The translations under genes were made by a program, and so were the position numbers. From Bryopsis sp. KO-2023 (lineage: Eukaryota; Chlorophyta; Ulvophyceae; Bryopsidales; Bryopsidaceae): DNA of 64,000 nt. Positions 1 through 64,000 of the stretch are shown in pieces; the first letter of the stretch is position 1; the number at the start of each line of letters is the position of its first letter. The stretch is from the NCBI GenBank assembly GCA_030272585.1, contig BSYQ01000017.1, positions 62,001 to 126,000 of the forward strand. The letters are read 5' to 3'. The notes beneath the pieces are model-generated. The model was not told where the DNA came from. It made no database searches and saw only the letters and a list, made by a program, of their open reading frames with translations.

Positions 1-354
1 AGGCAGTTTTTCAACATGCAACCTGGATCTGTTCCAGTTTTCCGTAGTCTCCCTCGGGGTGAACATCATCCACAAACGGTTTTACATTCCACTGAGTCCG
101 GAAACCGTTCATCATCATCCACTGAGTCACTGATCCACTGAGTCCTGATCCTGATCCCAATACTGCTTCCTGAAAACTCGATATCCTCCACCAGAGCAGT
201 GTACCATTTCGTTCTTTCATCCACATCCACTCAGTCATCACAAATCATCACATTCCTACCCAGCAAAGCTGATCCTGATCCTGCTCCTCTACAAAATCGA
301 TTTCTCCCACCAGTGCACCATTCCATTGTCAAACTCTGGACAATCATCACATTC
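1..354 (-). repeat. Diverged tandem copies of the last segment of the upstream gene
   Basis: Read on the minus strand, the segment ending near 355-455 (tryptophan, ALVEEID, then Glu/Gln/Asp repeats, then GGGTAGGAATGTG) recurs in altered form near 240-330 and again near 150-215. Unit spacing is about 110-125 bp. The later copies keep an ALV-x-(D/E)I-(D/E) core but drift. They may be decayed or alternative 3' exons. No other gene is seen here. Confidence 0.4.
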
Positions 355-1976
355 CTACCCTTCAAACCCACCCCCATGGTGCTGCTGATCCTGGTCCTGC
401 TCCTGCTCCTCTACAACATCGATTTCTTCCACCAGTGCATCATTCCATTCTCTAACGCTGAACACTGTGCCCGAGTTCCCTGAATGACGCCTGAAACCGT
501 CCAACCCCCCTCTTCCGGTTCTCCTGTAAACTTTAGTGTCTGATATGACAATGCCATGGATATATAATGCTTCCTTTATTCTGTGGAGAATCCACGAGTT
601 TTCCAGGGCCACGTTTTGGAGGAACTGTACCAGGTGGACCATCGACCGGAAGCTGATGGGGAATTGGATTTTATAATCTCCGTTGAAGGTGTACCTGGTC
701 CTGAGCTCCATGTCCTCCAACCGCAGCTGAACCCGCTCCTCATCCGATAACTGGATCTGGTCCTGTTGTACTGGGCACCTTCTGGGCACGGCTCTATCGC
801 GCTGATCCGTTTGACAGGAGAAGCCATCAAAATCTCTCGGGAACGGGGTTTCTACTGGGTACCTCTGGGGCTGCCTCTGGGGCTCACTCTGGTCCTGCCT
901 GTGTGCGTGCATCTGGGCCCGCATCTGTTCAAAGTTAGGTTGGGGACCCCTGCCACCACTTCTGAGAGGTTCGTTTCCGAATCCTGATCCAGGCCTTGAT
1001 CCTGACCCAAGTCCTGACCCTGATCCAAACCCTGATCCAAACCCCGATCCATATCCTGATTCTGGGTACTCTCCATCTTCATATTCCGTGCAGGATCCAC
1101 GCCCTGGTTGAGGTCGGAACTCCCCAATCAGCTCCACTTCGCTGTCATCGTCTCCCCAGTGTTCCACAGGCTCCACCTTGATGAATGAGCCAGGTCCTGA
1201 TGGGGCCGGTTCATACGATGCTGCTGGTGGTGCCATTCCTGACCCTGATCCAACCGGTGGTGCTGCTGCTGGCGCTGAGGATCCTGATCCAGATGGCATG
1301 GGTGGTGCTGCTGGTGGTGCTGCTGGTGGTGCTGCTGGTGCTGGTGCTGGTGGTAATGGAATCGAGAAGTCTGCAGCAATCTGATCCGAGATTACTATCA
1401 TATTCTGGACCTCAACTTCTAGCTGAGCCAGGTTCTGTTCCAGGCAATATCCTGTGAGCACTCCTGCTCCATACACAACAACTTGTTACCCTAACAGGAA
1501 AAAAACAATAAAACAACCGCAGCATCAGATATTCAACTGATTTAACTCACCTGTTTTAACCGATATCACCCGATGCGTATCCGAAGCCAGGTTCTGGTAA
1601 CCCTCTCTCACGATTCCGGGTGGGCCTTGCTCCAGGTACACCAGCAACCGGTCCACGAGTCTGGGCAGGTACGGGTCGTTGTTCATCGCAGCTTGCAGAT
1701 AACCGGATCCGAGAGTACTGCAAACCTTCAGGAACGGAACCTACACAACCAAGCAAACAAGAAATCTGTTTCCGGACAGACACCAACAGCAGCACCAACA
1801 GAAACCGCGACAACGATAGTTACCCGTTCCAATCCGAAAAACCGACGCAGGGACCGGACGCAGCCATAGATTCTCTGCCGCGCGTCGGCAGGTTCTTTTC
1901 CCACCGCGGGAGGAATCGCGCCACCGAGGCTGTTAAGCTCCCGGGCGTACCGAATAGCAGGGAACGCGTCGACCAT
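355..1976 (-). CDS. Hypothetical three-exon gene with Pro/Ala and Gly/Ser repeats
   Basis: I do not recognise this protein. Three exons join in phase: 1976-1824, 1725-1551 and 1481-355, together 484 codons. Donors are GTAACT and GTGAGT; acceptors end CTGAAG and ACAAG. The start is the ATG at 1976. The first two exons encode a mixed charged/hydrophobic, helix-like region of about 110 residues. Then come a Pro/Ala-rich stretch, a region of Gly-Ser-Gly repeats, and a less biased C-terminal region ending in acidic/Gln runs. It lies just beyond the GATCGG-rich element and is read in the same direction as the DIRS relic, so a mobile-element origin is possible, but no known element domain is visible. 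The splice model is inferred from phase and splice sites only. Confidence 0.5.
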
Positions 1977-2161
1977 TTCAGAAACCGAGAGAAAAAAAAC
2001 AGGACCTGGGGTAAAGGGACCGAAACCGGGACAAAAACAGGGACCGAAACAGGGACCGCAATATGCAAACAGAGACAAGTCCAAGCATAACACGAGAAAA
2101 GAAGGTGGCCCAAACGCCTCGAGGCTCGACATATATTGGAGGCAGTTTTGCGCTGGACGTC

Positions 2162-2615
2162 ACATCTGAGTCATCGGTGTGTCAGTGAACACGGGTAGTC
2201 GGATCGCAAGTCGGCATCAGACCCACACAACCGATTTTGAATGATGTGACCGACATTGCGCCTTTCACACCGATCATGATCGGCACACCCCGATCACTGC
2301 ACCGATCAAAAAAAACACGCCGACTTTGATCGGCCGACTATTCCGATCACAGCTCCACGCCTTGATCGGATCGGGATCGTGATCGGCCGATGACGTTTTG
2401 TGATCGGATCGGTCGCCGATCCCGATTAATCGGTCCGATCAAAACACCGATCACCGATGATCGACGCCGATCATGATCGGTTTAAAAAAAAAAAAAAAAA
2501 ACCGACTTTTTTTGTATCACTCCAAAACACACGTTCGTGAAAACCAGAGTCCGATCCGACCCCGTTTAGACCTGTTTACAGCAGGCCGATTATTACCTAT
2601 CATATCCCTAGTATG
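2162..2615 (-). mobile_element. GATCGG-rich inverted-repeat element, second family copy, one end unclear
   Basis: The stretch is packed with CCGATC/GATCGG words in both orientations and a poly-A run near 2485. Its right end, ATCCCTAGTATG at 2604-2615, and the next 60 bp are, in reverse complement, clearly related to the left end of the element at 17115 (shared CATACTA-GGAT terminus, CGGCCTGCT, GGTCT-AACGGGGTCGGATCGG). It cuts off the DIRS RT/RNase H reading frame: the stop at 2600 lies inside the element. The left border is uncertain; GACGTC occurs on both sides (2156-2161 and 2618-2623) and may be the remains of a target duplication. Confidence 0.55.
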
Positions 2616-4911
2616 ACGACGTCTCCCAACATCGAGAAGGGGGGGTTTCCGTAAAACTTTCTGTGGGTCCACGCGAAAGACAAGGCATCCACGGCAAAAG
2701 CGCCGACGTCATGACTTTCCGAACAAAAAGGCAAAGGTTCGTCCGTTTCTGGATTCCTTTGCCGATTGAGGTTCGACGCAAATAAGTCGATCGTAAAAGG
2801 TCCCCATAATAACCACACGTAGTTGAACCACAGCGGGTTCAACTTGTAGTCCTCGGGGTGAAAAACCCGTGACTCTTCATCAGCACCCGAATCGATAATC
2901 GCCGCAGACCCAACGAACCCAATAGTCAAGGAAAAATCTCCAAGCAACTCGAGGGTAGCTAAGGCGAGCACGAGCAAGTTGATTCCATCGTTGAGGGAAG
3001 GAGACCCAGCGTTTTTCCAAAACCCACGAACACCTGTAGAATCTGTGCGAACTGAAACTCGTTTTCCGACAACATGAGGCCAAAAGGCGACAAGCGCCGC
3101 GAACACGCCCTTCAACTCTGTCCAAACGGAATCGGTTGCCGTAAGAGTCGGCCAACGTCCCTGACCGCGCAGTGGCGTCACAGTGTGTGGTGCTGTAAAA
3201 AGTCTGGCGCCCCATCCAAGTCCGGACGCATCGGTGTAAAGAACTACCCGGGGAGCCGTAGCTTCGACATTCATGCCGTTCAGTTTGTCTCTATTTGCCT
3301 GGAGAAACCTCAAGTCGTCACGCACCTCCGGTGAGGGTTGTAACAAGAAGGTGTTATTCCGGACCTCTTTCAACGAGATTGGCAATTTACTCAAGAGTTG
3401 AAACATCGACCTGGAAAAGAATCTAGCCAAAGGAATCGCGGGGAGGGTTGCGACTACGTAGCCGACCACACGCTCCGCCTGCTGTCCGGAAAAATGTTGC
3501 ATCCGCAGCAAGTTTCCGACTGCGTTTTCAATTTTCTCTAGTTTCTCCTGGCTGACAGAGACTCGCACCATTGGTTCCGACTCCACGATAAAGCCAAGGA
3601 ACTTAACCCGTTTCGTGGGAACCAGGTTAGACTTATCCATGTTTAGCCGCAAACCGAGCTCAAACAGATCGGCGAAAACAATTTTCTGCGTTGCAATGAC
3701 GTCTTCGAGAGACGCGTTGAAAAACAGGGCGTCATCGAAATACAAGACAACCCTGATTCCGAGGCTCCGCCATTTTCTGACGAGCGGCCGCAAAAGTTTT
3801 GTGTAAGCGAAAGGTGCGTTGGACAACCCGAAGGGCACTTGAATCGATAAACTCGTCGGTCGAGTTCGAAACAGCAGACGCGTTGTAAGTCCGGGTGAAG
3901 GGGTAATTGAAAATAGCCTTTCTTAAAATCAAAGCCCCAAACGAAATCCCCCGCGCGGAGCATTTCCTTTACGACTTTAATTCCTTCTAGGCGAAAGCTG
4001 GGAGCTTGAAGACATTCATTCACTGCTCGTGCGTCGAAGCAGAATCGAAATAAGTCAGGAGGCGGTTTCGGCGCTGTCTGTAGCGGCGATAAAAAAGCAA
4101 CCTCGTGTGGGTCGTCTTTGAGATGGGTAACGTCTTCGACGGCGCCCCACTCTAACATTCGTTTGACTTCTGTTCTGAGAAATTTCCATTCGGGATCGCT
4201 AAGTCGATACTGTTTGAGTTGTTTCTTTGCGATCAGAGTGTTTAGACCGTGCAGTTCCGCACGAAAACCATGTTTGACCCAACTAGGTACAGGCGAACCT
4301 GGAAAACACAAGGTTTTCCAGTGTTCGGAAAACCGACTAATGTCGCCGGTTTTGAATGGCCCGGAACGCAAAGGTAACTGATAATGAGTGGCCCACGTTT
4401 TAGCATCCGCGTATTCGACTGACGGTCGCAACGCTGGACGTTTGTTTAGGACACCGAGAAACGTCCCATGGATAGTCCGCCGCACCAGCAACCCATTGTG
4501 GCGAAACTGAAGGGAATTGACCAGGGACGTCAGTTTCTGGACAGTGACGTCTGTGTTCTTTTGTATGCCCGGAACTACCGTCGCTATAGGTGCGACATGC
4601 AGCTGGGGCACGCCGGGAACCAGCTTTCCACCGCAATGAACAGCAGTTGTTAAACACGGGAACTTACTTTTTCGAGGGCTGTCGGGTTCCCTGTCTGCAT
4701 TGCGCTTGTTGATTGTTGGCTGGGTTGTTAAATGCGCCAGTTTGCTCGCGTAAATGCGCGAGGTGGGGTTACTTTTGTGAATTCGTGTAAATGCGCGCAC
4801 TTCTTGTGGTTCCAACGGATTTTTTCGATCCCAATTCCGTTCAGAAACGAGTAAGATATGCCAATTTTTCTTCGCTGCACTCTCGTTTCTCAACGGAATC
4901 GGGCTCGACAA
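2600..4911 (-). pseudogene. DIRS-like retrotransposon reverse transcriptase/RNase H, frameshifted and truncated
   Basis: Two overlapping frames make one protein. Frame 4911 to about 3840 carries the first part of the RT (a phenylalanine-rich DFKKGYFQLPLH segment). Frame 3838-2600 carries PFGLSNAPF, the YFDD catalytic motif and a ribonuclease H segment beginning YTDASG, followed by the NPPF-type block seen in DIRS/tyrosine-recombinase retroelements. A single missing base near 3838 separates the frames. The end is cut by the GATCGG-rich insertion, and no tyrosine recombinase or methyltransferase domain is seen. The 4911 start is a TTG; the true 5' end is unclear. The family call is from motif memory, so a related Pat or Ngaro-like group is also possible. 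Confidence 0.75.
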
Positions 4912-4919
4912 AGCAAAAG

Positions 4920-5440
4920 CAATTTTTTTTTTTTTTCTATAGATATATTCATATATACATACCTTAAAATCTTAATGCATGTGTGTTTCAACTTTTCTAT
5001 TTGTGTTACTCTGTAAGCCTTTCTTCTACGATACTGTATCGTCGATGCAAAATCTTCAGTTATGAGGATAACGGTTCACTTTGATCATAACCGTTGCTGC
5101 ACGTAATCAACACCGAAGCCAAAATTTTCTTGAAGAAAAAGGGAAAGCAACGATAATCACATTTTTATCACCTCTAATGAAAACATAACATAAGATATGT
5201 TGCAACGGGGTACAACCATAGTATTTGGAATGCAAGACAAAAAAATATTACACCTGAAAGTATTATGAATAGATTATCATAGTAAAACTTGGTTCAAATC
5301 TTGTGAGCTTGATTATGTTCATTGACTTTGTATCAAGAGTTTATATTTTTAGGTCGCGCAGCTACGCGAAGTTACGTGTGAATCCAACATAAATGCTCGC
5401 AGTCACGCAGCCGCAGTCGCAGGCACGCAGCCGCAGTGAA
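4920..5440. other. AT-rich spacer between the two DIRS-like reading frames
   Basis: It starts with a run of T at 4922-4936 and is markedly AT-rich up to about 5350, then has short CGCAG-type repeats near 5400-5435. No reading frame or RNA gene is supported. Its base composition differs from both flanking element parts, so it may be a further insertion, but I see no clear ends. Confidence 0.4.
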
Positions 5441-5562
5441 CAACCTAGATTGTTGGAAGTAACCTCCGGAGAAGCGATAGCTCCTGTGACTGCGCCGGCT
5501 GTTTCCTGCCCGAAAACGTTCGTTGCATGGGTGGAGCTTTTGGCAGATTTTGTGTAGACAAC

Positions 5563-5889
5563 CAGTCATGGGCTGCACAGGACGGGGTTCTGTACGGGTT
5601 CTGTGCACCCTGTGCAGGTCTGTCCTGTGCAGCGGAATTGCACAGGCCAGAACAGCACAGACTGTCTGTGCACGGAACAGGGTCGGACCTGTGCGCACAG
5701 GCGCACAGACTGCACAGAACAGCACAGAACAGCACAGAATCTGCACAGACTGTGCACAGAATCTGCACAGACCGTGCCTGTCCTGTGCTGTGCAGTCTGT
5801 GCGACTGTGCAGCACAGGTCCGACCCTGTCCTGTGCACAGACAGTCTGTCCTGTCCTGTCCTGTGCACAGGGGTCTCAGCCCATGTCTG
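5563..5889. mobile_element. 327-bp inverted-repeat element made of CTGTGC/GCACAG words
   Basis: Ends are CAGTCATGGGCTG (5563-5575) and CAGCCCATGTCTG (5877-5889), matching in inverted orientation at 12 of 13 positions. They are flanked by an exact 8-bp duplication TAGACAAC (5555-5562 and 5890-5897). The interior is almost wholly CTGTGC and its complement in both orientations. Leaving out the element plus one duplication copy restores a continuous frame in the surrounding gag-like ORF. An 8-bp duplication and CAG-starting ends fit a non-autonomous hAT-type (or KDZ-type) DNA element; no transposase is encoded. Confidence 0.85.
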
Positions 5890-6087
5890 TAGACAACCAT
5901 TGGCTTGGAAAATTGTTGTCCTCTGTCGCTTTGACCCGATCGTCGTCGGAGATGCGGCCAATTATCTGTGTCACTTGTGGGTTTTTCCACCCGGCGCCAT
6001 GCCCTTTCACCAGGATAGCCCGAACCAGAGCAGCACTACCACGGATTAGTTCCTGTCCGTCTGCCAAAGGCATCTCCCGGGACTGTT

Positions 6088-6121
6088 TGATAGGGGCTCC
6101 CAGGCCCTCGAGACACAAACA

Positions 6122-6156
<35 letters not shown>

Positions 6157-6259
6157 TCACTGGGAAGATTAATTTTTACAGGAGGGCCCCCTGCCCTATA
6201 AACCCTGTCGTACATCCCATTGTACTACACAATAACCCAAAACCCGAGTTCTACTATCA
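6088..6259 (-). repeat. 3' LTR of the Ty3/Gypsy element
   Basis: 172 bp, TGATAG...CTATCA termini, with a (CA)n(GA)n block near 6115-6156. No differences from the other LTR were noticed by eye. Confidence 0.93.
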
Positions 6260-6277
6260 ATTTGTCCCCCCCCCCAC
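6260..6277 (-). other. Polypurine tract next to the 3' LTR
   Basis: On the minus strand a run of about ten G followed by ACAAAT directly abuts the 3' LTR, the position expected for the plus-strand primer of an LTR retrotransposon. Confidence 0.7.
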
Positions 6278-6542
6278 GAGAGGGTGTCCACACCCGTCAC
6301 AACCCAGGAAAGAAAGAAAGAAAAAGAGCGAACTAGAAGAAAAAGAAACCCCAAACAAACCCACAACAAAAACCCCAACTAAACGACAAACAAACCCCAA
6401 ACAAACCCATGAAAAATCCCAAACCAAACCCATGCTCAACCCCACAGAAAAACCCCGTTCTGTCTTGAGGCTTGGTCTCTGGTTTGGACGGTAGCTTGGT
6501 CTCCGGCTTGGTCTGCTTTTCGTTGTCACTCCAGAAGCCATC

Positions 6543-8318
6543 TCAGTCAGCACCCATGGCTGGTGCCTCAGCTGGTTCCTCAGCTGGTTCATCGACTGGT
6601 TCTGCCACCAAGTCGATCGGAGGCTCGTCCACATCCAAATCCAAAGGAGGGAAGTCCTCATCCAAAGGTGGAGGAAGAGGTCCCAAAGACGAGGGCTCCG
6701 AGGATGGACTCCTGCTTGACACGGAAGGACTTTTTCCTTCGTCCTGTTTTGGGTCTTGTTCTCCTTTTGTTTCTGGTTCGGGTGTCCTTTCTTTTTCCTG
6801 CCTCTCATACTCCTCTGCCCACTTTTTCACCAACGGACCCAAGCGCTTCAGGGCAAGGCCTTTCGGAAAGCCCATGTCCCTTCTCAAGCACTGATAGCAC
6901 TCGGTTAGAGTCTGGGTCGTGGGTGGAGCCTGAAGGAGTGGCTGGAAGTCTGGCTCGCGCATGTCCAAATGAAGGTCCTTCAGCTGAACCTGTGGCGGAT
7001 CTATTCGCTGTTCCTGCCACACCCCGTATAAGCGCACGAGGATTATCATGAGATTCCAGTGGGTTCGGCACACCGTGTGGCTCGTGCATGTGGTGATCAC
7101 GTAGCTATCCGCCAGAGCCGGCGGCGAATAGCACCACAAACAGATCGGCGGCTTTTCCCCACGCCTGTCCTTGAATCTCTTTGACATGTCGGCGAGCGCC
7201 TCCTCTTCCTCTCTCTCCTTCCTTTTCTTGGGCGCCGACTTTTCGTCGGTCTTTCCACCGGTCTGTCCCCCGGTCAGGTCGCGGATTCTCCTTGGTTGTG
7301 GCTCTGAGATCATATCGTCGGCGACGTCGGGAATTTCAAAGTGCCCCGGTGCACGACTTCTGATTCTCTCCAGCGTTCTGTCCACCTGCGTATAGTCATA
7401 CCCGGCTAGCCGGTGGTTAACCGGAACATTCCCTTTGCCGTAGTAGACAGGCTCCTCTCCGTCTCTGATCGCAGCAGCAGCTCCAGCACCCTGTTCGATG
7501 ATATCGTCCATCGTCGCCCGACAAAGGTTTTCCACGTAGTCCCCAAGACGCGCGGGAACGCTGTGGAGCAACCGGCTCATCAACCCGGACTGTGCCTCAG
7601 ATGAGTACACAGCCGTTTGCCAGGCCGACCTTTCGTCTGTGGACGTCAGGTGCGGCTGCTGTTTCGTCAGCTGCGCTTTCAGCTTTTTCTGCGTCTGGTT
7701 CGCAGAATCGAGCTCCTTTTGAAGCTGTTTCACCTCCTGCTCAGCGGTTCCTCTCGCCTGCCGGGCGATTTCCAGATCGTGTTCAAGCTTCGTTACTTGA
7801 TCGCAGAGTCGTTGTGCTGCACCCTCGAACTTTCTCAAGTGCTTCTCTGCCTGATCCGCCCGCGCGCGTTGTGCGTCGCGTTCTGCACGGAGTTCCAACA
7901 CATCGTCTTGTAACCGTTGACACCTAGCTTGGAGAGTAGCTGGGTCGGCGTCCCGGTCGAGTGTTTTTCCTGTTCTGGAACTAGGTTTTTCCGGCAGTTT
8001 TTCCGGCAACTCTGTCGGTGGGCGGATCACGATCTTTGAGGTTCCTTTCAGCAGCGATGTTTCGAAGTTCCGAAGTTTCGAAAGCACCGAAGGAGGTGGG
8101 AGAGTTTTCATGATTTTCGCCTGAGGTGGTGTGATAAGTGGTCTGGGTTCTCCCCTGGGTGGGCGAGCGTCGGCGAGAGTTCCACTCTGTTCTTTTCCGC
8201 TTTTCTCGCCGCCACTGCCTTTTGCTTTTCCGCTTCCACCCAGTTGTTTTCCACTCGACTCCTTTCCCTGAACCGCTTTTTCACCACTGCGCCACATGAT
8301 CGGGCTGTGCTTTGGCAT
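6543..8318 (-). CDS. Third ORF of the Ty3/Gypsy element: coiled-coil protein with a Cys/His cluster
   Basis: The ATG is at 8318 and the stop at 6543, 591 residues, same strand as gag and pol and between pol and the 3' LTR. The N-terminal third is Gly/Ser/Lys-rich. About residues 130-225 form a heptad-like coiled coil rich in Gln, Arg, Glu and Ala. Near residues 395-425 there is a CLWC pair, a CTSH group and a CRTH group, which looks like a zinc-binding site. The C-terminus is Pro/Asp/Glu-rich. There is no signal peptide or membrane span, so it is not envelope-like. Function is unknown; binding of nucleic acid or Gag is a guess from the coiled coil and Cys/His cluster. Confidence 0.75.
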   Translation of the reverse strand: MPKHSPIMWRSGEKAVQGKESSGKQLGGSGKAKGSGGEKSGKEQSGTLADARPPRGEPRPLITPPQAKIMKTLPPPSVLSKLRNFETSLLKGTSKIVIRPPTELPEKLPEKPSSRTGKTLDRDADPATLQARCQRLQDDVLELRAERDAQRARADQAEKHLRKFEGAAQRLCDQVTKLEHDLEIARQARGTAEQEVKQLQKELDSANQTQKKLKAQLTKQQPHLTSTDERSAWQTAVYSSEAQSGLMSRLLHSVPARLGDYVENLCRATMDDIIEQGAGAAAAIRDGEEPVYYGKGNVPVNHRLAGYDYTQVDRTLERIRSRAPGHFEIPDVADDMISEPQPRRIRDLTGGQTGGKTDEKSAPKKRKEREEEEALADMSKRFKDRRGEKPPICLWCYSPPALADSYVITTCTSHTVCRTHWNLMIILVRLYGVWQEQRIDPPQVQLKDLHLDMREPDFQPLLQAPPTTQTLTECYQCLRRDMGFPKGLALKRLGPLVKKWAEEYERQEKERTPEPETKGEQDPKQDEGKSPSVSSRSPSSEPSSLGPLPPPLDEDFPPLDLDVDEPPIDLVAEPVDEPAEEPAEAPAMGAD

Positions 8319-8938
8319 TCTCTTTTGTTGGCTGCGCTTTGTTCTCCGACTAGTCTCCGACTTTTCTGTATGCGCGCCGAGAATAACCAGGACAAAATGA
8401 TCGCAAGTCCGCTTTAAGATACGCTAGGCGTATTAGCTAACGTACCTCGGTAACGTGACACTCTATGGAGGTCGCCGTCACCACACGGGTTTGTGCCTAT
8501 TTGATTTTACCCTAACTTGCTTATGTCAACTCAGTTCCACCTGCGGCGCAATCACGTGACTTCCAGGTCGGACATTAACCCATCACTTGATCCAATGTCC
8601 CCATCACCTGTTGTCAGTCGCTATGAGCGTGTGAGTTGTGCGTTAGGTAAACCTCCCCGGAAAGAAAACTGACCCCTAGCCCGTCCTACGAACCGTCCAC
8701 AGTTCTGTCACGGGAAAAGATAGCAACCCGTTCGCCGGAAAAGATGGAAACTTTCCCCGGGAAAAGATGGAACCTTTCCCCAAGCTTTTCCGGGAGTTCT
8801 ACTTGGTGCTCTTTTCCTAAGTCTTTTTGGTATCCCATCTGGATAGCGTTCCAAATCGACTTTCTCGGCTTAATATTTTTCCCCCAGCTGGAAGGATAGT
8901 ATTAAGTCGAGCGTGAACAGAGTGGTAATGATCCCTGT
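8319..8938. other. Spacer between pol and the third ORF of the Ty3/Gypsy element
   Basis: No coding frame is supported. Near 8710-8810 there are three imperfect copies of a GGAAAAGATGGAA-CTTTCCCC unit. The spacer may contain a promoter or splice signal for the third ORF, but I cannot identify one. Confidence 0.4.
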
Positions 8939-11900
8939 TTAGGTTCGAGTTCTGCGTTGGGCCCTAGTCTTTTTCTTAGACTGGGTCACTTGTTTATTCT
9001 CCGGTTTGTTGGCTAAGTACTCCTTAAGCAAGTCCTGGGCATTGGCCAGGTGGCTTTCTGGCTCCCAGGTGGATTCCATCAAATCGTAGCCCTTCCAAAG
9101 GATCAGGTACTCCTTGCGAGTAGTGCCCCGATCTCTGAGGATGCGCTCGACCTCGAATTCGATGGTTCCATCCACTAGCTCCCCCTCTGGAGCGTCTATC
9201 TCTCGCTGATCGTCATCAAGCCGAGAGTAAGCCTTCAATTTCGACACATGGAAAGTTGGGTGGATTTTCCAGTGATCGGGAAGGTCAAGACGGTAGGCGA
9301 CAGCCCCAATTCGGCTAGCCACCCGGAAAGGTCCAACAAATCGCCGGCGGATTTTCGGTGGGATTTTCTGAAGTGAAGCAAGGGGAATATACTTGCTTTG
9401 TACCAGCACTTCATCGCCAACCTGAAAATCCACTTTTCTTCGACGTTTGTTTGCTGAGGTGCACATGCGGTTCTGTGCCTCTGCGTATTTCGCCTTAGCG
9501 TTTCGCATTTGGTCGTCCATTCGACGTACCATCTCAGCCGCCATTTCCGATTCATCGCCCGTCCGAACTCCCTTCCTGGCAACAACTATCTGCCCCATGT
9601 TCTGGCCATACAGAAGATGGGCTGGCGCGTAGCCTGTGGAGACATTCCGTGAATTATTTGCGGCAAATTCCGCGGTTGGCAAATAATCCACCCAACGGTC
9701 TGGGTACCGTTCCACATACGGACGCAGGAAATCCTCCAGCACCCGGATGGTGACTTCCGACTGCCCATCCGTTTGAGGATGGTATGCAGTGCTCATCCGG
9801 AGCTGGGTACCTAAAAGTTTGAAAAGGGAGGTCCAGAACAAACTTGTGAACCTTGGATCCCGATCCGAAACTATGATTTTAGGCAGCCCGTAGTGTTTGT
9901 ATATGTTCTCCACGAACAGCTTTGCGTATTCTGGCGCCGTGATAGTTTTGTTACAGGGTACGAACCTCGCATACTTCGTCAATCGGTCTACAAAGACAGC
10001 GATTGCTGTGAAGCCATGGGAAGACGGTAGGTCGGTAACCAAGTCCGTCGTGATCTGTTCCCATTTCTGGTCTGGGATAGGCAACGGCTGCAAAAGACCT
10101 TTCTGTCTTTGCAAGTCCGATTTGTTTAGTTGACAAGTTGGGCACGTTTTCACGTATGCCTTTACGGCTAACCCAACGCCTTTCCACCAGTAACTGCGGG
10201 TAAGTACTTCGGTCATGCGGTCTGCTCCAACATGACCTGCACTGGGAACGTCGTGATGCTCTTCCAGAATCCGTTTCTGGAAAGAAGCAGGGACCACAAG
10301 CAAACTAGGACCTGGGTCTGTCTTGGTATAATACAAGAACCCGTCGTCCAGCTTGTATTGCGGAGAAACCCCTCGTTCCATCCTTTCAAAGATAGGCTTG
10401 AGTTGTTCATCACTTCTCAAAGCCTCTTTCCACGCCTCCTTCTCTGCCACTTCCCAAGTGGAGAGGTTATTGAGCTGGTCTGGCGGACCAGGAAGGCTCC
10501 GGGATAACGCATCAGCCAATACATTGGCTTTCCCCTGGATATAGACGATTTTTGGACCTATGGATTGGAAAAACCCTGAGTTTAACCACCGGGTTTGGGT
10601 CCGCGACAACGTGCTCTGGTTCATGAAGTGGGTGATCGGTTTGTGGTCCGTCAACACCTTCACACCCCCATCGCATCCCTCAAGGTAGTGTCGCCACTGG
10701 GCTAAAGCATATGCTATTGCCCCCAGCTCCCGCTCATATGCGGAGTATCGCGTTTCAGCTGGTTTTAATCGTCTGGAAAGGTATGCAATTGGTTGCAAAC
10801 CTTTCCCGTGATCCTGGGTAAGAACCGCTCCATATGCAGTTCCAGATGCATCCGTTATTACGGTGTACTCCTTAGCCGGATCAGGAAGGAGTAAGATCGG
10901 TGCGCGGCTAATCCGATCCTTAAGTTCTTTATAGGCATTGCGTTGGTTCAGCCCCCATTCCCAAACAGTATCCTTCTTGGTTAGATCTGTCAAGGGACTC
11001 GCAATCCTAGCGAACTCAGGAATGAACTTACGATAGTAAGACACCATTCCCAGGAAACTTCGCACATCAGTGACCGAAGTTAACTCCTTCCATTGTTGAA
11101 TAGCCTTAACCTTATCCTGCATTGGTTGAAGGCCTTTTTCCGACAAATGATACCCCAGGTAGTCCGTCTCTGCTACCCCTACTTCGCACTTACTGGCTTT
11201 TGCGTACAACTTGTGTTTCCGCAACCGTTCAAAGACCAGTTTTAGGTGCTCGACGTGCTCTTCCACCGAGTTGGAAAAGACCAGGATGTCGTCGATAAAC
11301 ACCACTACAAACTCGTCAAGGAACTCCCCCAGCAAATCCTGAACCATGGTCTGGAACTGGGCTGGGCAGTTGGTCATTCCGAACGGACACACGAGAAACT
11401 CGAAATGTCCGTATCTCGTCCGGAATGCCGTCTTGGGAGTATCCTTGGGTCGAACGGGAAACTGCCAGTAGCCTGAGCGGAGGTCGATCTTCGTATAGAT
11501 CTTCGCTCTGGCGAGACGGTCCATTAACTCCTCAGGAAGAGGGAGTGGATACCTATTCTTTACCGTGAATTTGTTTATCCAACGGTAATCCACACACATT
11601 CTCAACCCTCCGTCTTTCTTGGGAACAAAGAGTATGGGTGCGCCCCAGGGACTCTCGGAGGGTCGGATCTTCCTTTGCTCGAGGAGATAATCCACCTGTG
11701 TCCTAACTTCGTCCAGCTCGGCTGGAGAGAGTTTGTACAAGGGACGGTGGATTGGGGTCATTTGTTCGTCCTCCAGGTCCACCTTAAATTCGTGGCCTTT
11801 TCTGACTGGAGGAACGCCGGGTGGTAAGTCTTTCGGGAACACATCCTTGAAACTTGTGAGGACAGCCTTGATTCTTGGGTCGAGACCCGAATGCATTACC

Positions 11901-13030
11901 TTTTCCACATCCGGCTGGAGATGAGCCGGTGTGGTTCCAGTAGCGTTCAAACGCTCTTCTGGAATTCCCGGATATGGATACTGCATGAGGTGTGCCATAT
12001 CGTCCGGGGTGGTTGGTCGCACAACCACAAGGTATGCCTGATCAACTTCTGGACTGTTCTTCACGAGCGAGAATAACTTCTTCGCTGAGACTGTGTCAAT
12101 AGCCGGTGCTAGGTGCTGTAAGTAGTCTGATGGTCGTTCCTTCATAGGAACAGTTGTCCATCCAGCACCCACTGGAACTTTGAGCGTGCCTGTTGCAAAG
12201 TCCAGTTTGGGATTGGTTTGCATCAACCAAGGAAGCCCTAGTATCATGTCATATGAAAGGTTTGGGAAGACGTCTGCGGAAAGGGTTGTAGTATAAGTAC
12301 CCATCCTGAGCTGCAAGTCTTCACACCGCCGATCAAGTGAACACAGGGTTCCGTCTGCCAAAGTGACTCCCTTTTTGCACTCGGTTGTTTCGAGTTTCAG
12401 TCTCGTGACTAGTTTCTTGGTAATGTAGTTCTCCGTTGCACCACAATCAACATAGGCGGAGATCGGTACTCCTCCTAATCTGGCTCGGATCTCATATCCC
12501 ATAAATTTCAAATGGTTAGGACCTCCTAGTGGTAACATACGCTCAGAAGGTGAATACTGACCTTCATCCACTTTTTGTCCTCTACCTGTTCCCTGAACAG
12601 GGGCTGCTGACTCGTCAGTTGGTGGTGAGCGAGTAGCAGGCTTATTTGCTTCCCTCGCGGGTTCCCTTCCTTCCGGACTTCGTTTCGTTCCTTGAGGCGG
12701 GAACGATACCGAATTCTCAGTTCCTTCAGGACTACCAAGGTCTCCATGAACAGAGTCGACAGGTTCCGAACTTGATTCCGAACTTGTCCTAGTAAGCGTG
12801 CTGCACTTACTGGATCGAGTGTCCAACTTAGCACTCATAATCGATCCCTCTGCACCTTGGGTAGCATTCTTTTCTATTTCCCCTTGTGCTCTTTTATTCA
12901 CTTCTGCATTTCGAGCTAACCTTTCTTTTCTAAGAAGTTTCTGGCGCTGCTTATATCTGTGACGGCGTGCCCTTCTGCGTTTCGCCGAACGAGTCTGGGC
13001 TCTGTTCATCCGGCTTTTTCGTTTAACCAT
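8939..13030 (-). CDS. pol: Ty3/Gypsy Pol polyprotein with C-terminal chromodomain
   Basis: The first ATG in frame is at 13030 and the stop is at 8939 (1363 residues). Domains in order: a basic N-terminus; an aspartic protease with DCGAT in place of the usual DSGAT/DTGAT (near residue 200); RT with the FIDD catalytic motif (near 590); RNase H with TDASGTAYGA (near 745); integrase with an N-terminal HHCC zinc site ending CPTC, then the D, D and E catalytic positions in TTDLV, SDRDPRF and DGQSE; and a chromodomain close to the C-terminus (EYLILWKGYD, then STWEPE). This order is that of chromoviruses. The frame is -1 relative to gag and overlaps its end, so Pol is made either by frameshifting or by restart. 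Confidence 0.95.
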   Translation of the reverse strand: MVKRKSRMNRAQTRSAKRRRARRHRYKQRQKLLRKERLARNAEVNKRAQGEIEKNATQGAEGSIMSAKLDTRSSKCSTLTRTSSESSSEPVDSVHGDLGSPEGTENSVSFPPQGTKRSPEGREPAREANKPATRSPPTDESAAPVQGTGRGQKVDEGQYSPSERMLPLGGPNHLKFMGYEIRARLGGVPISAYVDCGATENYITKKLVTRLKLETTECKKGVTLADGTLCSLDRRCEDLQLRMGTYTTTLSADVFPNLSYDMILGLPWLMQTNPKLDFATGTLKVPVGAGWTTVPMKERPSDYLQHLAPAIDTVSAKKLFSLVKNSPEVDQAYLVVVRPTTPDDMAHLMQYPYPGIPEERLNATGTTPAHLQPDVEKVMHSGLDPRIKAVLTSFKDVFPKDLPPGVPPVRKGHEFKVDLEDEQMTPIHRPLYKLSPAELDEVRTQVDYLLEQRKIRPSESPWGAPILFVPKKDGGLRMCVDYRWINKFTVKNRYPLPLPEELMDRLARAKIYTKIDLRSGYWQFPVRPKDTPKTAFRTRYGHFEFLVCPFGMTNCPAQFQTMVQDLLGEFLDEFVVVFIDDILVFSNSVEEHVEHLKLVFERLRKHKLYAKASKCEVGVAETDYLGYHLSEKGLQPMQDKVKAIQQWKELTSVTDVRSFLGMVSYYRKFIPEFARIASPLTDLTKKDTVWEWGLNQRNAYKELKDRISRAPILLLPDPAKEYTVITDASGTAYGAVLTQDHGKGLQPIAYLSRRLKPAETRYSAYERELGAIAYALAQWRHYLEGCDGGVKVLTDHKPITHFMNQSTLSRTQTRWLNSGFFQSIGPKIVYIQGKANVLADALSRSLPGPPDQLNNLSTWEVAEKEAWKEALRSDEQLKPIFERMERGVSPQYKLDDGFLYYTKTDPGPSLLVVPASFQKRILEEHHDVPSAGHVGADRMTEVLTRSYWWKGVGLAVKAYVKTCPTCQLNKSDLQRQKGLLQPLPIPDQKWEQITTDLVTDLPSSHGFTAIAVFVDRLTKYARFVPCNKTITAPEYAKLFVENIYKHYGLPKIIVSDRDPRFTSLFWTSLFKLLGTQLRMSTAYHPQTDGQSEVTIRVLEDFLRPYVERYPDRWVDYLPTAEFAANNSRNVSTGYAPAHLLYGQNMGQIVVARKGVRTGDESEMAAEMVRRMDDQMRNAKAKYAEAQNRMCTSANKRRRKVDFQVGDEVLVQSKYIPLASLQKIPPKIRRRFVGPFRVASRIGAVAYRLDLPDHWKIHPTFHVSKLKAYSRLDDDQREIDAPEGELVDGTIEFEVERILRDRGTTRKEYLILWKGYDLMESTWEPESHLANAQDLLKEYLANKPENKQVTQSKKKTRAQRRTRT

Positions 13031-15843
13031 TTCTTGAACTTTTCGCCCTCTGGACACTTACTTTGAATATGCCCAGTTTTTCCACACATATAGCATTTAG
13101 GATTTGCGCCTCCACCTCCACGTCCTTGATTCCTGCCACCACCTCGTCCGCGACCTCGGCCACCACCCCGTCCTCGACCTCGACCTTGGCCAATGTTTTG
13201 AGCCTGGTCTGGCTGAGGTTGCTGTTGGCCACCCATCTGGTTTGCTTTATCAGTCTGGGGTTGGTTTTGCTTCTTATTTTGGCCTCGGCCTTTACCTCCG
13301 CGCCACCGTCCGCGGCCACGAAAGTTTCCTCCTCCGGATGAGGCAATAGCATCAAGACGAGCCGCCGTCTGGATCGCCAACTCAATGCCGTGCGGCACTT
13401 GAGCCACAGTTTGTTGTTTGATATGGAACTTTAACCCGTCCACGAAGAAGAAGTATTGTTCTTCATCTGTCATGTTGGGGATCCTCAGTACCTGTTCTCG
13501 GAAAGCAACAATGTACTGATGCACTGACCCAGTCTGTTTCAGGTTCCGTAAGGAGCGCCTGGCTACATCAGACATTCTGGTGGGTTCAAATGCTTGGACC
13601 AGTTCCTCAACAAACTCAATCCAATTTGTGATTGGATGTCTTTTTCCTTCCCTTGTACGCAGATCCTGGACGTTTCGCCACTGAGCAGCAGCTCCGGTCA
13701 GGTTACTGCGGAAGAGCCTGAACCATACGCTCTCATCGATGTCCAAAGTCTGGCAATAGACCGTCATTTCTAGTTGCCAATCTCTGATCCATCGCTGACC
13801 ATCACCTGAGAAGGCCTTTGGGAAAGGAATACGAACGGATGACGGAATCCGTCCGTGGCGATCTTGCGGAGCAGCAAAGCCTTGGTTCGGGTCTGGAGGA
13901 CCCCCACCTCCACCTCCGCCACCTCCACCTCCACCTGGGTGGTACGGCCATCCACCACCCCCACCGCCACCTGGTCCGGAAAGGAAAGATCCCCCTCCAC
14001 TTCCAGGTGGTCCTCCTCCGCCTCCGCCTCCACCCCCAGGCCCACCTCCGGGTCCCCCTCCACCACCACCAGATCGATTTCCACCCTGTGGCTGGCTTGA
14101 TGGAGTTGAGGGATAAGAACCCCACCCGTAATACGGGTTACTTGCGGAAGGTGCTCCGTATTGGTTTACGGATTGTCCCAAACTTGGTTGGGTGCCTGGT
14201 TGGTTTCCTGGTTGGGTACCAGGTTGGGTGTTAAGAGCCGGGATTGGATAGAAGACAGACAGCGGAACTGTCGTCAGTGGTTGTGTTAACATGGATGTCG
14301 TTGGTGGTAACACACTCGTTACAGGGGCACTGAGTATGGGTCTGGCTGTGCCAAGTTGACCCGATTGGCCGAATGGTGCGCCCATTGCCATAGTTTGTGG
14401 CGGCGCAAGACTCCATGCAGTCCGTGTTCTTGGGGATGTGAATAATCCCCAGGAAGATGGAGAACCTCCACCCACGGAGTCTGCGACAGTTGTCGATGGG
14501 CTGCGACCACCCAATCCTCCTAACGTGGTTAGACCAGTAAAAGTACTCAGATCCGGAACAGGTGGTACCGGAAATGGGATACTGGTAAGAGGAGTGGATG
14601 ACACAAAAGGAACGCTTGTGGCTGCAGCTGTCGTGGCCGGCAAAGTGACCGTGCCAGTTCCTGCTCCCATCATACCCACTACAACTGGGTCCTGAGCCGG
14701 GACTCGAACTTTCTCCCGTTTTTTCCACGCACTCAGTGTTTCTTTGAACTTAGAATCAACATACTTGGATAGGTTACTTTCCAAAGTCTGCTGTTTCTCT
14801 GTCGCGTCTGATAGAAATTTCTCCATCAGTTGCATCGACCTGTGTCCTCCTGCAGTGTCATCAGAACTCACACTGCCTCGTTCCGCTCTTCTTTGTTTGC
14901 GTTGTTCTTCGGCTTGGTGTAAGTCCCGCAACACTTTTAGGCTCTGGCTTACCAGGCCTGAGAGTGTGTCTAGCTGGCCTTGGTGGTCGACTTGCTCGCA
15001 CCGAGACTCATCAGTAGCCCGAGCTAGGTTATCCAGCGTTGTCTGCTGTAGGCGCATACCTTCAGCAACCTTTGTCAGAGAGGCTTGCAGAGACATAATT
15101 TGTTTCTCCCTGAGCGCATTGTTTTGATCAACAGCTTCCGCTTGGGTACGGGCTGATTCCTGCATCCGATCGAGTCGCTCTTGCAGAATAGCCTCGTTGT
15201 CGAATTTACCCAACAGATTTCTGTCGATCCGCTCTGTGGACCTTATATTCTGTTCCAGCAATTTGTGCTGGTGGTCTAACAATTTCTGTTGTCTTTCTAT
15301 AGACTCAGTATTGTGTTTGACCAGCTTCTGGGCCTCCTTCCTGACATAGAGCACGAACTGCTCATATTCCTCTTTCAGGTCGCCTTTTAAGGTCGACTCT
15401 GCACGCTGAACCTGCTCGTGAACTTGTCCTTCCAGGTTTTGTGCGACCTCTTGCACATTCGAGGAGACAGCGGCATACACATGCTCAGCTGTGTCCCTAA
15501 GTTGTCCCTCGTCCACACCATGAACGTGCACCTCTTGCTGGTGGACGTTTATGTGCTGGTGTTCATGGTGAAGGATGTTGGTGACCTCTATTGTCGGGAC
15601 GTCCTCCATATCCTCATCATACTCCTCGTCCCCGGACTCTTCCGACTCTTGTTCAGAGTCTAAGTCTGCGTCCGGTTCCTCAACCTGGTCGGGTACATGT
15701 CTGTCCCACTGCAAATCATGTATTTGCTGCGCTGGTGGGTGCACCACATCTGGATAGACCACGGGAATTAGTTGGTTATCCACCACCTCTTCCTCCTCAG
15801 GAGGTGGAATAGGTGGTAGCTGTGGCGGCGTCTGGCCGGACAT
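13006..15843 (-). CDS. gag: Ty3/Gypsy Gag protein
   Basis: The ATG is at 15843 (MSGQTPP); the frame is open upstream but contains no ATG there. 945 residues. An acidic N-terminus is followed by a long Gln/Glu-rich coiled coil (about residues 110-330), a Thr/Pro/Ser-rich middle, a poly-Gly/Pro segment (about 590-660), the capsid-like region typical of Ty3 Gag (about 670-840), an Arg/Gly-rich basic stretch, and one CCHC zinc knuckle (CYMCGKTGH, then C) just before the end. It packages element RNA. Its last 25 nt (13030-13006) overlap the pol ATG frame. Confidence 0.93.
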   Translation of the reverse strand: MSGQTPPQLPPIPPPEEEEVVDNQLIPVVYPDVVHPPAQQIHDLQWDRHVPDQVEEPDADLDSEQESEESGDEEYDEDMEDVPTIEVTNILHHEHQHINVHQQEVHVHGVDEGQLRDTAEHVYAAVSSNVQEVAQNLEGQVHEQVQRAESTLKGDLKEEYEQFVLYVRKEAQKLVKHNTESIERQQKLLDHQHKLLEQNIRSTERIDRNLLGKFDNEAILQERLDRMQESARTQAEAVDQNNALREKQIMSLQASLTKVAEGMRLQQTTLDNLARATDESRCEQVDHQGQLDTLSGLVSQSLKVLRDLHQAEEQRKQRRAERGSVSSDDTAGGHRSMQLMEKFLSDATEKQQTLESNLSKYVDSKFKETLSAWKKREKVRVPAQDPVVVGMMGAGTGTVTLPATTAAATSVPFVSSTPLTSIPFPVPPVPDLSTFTGLTTLGGLGGRSPSTTVADSVGGGSPSSWGLFTSPRTRTAWSLAPPQTMAMGAPFGQSGQLGTARPILSAPVTSVLPPTTSMLTQPLTTVPLSVFYPIPALNTQPGTQPGNQPGTQPSLGQSVNQYGAPSASNPYYGWGSYPSTPSSQPQGGNRSGGGGGGPGGGPGGGGGGGGGPPGSGGGSFLSGPGGGGGGGWPYHPGGGGGGGGGGGGPPDPNQGFAAPQDRHGRIPSSVRIPFPKAFSGDGQRWIRDWQLEMTVYCQTLDIDESVWFRLFRSNLTGAAAQWRNVQDLRTREGKRHPITNWIEFVEELVQAFEPTRMSDVARRSLRNLKQTGSVHQYIVAFREQVLRIPNMTDEEQYFFFVDGLKFHIKQQTVAQVPHGIELAIQTAARLDAIASSGGGNFRGRGRWRGGKGRGQNKKQNQPQTDKANQMGGQQQPQPDQAQNIGQGRGRGRGGGRGRGRGGGRNQGRGGGGANPKCYMCGKTGHIQSKCPEGEKFKKWLNEKAG

Positions 15844-16568
15844 GCTTTTGTTTGAATTTCCTGGAATTTTGACGTAATAGGAGTGTGTCCGGAAAGTTTC
15901 CAAACTTTCTGGTGACTTGGATGCTAACTCGTTTCAGTTCTGGTTGCAATCCTAGTCGCTATCTTTTCTTGAACCTTACTAGGTCAGAAATAGATAGGAG
16001 TTTTACACTTGACAACGTCGGGTGTTACTTTCCCGTTCGCGTTCTGTCAGCCGACTAGGTTAGTACCTTGGCCGGTGATTCAGTCTACGACTAAAATGTA
16101 GAACTAGTCGTGACTCAGGCGGTGCGGTAACCGATTGCGCGCTGGAAAGAGTGACAATGAGTCACCTGCCAGAACGACTGTTTTTCGTGTTACTGGCAGA
16201 AGCGTCAGTCGACGGAAGTTAGTCGTTCCGGACGACGTTCTTTCCTACGCCGGTTCGCACTTTCAGTTGTTCGCCTGCGCGTTTCGGGTTTACGCCGATC
16301 GTTGCTCTCCTTGCACTGTTGTAGTGCTTTCGCCTTGTTTCCCTTTAGATCTACAGATCTGTAGGTTTCCAGAAATTCGTTCACTGGACTCCGATTCTTT
16401 TGCGACTTCGCCTGACGTTTTCGAACGACGACGCGAGCACGTCGTTCGAAAGATAGCTCTCCTCGCGACCCCTGGAACACAGAGTTCCAGATCTGGGGGA
16501 TTTAGTAATCCCTAGGGTCAGATCTTTGGGGGGGTTGCGCGAGTTCGCCTGTGGAGTGCGCCTGGCCT
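15844..16568 (-). other. Untranslated leader of the Ty3/Gypsy element
   Basis: About 725 bp between the primer-binding site and the gag ATG. There are short open frames but no supported gene. Confidence 0.5.
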
Positions 16569-16586
16569 CGCCTAGCTCCGAAACCA
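16569..16586 (-). other. tRNA primer-binding site of the Ty3/Gypsy element
   Basis: On the minus strand TGGTTTCGGAGCTAGGCG begins two bases after the 5' LTR. It is complementary to a tRNA 3' end finishing ...GAAACCA, as expected for minus-strand priming. The tRNA identity was not established. Confidence 0.75.
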
Positions 16587-16588
16587 AA

Positions 16589-16622
16589 TGATAGGGGCTC
16601 CCAGGCCCTCGAGACACAAACA

Positions 16623-16657
<35 letters not shown>

Positions 16658-16760
16658 TCACTGGGAAGATTAATTTTTACAGGAGGGCCCCCTGCCCTAT
16701 AAACCCTGTCGTACATCCCATTGTACTACACAATAACCCAAAACCCGAGTTCTACTATCA
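16589..16760 (-). repeat. 5' LTR of the Ty3/Gypsy element
   Basis: 172 bp, TGATAG...CTATCA termini, identical by eye to the LTR at 6088-6259. It should hold the element promoter and polyadenylation signal, which I did not localise. Confidence 0.93.
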
Positions 16761-17486
16761 CTGTTGGAACGCTTTGTCCATTTCTAGCGACGCAGCGGCT
16801 GCTGGTCCTAGAAAGGTTGAATGGATCAGCGGTGTAAGGCTCTCCTGTGTGGTATTTGTAGTGCAAATTTTGCACTCATACGTGCGAGTTCAGTTCTCAG
16901 TGACGAGTTTTCCCGGCGAATATCATTTTGCATAGCAGCAATGTCCGACACATGGGCGATGAGCTGAGAAAGTTGCTCGGCCGTGGCCGGAGCAGATACT
17001 TCTTCCTCGATATCATGAACCTCTGGAGTGGATTCTGGCATATTTGCGCGAGTTGGGGAAATTCTTGACCAAAACCCCGTGGACATCAACACGTGAGACC
17101 GAGATAGCAGTGGGCATACTATGGATACAGTCGGCAATTATCGGCCTGCTATAAATAGGTCTGAACGGGGTCGGATCGGGATCGGATTTTCACCAACGTC
17201 TATTACTAAGTGATACGAAAAAAGTCGGCTTTTTTCCGATTTTTTTTTTCCGATCATTATCGGCCCGATCATCGGAGATCGGCGCCATGATCGGACCGAC
17301 TAATCGGGATCGGCGTCCGACCCGATTAAAGGTCGGCTCACCCGATCCCGACCCCGATCCGATCTGACTTTGCGGCCGTGATCGGCAGGATCGGCCGATC
17401 AAAAAGTCGGTACGATCTTATGATCGGAGCGTTAGTCGGAGTCGTCCGATCATGATCGGCATGAAAGGCGCGAAGTCGGTGAATTT

Positions 17487-17955
17487 GGGAATTTACCGAT
17501 TTTATCGGATTTTCCGATCATCCACCGACCCCGATCCGATCATGATCGGAATGTCGGATGACGTACAAAGTCACCCCCGCAGGGTCCCCAGAACCCAAGG
17601 GAACCGAGTAGGACTCGAACACCGTACCGCACGGTATCAAGTCATCTACACTGAGCGCTAAGCCAAGTGGACCACGATGAATCTGTGGTTGTTGCAATAA
17701 TATACCCTAATTTCACAGAATTACAAACAGATTAAGGTATATCATCGCAACAGCCACAAAATCATCGTGGTCCACTTGGCTTAGTGCTCAGTGTAGATGA
17801 CTTGATACCGTGCGGTACGGTGTTCGAGTCCCACTCGGTTCCCTTGGGTTCTGGGGACCCTGTGGGGGTGACTTTGTACGTCATCCGACATTCCGATCAT
17901 GATCGGATCGGGGTCGGTGGATGATCGGAAAATCCGATAAAATCGGTAAATTCCC
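17487..17955. repeat. Near-perfect 220-bp inverted repeat (hairpin)
   Basis: The left arm 17487-17706 and right arm 17736-17955 are reverse complements at roughly 95% of positions by eye, with a 29-nt loop. Each arm contains GATCGG words, then a GGGACCCTG-GGGGGTGAC segment and a tRNA-like box A/box B region. A transcript through it would fold into a long duplex. Confidence 0.85.
17762..17890 (+). repeat. tRNA-derived SINE-like core (right copy; an inverted copy lies in the left arm)
   Basis: It has a box A-like TGGCTTAGTGC (17777-17787) and a box B-like GTTCGAGTCCC (17822-17832), the internal promoter elements of RNA polymerase III genes, followed by a tail CTTGGGTTCTGGGGACCC. It lacks a good acceptor stem, so it is not a functional tRNA gene. 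A related core with the same upstream AAATCATCGTG and a similar tail is at 19189-19303. Confidence 0.6.
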
Positions 17956-18742
17956 GATCTAATCGGAAAACGCCGATCCCGATCCCGATCCGATCTGGTT
18001 TCAAAGGTAGAATTGGATGATCGGCCGTTACTTATCGGAAAAGTCGGACCGATCTATTACAGTTGGGCCGATTGTATCGGTACATCGGCGATGTCGGACC
18101 AATTTAGTCGGGCGCCGACAACATCGGCGCTTTCTGAGGCCGACTTTTATCGGTTATCGGAAAAGTCGGACGCCGACATATCGGTGTCGGATCCATAGTA
18201 TGGCAGTGGGCGTGAACGGGAGAGTATTGCAGCTGGACTGGCAGCTTGCGACAGATGGCCTTGGATTGACTTGGCTGAGGTGAAATGGAAGTTGAGTTGG
18301 GACCGAAAGAGTCGCCAGAAACAACGGGCTTACAACCGTCCCGACGAAGGTCAACGAACTGTGTACTTCCAGGTTGCTGGACTTTTGCCAGGTTAACTGG
18401 ACTGGCTGGAAAATAAGGTCAACTTGGCCTGAGTGTGCACAGGGAAAAACTCTCACAAAGTCTCCAGGGAATTCGATATCCAAGCTGGAATTAGTGAATG
18501 ACAACACTATGAATTTGTGAAGTCGATATGTGAACTCAGCTTAAGGAGCTGGAAGGCTCCAAATTGCCAGACTGTAGCCACTGAGGCAAAGCCAGCCTCT
18601 GTAAGAGTTGCAGGGTTCCTGGGAACCACTATCTGTGTAAGGAAATGCCAGGAAGTCGACTGGACTTGGTAACCTGTTTGGACAGGAACTTTGCCTCAAG
18701 TGAGGACTGCAACCCTTGGGGGGTTGCTAAGAAAGGAATAGT

Positions 18743-18868
18743 ATTGCCGGTAATGCCGGACTTGGTGCCAGGAACGCTGGACTTTATTCCGGTAATGCCA
18801 GACGGGTGCCAGGAACGCTGGACTTGATGCCGGTAATGCCGGACTTAGTGCCAGGAACGCTGGACTGA
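18743..18868. repeat. Minisatellite of about 41 bp, three copies
   Basis: Three imperfect copies of a unit containing GCCGGTAATGCCGGACTTG then GTGCCAGGAACGCTGGACTT. The surrounding region 18210-19018 holds more degenerate GCCAGG/CTGGACTT words but no supported gene. Confidence 0.7.
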
Positions 18869-19028
18869 ATGCCTGAAACCTAGCTGGTTGCCAAGGAAGC
18901 GGACTTAGGAACAGAGGTAGGTACGGGTAGCCGGGACGTAGTAGATGGCGGAACCGGACTCCAAGAATGGCGGAGACGCTAGCCAGGGGTAGTGGACGGT
19001 GTTGTAGCGGTTGGTTGTTGACTGGGAA

Positions 19029-19492
19029 CAGAGATAGGACTTGGGCCAAATTTTTGGTCCGGCTACGGTCCGGTCCGGTTACGGTCGGTTTACGGTTCCG
19101 TATTACGGCCGTAACTCCGTACCGTAACCGGAGTAATATGTTGTTTTTACGGTACGGAACAGGTACGGTATAGCTACGGTAGCCCCTAAATCATCGTGAA
19201 GTAGTGTGGTTCAGTGCTAAAGCGTTAGGCTGTAGTCTGTAAGGTCGTGGGTTCGAATCCCCTTGGGTTCCTTTGGGTTCTCGGGACCCTGCGGGGGTTA
19301 CTATTTACGGTTTACGGTTGGTACGGTGGTTACGGTCGGTACGGTCCGGTACCGGAGCAGTACGGAGTGGTACGGTGGTCCGGTTCCGAGCACGAAAACC
19401 ACTCCGGTCCGGACCGTAACTACCGTAACCGTAAGTGACCGGAGTGGGGTTACGGTACGGTTTACGGTACCGTAACCGGAAAGTCCTATCTC
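19029..19492. mobile_element. 464-bp ACGGTA-rich inverted-repeat element with tRNA-like core
   Basis: Ends are CAGAGATAGGACTT (19029-19042) and AAGTCCTATCTCTG (19481-19494), perfect 14-bp inverted repeats, with ACTGGGAA on both outer sides (19021-19028 and 19495-19502) as an 8-bp duplication. The two bases at 19493-19494 can be assigned to element or flank. The arms consist of TACGGT/ACCGTA words in both orientations; the centre (19189-19303) is a tRNA-like core. It has the same plan as the element at 17115 but uses a different word. No coding capacity. Confidence 0.85.
19189..19303 (+). repeat. tRNA-derived SINE-like core
   Basis: Box A-like TGGTTCAGTGC (19207-19217), box B-like GGTTCGAATCC (19250-19260), then CTTGGGTTC and GGGACCCTGCGGGGGTTAC. 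It shares its leader and tail with the cores inside the element at 17115. Confidence 0.6.
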
Positions 19493-19502
19493 TGACTGGG
19501 AA

Positions 19503-20268
19503 TGAAGAGGAGCCCACCGAGGCCCGTGTAGGAGGTGGTGTCGACAGCAGCGTAGCAGCAATTTGTTGATGGTCGTATAGCAGCAGTCTTGGACGCTTGC
19601 GGAACTTGTAGACGAAAACCACGGAACAGACTGAAATGTCGGTGGTGGAGAGAACTTGTTTTGTTTTGAGTGAATATCACCCACAACGCCAGCGACCTAA
19701 GCCGAAGGCGAGCAGGCGAAAACAAAAAGGAAAACAAGAATTACCGTGCTTGTTTCCTTGCTGCTTAAATCGTTACTCTGAATAGCCATGAGTAACCGCA
19801 GCTATTTCAGGCTCTTGTTCGCTTTACATGAACCCCTGTAACAGGCTTTCTTGATTCTCAAGTAAAGCTTTCATTTTTGCCATTTGGGGGACGGACCAAA
19901 AAGCGAAAGCATCGATCAGGTCATTTTCGGGGTGCTTTTCCGAACCTCGGGCGTTTGCCAGCAATTACAAACGCTCTCGAAAGAGTTCGCAACGATTGTA
20001 AAAAAAGACGAATTGGGAAGGTCCCATTCCCTTCGACGAGACTGCAAGGCCTTTTTTCCGACTTTATATATCAGCATTTTTGGAAGGAAAACTGCTCGAC
20101 CGCACCCCGGTTTTCGACCAAACGGAGGGAAGCGTCCGTGGATTCGACCGTGAGCACAGGCGCGCGTCAGTTGTTAAATTGGCATACTCCCTGCTCGATC
20201 TCTGCGCGAAAAACGTCGAACGTCGCCCAACGAACACCAGCGCAGAAAGCGACACAGGGAGCACTGGC
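19503..20268 (+). promoter_or_regulatory. Probable promoter and 5' region of the lipase gene
   Basis: No independent gene is supported. A TTTATATATCAG stretch at about 20061-20074 could be a TATA-like element or part of the leader. From 20080 the lipase frame is already open, so coding may begin upstream of 20269. Confidence 0.3.
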
Positions 20269-23200
20269 ATGGGGAGGCTTCCTCTACCGCAAGGCCCCGG
20301 CGTCGACCCCGAGTTTCGAGAAAGTCTGACGGAGAATGAAGCCGCGGACAGCGCAGAGGACGATTTTCTCGACGTCGAGGCCGACCCTACCGCTTTTAGC
20401 AAAGCCAGCGTCTCGTCGTCGTCGAATTCATCGGAGCCGAGTAAAACATCCGGTTCCAAAGGCTCGACGGCTTCGAGCGGTAGCGGAAGCAGGGTCCCAT
20501 TGAACAACGCGAAGACGGACGTGATCATGAAAGTCGAAACGTTGCCGGATTCTCGAGTGAAGGTAGGGGTTAGAGGTTAGGGTTAGGGTAGGGGATATGA
20601 AAAAAAAGTTTTTCTTTTGACTCGATCAGACGGGATAAAAAAAATAAGTTGAACTTGGGTTGAATGGCATTCTGGAGAAAAGAAAGTCAACATGATAAAG
20701 GTTTAACTGATGTGGTAAAAAAAAAGAAGTGTTTGAGCTCATTCAGGAAAAGAAATGTTTCCTTGCGGACACCAGAGGAAAGAAAGCCAATCAATCAGTC
20801 TATGAATATTTCTGCTCTTATTTTTTCCATTTTAACAATGAAAAAATGGGCCTCAAGGATTTTTTAAAACAGAAAATGGATACTTTTTTTGTGTTTTTTT
20901 TTTTTCTGTTTCTTTTTAGAAAAAAAGCTCAAGGCACACCAATGATGCAAAATACCAGATATGAAGCGAAAGAAAAAACAACCAAAAACCTCAATAAAGT
21001 AATTCTCGATAACATAATAACTGTTCTTTTTTTTTTCTCTTTAATTTCGTGTTTTGACAGTCTTCTGCAGGTTTGCTGAACGTGGCGCTGGTGCTGGGGA
21101 CTGCTGCGGTGTTGATTTTATTTGTATTAAAAGCGAAACGCATGAACGATTTGTTAATGGGGGAAGCCTTGTTCATCTGGAACATAGCTGTCGCAAGCTT
21201 CAATTTGGTTATTGTCAGCATTTGTTTAGCATTCATGATCCACAGACTACGATTGGCCAGGATACACAAAAAACGATGGTGAGTTCCTCTCATTTGATGA
21301 TGTTAGAAATAATTCTGAAAAAAAAATAAAAAATAGTGAATAAGATTCGGATAAATCACCTCGCTGTGCTTCAAATTTTGCCTAATGTGAAGTCAACAAT
21401 GACTGTAGGTCACGACGGCGGTTGATGGGAACAAGGTTATTCATGGTGGAACTTGTAACGCAGGTGGGGCCCAATGCAAAGAGCACAAACCCTTTTACAA
21501 TTTCCTTGCTTTTTTATTTCTCTTTTCGTATTCAAAAACAAGGTGCCATTTGTTGCATTTTTTCTTGCATGTTTTTTTTTGAAATCCATTATTATTTGCT
21601 GTCAACTGAAAGCTCTTTTTCTCATAAATAACATTTTTTTTTTGTCGTCCTGGCGGCCAGCTCGTGAATTCTATATTTTACCTACTTCCGAATGTCTACA
21701 TTTTGATCCAAGACTGTGGGTGGTTCGATGCAATCATCCCCTGGAGCGGATTCGTTCGATTCACGTGTTGGAATATCGTAAGTTGAAAAAAGGTTTTTCT
21801 TTTAAAAGCACCCACCTCCTTTCGTTTTGTTTTGGCCTTTTTTCAAATTTATCATCAAATCAGGGTAGAAAGCTACATTAAAATTGCCCGCCATACAATA
21901 GATTGATATATGTCCACCGCTTCGACTGCCCTTTTTGGAACAAAACGAAGTCCGATTTCAACACCTTGTTTTGTTTTATTGTTATTATTGTTAATCTTTT
22001 TTTTTGGGGGGGGGGGGAGGGAAGGGGAAAGTGGAGGGACCTTTTTTTCCTGTTTTTGATATTTATTTTTTTTTTCCAACAGATTTACACCATTATATCG
22101 ATACAAGTTTCAAACCAGACTCCGTATGTGGATGAAAATAGTAAGTACCACAGAGTTGACAGAAAAGAAATAAATAATAAACAGATATTCTGAAGAGATG
22201 TATGGTCAAAGACATCCAAGCAGAAGGCTTCGATGAAATCCTCCAAAGAAAATTATCGATTTATCGTTGCTTCATTTTTTTTTTGTTCTGCATGGACTAT
22301 ATTTTTTCTTCTCGTTTTCATTTCGCCCCCTTCACAACAGAATTATTTTCCATGGATCCATACGGGTGAAGATGTAAAGAAATAGTTTTTCTTTTTTAGG
22401 GGGGGGGGAGGGGGGGGAAATATTGTCTTATGTTGAGGTGACCAACCTTTTTTTAGTTTTTCAATGTATTGCATCGAGGCGAAAAACCTCATGTAGCCCA
22501 TCCTATAAGCAAATGAGTGATCTGGCTGTGACCTTAACTGTATTATTTATTTATTTTTGTTCTTTTCAAGATGAGCCCATTGAGCGATTCGATGCAACTT
22601 GGATGGATGCCCCAATCACCATTCACAAGTGGAAGCTTGGACCTTGGTAATCCAATTTTTCTTCAACTTTTTGTTTTGTCTTGTTTTTTCTGGTTTTAAT
22701 AGGGATTTTAAAGGAACTGGACGAGTGACTGAATGGAAGTGTTATTTGAATATAAATATAGATATATTATATTCCTAAAGACCCCCCAAAAAACCTGCAG
22801 AATAAATAAAATGAATCGAAGAAACGAGAGGACTCTTTGCTTGTCTGAATGTCAATTGACCTGGAAAGAATCGGTTGGTGTATGTATATATATATATATA
22901 CATGTATATTTTTTTGGGGGAGGGTTTTTTTTTCGATTTCTGGAGACCGCTTGATGGATTATATATGTATTTGTACTATTTTATATATTTTTTTTTTCTC
23001 GACTGCTTTAGGTTGATTTTTGAAACGATGCTCTTGGCGGTCACTTTTCGAGCAGCCTATGGTTCATCATGGAGTGGTAAGATAAATATAAAAAAAAGCA
23101 CTTCTTTCTATGAAGAGTAACAAGATTTAAAAAGAAAAGCTTGTCAGGATATGTTTTTTTGTCATGAGGGTGGAACTTGGGGCTGTGTGCAAAATCTGCA

Positions 23201-25301
23201 GTCGGTAGCTATTATTCTATAGTATTGTTTGCATAGTTCGTTTTCTTTATCACAGCGCTTTGAAAGGAAATAAAAATAAAAAGCAAGCCCTTTTTTCGAG
23301 CCCAGCATCAGAATTTGGGAAAACCTATTTCCTGTACGTTCAACATTTTATTTAAAAAAAAAAAATCCTGCGGCAATCAGCTGAGTCATCACACCAATCC
23401 AAACCCTTTTTTCTTCCCCTTTCCTTTTCTCATCTCAGTCTGTGTGTTGAACATATAATTTTTATTTTTTTTTGCTCAGGAACTCAGAAAACCAATCCGA
23501 CTTTTTGCAAACAGGATGGTTTCGACTGTCCGTTGGATCCGGTGATCTTGTATTTGACGATGGGCATTGGTTGCATTGTTTTGGGGCATTTTTTCTATTT
23601 CATTTACAAACGAAGGGAAACCAGGGCGCTCCTCAACACGAAAGCATACACTCAGTACCGACTGGGAAATGTATTCGGGCGGCTGAACGTGAGGGAATTA
23701 ATTAAGGGCAAAGAAAAAAAAATAAAAAATCGACAATCGAAAACAATAAAAACAGTCTTTCTCCTTGACGATGATAAGAAAAATAAATTTATAATTTTAT
23801 ATTTTTATTTCTTTTTGTCCTTGATGATGATAAGAAGTGGTTGAAATTGGCAGTATCTAAAATGAATTGATGCATATTTAGATATGTTTATTTATTGTAC
23901 CTATATATGTTGGGATCGCAAATTTGAAGAATTTGGATTTTTCCAGAGATACGTTTGTATGTATTTCACACAGTTCCTTTAAAAAAAGAAACTTAGGTCA
24001 GCGGTTTGCAGTGTTTTTTGTTCTTCTTTGGGGTTTTTGGGGGAAGCCTGAGACATCATTTCTCCTTTATTTATTTTTCTAATTGTTTTGCTTTTGTGAA
24101 TGTTTTTTTTTTTGTGCCTGTCTAATTATTAGAGCAGGATTCGAGTGTTGGCGTATTCTTTCATGACGGTGTCGTTTGGGCTGCTTTGGTTTTACAATGT
24201 GAATTCTTGTGCCAGCTACACTCTGGGCTGGTTTGGGTTCCTCCCCTTGCAATTCGTTCAAAGCGTGATGGTGGCGGTGTGCACCTTGTTTTTCCATCCA
24301 GTGAAGCCCAATCAGGACTTCAACCTCAACGTAAGCTGTTGTAGGATTTTTTTATTTTATTTTTCGGTCATTTCCAGATCACTCATTTGCACAGTGTGAT
24401 CTGCATAAGGCTTCCAGCCCCAATGTAATACATTATGGAAAAAAAAACAGAAAGAAGAATCTTTACTAGTTTTTTTTCCGTTGTTGTTGAGAAAAAAATG
24501 CGGGAGAGGAACATAAAAAAAAAATAAAAAAAATAGTCAAAAGTGTACATGATTTACATTTTTTCGGGAAAAAAATTTGCAGTAAGTTTTTTTTTTGTGT
24601 GTGTTATAGTTCTTTTTTTTCAAAAGAAGTTGATCAATTGATTAGAAATTTTGAAGCACTTTATTCTCAATTCTGTTTCGTATTTTGATATGTTCCAAAT
24701 TGTATTTTTTAAATTGACTTTTTCTTTCTCCTTTTGAAATTGCAGCTGTGGTTGCAAGAGTTTTCTTGGACGGAGCGTGAACTTTGCTCCAAAAAGAAAA
24801 AAAGAGGAAATGGGATGTGCGAATATTCCACCCCCATGTTCTGTTTTGAGACTGCAATGAAAGCCTATTATTGGTCGGAGTTCGTCTATGACTACAGAGA
24901 GGTAAAAAACGCTTTCCTTCTGTTTTCAAATATTTTGGCCTGGTGGTGTTTCTTCAGCCATGCAGAAAAAAAGGAAAAAAAAATCATGGTGGTAAAGGGA
25001 TAATTTTTCGGTGAAAAAGAAAAAAGCGACGACCCCCACATTGGAGCTAATTTCTGAGATAAAATTCTCTGCCTAGGAGGAAAACAATAAATTAAATAAA
25101 AAAATAAAAAAAAGGCTGTTTCTAGAGCATTGGCCCGACGTCCATGTTTTTGTTGCAGGTTGAGAAATCTCCGTTCAATTTGGAGACTGCCATGGAACTT
25201 TACAAGTTGAACAATTATGAAATGTTTTTGGAACCTTCGCATGACACCAAGGTGGGGAAAGAATCTGCTGGATGAAACTCCTGGTTTTTCCGAGAAAGTA
25301 A

Positions 25302-25332
<31 letters not shown>

Positions 25333-27864
25333 ATAAGAGAGAAAACAACTTGAACAAGCATTTCACTTGCTCGCTGTAGATGCAGTGACAGTTCCCATCC
25401 GAAATAAAAATAAAAATAAAGTTTTAAGTTAAAATTAATATTAAGAAAAGGTTAGAAATTAAAGAATTGATGTGTTGTGGGCTTTTTCAGGTTCTTTTGG
25501 CATGGAGCAATGACACCGTGCTGTTGGCATTCCGAGGGACCAAAACGGTGAAAAACGTCGTGGCGGATTTGAAACTGCTCAGAAAACCCCATCCTCCGAA
25601 AAGAAACGGCTGGTGGTCGAGACCAATGACCCACAGGTGAGTTGCAAAAAAACTGCTTTTAAAAAAAAGGGGGGGCCGGAGATGTGGAGAATTGCTTTTC
25701 AAGAAGACTGCTTCCGGGTGAATCAAAATTCGACCAAGAAAAGTTCGGTGGAAAAAAAAAAAAACCCTGTTATTAGAGAGGATTTGTGTTTTTTTGCGTT
25801 TTCAACATGCCACGTGATCCTAGAAAGCCCAGTGCGTGTTTCCGTTCCGTGTTTTTTTTTTTCTTCTTCTTCAGATGCATTGACAATAATGGAAACAATC
25901 AACCTTCATATATATATTTGTATTGAGAATAATCAGAGAGGGGGGGGGATTAGATACACATACAAGCAAAAAGTATTATTTATTTGTTTTTTGTGAAAAT
26001 TCAGAGGCTTTTTGGATACCTGGCAATCGAACGGCCTCGATCAAAGAATACTACAGAAGATGAAGGATATCATTGGGGAAAGGTCGGTGCATTCGATTTT
26101 AATTTTATTTTTTGGCTTTTTTTTTGGCCTTATTAATAAATTTGCCAAAGTCACCCCCAATTGTCAAAATATCATGCTTTAAAATTTGAGAGGTTTTCTG
26201 CCGTTTTACGTGTTATGAATGGCCAAGGGTAGACAAGATTCAACAAAGAAAAATTCCTTTTCAGCACCAAGGCCGTTACAGTAAATATTTTTGCTGCCAA
26301 AAAATAAAAAAAAAACAATATTTTTCTTGAATTAAAAGCCCTAAACCCATGCCCTGTGGACAGGCTTGATTAAGGTGCTTTGTTCTTGGGAGGGAAATGC
26401 TCACCTGCACGTTAATACGTTCATCAAAAAATTTCCTGTTTTTTTTTGTTTTTTGTTTTTTTCGGCAGGGTGTTTGTTCGTGGGGGGAAAAATCTTCAGG
26501 TCCTTGTAACGGGGCATTCTTTGGGAGGGGCGGTGGCCTCTCTGGCAGCCTTCGATATCGCAAGGTATGTGGGAGTCCCGATGTGCTGCATTCGATGCTA
26601 CACCTTTGGAGCCCCCCGAACGGGAAATCATGCATTCGCTCGAGAATACAACGCTTTGGTGCCCGACACTTGGCATATCATCAATGATCAGGTACTGGTA
26701 GCAAAACAGCATTATTTTGTGCAATTAGTAATGAACCAAGGGGAGTGCTTTTATTTCTTTTATTATTTTGTTGTCAGTATTTGAAACGGTCACATTTGCA
26801 GTCCATCCCAACCACTCCCCAGACAAATACAATAATCTTGAGAATAGTTTTTCATTGGTTTTATTATTGGAAATCTTTTTGGTAGTTTCTTAATATTTTT
26901 TTCGAGATTGGTTTATCTGGGATGGTTTACCAATTATTTGTCTTTTAAAAAAAATAATAATTAAAAAAAGAAAAAATTTGTTTTTTTTTATAATTTAACT
27001 GGAAATCGGAGATTTTTTTGTTTTTCGATATATATATGTATATACATTATCGGAGGCTGATACAACGTTCACGCGATATATTTTTTTTTAATGTGATTGT
27101 TTTGTTGGTTTTTTCTTCAAAACAGGATTACGTCACCCGGACACTGAAATTCATCCGAATGTACAAACGCCATGGGCATCGAGTGATAATCAATGCGGGT
27201 GGGGATATGATCGTGAAGCCCTCCTTTCTGGAAATCAGCGTGTTGAAGCGATGGGGCCACGTGAACGTTGCTCACCATTTGCTGAGCAGCTACAGGAAAT
27301 CCTTGATCGCCGTGGTGGAAGCCCAGTTCAAAAACGACAAGAGGGTCGAAGGAGGGATGAGCGCGATTCTGGATTTGCTGAACGTGAAACCCATGTCTTC
27401 TCCGTCGAATCTGGCAAAGGTAGGAGCGATTCCCCCCCCCCCCACACACACACACTCACGTCAGACTTGCACAGGGACCACCAAATCAAATCGTAATCAA
27501 CCAGTCGAGAAAAAGAAAGGGGGAGAAATGCCCATGTGGAAGAAAAACCCATTTAAACCATCGTACTTTTCAGGTGCTGGGAGTGGATCGGGCATCTTTG
27601 GTAAGGTTGAGCGTTTACGGCTCTCGACTGAAAGACCTTTCCAAAAAGCAAAAGAGGAGGGCCCGCAGGGAGAGGCTGGAGCAGGTGTCATCGGCTTTGA
27701 GGAACAGGGGCTCCATGATCGGTGGCTCGATGCTCGAAAAGATCAGGAGCTTCGGGCCGATGTCGAAGTCTCAAGTCATGGAATGCGACGGCATGTGCCC
27801 TGAGTCCACCATGGCTTGCGGAAGGAAAATATGTCACGGTGAGAAAGAAAATGGAGGTTGTCAG

Positions 27865-27896
<32 letters not shown>

Positions 27897-28450
27897 TTCA
27901 TGGGATGCTTTGCTCAGGGCAAAGATTTTGTAGTCAAAATCTCATTTCCCTCCCCCCTCCCCCAAGCAAAAAAAAAAAAAAGAATAAATAACTAATCTCA
28001 ATTTTCGAACATCAAATCAACAAACAGCTAACAAATTGAAGCAAGAATTTTACCCGAGCTCAGAAGCAATATCTAAATCGTCATCATCGAAATTCGAGGT
28101 TTTCTGGGACGTCTCGATAATATCCTTGTTTTTCCCCTTCACATTCGTTTCTGCCCCTTTTTCCTGTTGAAGATATGACGCCCTGTCGAAAAACGGGGGC
28201 CGACCTTCGTTGCGAGAGCGGGTTCATCTGTCCCGTCTCGCACATGCCCCACGTGACTTTCGGCGGCGTGGAGGGAAGCATCCCTGACGACCATGCATTC
28301 CACGACGTCGAAAATCAATTTTCGGTCGCCCAGGAGCAAAAATTACCGTCCCGCGGCCAGCCGTTCCGTGATTCGGCGATCGACATGCGCGAAGTGCCTT
28401 TGAGCATTCCTGAGGAAACTTCGGTCGACGTGGGGGAAGGGGAGATTTGA
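20269..28450 (+). CDS. Diacylglycerol-lipase-like membrane lipase (class 3 lipase), 17 exons
   Basis: Exons: 20269-20562, 21061-21278, 21409-21463, 21661-21777, 22083-22140, 22571-22646, 23012-23076, 23480-23688, 24133-24330, 24746-24901, 25159-25251, 25491-25636, 26005-26082, 26469-26691, 27126-27419, 27574-27838, 28173-28450. All junctions are GT-AG and in phase, giving about 940 residues. The start is uncertain: the frame is open upstream to about 20080. Exons 2-9 encode several hydrophobic spans. Exon 12 has the FRGT motif of class 3 lipases, exon 14 the nucleophile GHSLGG followed by FGAPRTGN, with a likely catalytic Asp in the NDQDY junction and a His late in exon 15. Membrane spans before a class 3 lipase domain match sn-1 diacylglycerol lipases, which release a monoacylglycerol from diacylglycerol. 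The C-terminal exons are Lys/Arg-rich and then Cys-containing. Confidence 0.85.
20563..20597 (+). repeat. Short TTAGGG-like run at the first lipase donor site
   Basis: GGTTAGGGTTAGGGTAGGGG directly follows the GTAGGG donor. Only about two exact TTAGGG units are present, so it is an interstitial telomere-like scrap rather than a telomere. Confidence 0.5.
27866..27893 (+). repeat. Run of 28 G in the last lipase intron
   Basis: An uninterrupted G homopolymer of about 28 bases, 28 bases downstream of the donor at 27838/27839. Its length in an assembly is uncertain. In RNA it could form G-quadruplexes. Confidence 0.8.
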
Positions 28451-31000
28451 TTCAACTGATGGATTCAACGGATATATTCGATCTCTGTGTGCAAGAAAAA
28501 AAAAAAAAAAACTTTGAAAAGTGCACATTGCTGTGGTGGATTCCTTCTTGGGCTCCCCGAAAAGAAAAGAAAAAGAAAATGAGAGAATCGGATTGGGTAG
28601 AAAATTATTAGATGCACGATGTTTGCTTTTGAGAATGCTGTTCTGGTATTGCTTTTGATTTGTTTTTTTTTGTTTTTTTTGCTTTGTTTTCTTTTTTTTT
28701 TGTGGCTGTTTTGACCAAATATGCAGTGAATGGATTTGACCAATCAAATATTTCAAGATACCAAAAAGAGAAGGGGTCGAGTGCGGTTTTCTCTCTGACT
28801 ATTATTTTTTTTACTTATGTACATTTTTCGTGGAGGGTTACATCTGATCCTTGTTTTACAGCTTTTTTGCCAATCTGCAAAAAGGCCTTCAGTGTGTTTT
28901 ATGTTTTGGGGGGAAAAAAAAGAGGGGGGGGGGGGGGTAGCAGGTGAAAGACAGGTGGTGGAAAAGAGAAGAGAAAGATAGCTAGTAGTTGACTGGAGAG
29001 GAGGGTTTTGTCATTGGTGTTTGTGGGTGTGCATCACACTTGCCAGAAAAGACTTAGCTATGCTGCAATATCCATGGTGGGAACCCAATGGCTGCTCACA
29101 GTACAAAGCATTGTTTGGAAATTTGCAAGTAGAGAAACATTCTAGGATGGCTTCATCAGCGGATAAGAAGAAGAGCTCTTTAAGAAGCTGCTTTAGCATG
29201 CCAACAATAACTGTTGATTCTATGAAATGGTTATTTAACCTCCACTTTTGTTGGGGATGCAGCAGAGTTCAAAACCTGAATGAAGTCAGTGAGGTGCATG
29301 TGCCACTTGAATCGATGATCGATGAGTTTCTGCAATTCACTGACGAGTTTCTGCAACTCACTTATGGGTCTGAATGTCGCAACATACAAAATAGGTCGGT
29401 CTCCCAAACACCGTCTGTCAAGACTCTTAAGTTGCTTTTGCGCTACACTGCTTTCAGAGAGTGAGAGAATTCTTGGGGGTTGTACATGAGGACCACAACT
29501 CAAAAATGAAAAGCTATTGGAGGGGCTGATCTTGCGTACGTCTGATCGACGTCTCCAGTTGAGGACCCATATCAATCAATCAATTACAGAAAAACAAGGC
29601 TATTACCCCCCATAATGCCAGAGTAATACAGGGTAACAACAACAAAAAAACCCACCCAAAAGAAAGCTCCCGGACAAAGAAGATCCCACCGTTCCAAAGA
29701 AAAAAATGATCAAGCTAAAAGAGATTGCCGACGTTTATACATTGAAAACAAAATAGAAGCCAAAACTTTTGGCCCAAAAGCCTGCTAGAGATCTTCGAAA
29801 AAAGAGCTGAGTTGAGGAACCATAAGTGATATCCATGAAGTTATCACTCTAGTCTGGAGAAAGCCTAGGCTTCGTGTCTAAGAATCTGGAACCTGTTGAT
29901 ACTTGAGTAGGTTTCTGTGGCTGTACACCAGGCCTGTTTCAAGTGTCAATCAACGTCGTACCCTCTCACTTTCCAAACCATCCACTGCTCAGCAAGCTGG
30001 GTTTAGGACCCAGTGTTGTACCTCCCTGGAATGCGAACATCTCAGCCCCCAACACAACTGGAAAGACAAGGGAATCCAAACCGTGGAGAGAGATTGGATA
30101 TACCGAACCTCCTGCAAAAGCAACATATTTTGGGGGGAACTTTTGTACCACAAGCGTGCCAGGATGATGCAACTTTGGCGGGCCGCCCAAAAAAACGCAA
30201 GCAAATACTTAGTATATATTAACATTGTTCCCGTTCGTAACTTTTTATTTTTTTGTGTGTGGACACCCTATCTTAGGGGTGGGGGTGGGCAAAGGATGTT
30301 AGTGGAGCTGGGAGGGTTGGAGTTGGAGAATCTCGGGAGGATGGCTGGTGATTGGAGGGGGGAAAAAATGGGTTCAGTGACCATATATTGGATGGACGAA
30401 TGAATGGAAGCTGAGGAAACCTTCGACTGGGCTGAAGAACACCGATACAGCTGTCTTGATTCAAGCTTGAGTTGAAAAGCGAGCGGGGAATGCTCTTGCA
30501 GCAGTCCACCACAAAATCATGCAATCAAGTAGGAGATATGTATGGATCATATAAAGTTGGCTGTGATTGGAATTTCTCCACCCAACCAACCTGTTTATTG
30601 AAATTCTTCCTTTCGATTGTGTAAGACAGACACGGCGTGGAGGCAGTAAGTGGGCTTAATTATCACAGGAGAGTTGTGTCGCTTTAGACTTGAGCATTGG
30701 TCATGTTGTTGCATCAGTGAATCTCAGCTATGGTTCTTCTTTTCTTTTTCTTGGGAAAGGTGGGCTGATATACTGCGCTGAGTTATGCAGGTAGTGTTTT
30801 CGGAGCAAAAAGCACAGCAGGTGCCTTTATATATTCTTTTATGGTTGCCCTTCCCCCTCTGGAAAAAACAACAGAAGAAAAACTAATCCAATTGAATCTT
30901 TCAAATTCTGTTTCACAACACGCTGCCCAGCACAAATCATCTTTCGAGATCACCAGGTGTTCCACAAAAACAACTAGAGATCGAAGTCCTTAATCCAAAT
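28451..31000. other. Region without a convincing gene
   Basis: Open stretches exist (plus strand 29021-29464, 29943-30167 and 29903-30403; minus strand 29231-29575), but none has a recognisable domain, clear splice sites or a repeated homolog here. 29943-30167 has ordinary-looking amino acid composition and could be a lost exon. A poly-G tract lies near 28924-28937. Confidence 0.4.
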
Positions 31001-34000
31001 TTTTTCGTCTTTTCTTTCTTTTTCTTTTTTTTTTTCCGCCTCGGAATTACCTCTCTGTCTTTCCCCTCAAGAAAACCTTTTTTTCGTCAGAAAAACATAT
31101 GATATTTTCCTTTTCTACCCCTCCCCCTCGAAACTTTATCTTTTTCTCTTTCACCATGTAGAAAACCACTTTTTTTTCAAGTTGTTTTTTTTTTGCTCTC
31201 TCTCCCCCTCCTCAAAGAGCCAAACCAGAGCCAAAAAAAAATTCCAAAATCCAAAATCCAAAACCATTCTGAGTTCATGGGAGCCACACCAAATTCTTTT
31301 CATCTTGATAATTCTTTTTTTTTCCTGTTTTTTTTTTCCCTTATGCTTTTTCTCACACAATGCAATGGGTTCATCACACTTTTTTCTATTTAATATGATC
31401 TCATCGAGTCGATAAATTTCTCCACCCCTCCTTTCACGATCAGAAACCAATTTTTTCTTTTTTTTTATTCTGATAATATTTATCCTCTTCCTTTCTCAAC
31501 CCTCGTTTTATTTCCCTTTTTGTTTACCACGTTTTTTTCCACATCCTTTTTTTCCCCTAATTTTTTTTTGGTGGGGTGGGGTGGAAACTCCCCGCCTCAT
31601 TCCAGCACAAATGAAACCACCCTGAAAATCATCGATCGATTCGAAAATTATTTTTGAAAAAATATGACAAGAATATTAATAATATATATGTATATATACG
31701 TCAAAAAAGTACCCATTCTAGATTGTGTGGATTTTTTTTTTATAAACTAGGAGCAGGGACGAAGTCTTTTTCATTTTTTTTTTTCCTTCTTATTCCACCT
31801 TGTTTTTTTTTCGATTTTTTTTATGTCGAAATTTTCTCCTGCTACTCTTCTTGCCAAAGATATTCTCATCAGAAATTGGCAAACTGGAGAATTTTTTCAA
31901 GGCTTCACACCAAATTCTTCCCAAAAAACAATCATCACCAGGGAGAACTTTTTTTCTTTTCTTTTTTTTTCCAGGCGAAAACAGCCCATCATCAATGCCA
32001 CACGAAATCTTCGCACTTTCTAAATTCTTTTTTCTTTTGTTTTTTTTCTGCTTTCAAAATTCCCCAAACGAGGGGTTTTAGTAAAAACTATCTCCCCCCA
32101 ACACAATTTTTCGGGTGAGGTGAAAAACAAAGTTATGTTTCGACAATGCACTTTTTTTTGTTTTCCTTTTGAAACACCCCCTCTTGATCTTCTTAGGAGT
32201 TTCTAGCGGTGATCTTTTTTCTTTTCCTTCGTACAGAAAAATTAGAATCGATAAAAAAAGAATACACCAGAGAGCATACACCAGGGAAAAACTACATCAT
32301 TCCACCTGTACAAATTGGAGGTAATATACACAAGTAGATTTTGACCCAATCCCCCCACCAAATTAAAAGAAAAAGTGTGTATTTCAATTTTGTCAATTCT
32401 CAGACAAAGCCCCTCACAATCGATCTCCTTTTTTCGCCTTTGAAAAATATTAAAGCGGGAAAAGAGGTCAACCCCCCCTCCCCCACCCCTTTCAAAAACA
32501 GAAAAAGAAAGAACAGAAATAACCACAGGACCCGTATCTGATACTCCTAACTTCTTGAATTTATATTTTTTTTTAGTTTTCAGAAAATGTGTTTTTTTTT
32601 TTTGGTAAAGCTCTTACAAAAGGAATCCCACCAAATTCGGTGCTATTTGTGTATTTGACTATTTCTTCTTTTTTTTTTTGGCTCCGGAAGCCTCTTCCAC
32701 TTCCACTTCACGATTTTCTTTTTTTTTCTGCTCTTGCAGGTTTTCTTTTTCTGCTTTTCCATCTTTGATTTCCCCCCCCCCCCCCCAATTTTCTTTTTTT
32801 TTTCCAGGGGGGGAGGAAAAACCTCCTCCCTCAACAAATTAGCCGACAATCGCCGGCGAAAAAACACACACTGTGCAACAGAGAGGGCATTTTTTTTCCC
32901 CCACCAAAAACAATGGTCCATACACAATGAAAGGAACGTAATTTTTTTCTTTGATTGTTTTCAGGATACAGGGAAACCCAGTCCACAAAAAAGCAAAAAA
33001 AAAGACCAAAAAAGGGATAAGGCTTATTCAATCCACCAACTTCTCTCAGTTTTTCTTTTTTTTTCTCTCTCTTCCTGATGCAATCCTCTTTTCATTTTTC
33101 CACTAAACACTGTCCATCTATATATTTTTTTTCTTGTTTTTTCCCCTCTTCTTCCTCCTCTGCATACGTGTTGGTTCTTTTTTTTTTTTCTTTTTTTTTC
33201 GCTTCCATTAATCTCCATACCCTATCGCATTGAAAGAGATTTTCATCCGCTCGTCAATATCCTATATAACCCCCCCCAACCACCTTCCCCCCCGAAAAAA
33301 CCTACCCCAAATTTTGATTTTTTCCTGTTCGGAAAAACCCGTGTTCATGATTTTTTTTTTTTTTGGAAATATTTTTCTCTCTGTTTCGTTTTGACAGAAA
33401 TGATTCTTTTTTTTCTGTAACTGGTCGATTGGGGTTTTCTTTGCTTCTTCCCCGACGCACCCCCCCTTTCATCTCTTCTCTACTAAGGTTTTTTTCGTTT
33501 TGTTCACCTGGACCTCTATATATCTATTTTATATGACACTTTCTTTGTTGATTTTCTTTTTTTTTTGAATCCCCCAAACCTGGTATCTCTACAAAAATTC
33601 CTCCTAACCAAAAAAAAATTCAAACACAAAAAACCATTGCGAAAGAAAAGGAACAGAAAGATAAGAAAAAGAACAGTCTCCGAAAAAAAAAAAAATGTTC
33701 AAGGCAAATCAACTCGCCCCATACAAGAAAATATACCCAGAATTTTCAAACAGAAATCCAACTTCCATTACAGGGGCATATTTTCACCTTTTTTTTCCCC
33801 GTTCTTTCTTTTCAACCCAACACTTTTTTCTTCCCCTTTTCTTTATCCCATGTTCTTCCTTAGTACGTTAGAGAAGCCCCACTGCTTTTCTGTGAAGTTT
33901 TTTCCTTTCTTTTTATATATGTATGTTTGTATGCAAGACCCCCGGCTTTCCCACCCTTCCCTTCCAGCACCCACATATTAATACTCTTTCTTTCTTTTTT

Positions 34001-35170
34001 TTTTTTTTGGATTTCCTTCTGTTGTTTCATTACAAACCCTCATTTTTCTCACCACTAAATTTCTTTCCGCTAAAAAAAACCAAAAACCACAATGCTGATC
34101 CATGCTATTTCTCGTCACTTTTTCAAAGAAAATTTTCGTCCTTTCACAAATCCACTTCGTACGATGTCCTACTCTTCCAACCCCCCCCCCCCCTCTCTCT
34201 GAAAAAAAAAGAAAAAATGATAAAAACAGAAGAAAACCATTGTTCCATGGGAAAATGTTGCAAGACAGTCATGCAACTTTTGTTTTCATCGTTTTCAAAG
34301 GATAGGGGGGGAAAGATGCAGCAAAAATTTTAACAGTACCGTTTCTTCTTCTTTCTTTTTCAACAAAAAGAGAAAAAAAATGAGAAACACATTTCAAAAA
34401 AAAAGAGTGGCTGCTCACTCTTTTTTTTCCTCTCTCCCTTTTTCTACCATCAACTCATCCACTCTTCCTAACAAACAGCATTCAGTTTTTTTTCCAAATT
34501 TTATACCCCTGTTTTTCCAAATTACAAAAAAAAATTGATTGTATTGAAAAAAAGCAGACTTTAAAAACACCGTGTTTCTTTTTTTTCGAACCTTTTTTGT
34601 TAATGTCCTTCACGGAGGACTGGTATCGAAAAAAAACCCACAGAACAAAAATAGAAACAAAGCAAAATCCCCCCCACCCTAATATCCGCAACTGTAGCGA
34701 CATGACATCCAGTCTCTGTAGACCCTATGCTCTTTTTTTCAAAATTTCACATCATGATTTTCTCTCGAGCAAGAAAAAAAAAAAAGACACCACAAAAACC
34801 ACACACACACACAAGAAAAAAAAGAAGCAAAAAAAAATCCCTAACCACACGATTCTCACAGTATCCTCTTTGGCCTCCTGTTTTTTTTTTCTTTTTTTTC
34901 TTTCCTCTTTATGCTCCCCATTCTTTCAGGGGTGTTCAGAAAAAAGAAAGAAAGAAAAAAAAAAATGATCTAAAAAACCACAACTTTTTTTTCGTGTCAT
35001 GTTTTTCATTTCTTTTAGTAATTACGACAATACACGCTCTCATTCTCGTTTTTTTTTTTTTTTTTTTTTTGCCGTTGGACCCTTGTATACAAAACTTTCA
35101 CTTTTCTTGCTTAACCTCTTGATTTCATTTTTGCCTTTTTTTCTCCCCCCTCTTAGTATTCACTCCAATC
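31000..35170 (+). other. Four-kilobase polypyrimidine-rich region
   Basis: The plus strand is strongly enriched in T and C, with dozens of T runs of 8 or more (about 22 T near 35050-35070) and C runs of 7-13 (for example near 32774). No gene or element structure is seen. It lies downstream of the minus-strand CCCH gene and could include an A/G-rich 3' untranslated region of it, but this is a guess. Confidence 0.5.
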
Positions 35171-35542
35171 ATCCAGGTCTTAATATCATCATCATGCTCG
35201 AAAATGTAATGGAAAGCTTCAGCACCAGGTTTGAACCTGATACACCACAAAATTCAAGAAAAAAGATCAGACAAAAATATTATCAAAAAAACTACCGACT
35301 TGTCTGTTGAGCAAAGAGTTGGCATTATGTGAATGCCAGGAAATTTTGACACAAATGTAGGCTTCTCAGCGATATAAAACATATCTATATATAATTATGT
35401 ATTGTTGATAAGAAACACCTCAAGTTTCATATTAAAGAAAATCTACCAAAGACCAGGGGGACACCACCGATGGTCAGCATTTTCGCTTCCATCTGCACAG
35501 TTTTAAATTGGCATATCGCTGTCGTGGGGAACTGGTGTGCAT

Positions 35543-37565
35543 TCAGTGGCTGCCAGCCAGTCTCATCTCCCTCACCCTTGCATCCCAATGCCCAGCCATT
35601 GCACCGTAGGCATGTTCCATCTCGGTGTGTGTGTCATCGCTCGAACTGGACGTCCTGTCCCCTTCGCTGCTCCGCCTCCTTTCAAACGATGTTCGAGAGG
35701 AGCGCCCGCTGGAGTGGTAGCTCCTCTCCACATCTTTGCACGATTTGTTCGCCTTCCAGGGCTGCACAGGAGGGACATGTCTCATCATGGCCCCGGCGGG
35801 CATGGGTGGAGGCATCGGCATCATGGGTGCTGAATGCACCGCCGGGTGATACCACAGATTGGGGGGTACCATCGGCCAGGTTCCGTTCATCACCCCCATC
35901 GGAGGTCCAGGGGGGTAGGGCGCAGGAGGGTGAGGCATCCTCATGTCGACTATTCATGAAATAAACACACACACCCCATTCTAATTTCACCCACCATCGA
36001 TCAACCAACCAAAGCTGCAATTGCCATCGATCAACCATTGGCAAGGAAACTTTTTTTCAAACCGTCTGGATGGGTTAAGCGAAAAGGTCAGAATTCCTGG
36101 CACCCTTCCGACAAATATGATGCGAATGTGGAGCTTGAATTACCTCTGGGAGGTGGCGGTTGGTTTTTGGATGCCTTCGCAGATGGTGGCTGATTCTCTG
36201 GGGGAGGATGATGGAATTTGCATGTGGCTCCGAAGGCACACCATCCAGTCTTCATGTAGAATGAGCAAGACTTGTCACCTGGATCAAAATTAAACAAAAA
36301 AACCCCCATCAATTCAACAGAACAGCAGCAGCACCGTCATTTTCCAATCCGCGGCTCCTAACCAGCCCACGATGGTCGAAGGACCATCGACAGACGAACA
36401 CAATTCGTTTTCTTACGCCAAAAGAAACGAGGCGGCAGCATAACCAGGGAAATCCGTGCCGCATTTTTTGCTTCCGTTTTTTTGTTAGCGTTTTTTTTGG
36501 GAGGGGAAGGATCGAAATCGTGGTGGGGAGAGAACCATTTGTCGGCTGGTGGTTGGGGTTGACTCACCTGGCCTCAGGGGATATCCGAGCAGGTTCAGCT
36601 GTGGGGGCTTATGGTTCCTTGGGTGGAAATATTTGCACCTGAGGGAGAAAAAAAACCACAGGAGCAGCAGTCAGTCCACGCGTCGACGACCGTATCCCTT
36701 TTAGGTGAGAGGCAAGAAATATTCGAAGCTGGTTGGGATGGACACCACAGGTGAGGCTAGGGAACGCGCGCGACGCCGCGTTCCGGAAATATCGACGTCG
36801 TTCGCAAAAATAAGAAGGGAGAAAGGAGAGAGTTGCTGCACAGTCCAGGGTCCTCCGTGCCGGGTGGTGGTGGTGGCAGATACCCAAACGTCCCGAAGCT
36901 GCAGGATTCTTCTACACAGTCGCCAATGAGAGGGGGGAGGGAGAGTGCAGCGCGACCCACCTGTTGCCGAATGCGCAGGTGCCCGTTCGCAGGAAGAATT
37001 GGCACAACAAGCGTTTCTCTTTGTTTTCCGCATCTTCGCAGCCTTCGGGGAAGACGTCGCACTCCTCGTGCCCCACCTCTTCGCAGCCGTAGCTGTCGTC
37101 GCTGCAGTTGTTTTCGCAACTCGCTTGCTCCTCCAAATGCGTCCGATTGCTGGGAGGGACTTGAGGCGCGAACCCATCCCTGGCGCTGTTCCTCAACACC
37201 TCCACCTTCGATGGGGGCGCCTCCTTCTTGCACGAGTCCAGCCCGTACGAACGACCCGTGGGTGACGCCCCTCCGTGTCGATATGGAGCGGCTTGCTGTT
37301 TGTTGATCTCGTGGAGGGGATGGGAGTGCCTCATCGAGGTGGAGCGGGTCGATACTGGGGCTGGGAGGTGGTGCTGTTGGTAGTCAGGCAGGGGCATCGG
37401 CGCTGGAAACGGAGCCGACCAGCCTTCCATCGCATGCGGGTGCGGTTGAGGAACGGGCAACGAATAACCACCCTGCGGCCAACCTCCCGGCACGGGAGGG
37501 CTCGGGTGAAGAGCCGTCGGACCCCTCGTGCGGTTTGACGCGGTGCTTACTCTTCTTGAATGCAT
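35543..37565 (-). CDS. CCCH zinc-finger protein resembling plant ZFN-type proteins
   Basis: Exons 37565-36961, 36638-36568, 36278-36144 and 35949-35543 join in phase to 405 residues; the start is the ATG at 37565. The long first exon is Pro/His/Ser-rich with an acidic Cys/Glu stretch near its end. Two C-x8-C-x5-C-x3-H fingers are visible. The first is split by intron 1 ([10 protein letters not shown], then CAFG, then CKYFH). The second lies in exon 3 ([10 protein letters not shown], then KFHH). Between them is GYPLRPG, a linker typical of plant ZFN-like CCCH proteins. Exon 4 is Pro/Met-rich, then Ser/Arg-rich. Such proteins bind RNA or DNA; this one has two recognisable fingers, whereas plant relatives often have five. 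Targets cannot be inferred. Confidence 0.85.
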
Positions 37566-37919
37566 TTCGGTAGTCACAGCGAACTGCCCACTTCCCAAAA
37601 TTCGCGTCTCAAATTCTATACTCCTTTTTTTTCTTCCTTCCTCCTTCTCTCTTTCGCTCCGTCAATCCGCAAACCTCTATTAATACTTGACGGTTTCTTT
37701 CCTTTTTTCGTTTCTCTTCTGGCTTTCTCGCAGGACCGATAAAAAAATCGAACCGACGGGTACTAAAGCAAAACACAGGCGCACGAGTCAGAAGATAGAT
37801 CCCCTCCTCGACGCTTTTGCTCTGTTTCCTTTCTCTCCTTTTTCTTCTCGAGCCGTAACGCTGCAACCGTCAGGGTCCAACGCCGATCACGACTTCAGTG
37901 CGAGAGAACGCCCGGTCCG

Positions 37920-38734
37920 ATGCAGAAAACAACCGACCGCCGCTGTGTGATTGCGCCACAGGAATTGACTTTAAAACGCAACCGTCCCCGTGCAGTCCGT
38001 CAGCGAAAACTTGCCAGAAAGAAAACGATATTCACGCTCAACCGGTGGGAATTAAATGTGGGTGCCCCCGGTCCTTGAATCTGGCAGCCACGCCAATCCA
38101 GCTTTCGGGTTGAGTACGATGTCACGTAAATGGCTGTCGAAAACGTGGTGAGCGCTCCTCAGACGGACGGGCACGGGAGATTGCTGGGGAAGTGATGGTG
38201 GGTGACAGTTTCGTGTTGCGAATCCAGAAACCCGTCGCATCAGTCACCCGAGGTGACCGAAGACTCGCTCGCCCGTCTGACAAATCCCCGGTTACCACTG
38301 AGGACGAATGCGAATGGGCAGACGTCAAACAACAGGGTGTGGTGCTGACGCCAGAGCTGCGCAACGGGTGGTCCCGGTTCAAAGCGAAGCACCAGAAAGG
38401 TTCCGCAACGGAGGGCATGCTGTTGGCAGCGTCTCTGTCAATCGAGTTGAAAACCAGGAAGATTCGTTGGTGCCGGTGGCGGAATTCAGGAAGTAGAGGG
38501 GGAAAACGCCGTTTTGAGCGTTGCTCGGTGCAAGGAAATCTTCAGATTTTACAGGAAAGGCACCGTCCCCCTTCTGTTGAATTTCCTTACCATATTCTGG
38601 ACCGTTACATTCAACTCGGCGTTTTTTCCATGCAGACCTGTTCAACTCACAATTCCAACAAGACTTTTCCACTGGAAAATTTCCAGACGCCGCCACCGTC
38701 GTCGTCGCTCCCACAAATTATTTTTCAATTCTAA
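37920..38734 (+). CDS. Hypothetical two-exon gene
   Basis: I do not recognise it. An ATG at 37920 opens a basic 47-codon exon ending at 38061; a GTGCCC donor and a GGGAAG acceptor join it in phase to 38193-38734. The product would be about 227 residues, Arg/Lys-rich at the start. The AT content rises after 38500 and the last 60 residues look less like coding sequence, so the true end may differ. It starts about 350 bp from the divergently read CCCH gene, so the two may share a promoter region. Confidence 0.3.
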
Positions 38735-38739
38735 ACCGC

Positions 38740-39670
38740 AATCGCACAAACACCAATCCACCATCAAAAAAAAAACTCCCACCTTTTGCCCGAAGATCCA
38801 CTTCAGTGCATGTTATAACCAAACGGGCACAATTGCAGATTCCAAAAAAACTAACCAAGATGTTGGTTTGCATCACCAAGGAACAATTCGTCACAAAACC
38901 CCCAAGGAGCATTTCGTTATCCAAATCCTGTGCAAACTAGGGCGAGTCCACCGTGGAAAAAAATTGGGCACCGTTTTGAAAGGCAAAAATATCAACAAGG
39001 GTGGCGATGCTTTTTCAGTGTTCTTGTTTGTTTTAAACTCCCGAGTGGATTGCCACTGGAGCAATATTTCACTCTGAAAGGAATTCTGCCACTTCCATCC
39101 ACATTGCACCCCCCCTTTTCTTTTCCTTGATAAAAAAATGCCGGCGGAAGGGGAAAAAAAAACCAGACATTCATTACTCCTTCCAAAACCGTCGGGATCA
39201 GACAGTGCAGATTTTTTATTTACAAAATCCCACAAATGAACACCAACTGCGTTATTTTTAGAACACTCTAATAATCACTGGGCCCTTTGATTTCATTTTT
39301 TTTTTCCCCAAGAGCTCAAAAATCCCCACCCTCTTGAAAGGAAAAGGTCCTCATAATTTCCATCCCCATTCTAAAAAAAATAGCAAAAAAACTTGCGACG
39401 CCCCTTTCAAATAAAACAATGATCGGAATTCAAAAACTGATCCACCCAAAGCACGAACCAAAAAAACAGAAACGAAAAAAAACACTGGGAAAAAAAGGGG
39501 TAAAAATGAAAATTTCATGCTCGTTTTCTTTCTTTCTTTTGATTTTTTTTTTGTTGCAAGATTTTGAAACAGAGAGAAAACTCTTTTTTTTTTTTTTTCA
39601 CCAAAAAAAAAAAAAAAAAAAGTTATAGAACTTTTTTACCACAAAAACGCGGCGGTTGCCAGTGGTGGTC
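38740..39670. other. AT-rich intergenic region
   Basis: Many A and T runs, no supported gene. It lies downstream of both the weak gene at 37920 and the hydrolase gene at 43291. Confidence 0.4.
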
Positions 39671-39675
39671 GACTG

Positions 39676-42600
39676 TCAAGGTTGCCAAGGCATGCTGAGG
39701 GTTCGCTGGACTTGCTTGCTGATTCTTTTCTCGAAGGATTTCATGATGGGCAGATGCAGATCGTCCATGGCATTCATGCTGACGATGAGGCTGGCCTTTC
39801 TGACGGCCCGTTCAGCCTCGGCCTCAGCCTTGGACTGTACCACATCCCCCAGAGCCAGCGTAACGATTTCGTCCAAGATTTTCATTTTCCAGGAGGGATG
39901 CATCAGGAACTCCCCGTGCGAAAGGTCGTCATGCCACATGATGTTGGTTTTCGTGCCAGAGACTTCCAGAATTCGTTTCAGCTCGGCCCCCGGAACGAGA
40001 ATGTCTTGGCCTGGTTTGAAGAAAGAAAGAAAAAAAAAAAGCACAGAAAAGGAGATTTACGGAGGGGTGTGTGATTTTGATGCATTTGGATGAAAAGGCA
40101 AACATCCACTGTATCTTTTAAAATTTTGAAGAAAAAAAAAAAGCGGGAAAAAAATGTGTACAGAACTTTTTTTTCCCTCAAATTTAAATACCTTGAAATT
40201 ACATATATAAAATATATAAATATATGTATTTTTTTTTATATGTGAAAATATTTTTATCCTTGAAAATTATCACTGGGGAAAATCATTACTTTCTTTTCTT
40301 TCACCCAGCGAACACCCCAGCCCTCGTTCCTTTCCCACAAAAAAAAGGGGGTGGGGGAAAATCCTCGAGATATGTGAATCTGAGGAGGGACAAAAAAACA
40401 CTCACACTGGAACATACACTCAAAAAATAACAAAAAGATAAATCCCTACCAGAAAACACGACGAGACTCTTGTTTTCGGGCAGGTTATCCGGCCACACAT
40501 TCAGATCGCTCCAGGCGAAACCTCGGCACATTGTCGAAGCAATCCCCACTTCTTTGCACACCAGCATCCTGCCCACATCCTTCACAACATGCTCCCAAGT
40601 GTCCGTCCGGGCCGGAGAATATACGAACGTCGAAAGCAATCTGGGGAAAAACATCCCCATGCACACGGGGTCTATGAAACAGGTGGAATGCACTCGCTCT
40701 GGCCGGGCTTTCAGGATTCTGGCCAAAACGAAGGTCCCGTATGAATGGGAAACGAAGCATGCATCTTGGACGTCCACTTGGTCCAGGATCGATGCAACGC
40801 CAGCTGCAACTTCATCACAGGTTGGGATTTTGATGCATAGACGCATGGCTACGTGTCGATACTCCACCACGATCACCGGATGACCTGTTTTTTTTTGAGG
40901 AGAGAAAAGAAAGAAAAAGAAAATAAATGTAAAATTCATATGGCGATCGTAGATTCCACACATTTGTATACGATGCACTGGTTTTGTTTGTTTGTTTTTT
41001 CCCTCAAGTTTTTTCCTAAATAAACTAAATTCAGGGTGAAAGTTCATCCACTGAAATTCAGTCGATAAAGCTTTTCTCAGCATCGTTCCGAAATTTTGAT
41101 TTTGTCAGCGGTGCTGCCAAAACGCATGCAACAAAAAAACAGAGATGTTTTTTTTTTCTTTTTCCATTTCACACCCCACCTGTGCAAACCAATGCTTGTA
41201 TGAAATCGAGATAAGGCAAAATGCCGACTCCAACCCCATGCAAAAACACGATCGGCTTGGGTTCCGGCAAGGGATTGCCCATGACGCTCAGTCTCCTCAT
41301 CGGGTTGGAATGAACGCTGTGCCGACGGCTGTGTCTGGTCAGTCTTGCAGTGTCGGGATCCCCAGCGAACGTGAAGTAAGTGTACCCAGCGTGTTGGTGC
41401 TGCACGAATCCGGTGGCATTCATTATTGAATGGGCCAGGATCCCTAGGATAGCAGAGAAGAGGGGGTTAAAAAAAAGAAGAAATTCAACGTGAAAGAATG
41501 GAGGGAGGACAAAAAAACCCTAAAAAAAATGAGAAAAGTGGTGGGATGGGTGTCTCGAAATGAGGATTTGTTGAGAATGTCTTTGTACAGAATTTTCGGC
41601 TTTGGATTTTTATTTTTTTTTCCAGACCTCGTCTTTGATTGGGGTTTTCCAGCCCCTTCCTGTCTATTGTTTGAAAATTGTTTTTCTGGGTTTTAGATTT
41701 GAAGGGGGGAAAAAAAGAAAGAAAAAAATATCTGCGAAATGGTGGAGGAGCCACCAATCTAAAAAAAAAACTTTTTCCCATTTTTTTTGGAGGCATTTCA
41801 TGAATGCTTACCCAAGAACTCCATCAACAGATAAAAACACATGGGTCGATAGAAGCTGTGGACGGGGTCCCACAGATGCGACATAAACTTGAGATTTTCG
41901 GTCCTGCCTTCCGCAAATTTCACTTGAGCGGCTGCCTCCAGCATCGACAGCATTTTTTCAGGGACAGAACCTAGACCTTCCTCTTTCATTTGCTCCCTGG
42001 TCCAAAACAACCATAAAAAAAATTAGCATAAAATGTTGACACCACCCCTCCAAAAAAGAAAAGGTTGGGGGTGGGGGGAAAGAGAAATAAATAATGTCTA
42101 AATTCAATATTTTAAATTAAAAAAATTGTGGATTTTTCAGTAAATTTGAATCGTGGGCGAATCTGGGTAAAGAAAGAAATTCCGCACCTGGATTTGTACC
42201 AAAAACCATATGCAAGCAGGTCCATCATATTCTCCCTCTTGACATCCTCAAACTTTGCTCCCCGAAACTGGCCACCCCAAAAAAGTAAAAGGTAAGCAAA
42301 CTGAAAAAAAAGGGCATAAATACAGCTATCTTTCCATAAATAACAGTTTTTTTCTTCGTCGACGGTCCTGTCGAGCAAGGGATATTTCTGAGCAGGGTTT
42401 TTTTTATGTTTTTTAATTAAATGAGGGTGGAGGCAGGTGAAATTTGAACACGGGCACCAGAATATAGTTTTTTTCCGTCAGAGCGGTGGGACTTCAACCT
42501 CGATGGAAAACACCGGAATTTATTTTTTATTTTGTTTTTTTTTTGGGGGGGGGGAGGGCAAGCTCCTGGAAGCAAAGTCGATCGAACATCAATCTTTGAG

Positions 42601-43291
42601 CCAAATTAAGCTTAACCCTTAAGGGAAAGAAAACGCATTTAAAAATCACAAGCTAAAAAATGTAAGGAGCACCCACCCAGACGGTGGTGTAGTCTCGAAT
42701 GTCCATCAACAAATTTTCTTTTTCGTCCTTTAGCTGAGCAGATTCGATGAATTTCTTGAAACAACCCCAGGCATCGTGGCCCGGCGGTTCGATCCTCTCC
42801 GGCTGCCTGTTGAACAGCACGGCCCTCCATTGCGAAAACACAAAAAACCCCGCCTCCAGCGCCAGAAAAACAAACAGCAACCCCGCCAATCCGAAAAGAT
42901 ACCACGCCCCAGCCACCGCCACCAACACCTTGAGAAGAAAGGCCCCCGTGGTGGCGATTCCGCTCAAAATCGCTCGACGTTTTTTCAACAAGGGCCAACT
43001 GTGGAGGAGATGCTCCGGAGGGACGCTAGAGGGGAGGATTTCGGAGCCCAAGCCGCTGTTCCTAACCGGCGTGCCCTCGTCGATCGTCCCGACGCCCTCT
43101 CTCAAAAGCTGTTGCTCGATTTGGAAAAACTTGTCGGCGGGGGACAGCATGTTGTTCATATTTTCCGCTTCCATGGAAGAAGCCCTCCGCCGGGCACTCT
43201 TGACCAACCCCTCGCTGCGCCTCCTGTAAACGTCCCCAGCTTTACCCCCTTTTCGTTCACCGACAACGGAGCCCAGCACCCAGTCCGCCAT
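39676..43291 (-). CDS. Membrane-anchored alpha/beta hydrolase, six exons
   Basis: Exons 43291-42677, 42267-42188, 41996-41812, 41443-41180, 40884-40450 and 40010-39676 are all in phase and give 637 residues; the start is the ATG at 43291. Exon 1 encodes a basic N-terminus and two adjacent hydrophobic segments (about residues 105-160). Exon 4 holds FLHGVGVG, the oxyanion-hole HG motif of alpha/beta hydrolases. Exon 5 holds SHSYG, matching the nucleophile elbow with its central Ser, and EYRH shortly before it. Exon 6 holds the expected late Asp/His region (LVPGAE, then WHDDLSHGEFL). The substrate is unknown; lipid or ester hydrolysis at a membrane is plausible. A Pro-rich open stretch at 43453-43719 on the same strand may be an upstream exon, but no link was found. 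Confidence 0.8.
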
Positions 43292-43976
43292 GCGTACACC
43301 AGCGCCGCCAGGAAAACCGAAGAAAGAAAAGCTTCGATAGGTTTCAAAAAACACACGGGGGGTAAGGCACCTCTGAGAATCGTCTGTGTGGATTCAACCG
43401 TACCTGTCGTTCCCTTGGCTGGGAGTGAAAAAGCGAGCTCCTCGAGTTGGAATTAATGCCCCCCAACGACGCGATGTCCAGCGAGTTTGAAATCCTGGCA
43501 GCGCAGCGCGAGTCTGAACCAGGGCTCCATCGTTTGCTGTAGGGGACTGTGTGGGCGCAACATTTCGGACGGGTTGACGTTGGACAGATTGGCGATTGGA
43601 CTGACAGTCTGGTGGAGGTGCTGTTCTGGAGGGGTGGGGAGGGTGTGGGGTGTGATCAGGAGCGAGGATTCTGAGCTGGGGGTGTCGCCTTCAAACCGTG
43701 GAATTCTCGGAATTGACAATGGGGGATGTGCTGGGCGTTTCGTTGTGCAGGGAGTGCAAGGTTAATCGTGAAAGTGATAAGATGGAAAGGACTGGGGAGG
43801 CTGCGTTTTCGACCTGGCACATCGCTGCCTCGTGCGCCGGGCCTCGTTCGAGTTTCAGCTGGGTCGTTCCAGAGAAACGAGAAGTTTGAAGGGATGGAGC
43901 GTTAGGAAAGGTGCTACCATGTCACGGCACGGATGGGTCCTCGGTCCAAGAGGGGCGGGACGCGCCCCGGCGCGAC

Positions 43977-43990
43977 GGAATAAAAAGCAG
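43977..43990 (+). promoter_or_regulatory. Conserved AATAAAA promoter box, copy at 44.1 kb
   Basis: GGAATAAAAAGCAG lies about 116 bp before the ATG. The same box and the following leader, including ATCGAGCACCAATAGG, occur before the paralogs. Confidence 0.55.
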
Positions 43991-44105
43991 CGCCAACACG
44001 AGACAATCATCCCAAACAGCGCCTCCGCATCGAAAACAAACCCAACTAGATCGAGCACCAATAGGTTTTCTCGTTAATTTTCTCGTTTTCGATATTCCGG
44101 ACGCC

Positions 44106-44788
44106 ATGGCCTTCTCCAAATCCCTGTGCCCTTCGTTCTCGCTTGCGCCGCTTCCAGCGCCTTCGGCAGCATCGAAACGGGTGAGTCCGACCCACGTTTG
44201 CAGATTAAAAGAGCAGACGAGAAAAAGCATGGAAGAAATTGCGATCGGTTGGCGGCTGATCGGTTGTTAGGGCCACCGGTAAGATCTGATGATTCTTTGG
44301 TGGCTTTTTTCGCAGATAACGCTATAGGCAGCGCCAGGAAACTCCTCGGGAGCGGCCACGGCCACGGCCACGGCCACGGCCACGGCCACGGCCACGGCCC
44401 CGCTGGCAAGGCCCTGTCGGGTTGCGGTGCCTTTGGTCACCACAGCAACTGTAAGACAGCGACTTTCACCAAGGCCGACGACGAATCTGCCAAGGCTGCA
44501 GCTGGCGCGGAAGCTCAAAACGAACACAACGATGCAGATTCGGTCGGAATATCCAAATGTCACGGACATGGTTGCAAAGCTGGGACCGTCACAGGAGCTT
44601 TCGTTGATGAGAACTCCGCCGAGTCTGCTGTCCTCTCGGGGGCCGGCAGTGGTGGCAGCAACGCGAAAGCCGGCGCTGAAGCCAAATGTCATGGACACCA
44701 TTGCAACACCGACACCATCGGGATCACTGGGGCTGGTCACGGTTCTGCATTTGCCGTGTCTGGATCGTCGTCGCAGGGTGGTCGCTAA
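44106..44788 (+). pseudogene. Secreted MAFSK/RKLL-family protein, Gly-His-rich, exon 1 frameshifted
   Basis: Exon 1 is 44106-44180 and exon 2 is 44316-44788, with the same donor (GTGAGTCC) and phase as the paralogs. Compared with the copy at 54839, one C is missing after CTGTGC (near 44124), so the ATG frame leaves the signal peptide after about eight codons. Downstream of the lesion the paralogous frame is fully open. Exon 2 begins with a conserved GSARKLL motif, then seven Gly-His pairs, then three CHGHGC-like units spaced by Thr/Ala-rich segments, and ends QGGR. The repeated His and Cys suggest metal binding. The 135-nt intron has no stop in the coding frame. The deletion could be a sequencing error. 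Confidence 0.65.
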
Positions 44789-46021
44789 ATTCTGATTAAG
44801 ACATATCTGTCTGGAGTTCTTTTTGTCAGGGTTTTAATCTGTCAAGTAACAAGATTGGTTCATATTTTTTACTTCTTTCAAGTTTGCCAATTTGGACATT
44901 TTATTATTTTCTTTCGATTTCTTTCGAACAATTTCTGATCAGCTTTGGGATGTAAAAGGATTCTTCGATATTGTATGTGTGCTGCGTTGCGAAAATTGTG
45001 CAGATCCAACGGCGGCATCGTTTTCAGGCTCAGGCTAAATGATGGATGTTTTTTTCGGAACATCGTGCGGTGTGCATTCAGAATACCCCTTGCTTGATTC
45101 CTTCTGGTTACAAGAGATTCAAATTTGAAAATCATCCAAAATTTAAGACTGGATCTTTTTGGTCTGCTGGTCTGCAACATTCACATTCAGAACGGGTGTG
45201 CACAAAGAAGTTGGCTTTTCAAACAATATAACCAAACTTGTCTTGGTATGTGCATGGTTCAATCAATCTTATATTTTTTTTAATGTACTCAACAGGAACT
45301 AACAAGGAGGATCCAACTAGTAATTTCAATATCGCTCTAAAAACAAAAAAAAAGCGAAAACTATTTAGTTACCGAAATAGTTTAACTAAGCAGAATGCAC
45401 CAGTTGTTGAAGTCATTTAATATCATTTTGTTGCCTCATAAGACACCCAGCAATAATTCTGTCTGCTCAACTCTGAAACCGTCTCCACTGTGAAACCGAG
45501 AGCAAGCAAAAATCGATTTTTTTTTTGTGTTTTGAAGATTTCCCCTACCTGGTCGTAGCTAAACTAATAATAGTTTAATAGTGCATTAAAAAATAAATAA
45601 AAAAATAATACATCATCAATGAATGCCTCCAAGAATGGGTTCTTCACTGGAGGAATTTCCTCTTTTTCCAAACAAAAAACTATAAAACTATAAAAAGGAG
45701 AGAATTTTGGCAGAGGAAACGAGTTCTTTAGTTTCTGGAATAATGGCATTTTTTCTTCCTCCGCCATTAATTGCACAATACGCATAGAAGTCTGCATATA
45801 AGTCTTCTTGTGGATTCCCAAAATGGATAACTTGGTTTGGAAAAGAAAGATTCACATATGACTCATCCCTTCAATAACTCCATCCAACAAAGCCACACCA
45901 CAAGAAACCTAAACAAACGCTTGCACAAAATTCAAAAGAAAAGGGGGGGGGAGAAGAAAATGCAAAATATATATATATATATCAAAAAGTCACCATATAT
46001 ATATATCGGAGGAACGCAGCT
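44789..46021. other. 3' flank of the secreted-protein copy, then AT-rich DNA
   Basis: About 44790-44990 is shared with the downstream flank of the copy at 54 kb (TTCAAGTTTGCCAATTTGG; GATCAGCTTTGGGATGTAAA), showing that the duplication unit includes the 3' region. The rest has no supported gene. Confidence 0.5.
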
Positions 46022-49000
46022 CTATTTTCCCATCTTGGCTGCTTTCCTTCTTCTTCTAGGGTTGTGAAAGCTAATTCTGGGGTCGAAACTAAACATTTTT
46101 CGAATGAAATATCTAGCCACATAGGCCTCCATCCTGCCCTTAGCCAAGGGCTTCTTTATACTGGGTTTCTGACCCTGAGGTTTTCCACCATCCCCGTCTT
46201 TTTTTGCTCTACCAGCTGCTTCAACCAGCTCAGGTGCATCTGAATCGAAAACAAAACAGCTGGTGAGGTGATAATCTAGGGAGAGAAAAAAAAACGGCCC
46301 CCCTTCCCCCTTTTTTTACCGTTTTGCTTCAGCAACAAAGTTACTTGGAACCCCTCCTATTCACTCGAACAAAACAAAAAATTCGGAGGTCTCACCAGCA
46401 GCACCAGCAGATTGCATGTGTTTGCCGCTCCAAGAGGTTCTTTCTTTTTTTTGGGGGGGGGTGGGGGGGTTGATTGTGACCGCTTTTGAATCACAACGTT
46501 ATTTTTTTGCCTTTTTTCCCTTGTATTTTTTATTTATGCATTCTCATCATGATTCGTGGCCTATATTTCAGCATTTCTGCAAACTATTCGAATAACGTCG
46601 CCAGAAATTGACTGATTTCAGAAAAAGGAAAAGCGTAAAAAGCATTTTTGAAGAAAACCCTCCTCACTGGGTTGATCCACCGTCGAGGTCGACGCAGATG
46701 TGTCGGTACATATCAAAGGTATCCTTCAAAATTCCAAAACTTTCTAAAAAATGTAAATACATTGATATATATGCATTGTGAAGATACGAGGAACAAATAA
46801 CACACAGAAACCCATCCACCCCGCCCTTGGAAAAAAGAAGTGAAACACGGGAAATATTTAACACTCACTATCAGCAGCAAAATCTTCCACAGGATTTTCC
46901 GAAAGATGTTCCGAAGGCTGCGATTGTTCTTCTCTTTCCTGGGCACCATCGTCTGACTCCACCATGGCCTAAAAAACACCCCCCCAAAAAATAAAATAAT
47001 AAAATAAAATGTCACCTACAGTTTTTGGAGAAGAAAAAAAAAGAAATATACATCACCCAAGCATAATTTTGACATTGCAAAATTATGTCAAAATTTTGCA
47101 ATGTCAAAATTATCGACATTATTGACATTTGGGGAACGAGAATAATCAGCTTGTCAAAATTCACGGGTCCCGTGTTGCTCGGTAAAAAAAAAAAAAAAAA
47201 GTTGGACGGGCTACATGGGGCTTTCACCCTCAATATATAACATTTGAGAAAATATAAATAGAGAAAAAAACACCAAATAACAGAAACAATGTAATTCACA
47301 ACAAAACAATATATATAACATATATAACACAAAATATATTTTAAAAAATATTACGCACAAGAGGATCCTTTCCATCGAAAGATGAGGGGTCAGAAGAACC
47401 AGGGACCGGTGCTGATGGTCCTGCAGGTTCTATGCTTTCGACCATAGATTCCTTCACTGAACCATTTCCCTGAAAACAATAATGAATTAGGTTCAAAAAA
47501 AAAAACAAAAAAACAATGGTTGTATTTTGTCTGTTACTGTTGTTCTTACAAATTAAATAAATTTATAAGGAATGAATTTTATCAGAAAAAAAATTCAGAA
47601 ACACAATAACCACATATCACTCGTTTAAGAAGAGGGATGGCTGGATGGAGCTTTCAGTCTCGGTGTAATACATTTGAAGAAAAATAGGGGGAATAAATAG
47701 GAAACAAAAAACAATCACAGAACATAATAACGGAACAGGAAGCATTACTCTGGTAATAATTATTTTATTTTATTTTATTTCTTATTTATTTATGTATTTA
47801 CGTATGTATGTATGTATCTATTTATTTATTTATTTATATGGTACATATTTAGGGGACTTTCAGCCAGGTCGATATGATTATGCTCGAAAGGAAAAGAAAA
47901 AATAGTGCCTGGGTGAGTTTTTACCTGATACAAAATTCAAGTGCTTGTTCCAACAAAATTCAAAATAATGTAGAACTTCGAACAAAATTTCAAAATAATT
48001 TAGAACTGCAACTGTATACCTCTCGACGCTTCTTCTTGCTAGGACCATCCTCGTTTTCGGTTTTGTTTTTTCTTTTGACGGCTGGTTCAACTGCAGGGAC
48101 TGAGTTTCCGTTCAAACCATCCTTCTTTTTGTTTTTTTGTTTTTTTTGGACAGTCGGTTTGACTGCAGGGACCGGGTTTTTGCTCAAATCGTCCTTGCTG
48201 TTGCTATTTTTCTTTCTTTTGACGGTCGGTTCGACTGCAGGGGCCGGGTTTTCTTCTATGATATCTTTCACAGTGTTCGGTTCTATATCAAACACGAAAA
48301 AAAAACAAATATAAAACACACACACATGCACACAACCATCAAAAACCTCGAGTCTTTTTTGACTCCCCCCCCCCCCAAAAAAAAAAGAAAAAGAAAAAGG
48401 ATTCTAAGGCATAGATTACAGCAGGCATGAAAAATCAAGAATCGGCCAAAAACACGCTCTTAAAAAAAAAAAGAACCCCCCCCACACACAGAAATCTGCA
48501 AGGTTAGAGGTTGCTGATCAACTTTTTAATATCAATGCAGAAACATATCGAATGGGTTTAAGAAACAGGAAAAAAAAAAACAAAAAAAAACAGGAAATTG
48601 ATGCATAGCTTACTCACCCGAGTCGAGCGTGACTATCAAGTTTTGGAGCCTCTCCACCAGACTCCTTTGGGGTTCTATTTCCACTGCAAAAATCAAACCC
48701 CTTTTATTCCACCATCGAAACAAGAATGGCTGGATGTTTAATTTACATTAGGCAAACTTGACCATCGATGAGGTGATCCAGCCTCGAAACAAGAAGCATT
48801 ATTTCATATTTGCACTTATGGAGGACCCCCCCCCCCTGAAAATTGCTTATGTAAAATTGCTTATATTTCTTTGAGATGATATCTCCCAGATCTTTGGGCA
48901 TGCTGACTTCTCCCCTCCTTAACCAAAAGTTTTTTTTTTGTAAGTGTGAGTTATTCTCCCACACACCCAGATCAGAAACGTATGTTGATAATTTTTCAAA

Positions 49001-49386
49001 GGTGCTCGGCCGGCCGCCCTATTATTACAGTCATGATCACCTGAATTTTGCGGTTCGATTTCTTGTTTCTTTTCTAGCTTCTCCAACACATGCAGCACGC
49101 CATTTTGCTTTTTCGCTTCCAGCTGCAAGAAAACCAAGCCACCAAAAAAATTGCCAAATATTTATTCATCTGGGAATAAACAACAATCAGAGTGACTATA
49201 GCAGAAAGAAAAAAGGGGGGTTGAAGCAAAGGGATCATATCCATTCGACCTGGTGGGTTTTTTTCCACACCAGAGAACGTCAGCAAGCCACGCCAAATAA
49301 AAAATATATATAAACGCGGTTGAACAAGAAAGACGACTCACCAGTTTCAAGCGTGCACTCCGACGAGGAGTGACGGCACCTTCCAT
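46022..49386 (-). CDS. Lys/Pro-rich, probably nuclear protein, multi-exon
   Basis: Supported exons: 49386-49342 (start ATG, with a PRRSARLKL basic motif), 49122-49041, 48683-48618, 48282-48020, 47469-47359, 46968-46869, and the last exon 46239-46022. The first six are in phase. Linking the sixth to the last needs one or two short exons near 46735-46665 and 46440-46395 that I could not fix. Exon 4 encodes three copies of a unit of about 24 residues (PAVEPTVKRK in the first) with many Lys. The final exon ends in an RRRRKAAKMGK-like basic cluster. Basic clusters suggest a nuclear or chromatin-associated protein. No named domain is recognised. Confidence 0.5.
47757..47840. repeat. TTTA/TATG microsatellite inside an intron
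   Basis: An alternating (TTTTA), (TTTA) and (TATG) tract, within the intron between the 48020 and 47469 exon borders. Confidence 0.7.
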
Positions 49387-50453
49387 CCCGAGCGGGATTT
49401 ACGCTGCCCCCGCTGAAATTGGGAATTGGGTGCAGTAGTTTGCGTCGCGGATTTTCAGGTGGCCAGCAAACATCATAATCCAACAAAAAAGATGTGAACA
49501 GAGATTGATTGGGTCGATTTCGCATTTCTTTTTTTTTGGGGGGGGGGGGAAGAATCTGCGTCAGCCGTCTTGGGCGGTTTTTCAATCGCTGTGGATGTGG
49601 GCGGCCTGGAAGATAAGGAAACCGAAATGGGTGCGTGTCGACCTTTTGTCGAAATGAAAACATGAGAGAGGGAATGGAAGCTGTAGGCAGTTGAATTTGT
49701 GGGGTAGACTGTGAACAGGAAAGAGCAGTCTGGTGGCAAAATGAATAATGAAGTCTACTCCTTTTTTTTTTTTTTTTTCGTCTTGTTGAAATTGGAGTAG
49801 TTTTTTGCTGTTTTTTGGCGCAAATTATTGCTTTCTTTATAATTGGTAAAATTAGAATCCTAACAGAAGGCGAACAGGCAGCGCAGCAGACTGAAGAAAA
49901 AAAAAGGAAGAAAAACATTAGAAAGGCCTGCCAGGAGTAGCCCCCCCCCCCCAAGAAACAAGGCCTAAATAATAAAAAAATACTATATACAGAACATTTA
50001 GGAAGTCTGGCAGCGAAATATGCTTGACCATATATATATATATGGCTTTCTAATGTCAGGGGGGGGATGATGGCCTCCTTTTGCTGTTTTTAAACGTATC
50101 GATTGATTATTGATCGCTTGACCTGTGAGGGTTGGTTTCATTCATGTTTTTGTTTGTCGGGTTAATATAAATCCGGTCGGATTTTTCTTTTCATTTTTCT
50201 TGTTTTTCTCGTGTCAGCATCATAACCTTTTTTTTCCCTATTTCCCCCTGAAACATGAATTTTTGCTGGTTTTGATGAGAGTTGCTACTTCGATTTAATT
50301 TGCATTATCGGCCATATCCCAGACACAAGCAAGCAAGCAAATTTCCATCTGCATGTACAGCCAGAAAATCCAAAATCTGGCCGTTAGTTAGTGTTGGGTG
50401 GGCCTTTTCTTCCTCAGACGGAAACAAGAAAACTACCATCCAGGATTGTGGTG
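49387..50453. other. Intergenic region between divergent genes
   Basis: It separates the minus-strand Lys-rich gene from the plus-strand LRR gene. It holds T, C and TA runs (for example near 50030-50042). An open minus-strand stretch at 49739-49473 has no recognisable domain. Confidence 0.4.
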
Positions 50454-52001
50454 ATGCTGGAGTCTTGCTGTGCAGCTGGATGTTGGTCCATCTTGGTCGA
50501 TTTTGCAAAGCTGCTTTTTTCTTGTCGAAACGCGAAAGACGGTAAAAACGACGCTTCGAAAATCGATTGGGGGTCCCTTCCGGCGGACATCATCGAATCG
50601 CACCTCGTGTTCAGGCCGCTGCGATCGCTCAACCGCCACTGGCGTCGAGCCGTTTCCAACGGAGTCCGCCATGCGAATCTGTACCCAGGATCGGATCTAG
50701 CTGTGGACCACATGCATCAATGTTTCCCGTCCATCCGATCGTTACGCTTTCATCACGCTTTGCCGATCCAGGGAAATCTCGAAGTGGCGAGCGCTTGTCG
50801 AGGGTTGAGGGAACTGGGCTTGGACTGGCCGCCGGTCGGGGAATCATCAGGCGTTAACATGAGCGGATTAGCTGATGGCTTGACGAGATTAGTCATGCAT
50901 TCTACGGGCGTTACGGATAACGGCTGCCAGCGGTTGGTGAAGCTCACGAATCTGAGGGAATTGTCAGTGATTTCGAACAAAGCTGGCGCCCTTGGCTTCT
51001 CCACAATATGTTCCATGGTGTGGTTGACCAGCCTGGCGATATCCCAGAGGCAATTGCTTTCTTCCTCTCTGACGGGGCTGACTAATCTCTCCTCCCTGGA
51101 CTTGTATCGCACCGGAGCAGCCGACCGAGATGCCCACTGCATAGCTCAGTTGACAAAGCTAACCAGCTTGGGATTGGGGTGGACCTACATGGGGGATGTC
51201 GGTGTTGCGGTGATTGCACAAAGCTTGACCAATCTGGTCCGGTTGAATTTGAGAGGATCGTCCATCTTGGATGAGTCCTGCTCATCGCTGGCCACCCTAC
51301 CTCTGCTGCAATGTTTGACTTTAGCAAATACGCGCATGGGCAATCTAGGGTGCCAATGTCTTACTCACAGTTCATCTATTGCAGAGCTTGATTTGTCATT
51401 GAGTAACCTCGACAGGGAGGGGTGCTCCTACCTCAGCCAAATTCCACAACTGACGAGTGTCAGCCTTGCTCGTATCTATTGTGGGGGAATCCGGTGGGGT
51501 CCGTTCGATCTGCCACCAAGTTTGGTCAGGATCAGTCTCTGTCATATCGATTTGAGCAATGGTAGCTCCCAGGTTTTGACTGGGATGCGTCTTTTGACGA
51601 GCTTGTCGGTGGAGGGCTGCATACATGATGAGATGGATTGCCGAGTGCTGCGTGGGTTGACCGACTTGGTGGAGGTGAACCTGCACTCGAATTCGATCGG
51701 AGATCGAGGCTGTGGGCTGCTGAGGAATTTGACGAAATTGACCAGGTTGGATGTGGGGTGTACCGATGTTGGCGACCGAGGGTGTTTCTGGATCGCTAGA
51801 TTGACCGGATTGAGGTGGTTGAATGTGGACACTGAGTGGATAGGCGATGCAGGGATGAAGCGATTGGCTGGGCTGAAAAACTTGACCTATTTGCACCATG
51901 GACCGAAGGTGACTTACAAGGTCAGGGATGTTTTCCCTTTCCTCCACTATGGAGTGGCCGTGGATACCAATATGGTGCATGACAGGGTGCTGATCTGGTG
52001 A
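50454..52001 (+). CDS. F-box-like leucine-rich repeat protein, intronless
   Basis: The ATG at 50454 is the first in frame; the frame is open further upstream only from a GTG at 50391. 515 residues. Near residues 38-75 there is an F-box-like stretch (WGSLPADIIE, then LRSLNRHWR). From about residue 100 to the end there are roughly fifteen leucine-rich repeats of about 24 residues of the cysteine-containing/AMN1-like type, with recurring LTSLxL, GDRGC and GLTNL motifs. F-box/LRR proteins act as substrate-recognition subunits of SCF ubiquitin ligases; the partner is unknown. It is the only long host gene here without introns, so a retrocopy is possible. Confidence 0.8.
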   Translation: MLESCCAAGCWSILVDFAKLLFSCRNAKDGKNDASKIDWGSLPADIIESHLVFRPLRSLNRHWRRAVSNGVRHANLYPGSDLAVDHMHQCFPSIRSLRFHHALPIQGNLEVASACRGLRELGLDWPPVGESSGVNMSGLADGLTRLVMHSTGVTDNGCQRLVKLTNLRELSVISNKAGALGFSTICSMVWLTSLAISQRQLLSSSLTGLTNLSSLDLYRTGAADRDAHCIAQLTKLTSLGLGWTYMGDVGVAVIAQSLTNLVRLNLRGSSILDESCSSLATLPLLQCLTLANTRMGNLGCQCLTHSSSIAELDLSLSNLDREGCSYLSQIPQLTSVSLARIYCGGIRWGPFDLPPSLVRISLCHIDLSNGSSQVLTGMRLLTSLSVEGCIHDEMDCRVLRGLTDLVEVNLHSNSIGDRGCGLLRNLTKLTRLDVGCTDVGDRGCFWIARLTGLRWLNVDTEWIGDAGMKRLAGLKNLTYLHHGPKVTYKVRDVFPFLHYGVAVDTNMVHDRVLIW

Positions 52002-52620
52002 AGCTGACCAGCTCTATGTAGTTTATTGTGAAATAGAAATACATCTACCTGTGGTGGGGGTTTTGGGGTTGAGTTCATGTGTCAGTCGAAGTGACCGGAT
52101 GCAGAGGAATTGTGCTGGTACAAACATCTCCATACATTTTCTTTCGGCAATGCTGGGCACTTTTTTTTCTCAAAAGGGACTTTCCAATCTTGATGCAGTT
52201 GTGTGCAGGGCATTTTACTACTGACACTTTTTAATTCTAGTGAATTGGGCTGGATTTGCTCTTGAGGGTTGGGGGGCTGAAAATCATCTCGTTTTATGTA
52301 CAGCCTTGGTTCGACAGCTTTGCCTGATGTGAATTAAACATTAATTTATCATGGTTTAATGTGTGAATATTTTTCTTCAATATTTTTCTTCCATGATGTG
52401 AAGCCCATTCACAGAACACTTCAATAATTGTAAGGATATGACAGGTTGACCATCTTGATCAGCTTCGCAAAGAACGGAAAAAAACGAAGTGGAGAAGCAG
52501 TCACATCCCGAAGGGATATCGAAACAACGAATTCAGCTTGACTAAGTTGAAAGAAGTAGAACACCCAATCACAAAACAAGACCAAGTTTTCCCGGTGTGA
52601 AGACCCGGAGCCCATGGTAG
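52002..52620. other. Intergenic DNA between the LRR gene and a convergent secreted-protein gene
   Basis: It holds the 3' ends of both genes. A TTGAAAGAAGTAGAA stretch near 52548 resembles the downstream flanks of the other secreted-protein copies. No gene is seen. Confidence 0.4.
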
Positions 52621-53195
52621 CTACAGAATATCGTCGCAAATTTGCTCGCAGAACTCTCCGAATCTGCAAGCCTTGCAGTTGTCGATATCGCAATGTCCTG
52701 GGGACCAAAAACAGCGGCGGCGGCGATCGCCTCAAACTCAGTTCGTTTTATCACGCGCGGCGCCTTGCGCCAATCGACGAATCAACGAAAACGCGACGCC
52801 ACGATAAAACGAAGCAAACAGGGGTGATTCACACAGCCAAAACAGTGAAATTAGCTTTCCTCTGGAGCAGGACCAAGCGACGTACCGCAGTCATGGTATT
52901 CCCCGCTATCCCCGTTATCACCACCAGCGACGAGCAGCTTTCTGCCGCCCCCTCCAGAAGGCGGCTCTGCATACGGGAGTATGTGTAACTCAGTTCACCA
53001 GTGATCATTAGGAACGACGTTTCACGGGGGGATCAGGCAAAACCGGAAATCGCTTTCGTTTCACTGGTGGCGCAGGTAAAACTCACTCGATTTGGCAGCT
53101 GAAGGGAGAGCCTCGGCGAATGCATAAGCGCCAGCATGAGCGCTGGACACGACGCAGAGAAGAAGAAAGAAACAAAGTGCTTTGGAGAAAGCCAT
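52621..53195 (-). CDS. Secreted MAFSK/RKLL-family protein, short cysteine-rich form
   Basis: Exons 53195-53087, 52966-52886 and 52697-52621 join in phase to 88 residues. Exon 1 is a signal peptide (MAFSKALCFFLLL, ending in an Ala-rich cleavage region). Exon 2 carries GGRKLLVAGG and ends in a Cys. Exon 3 supplies the rest of a six-cysteine pattern: CGxC across the exon 2/3 junction, then C-x4-C-x2-C-x5-C-x3-C counted from the second Cys. The copy at 54839 has the same cysteine spacing across the same intron. Six cysteines suggest three disulfides in a small secreted peptide; function unknown. None of these exons makes a long ORF alone, so the gene is easily missed. Confidence 0.7.
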
Positions 53196-53307
53196 TGAGT
53201 CCAGGGAGCGTCGACAGCGGAAAAAAACGAGATGTCCTATTGGCACTCGACGATACTTTGGTTTCGATTCGCAGGTTACGTTTGGAATGACCACCACGTC
53301 TTCGTGT

Positions 53308-53319
53308 TGCCTTTTATTT
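53308..53319 (-). promoter_or_regulatory. Conserved AATAAAA promoter box, copy at 53.2 kb
   Basis: On the minus strand AAATAAAAGGCA, about 113-124 bp before the ATG, followed by a leader containing GTGCCAATAGG. It matches the boxes before the other three family members. Confidence 0.5.
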
Positions 53320-54141
53320 CGTTTTCTGGGGCTTCTCGGAACCGAGATTTTCTTCAGTGATGTGGCACATCAACAGTCAGTCAATCGATCGATCAGTCCA
53401 TCAACCGGTTACAGATTGACCGAAAAAACCCCCACCGATCACTCTCTCTTTGAACCTGTTCAGACCTGCTGGTGGTGTTGTTTTGAATGCAACTCGATGT
53501 TTGTTGATGTTGGTTTTTATTATTTTGGGGTGGTGGTCACAGCAACCTCAGGGTAAGTTCGTGTGCACGAAATTTTTTGTTTATTTGAGTTGTGTGCGAA
53601 AACTGTTCAGTAAAATTCTTTTTCCAAAGTGATCAGTTTTTGCGATAAGGTGAGAACCACCAAGCGCTCAGAATATGCGGCAGGAAACACCGGCTTAAAA
53701 ATTGGTTCACCTCTTCAACCTTTTTTAATCTGAGAGGAAATTTCCAAAGCTTATAAAACCTCTCTCTATATATTGCAAAACGGCCTTTTTTTTATACCAG
53801 TTCCGTATTTGTCGGGCAAGTCTGTACAGATATTTTGCCCAGAAGGATCGACCCTTCTCTGCAAAAAAGAAAACACAGACTCCTCGGTTCACATATATTT
53901 GTGAACAAAAAAACAGACACACTCCAACAAAAACACCAGTACAATATCAAAGAATCCTTTTACATCCCAAAGCTGATCAGAAATTGTTCTGAAATACAAA
54001 CGAAAGAAATTAACAAAGTGTCCAAATTGGCAAACTTGAAAGAAGTAAAGAAACCAATCTTGCTACTTGACTAGAAACCACCCAGCAGCAAAAAACAAAA
54101 AACTTGAGACATGAACTCCAGCTCGGATGTGCTGTCAAACT

Positions 54142-54839
54142 TTAGCGGCCACCCTGCGCAGACGATTTAGACGCGGCAACTGATGAACCGTGTCCGACGA
54201 CGGTGTTCGTGAAGGTGCCCGCCTTGGCTCCATCTCCATGGGCTTGCGCTCCGGCACCTGCGATTCCGCTGCTGCCCCCGCTGGTACCTTTCGAGAAAGA
54301 TCCAGCCGCGGCGAACTTGTCTCCGGTGGCTGTTTCTGTGAATGCCTTGCAAGCGACATTGTCGTGGTGGCCAGAGGCGTCGCACAGCGCCAGCGCATCA
54401 GCCTTGGGAGGAGAAGGCTTGTGGTGGTGACTGTCCGCGCAGTACTTATGGCAGCCATCCCTGAACTTGCAGGTGTTGCAGCCGTCGATCTTACACCATC
54501 CTGCGACAAAAAAAAATCCCCTCGATTCAGTTGCCTTTCATGCGGCACCTTGCCCCCCAAAACCCCGATCAACGCGCGACACACTCGGAAACATACCGCA
54601 ACCACCGAGGAGTTTCCTGGCGCTTCCCAAAGCGTTCTCTGCGATCACAGTCACCAGGGAATTAGTTAGAACGTACAGATGGTCCTGACAGCCGCAACCC
54701 GTCAGTGGCGACGGGTCGATATTGCATGCATGCTCCCAGTCGACGAACGTGGGTCGGACTCACCCGTTTCGATGCTGCCGAAGGCGCTGGAAGCGGCGCA
54801 AGCGAGAACGAAGAGGCACAGGGCTTTGGAGAAGGCCAT
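54142..54839 (-). CDS. Secreted MAFSK/RKLL-family protein, Cys/His-rich with Gly/Ala tail
   Basis: Exons 54839-54764, 54638-54597 and 54500-54142 are in phase, 158 residues. The signal peptide MAFSKALCLFVLACAASSAF ends exon 1. Exon 2 is only 42 nt and encodes NALGSARKLLGGC. Exon 3 opens with the same cysteine spacing as the copy at 53195, continues with a His/Pro-rich segment, one CDASGHHDN-like unit, and a Gly/Ala/Ser-rich tail ending QGGR as in the 44.1-kb copy. It therefore links the short cysteine-rich form and the long repeat form of the family. Probably secreted; metal binding is possible from the His clusters but unproven. Confidence 0.75.
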
Positions 54840-54960
54840 GGCGTCCGGAATATCGATAACGAGAAAATTAACGAGAAAACCTATTGGTGCTCGATCTAGT
54901 TGGGTTTCTTTTCGATACGGAGATGTTCGCTGTTTGGGATGTTCAACTCCTCTTGGTGCT

Positions 54961-54972
54961 GCATTTTATTCC
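54961..54972 (-). promoter_or_regulatory. Conserved AATAAAA promoter box, copy at 54.8 kb
   Basis: On the minus strand GGAATAAAATGC, about 122-133 bp before the ATG, followed by the shared leader with ATCGAGCACCAATAGG. Confidence 0.55.
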
Positions 54973-55059
54973 ATCGGGCTGACACACGTCCCGCTTCCCT
55001 TGGACGAGAATCTGTGCATTATGTGACGGCCTGTTCCTGATGCTAAATCAGTCAATCAA

Positions 55060-56640
55060 TTATCGCAGTGCCTGAGGAGCAAACAAACAACATTTACATT
55101 GTGTAGGAGATGCCGCTCTCCTATTATTATGCCTGAGGAGCAGTCTCCCAGTTCCAGTGGTTGCTGAATGGAACGAGAAGATTGCAATTGCAACAGTTTT
55201 TTTTTTTTTTTGTATAGGCCTCAAGCCGACTGGGAGGGTTTTTTTTCTTTGTTGCTGTTCCAGCATCGATGCTCACGATATCGTGGAGGGTGGTGCCTCT
55301 TTTTTGCTGTGAGGTATATTGATTGATTGAGCTGACTTTTTTCTTGAGCGATTTTCGTTGTCGTTAGATTTTATTTTTTTTGACCGAAGATAGACATTCC
55401 AGGTTGATTGATCGCAGACATAAATATGGACTTGTATAATTAGCACGTCCGACCTCTCAAATTTCTCCAACATTTGCTGCACAACTCCTAACGCTGAATC
55501 CCTTCAAAGTTTTGTTTTTTTTTAAATCAAAGACAGCCATCCCCTGGCTGATTCTTCAGACTGGTTTCTTGTCCGCAGTGGCTTCCCCCTTCTAATTGAT
55601 AGCACCTTTGTTTGCTTAAGGATAGTCCAGCATCATACACTGAATGGCGTCAATTTCAGACAGTCGGCTTACTTTGGGATCTTATGGTCAGTGGAGATTG
55701 CTTGAGCACAACAGTTCCACTATCGACTTCAGATTTTAAACTGCATGGACATGTGTTGTCGTCCTCGAGTTTTAAGTGAAGTTTGGGTTAGTATGGTCAG
55801 ACGGAACGGGTAATGCTGGCAATTTCTGGCGAAACGAGTAGTTGTAGAATCGCGTGTAATTATGTTATGTTATGTTATGTTGTAGAATCCACCAGAGTCT
55901 GTTACTGGGTGGCAGTATCTTTTTAATCTTTTTAACTTCGGGTTTACTTGTTCAAGTCATTGCCTGTACGGGGTAGCCCTCAAGCTGTTGTACGTCTGAC
56001 AACATATGGTTCTTGAAAGGAAAAAATGCTTCTTCAAAGATTTGATTTGATTCAAATTTGACAGAACTCTGGTTCATTTTGGGGGTTCAGGCGAGAGCCT
56101 TGCACAGGAGGAGATAAATTCTTGTGCTTTCTAGAAACGAGTTTGGGCTTCCAAGCATCTCACCCCCATCGGAACTTACCGGATCAGTCTAGTCTGATCT
56201 GATTCGTGATCCACTTTTTGCTTAGAGATTTTGTGTTGTTTTGTTTGGGATGCAGAAGAAGGCCCGGGACTGGGCGAGCAAAATGATTGGTTAACCGGTT
56301 AACCGACCGGTTCGAATCCGGTCTTGCTCCTTCTGTAAATTCTCCCTTTGCTTCTTCCCCCTTTGCCCCGTACTTACTATAGGCTGCTTTGAAACTGTTT
56401 CCCCCTACTTACTTTAAACTTTGGTCCTGGCATCTACAGCGCCCCGCACATTGTAACGGCGGCGGGTTTCTCGACAACATTCCGACGAGACAGAGAAAGT
56501 CTCGAAAGTCTCTTGCTAAACACAACAATCAAAATCAATCGGAAAATGTTGCAAAAGGTCCAAGTCCAAGCACGAACAAAGGAAACATCGGATCACATTT
56601 TCAACCTGAAACAAGCCACCATAACCTCCAAAGAGTAAAT
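55060..56640. repeat. Part of a duplicated block shared with 63.1-63.7 kb
   Basis: Segments near 55060-55370 (AATTGCAA; TATAGGCCTC; CTTTGTTGCTGTT; TTGATTGATTGAGCT) and near 56380-56500 (GGCTGCTTTGAAACT; TTTAAACTTTGGTC; TAACGGCGGCGGGTTTCTCG) recur in the same order at 63150-63410 and 63530-63650. Each block lies upstream of a MAFSK-family gene, so genes and upstream DNA were duplicated together. Confidence 0.6.
56276..56329 (+). other. tRNA-like hairpin without an anticodon arm
   Basis: GAGCAA (56276-56281) and TTGCTC (56324-56329) can pair as an acceptor-like stem. ACCGG-TTCGAAT-CCGGT forms a perfect T-arm, and GGTTAACCGGTTAACC forms a middle hairpin. Box A-like TGGTTAACCGG and box B-like GGTTCGAATCC are present. 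Only 23 nt separate the acceptor-like strand and the T-arm, too few for normal D and anticodon arms. It could be a SINE head or a decayed tRNA. Confidence 0.4.
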
Positions 56641-57070
56641 TAGTAGTCACAACCCACAGCAAAAAAACACTGCTTCCCACCCAGATTCAACTACCTTCAA
56701 CCTCGCTCGCCGCCATAATCACCACTTCAGAGCTTCTTGTTGCTTTGTGGAAAACTTCCACAACGCCTTTTTTGGTTTTAGCATATCGCGAGGTTTGAGG
56801 CGAAAGGGGCCCCCTTCCGGGAAGGAACGATTGTGAACACATTGTCGAACTAACGATGCAAAACGCGGATAACGAGTGAGCAGTGTGAAGACGAGCGCGC
56901 GCCGACTGATGGCTAGAAGGACTTACACTGTATCGTGGGTGATCTGTGTGAGGAGTTCAGAGAATGATCGAGAGTTTCGTTGGGAAGATGCACGCAGTTG
57001 GTGGTCCCCAAACAAATAAAACTGGAACGGTGTTTGAGTAATTATTATACTTGTCTTGTGCGATTGTCAG

Positions 57071-58190
57071 GTAGCGCGAGTACTGAGCCAAACCTCTTGT
57101 GCGCTGTTGCTCGCGGTTGTGTCGGCCCAGAAAGCAGACGGTGAGGTGCAATGGCACCGCATCTCCACACACATTGGTTTCCCCTTTCCCCTCTCAGGCT
57201 CGCTTCCTTGTCCACGCCGCTTAGTCACCCCCCTGATCGCAGCTAAGCATCGCCTGCTTAGCTGCTGTCTGAATGTGTGAGCAGCGCTCATTTGGAAGGC
57301 TTTTTTCGACGTTTTGAATAGGGGCTATGATTGTGCAACGTTTTTTCCGTGGTTTGTGAATTGTTTGTGCTGTGAGTTCGATGAGCGCCACAACCGTTGT
57401 CTGTTCTGGAGTGCGATCTTGTTAGGAGAATCCTGAGAAATGTCTCTCTTGCGCGACCACTTTTAAGGTTCTCCAAATTGCGCTGGACAATACGATTTCT
57501 TTGTGCCCCATACCGTAGCTTTTTTTCTTCTTTTTTTCAAAAGAAACGTTCTTTACAGCAACTCAATCCATTTGATTTTTCCTTGTCTCTGCAAAAGACA
57601 TCTGCAAGCTGCCAAGAGATTCAGGCTCATGCAAGGCTGTAGTTTAAAAAGATCTGCAGATCTCGTCATTGGAAAACCAGCTGGTTTTCCGCTGGTTTTT
57701 TAATTCTCAGTCTGGCCAGTGCGAGATTTTCCGCGGGTGCGGGGGCAATGCTAACAACTTTGAGTCCAAAAGGAAGTGCTTGGATGCATGTGAGTGCAAC
57801 TCCCCTCCCCTCCTTTCCTTTTGCCTCTTTTGTTCTGATGTTTGTGTATAGCTGCCCAGTTCAATGTCGGGGCTGCTTCAGTCAGGTCTGTGTTGCGACG
57901 TCTGACATGGTGGCTGTGTAATTTTTGCTTGCAGGTGCCAACAAGTCCTGCACCAAAGAGGTGAGAGAACTGTTTGACGTTCTTGTTGTCACTGTTTTGT
58001 GAACGTTTGAGGTAATTATCATGCATGCATATGTATTCACTTTAGATATGCATTTTTTCCCCATCTTCAGGGTGGTACATGCTTTCATGATAATGCATGC
58101 TGTGGTAGCATGACATGCTGCACAGCAACTGGAGAATACCGCTATTCTCCAGTTCAGGGTACCCCGGATGTTGTCGACCAGGATGCTTAA
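57071..58190 (+). CDS. Secreted Kunitz-domain protein with cysteine-rich tail (5' end incomplete)
   Basis: Exons 57071-57140 (hydrophobic signal-like segment ending SAQKAD), 57598-57638, 57681-57789, 57935-57960 and 58071-58190 are in phase. The initiating ATG is in an upstream exon not fixed. The middle exons form a Kunitz (BPTI-type) domain: [10 protein letters not shown], then 15 residues to CEIF, then the hallmark CGGNANNF, then CLDAC, with all six cysteines in standard spacing. This requires a 42-nt intron at 57639-57680; if it is not spliced, a TAA at 57645-57647 stops translation. The last two exons add a short domain with the cysteine pattern C-x6-C-x5-CC-x4-CC. Kunitz domains usually inhibit serine proteases; the target is unknown. 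Confidence 0.7.
57639..57680 (+). other. Apparent 42-nt intron in the Kunitz domain
   Basis: It starts GTAGTT, ends AACCAG, and is a multiple of three with an in-frame TAA. Its removal gives exactly 15 residues between Kunitz cysteines 2 and 3, the usual number. Confidence 0.55.
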
Positions 58191-61080
58191 AACGGGGATG
58201 AAGAGTATTTCTTCTCTGTGTCAGACCAGGCGAAAAATTATCTGAAGCAGCGAAACAAACATTTTTGCGCGGGGAAATCCATCAGAAATTCGTGGATGGT
58301 TTCCCCCCAGACTTCTTTCTGAATCCTAACAATGAGGGGCAGGAAAAACTCATTGTTAAGAGCTAGGAATAAAGATTTTCTGCCTCCGGTTGGGAAGCAT
58401 GTTCAGCTTTTGTTTTGTAGTGGTGGGTTGGTGATGGAGTGTGAACGATCACGATGTGAAACCAGTCTATCAAAATGTAAAAGCCCCCACTTACGTATGG
58501 ACAAATAAGTTCTGGACTTGCCTCATTTCCAACTTTCCCCAACATCCCACCAGTAGAGATTATTCATATTGCAAACGAAAAATACTTCAGAAGCCACCAC
58601 ACAGATGTCGGTCAAGAAGAAAGAAAAACGACGAGATAAAAATAAACAATTTGTTTAAAAATATATTTCTATGAGATAGGAGATCCCTGAGACTCCCAGC
58701 GCGAGAGGTTTCCAACGTTGAGATAACGAGCGCACAAAACAAGAAAGCCCTCAAAGCGAAAGCGGTTCAACTACATCGACAGAGAACGTCATCAGCTTGG
58801 CTCCACCTCATCAGCTGACAAAACCACGAATGGAACTGGAGAGCCCTTTTCGAAGCTCTGGTGTTCGACCTCCGTCGCTTTTTTTTTCGTGCTAGGGAGG
58901 GACGGTCCCGAGATCGCGATCGCCGAGGCAGCTGTGTTTAGGGATCCATTTCTTTCGCGATCGGTTGAGTTGGCGGATCCAAGGGGCGACGGAAGGTGTG
59001 AACGCAAACCCGTCTTCGGAAGCTGTTATCTTTTTTCACTGGAGGCGCTCGTAGTCGAACGGAAGTGCTTTGGTCCGTCATATCCCGCTTGTGCGCAAAC
59101 GAGTGCAGGAGGAAAAACAATTGAAATGATGTGACAATCGCAGTTTCACCACTTGACATAGTTACAAATCGCCTCAGTTTCTTGATCAGTCAAATCAGAT
59201 CAGTGCCGTTTGATCCCGTGATCCAGTTTTGATCCAAAGCAAGTCAAATCCTTTTTTGTTTAAATTCGCCAAGTTCGTCTTATGTCTTTGTTTGTTCTCA
59301 AGTTCATTTTTTGTTTTTTGAAAGTTTTGGTTCCCCTTAAATCGTCACACATCTTTGGGTTCTTTTTTCAATTTTTTTTTTGTTTTCTTTTGAAAGTTTG
59401 GTTTGTTCACGATAAAGCTTTCATGAAGTTTTTTTGTTTTGTTGGTGAAACAAAAGCCTTGGGAAAAATCATATGGAGGAGACTCAAGTAGTGGCATATG
59501 TGAAGGAAAGGAGATACCCCACAAGTTGTTTATCCGACTTAAAAAAATAAAAATAAAACCAGTGGTCGTTTTTCTTTTTTCCATTTTATTTTTCGACCAA
59601 AAAAATAAAAAACTAAAAACGGATGGTCGTTTTTCTCTTTTTCCATTTTATTTTTCGACCAAAAAAATAAAAAAACTAAAAGAGGAATGTACTTTTTGAA
59701 CTTTTGTTGGTGGAGACTCAAGTAGTGGCATGTGTGAAGGAAAGGAGATACCCACAAGTGTTGAAGTTTTTGTTTTTGCTTTGAGTTTTTTTTTTAACGA
59801 GAGCTATTTCGTAAAATCCCCGTAGCATGGGTGGTCAGATTTTTTTTCAATACTTTTATATTAAAAAAAAAAAGACTATTTATTCACTGCTCTCTTTAAA
59901 ATTTTTGCTCTTTTTTAAAATCAAGGAAAAACAACTGTGGTAGGGAGGATTTTTTTTGTACACACATGTTTTTTTGTCTTTTTTTATTTTGTGTGTATAT
60001 TTTGCGGGGTTTTTTTAACAGTAGGAAGAATTTTGGTGGCAATTCAATTCTGGTAGGAAGAATATTGGTGGCAACTCAATTCTGGTGAATGGGAGCCATT
60101 GGATTTATTAAAAAAAAAGCTGAAATGGACAATGACATTATTTTTTATTTTTGGTGGATCAAAAAAATAGGCAGAAGTTTTTTTTTATCAGCTTCGGAAC
60201 GGTAAAGAAACAATTAAGATATGAAAAAAAAATTGGTGGTGGATCATTGTGAGCATTCCAGAGGTTTATTTTGCTCGATTGTTTTTTATAATCGGGGTTA
60301 TATGAGTGCGTCTTTTTCGAGGAAGTTAGTTTGGAATAGTTTTGGGCAGTTCTGGTAATATAGTGGATGTACAGGCAGTACATGTGGAGAGTATTTACAC
60401 AGAAAAAAAGGGTTTACTGTTTAGAATTTCCGTGGTCCCGCCACCACTGGTGTTTTTTTGTGACTTTGAGTTCGGTGCTTCGGTGGTTCTTGTTTAAGTG
60501 GTTTTTGATTCGGGTATTTGGGAATTGTGCTTTTTCTGGACAGTTCTGATCTGTTAGGGTTTTGGACATAAGGGTTGCTGATTCAGAGAGACACTGGCAG
60601 TTCTGATACAGGCTGGGATCAGTTCTGATTAGGGGACAGTACACTATTCTGACTTTTCGGTTTCGTCAGACATGCGGCATGTGAGCCTCTTAGGCATAAG
60701 TGTTTCGGTTGGAGTGTTTGTGATGAAGGAGAACATTTGCCTGTAAATTAATTTCATTGTAAACATTTCGGAGGTGTTTGTTTTTGTATCAGTGTATCTC
60801 CTTGTTTTCTGATGTTGTCAGACCTGGGAAGAAGTTAAAATGTCTAAAAATGCCTGAAAACTCGACGCCTTTCGCAGACAGATCACTCAATCTTTTCTAA
60901 ACAGATCAAAAATCGACTCATAATATTTTGCTGTATTTCAAACCAGTTCAGTCAACAAACTTCTCAAACTAGGCGAAGGGTGGAAATGCCCATCACACAA
61001 AGTCGATTGCCTCATGGACAAATTTTCTACCATACCATTGCAATGGTTTCACTCCTGTTGCTGCCATATTGTTTTGATAT
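58191..61080. other. AT-rich region with short repeats, no supported gene
   Basis: An Arg/Ser-containing open stretch on the minus strand (59007-58792) has no recognisable domain. Direct repeats of about 50 bp (GACTCAAGTAGTGGCAT-containing) lie near 59474-59525 and 59709-59762. Between them are two copies of a segment with TTTTATTTTTCGACCAAAAA. A 30-bp direct duplication (AGGAAGAAT-TTGGTGGCAA) lies near 60024-60085. Confidence 0.45.
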
Positions 61081-61086
61081 TGGATA

Positions 61087-61491
61087 CTGTAATACGCAAA
61101 TCTTTCAGATTGCTTTAGGATCGCTAGTCTTTATTTTCGCCTGCCTTATTTTCGCGCTTTGGTCCACGCGCGAAAACAAGGTAGCGCGAAAATGAAGCAG
61201 GCGCGAAAAAAAAGCAATGTAAAAGATTTGCGTGGCGTCAAAACTCTCAAAGTCAGAGTGTGGAATGTGTTTCCACACATTCTGTGGCTGTGTTTTGAAT
61301 TCGCCAATCACGCGCGTCGAGTCCACACGCGCGTGATTGGTATAATATGTAGCTACATACTTGCGTATCTGAACAGCCCTTTCTTTTCCGCCTGCTTTAT
61401 TTTCGCGCCTGCTTTATTTTCGCCTGCCTTATTTTCGTGCTTTGGTCCGCGCGCGAAAATAAGGTAGCGCGAAAAGATTTGCGTATTACAG
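61087..61491. mobile_element. 405-bp TA-flanked inverted-repeat element rich in TTTTCGCGC words
   Basis: Ends are perfect 19-bp inverted repeats starting CTGTAATACGC (61087-61105 and 61473-61491), flanked by TA on both sides (61085-61086 and 61492-61493). The interior repeats TTATTTTCGCCTGC and GCGCGAAAA words in both orientations. The TA duplication fits a Tc1/mariner-like or related non-autonomous element. No coding capacity. Confidence 0.75.
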
Positions 61492-62180
61492 TAATCAATT
61501 TTTTTTTCGGCGACCTGGCCCCGAAACATCATCAATTTTCTCGACTAAGTGTGCATCGTAGAATCTGACCGTTATTGACAAACGGCTGCAGGCTACACGA
61601 CTACATAAAGAGACGCCCATAATATATGTGTAAAAAGCAGTGTTATTTTGGAGTCCCATTTTCTGTTTGGCAGTGTAGTAGTTGACGTACAAAGGAGCGA
61701 CCGTTTCGACGGCGTGAAAACTTTTTTGTGTTTTGCACAGGTGTGGGGCCTCCTCCGACCCTTTTTTAATCCAAAAGGACTTGCAGAACGAAGTTGAAAA
61801 AGTCGGAACACCCTCTGCGCTCTGGTTTTTATGGTCAGTGTTTCGAGCGAGCCGAAAAAATGGCAGCTCGATCGCTTGATTGCATCCAACCTATCTCGAC
61901 AGGAGATTTTACCTCGACACAACAATTGCTGCCTGGTAGCAACGCATCTGCGAAAAAGGATATGTGAAAAAATACACCAGAAGACGCTCCCGACGAAATA
62001 TCGAAGAATCCTTACATCCCACAGCTGATCAGACCTCGTTCAAAAAGGAAACGAAACAAAATAATAAAATGCCCGAATTGGAAAACATGGAAGAAGTTTG
62101 TTTCAAAAAAAACAAGCCAATCTTGCTACCCGACAGATGAAGCAGATAAAACCCTGACGAAAGAGATATGTTTTCAGAAT

Positions 62181-62733
62181 TTAGCGCTCCCCGGTGGTGT
62201 CCGTGTTGCCATCGTTGCTGGCCCCCGAGTCAACTTCAGACTCGTCCGTCGGGCTGTGGTCGGGGCAGTCATGGTCTGGCTCGCCGTCGCCGTCGTGGTC
62301 GTGGTCCGCGTGGACGTCGTTGCAGTCGTCGTCTTCGTGGTCCTCGGGGCCGTGGTCCTGCTTGCCGTCGCCATCGTGGTCGTGATCCTCGTCCTCGTGG
62401 TCTTCGGGGCCGTGGTCCTGCTTGCCGTCGCCGTCGTGGTCGTGATCCTCGTGGCCGTGATCCTCATGGCCGTGGTCCTCATGGCCGTGATCCTCATGGC
62501 CGTTTTCGAGGAGTTTCCTGGCGCTACCCATAGCGTTATCTGTGGAAAAAGCAATCATCAGATCTTACCGACGGTCCTAACAGCGGATCGATCGCGATGT
62601 CTTCCATGCTTTTTCTTGTCTGCTCTTTTAAGCTGCACGAACGTGGGTCGGACTCACCCGTTTCGATGTTGGCGAAGGCGATGGAAGCGGCGCAAGCGAG
62701 AACGAACAGGCACAGGACTTTGGAGAAGGCCAT
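62181..62733 (-). CDS. Secreted MAFSK/RKLL-family protein, His/Asp/Glu-rich repeat form
   Basis: Exon 1 is 62733-62658 (MAFSKVLCLFVLACAAS signal peptide) and exon 2 is 62539-62181, joined at the family intron; about 144 residues. Exon 2 begins with NAMGSARKLL, followed by four HEDHG-type units, then three DHDGDGKQD- or DHDGDGEPD-type units. These match the DxDxDGxxD calcium-loop pattern of EF-hand, dockerin or thrombospondin type 3 repeats, and the His content could also bind zinc or copper. The protein is strongly acidic. It has only two cysteines in this part and lacks the cysteine-rich exon of the other copies. Likely secreted metal-binding protein by inference. Confidence 0.72.
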
Positions 62734-62850
62734 GGCGTCCGGAATATCGAAAAACGAGAAATGAAACGAGAAAGCCTACTGGTGCTCGATCTATTTGGGT
62801 TTGTTGTGGATGCGGAGGCGCTGTTGGGAATGATTGTGTTGTGTTGGCAC

Positions 62851-62862
62851 TGCCTTTTATTC
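62851..62862 (-). promoter_or_regulatory. Conserved AATAAAA promoter box, copy at 62.7 kb
   Basis: On the minus strand GAATAAAAGGCA, about 118-129 bp before the ATG, followed by the shared leader with ATCGAGCACCA. Confidence 0.55.
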
Positions 62863-62896
62863 TGTGGCGCCTGTTCCTGGAAACAGGCGCCACAGA
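62861..62896. promoter_or_regulatory. Perfect 15-bp palindrome beside the 62.7-kb promoter box
   Basis: TCTGTGGCGCCTGTT and AACAGGCGCCACAGA are separated by 6 nt, directly upstream of the AATAAAA box. It could be an operator-like site or a small foldback insertion; the other three promoters lack it. Confidence 0.45.
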
Positions 62897-64000
62897 AGGG
62901 GGCCCTATCCTAGTTTCCATACAACTTGAGTAGACTTTTGGTACATGTCCGTTTGTGTAGGGGTCTGTGCTGTAACTTATTGGTCATTTTAATCATTCTA
63001 CTGTAACTTGGCTGGCTGTGCAGGCTTGTATGTCTGATTTTGTAACTCTTTTTCCCGGAGCATCCTGGGTTAAAACAGCGCCCATGGGCCACACACGTCG
63101 CTTCCCCTTGAGAATCCATGCGTTACGTGACACCCATTCCTAACGCTCAATCCCTTCAATCAATAATTACATGTTTGTCTTCCAGTTCCACGGCAGAACG
63201 GGCATGTTTGCAATTGCAAGGGCTTTCTCTTTCATTGCATAGGCCTCCATTTAGCCTGCTATCTAGAAGGTTTGTTTTCTTTGTTGCTGTTGAAGGATCA
63301 TGGAGGGTGGTGGGCACCCTTGTTGAATCAGCTCGACGGGGGATCTATCTCGACTCAACAGTTTTATTGATTGATTGATTGATTGAGCTATCTTTTTCTT
63401 GAGCGACCTTTGTTGTTGTTGGGTTCTGTTTTTATGTAATTATGTTATGTTATGTTATGTTATGTTATGTTATGTTATGTTTTTTTGGACCGAGGATAGA
63501 CATGTCTTCCACTTTGCCCATATTTTTTACAGCTGCTTTGAAACTTCCCCAAGGGAAGTTTCCCCCCCTTCCCCTGCTTGCTTTAAACTTTGGTCGTAAC
63601 ATCCAGAGCTCCTCACACATCGTAACGGCGGCGGGTTTCTCGGCGACATTCCGGCGCGATGGATAAAGCCTTAAAGGTCGTTTACATAGGATATCCTTTG
63701 TTTGCTATCGAACGAGGTAACCATACGGCCGTGTGGAATCTTGCTTAGACAGGTGTCCTAGTCCAAGCAAGAACACAATCAAACTACAACAAAAAGAGGC
63801 CATCACCCCCCATAGTCCAAGCAAGAACTGTTGAGTAACCGTGGGGGCAATCATCAAGCACTTAGAACGGTCGTTGTGGACTTGAATGTGAAGAGAGGAA
63901 GGTAAGCCCGTGGCAACCACCACTTGGAGTGTCTTCGTCAAAGGTAAATTTTCTTGGTTTATTGGACCAGATTTTCCAACCTGAAACCCCGGTATGAGCA
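62897..64000. repeat. Duplicated upstream block and TATGT microsatellite
   Basis: 63150-63410 and 63530-63650 repeat the block at 55-56.6 kb in the same order. A (TATGT)n array lies at about 63436-63480; a shorter one is at 55862-55882. No gene is supported up to the end of the window. Confidence 0.5.

Follow-up and report, generated by a model that had tools for sequence, protein, structure and literature searches.

The elements at positions 17115–18202 (E1) and 19029–19494 (E2) of the window, which is the whole 64-kb stretch of DNA analysed, are very likely Ds2-like non-autonomous hAT derivatives that share a SINE-like core; the original prediction could not assign this pattern to a named kind, but the elements fall within the known ones. 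Their ends match those of resident transposase-coding hATs, and the terminal inverted repeat (TIR) and the private hexamer (word) follow the parent. The insertions duplicated 8 bp, and tRNA-derived cores occupy the position of the parent's transposase gene.

Terminal repeats, target duplications and hexamer arrays

The features of the three elements in the window were as follows.

5563–5889, no strand: E3, non-autonomous element, TIR CAGWCATGGGCTG, word CTGTGC, target site duplication (TSD) TAGACAAC, no core
17107–17114, no strand: E1 left TSD, GCAGTGGG
17115–18202, no strand: E1, probable non-autonomous hAT element, 1088 bp
17115–17126, plus: E1 left TIR, CATACTATGGAT, 12 bp, perfect
17127–17554, no strand: E1 left arm, GATCGG/CCGATC array, inner limit set by the cassette alignment
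17487–17711, plus: E1 central inverted repeat, left arm (225 bp, 96% complementary)
17555–17887, no strand: 333-bp cassette of E1, two inverted tRNA-like cores, common centre
17611–17620, minus: E1 left core, box B-like GTTCGAGTCC
17655–17665, minus: E1 left core, box A-like TGGCTTAGCGC, outward, leftward reading
17731–17955, minus: E1 central inverted repeat, right arm
17777–17787, plus: E1 right core, box A-like TGGCTTAGTGC, outward, rightward reading
17822–17831, plus: E1 right core, box B-like GTTCGAGTCC
17888–18190, no strand: E1 right arm, GATCGG array
18191–18202, minus: E1 right TIR
18203–18210, no strand: E1 right TSD, GCAGTGGG
19021–19028, no strand: E2 left TSD, ACTGGGAA
19029–19494, no strand: E2, probable non-autonomous hAT element, 466 bp
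19029–19132, no strand: E2 5' end, ACCGTA array, matching the 3' end of hAT family A at 93% identity
19188–19312, plus: E2 tRNA-like core, single copy
19207–19217, plus: E2 box A-like TGGTTCAGTGC
19251–19260, plus: E2 box B-like GTTCGAATCC
19313–19480, no strand: E2 right arm, ACCGTA array
19481–19494, minus: E2 right TIR
19495–19502, no strand: E2 right TSD, ACTGGGAA

A blind scan of the window required an exact 8-bp duplication and a TIR with at least 10 matching positions out of 11; it returned five matches, namely E1, E2, E3, and two within E1. The perfect TIRs of E1 (12 bp) and E2 (14 bp, CAGAGATAGGACTT) and their exact 8-bp duplications were confirmed as predicted, and the end of E2, previously placed at 19492, was corrected to 19494. 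E3 had been described as a coreless element of the same plan built on CTGTGC; this was upheld, with an exact duplication and a 13-bp TIR carrying one mismatch (CAGTCATGGGCTG / CAGACATGGGCTG). The terminal repeats of E1, E2, and E3 occurred 431, 790, and 461 times genome-wide, respectively, compared with 0 or 1 for reversed controls. Exact and mutually different 8-bp duplications were found at 8/8 E1 loci, with the window copy counted, and in 27 of the 29 E2 copies that had both TIRs among the 30 best-scoring loci, window copy included. Further copies with matching ends and 8-bp duplications, on which the original prediction depended, therefore exist. Full-length identity was shared by 14 of 40 scored E2 copies, including the window copy; the mean divergence of E2 copies was 0.5% (n = 26), a low value that is biased because these copies were the best-scoring matches.

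The top hexamer of each element exceeded the maximum of 200 dinucleotide shuffles, with 31 copies against 11 for CCGATC in E1, 19 against 8 for ACCGTA in E2, and 26 against 9 for CTGTGC in E3. Hexamers differing from the word at no more than one position covered 45%, 43%, and 65% of the arms of E1, E2, and E3, whereas the shuffle means (n = 100) were 19%, 22%, and 27%, respectively. The arrays were thus strongly enriched, but the earlier statement that they fill almost the whole of each arm was too strong. The words were private to a terminal-repeat group and not, as had been proposed, to each copy, since E1, E1b, L087, and T3 formed a single TIR group with the common word GATCGG. The arms do look low-complexity, as they would if the arrays were a simple-sequence expansion with coincidental TIRs and TSDs. 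The chance of this was judged negligible, since hundreds of TIR sites, exact and differing duplications, and word counts far above shuffles already exclude it.

Resident hAT transposons and the origin of the element ends

Genome-wide, 185 hAT domain candidates were found, and 150 of them were scored. The C-terminal hAT dimerisation domain (PF05699) was matched by hAT C (7.8e-16) and hAT A (5.9e-19), while PF14372 gave no match here or in control genomes and was hence uninformative. The hAT C protein aligned with Hermes best over the stretch 753–827 (4.6e-8) and contained a CxxH motif (CGTH at 364). Its stretches DGW, TD, and ASSASVERMFS, considered in family C only, are presumably the catalytic triad.

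TIRs were common to small and coding elements in three combinations: E2 with hAT A, the E1 group with hAT B, C, and G, and X with hAT E. In 24 of 28 hAT A loci (L050–L077), the exact E2 TIR was located on the downstream side of the transposase domain, preceded by dense CCGTAA/ACCGTA. The word, the TIR, and the first 104 bp (93%) of E2 matched hAT A, as did the last 105 bp (97%) of L090. On contigs C1 and C2, the exact E1 TIR was located 2.8–3.1 kb upstream of 9/9 family-B and 2/2 family-G domains. It flanked 3/3 family-C domains on both sides; one of these was a lower-scoring copy that we assigned to family C. A hAT C copy of 6850 bp (L079) had both TIRs and the exact duplication ACGACGAC. The nearest parent found for E1 was hAT G. 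When the last 308 bp of E1 was compared with the 5' end of hAT G (L101), the identity was only 77%, which indicates that hAT G is a relative of the parent of E1 and not its direct source.

Two further families, X and T3, were found outside the window. The first 298 bp of X (L083) matched the 3' end of hAT E at 95% identity, and the X TIR was present 0.81–0.86 kb beyond 5 of 7 hAT-E-like domains. An 8-bp TSD was found at three of five X loci; the other two (L085 and L088) had no TIR pair with duplication. T3 (L089), with an 8-bp TSD at its one locus, matched the 5' end of hAT C over 265 bp (95%) and the 3' end over 379 bp (87%), with a core pair between these ends. Thus, one end each was compared with a parent for E1, E2, and X, and both ends for T3; as judged from this alignment, both ends of T3 are those of one autonomous element, hAT C, around an unrelated interior.

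The original proposal linking the arrays to a transposase was well supported by these resident hATs, which carry the same TIR and word at their ends. The private word is in all likelihood the binding site of the parent transposase, so that the array would tune an element to one transposase.

The tRNA-like core and its cassette

In tRNA-derived SINEs, a tRNA-related head, which contains boxes A and B, is followed by a conserved tail. The cores described here resembled them in both respects; however, they were mobilised inside elements with TIRs and 8-bp TSDs, and no clear free copies occurred on C1. One or two such cores were present in each of E1, E2, X, and T3, with Pol III-type boxes A and B spaced by 44–45 nt, and those of X and T3 were inverted pairs. 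The cores of E1 and E2 aligned along their length, in agreement with the predicted relationship, but E1 contained two inverted cores, of which the second had been missed. The central inverted repeat of E1 has arms of 225 bp, 96% complementary and spaced by 19 bp.

A box A candidate preceded box B by 44–45 nt in all 12 cores measured, although the choice of box A was not unique in T3 and E2, where second candidates were located at 55 and 49 nt, respectively. The box geometry was found in 14 of 16 E1 cores and, at tRNA spacing, in 30/30 E2 loci (best-scoring matches). On both strands of the 64-kb window it occurred three times, each time in an E1 or E2 core. The box geometry of the predicted tRNA-like core was thus recovered, whereas the tRNA itself was not seen by ARAGORN, either in the window or in an ordinary run on three cores, or by Rfam at the gathering threshold. 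Relaxed ARAGORN gave poor structures for two of the three cores, and RF00005 matched the E2 core weakly at 19207–19263 (15.3 bits, E 0.76, gathering 29). The Rfam tRNA model had no match in L089, and it was absent from the 33 matches of a permissive search of 8 loci (E up to 1), nearly all of which were to miRNA hairpin models and all of which were below gathering. From these comparisons, the tRNA ancestry of the core appears to show chiefly in its promoter boxes. Folding energy was ordinary for the E2 core (z −0.41) and below that of shuffles for the right E1 core (z −2.48). TTTT terminators were absent past the core in the window E2, in X, and in one T3 core out of two; in the remaining cores they were located 40–389 nt past box B. 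A neat short Pol III transcript is therefore not predicted.

Genome-wide, the leader and tail together were counted 242 times, the tail alone 480 times, and the type-3 core 191 times, while reversed-pattern controls gave 0. The type-3 tail had a short stretch of similarity to types 1 and 2 (CCTGCGGG-GGTGACTT), a likeness equalled or exceeded in 3 and 11 of 1000 shuffles and no more than suggestive. Of the 18 short E1-TIR pairs on C1 and C2, 17 contained cores, one of these being counted through a full-length E1 match. The exact core tail was present in 27 of 33 E2-TIR pairs on C1 and lacking in six; a 465-bp E2-type copy outside the leader and tail pattern (L090) had the core with a changed leader. 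Among the 41 core tails on C1, 40 were within or adjoining TIR elements, and one had no TIR nearby. A core outside the TIRs with its own duplication, named in the original prediction as contrary evidence, was sought among these 41 tails; neither a source SINE nor a clear free copy with its own TSD and a retroposon-type 3' tail was found. Chance SINE insertion in single copies was rejected because cores recur across families, and retroposition of the elements was ruled out by the 8-bp TSDs and TIRs.

When the 333-bp double core of E1b was compared with that of X, the two were 96% alike; the cassette of the window E1 was 88% identical to the centre of X (L083). In both comparisons, nothing outside the cassette aligned (plus strand, E up to 1e-6). 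BLAST with the core against the parent stretches gave chance-level matches only (9 loci), and the box geometry was found in 0/28 hAT A loci and in none of L079, L081, and L100–L102.

Origin and possible role of the core

A SINE-like or tRNA-derived sequence was probably the source of the core, which would have been taken up as filler when gap repair following excision was interrupted and would later have passed from one family to another by template switching or conversion; this is less certain than the binding-site role of the word. Capture by gap repair would follow the analogy of maize Ds2 only, and passage between families is suggested by the cassette common to two families with unrelated arms. 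In maize Ac/Ds, hAT ends of about 200 bp contain repeated AAACGG hexamers that bind the transposase, with an 8-bp TSD; the interior of Ds2 is replaced by unrelated filler, and Ds1 elements have one common filler (PMC3260210). The elements here share the hAT ends with repeated hexamers, the 8-bp TSD, and the filler interior. They differ in that their filler consists of a tRNA-like core bearing Pol III-type boxes, often as an inverted pair, and in that this filler occurs in several hAT lineages, whose TIRs and words differ. In MER6, a mariner MITE, the ends of an autonomous element surround a V-SINE-derived centre, an arrangement like the present one (PMC6887750). MER6 is mariner-derived and without the tRNA-related head of the SINE, whereas the present elements are hATs that kept the tRNA head and boxes. 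Short subterminal repeats are also found at the ends of the hATs Kat1 and Hermes, where they are thought to raise activity (PMC4763223); compared with the 6 exact TGAATT copies given there, the arrays here are denser, and the word varies by TIR group within the genome.

The core might recruit TFIIIC and Pol III and be transcribed; in E1, X, and T3, such transcription would run outward across the arrays. The boxes make this conceivable at somewhat less than even chances. It is unlikely that the core is a working module, with hAT derivatives repeatedly acquiring or exchanging a TFIIIC/Pol III-binding cassette since it raises mobility. Possible routes would be a nucleosome-free and unsilenced element, pausing of the replication fork, or transcription of the binding-site arrays. 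If so, these would be Pol III-assisted DNA transposons, with private words for the transposase and an exchangeable part for the host machinery. In open-licence literature, no description was found of a Pol III-type promoter cassette recurring or exchanged among DNA transposons. Such recurrence and exchange tie MITE amplification to the tRNA-gene machinery in a testable manner. Furthermore, several hAT lineages of one genome, each with its own TIR, word, and matching derivatives, provide a natural data set on the divergence of transposase–DNA specificity and on the licensing of small elements to one transposase.

The same anatomy would be expected if the cores were fossil SINE insertions into ancestral hAT derivatives, amplified by chance, spread by recombination, and without a role; this account keeps the hAT anatomy, denies solely a role of the core, and has a nearly even chance of being correct. 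It has a precedent in the SINE domain of MER6 (PMC6887750) and agrees with the largely lost tRNA fold. The core is also not needed for spread, because the E3 group, with its 461 TIR sites, is large and both copies read, the window copy and L080, were coreless. Against it, cores are found in families linked to three or more hAT lineages (A, E, and the CATACTATGGAT group) with the 44–45 nt box spacing in each, they are frequent among the short E1-TIR and E2-TIR pairs, and C1 showed no source SINE, with nearly all tails tied to elements.

The inverted core pairs of E1, X, and T3 could instead give a long hairpin RNA that is diced into small RNAs directed at the hAT family or at other copies. The long E1 repeat with its 19-bp loop and the many sub-gathering matches to miRNA hairpin models point in this direction, but E2, which has the most TIR sites, contains a single core without a long central hairpin, and the paired cores face outward, so that their own promoters would direct transcription away from the centre. 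This reading is improbable. A mobile element inserting into MITE centres would account for the sharply bounded 333-bp block common to E1b and X. However, the palindrome runs on into the private arms of each family, and a single C1 tail was without a TIR nearby; an independent mobile cassette was rejected because no flanking direct duplication was seen by eye, and it ranks slightly below the hairpin in probability.

In the E3 group, an 8-bp TSD was found for the window copy and for two of three long E3-TIR pairs, and a transposase-coding element with E3 TIRs has not been found so far. The 5.07-kb pair L080 was considered as the E3 parent and rejected, as it is an E3 copy with an inserted element; the insert has long direct repeats and was read as a putative LTR retrotransposon. 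E3-TIR elements of 10.5 kb (C2:3295053–3305542) and 17.9 kb (C2:247839–265747) are present in the genome.

Elements of the window and their copies

The genome containing the window (C17:62001–126000), eukaryotic to judge from its content, comprised 91 Mb in 28 contigs. When the window was scanned blindly for inverted ends agreeing at no fewer than 10 of 11 positions, with an exact 8-bp duplication around them, five matches were obtained: E1, E2, E3, and two within E1. All three inverted-repeat elements of the original prediction were thereby recovered.

5563–5889: E3, non-autonomous element
8939–15933, minus strand: retrotransposon with two long adjacent frames of 1372 and 975 aa
17115–18202: E1, non-autonomous element
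19029–19494: E2, non-autonomous element

E2 was confirmed as an element, but its true end, 19494, was two bases further out than predicted. The relatives of the retrotransposon frames were named reverse transcriptase and retrotransposon. A 725-aa frame contained a hAT domain (C17:61568–61759) that ended about 240 bases before the window; the terminal part of this element may therefore lie in the first kilobases of the window.

The private words of E1, E2, and E3 occurred 31, 19, and 26 times, respectively, versus maxima of 11, 8, and 9 in 200 dinucleotide shuffles. The arms were thus far richer in one word than the shuffles, but coverage was 43–65% and not almost the whole arm, as had been claimed.

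In the genome search, E1 had at least eight more full-length copies (93–98% identity) and at least 23 full-length or near-full-length relatives, E1b (79–80% to E1), both counts being lower bounds from 40 scored of 500 candidates. Forty of 569 E2 candidates were scored; all 40 were full length with 99 or 100% identity after rounding, and 14, including that of the window, were identical. The terminal inverted repeats (TIRs) of E1 (CATACTATGGAT), E3 (CAGWCATGGGCTG), E2 (CAGAGATAGGACTT), and X (CAGAGCTGGGCAGTA), a small family outside the window, had 431, 461, 790, and 80 sites genome-wide, and the reversed controls 1, 0, 0, and 0, respectively. Further copies with matching ends and 8-bp duplications, whose lack had been named as a refuting outcome, were found. 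Duplications were present at 8 of 8 E1 loci. Among the 30 best-scoring E2 loci, 29 had both TIRs and one lacked a TIR; the duplication was exact in 27 of the 29, all different, and mismatched in two.

Ends shared with hAT transposons

The parents of E1, E2, X, and T3 (another small family outside the window), that is, the transposase-coding elements sharing their ends, are hAT transposons. In a genome search with PF05699, 150 of 185 candidates were scored as matches, and the hAT families A–I are our own grouping by score and frame length. The E2 TIR was looked for 3' of the hAT A domain at 28 loci: it was exact in 24, present with two mismatches in one, and not within the fetched stretch in three. 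ACCGTA was dense in the hAT A end, which the first 104 bp of E2 matched at 93% identity. Word-like repeats of hAT A were internal as well as terminal; at one locus (L051, ~170–365), a second ACGG-rich array (TTTTTTACGG repeats) lay 5' of the coding exons, probably in an intron.

When the E1 TIR was compared with hAT domains on contigs C1 and C2, it was found on the 5' side in hAT B (9/9) and hAT G (2/2), and on both sides in hAT C (3/3, one being a lower-scoring copy). It was near 4 of 5 domains without an assigned family and none of the eight hAT D, E, F, H, and I domains. It was also near 2 of 5 hAT A loci, at positions that fit separate T3 insertions. One hAT C copy (L079, 6850 bp) contained an 839-aa hAT frame; each of its ends had a TIR and GATCGG/CGATCA arrays, and its duplication was exact. 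hAT C has further frames besides the transposase; a 351-aa frame of this copy (3965–5023, minus strand), without a Pfam match at 0.01, is a possible accessory gene. The X TIR lay 0.81–0.86 kb beyond the domain in 5 of 7 family-E-like copies, and the hAT E end carried CGTTAC, the word of X.

The ends are shared with hAT A, B/C/G, and E. In the four derivative families E1, E2, X, and T3, TIR and word thus belonged together, both being common to parent and derivative. On the standard reading, given the shared ends and 8-bp duplications, parent transposases would move these derivatives. PMC3260210 describes maize AAACGG repeats bound by the Ac transposase, and Ds2 as Ac ends plus filler; in the Kat1 work (PMC4763223), subterminal repeats are speculated to enhance activity.

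Position and features of the tRNA-like core

The core, a tRNA-like segment with box A and box B, stands where the gene of the parent stood. In T3 (L089), 265 bp of the 5' part (95%) and 379 bp of the 3' part (87%) of hAT C flanked an inverted core pair, and X (L083) started with 298 bp of the hAT E end (95%). E1 contained two inverted cores inside a 225-bp inverted repeat. In the fetched parent stretches, BLAST matches to the core were at chance level only (nine loci), and the box geometry was found in 0 of 28 hAT A loci and 0 of 5 other parent stretches.

X and E1b had a double-core cassette in common (333 bp, 96%), with no other plus-strand alignment at E up to 1e-6, whereas this block was 88% identical between E1 and X. 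The E1b cassette was thus nearer to that of X than the E1 cassette was, although E1b and E1 have common arms. The palindromes extended past the common cassette into the private array of each family. Simple insertion does not account for this extension, but arm-to-arm conversion might. The halves of type-3 inverted pairs (e.g. L089 374–441 and 524–591) held two different middle segments, recurrent in most listed copies; a few copies were mixed, suggesting conversion between halves.

Core patterns matched genome-wide at 242 (leader plus tail), 480 (tail alone), and 191 (type-3) sites, with reversed controls at 0. Placement was assessed against exact TIRs on C1–C2, among the matches listed. Of 32 type-3 cores, 28 lay between two TIRs, four beside one, and none without a TIR. 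Type-2 cores (18, from C1 plus the part of C2 covered) lay between two TIRs in 14 cases and beside one in four. Of 23 type-1 cores, eight lay between two TIRs, ten beside one, and five had no exact TIR inside 1.3 kb; three of these five were within E1b elements, whose TIR differs by one base, and two (C2:1442113 and 1442302) lay 2.7 kb from an X TIR. A core outside TIRs with its own duplications had been named as the contrary case. Among the matches listed, 40 of 41 tails on C1 were in or beside elements (32 between two TIRs, three in E1b, five beside one TIR), and one (C1:5875925) had no TIR nearby. Conversely, the 18 short E1-TIR pairs on C1–C2 comprised 15 with a type-3 core, one with a type-1 tail, one E1 copy by full-length match, and one coreless pair of 515 bp; on C1, the exact tail was present in 27 of the 33 short pairs with E2 TIRs. 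Three E2 cores of the same orientation, spaced by ~1.33 kb (C4:2140101, 2141430, and 2142768), looked like a tandem duplication of one insertion.

All 12 cores measured had a box A candidate 44–45 nt ahead of box B, with additional candidates at 55 nt in T3-type and 49 nt in E2-type cores. The boxes were intact at 30 of 30 E2 loci and in 14 of 16 E1 cores. Terminator runs were missing or far off in most cores, the tRNA model scored low, and one of two cores folded better than shuffles.

The core may be captured filler between parent-derived ends, consistent with a Ds2-type origin. MER6, a MITE with a SINE domain, is a precedent, but its SINE domain is described as without a tRNA head (PMC6887750). 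Recurrence in several lineages, conserved boxes, and cassette exchange favour some role of the core; the abundant E3 group, coreless in the two copies read, counts against a necessary one.

The E3 group

Neither E3 copy read (window and L080) had a core. Of three long E3-TIR pairs on C2, two had exact 8-bp duplications, C2:247839–265747 (17.9 kb; GCTGGGAG) and C2:3295053–3305542 (10.5 kb; ATGATGAG), with ends in L096–L099; the third, C2:107313–131686, had no matching duplication. The 17.9- and 10.5-kb elements may be the autonomous parent of E3 or contain nested insertions. The E3 copy in L080 (C1:9717540–9722690) was split by what is apparently an LTR retrotransposon, an insertion that has long direct repeats and contains two large open frames.
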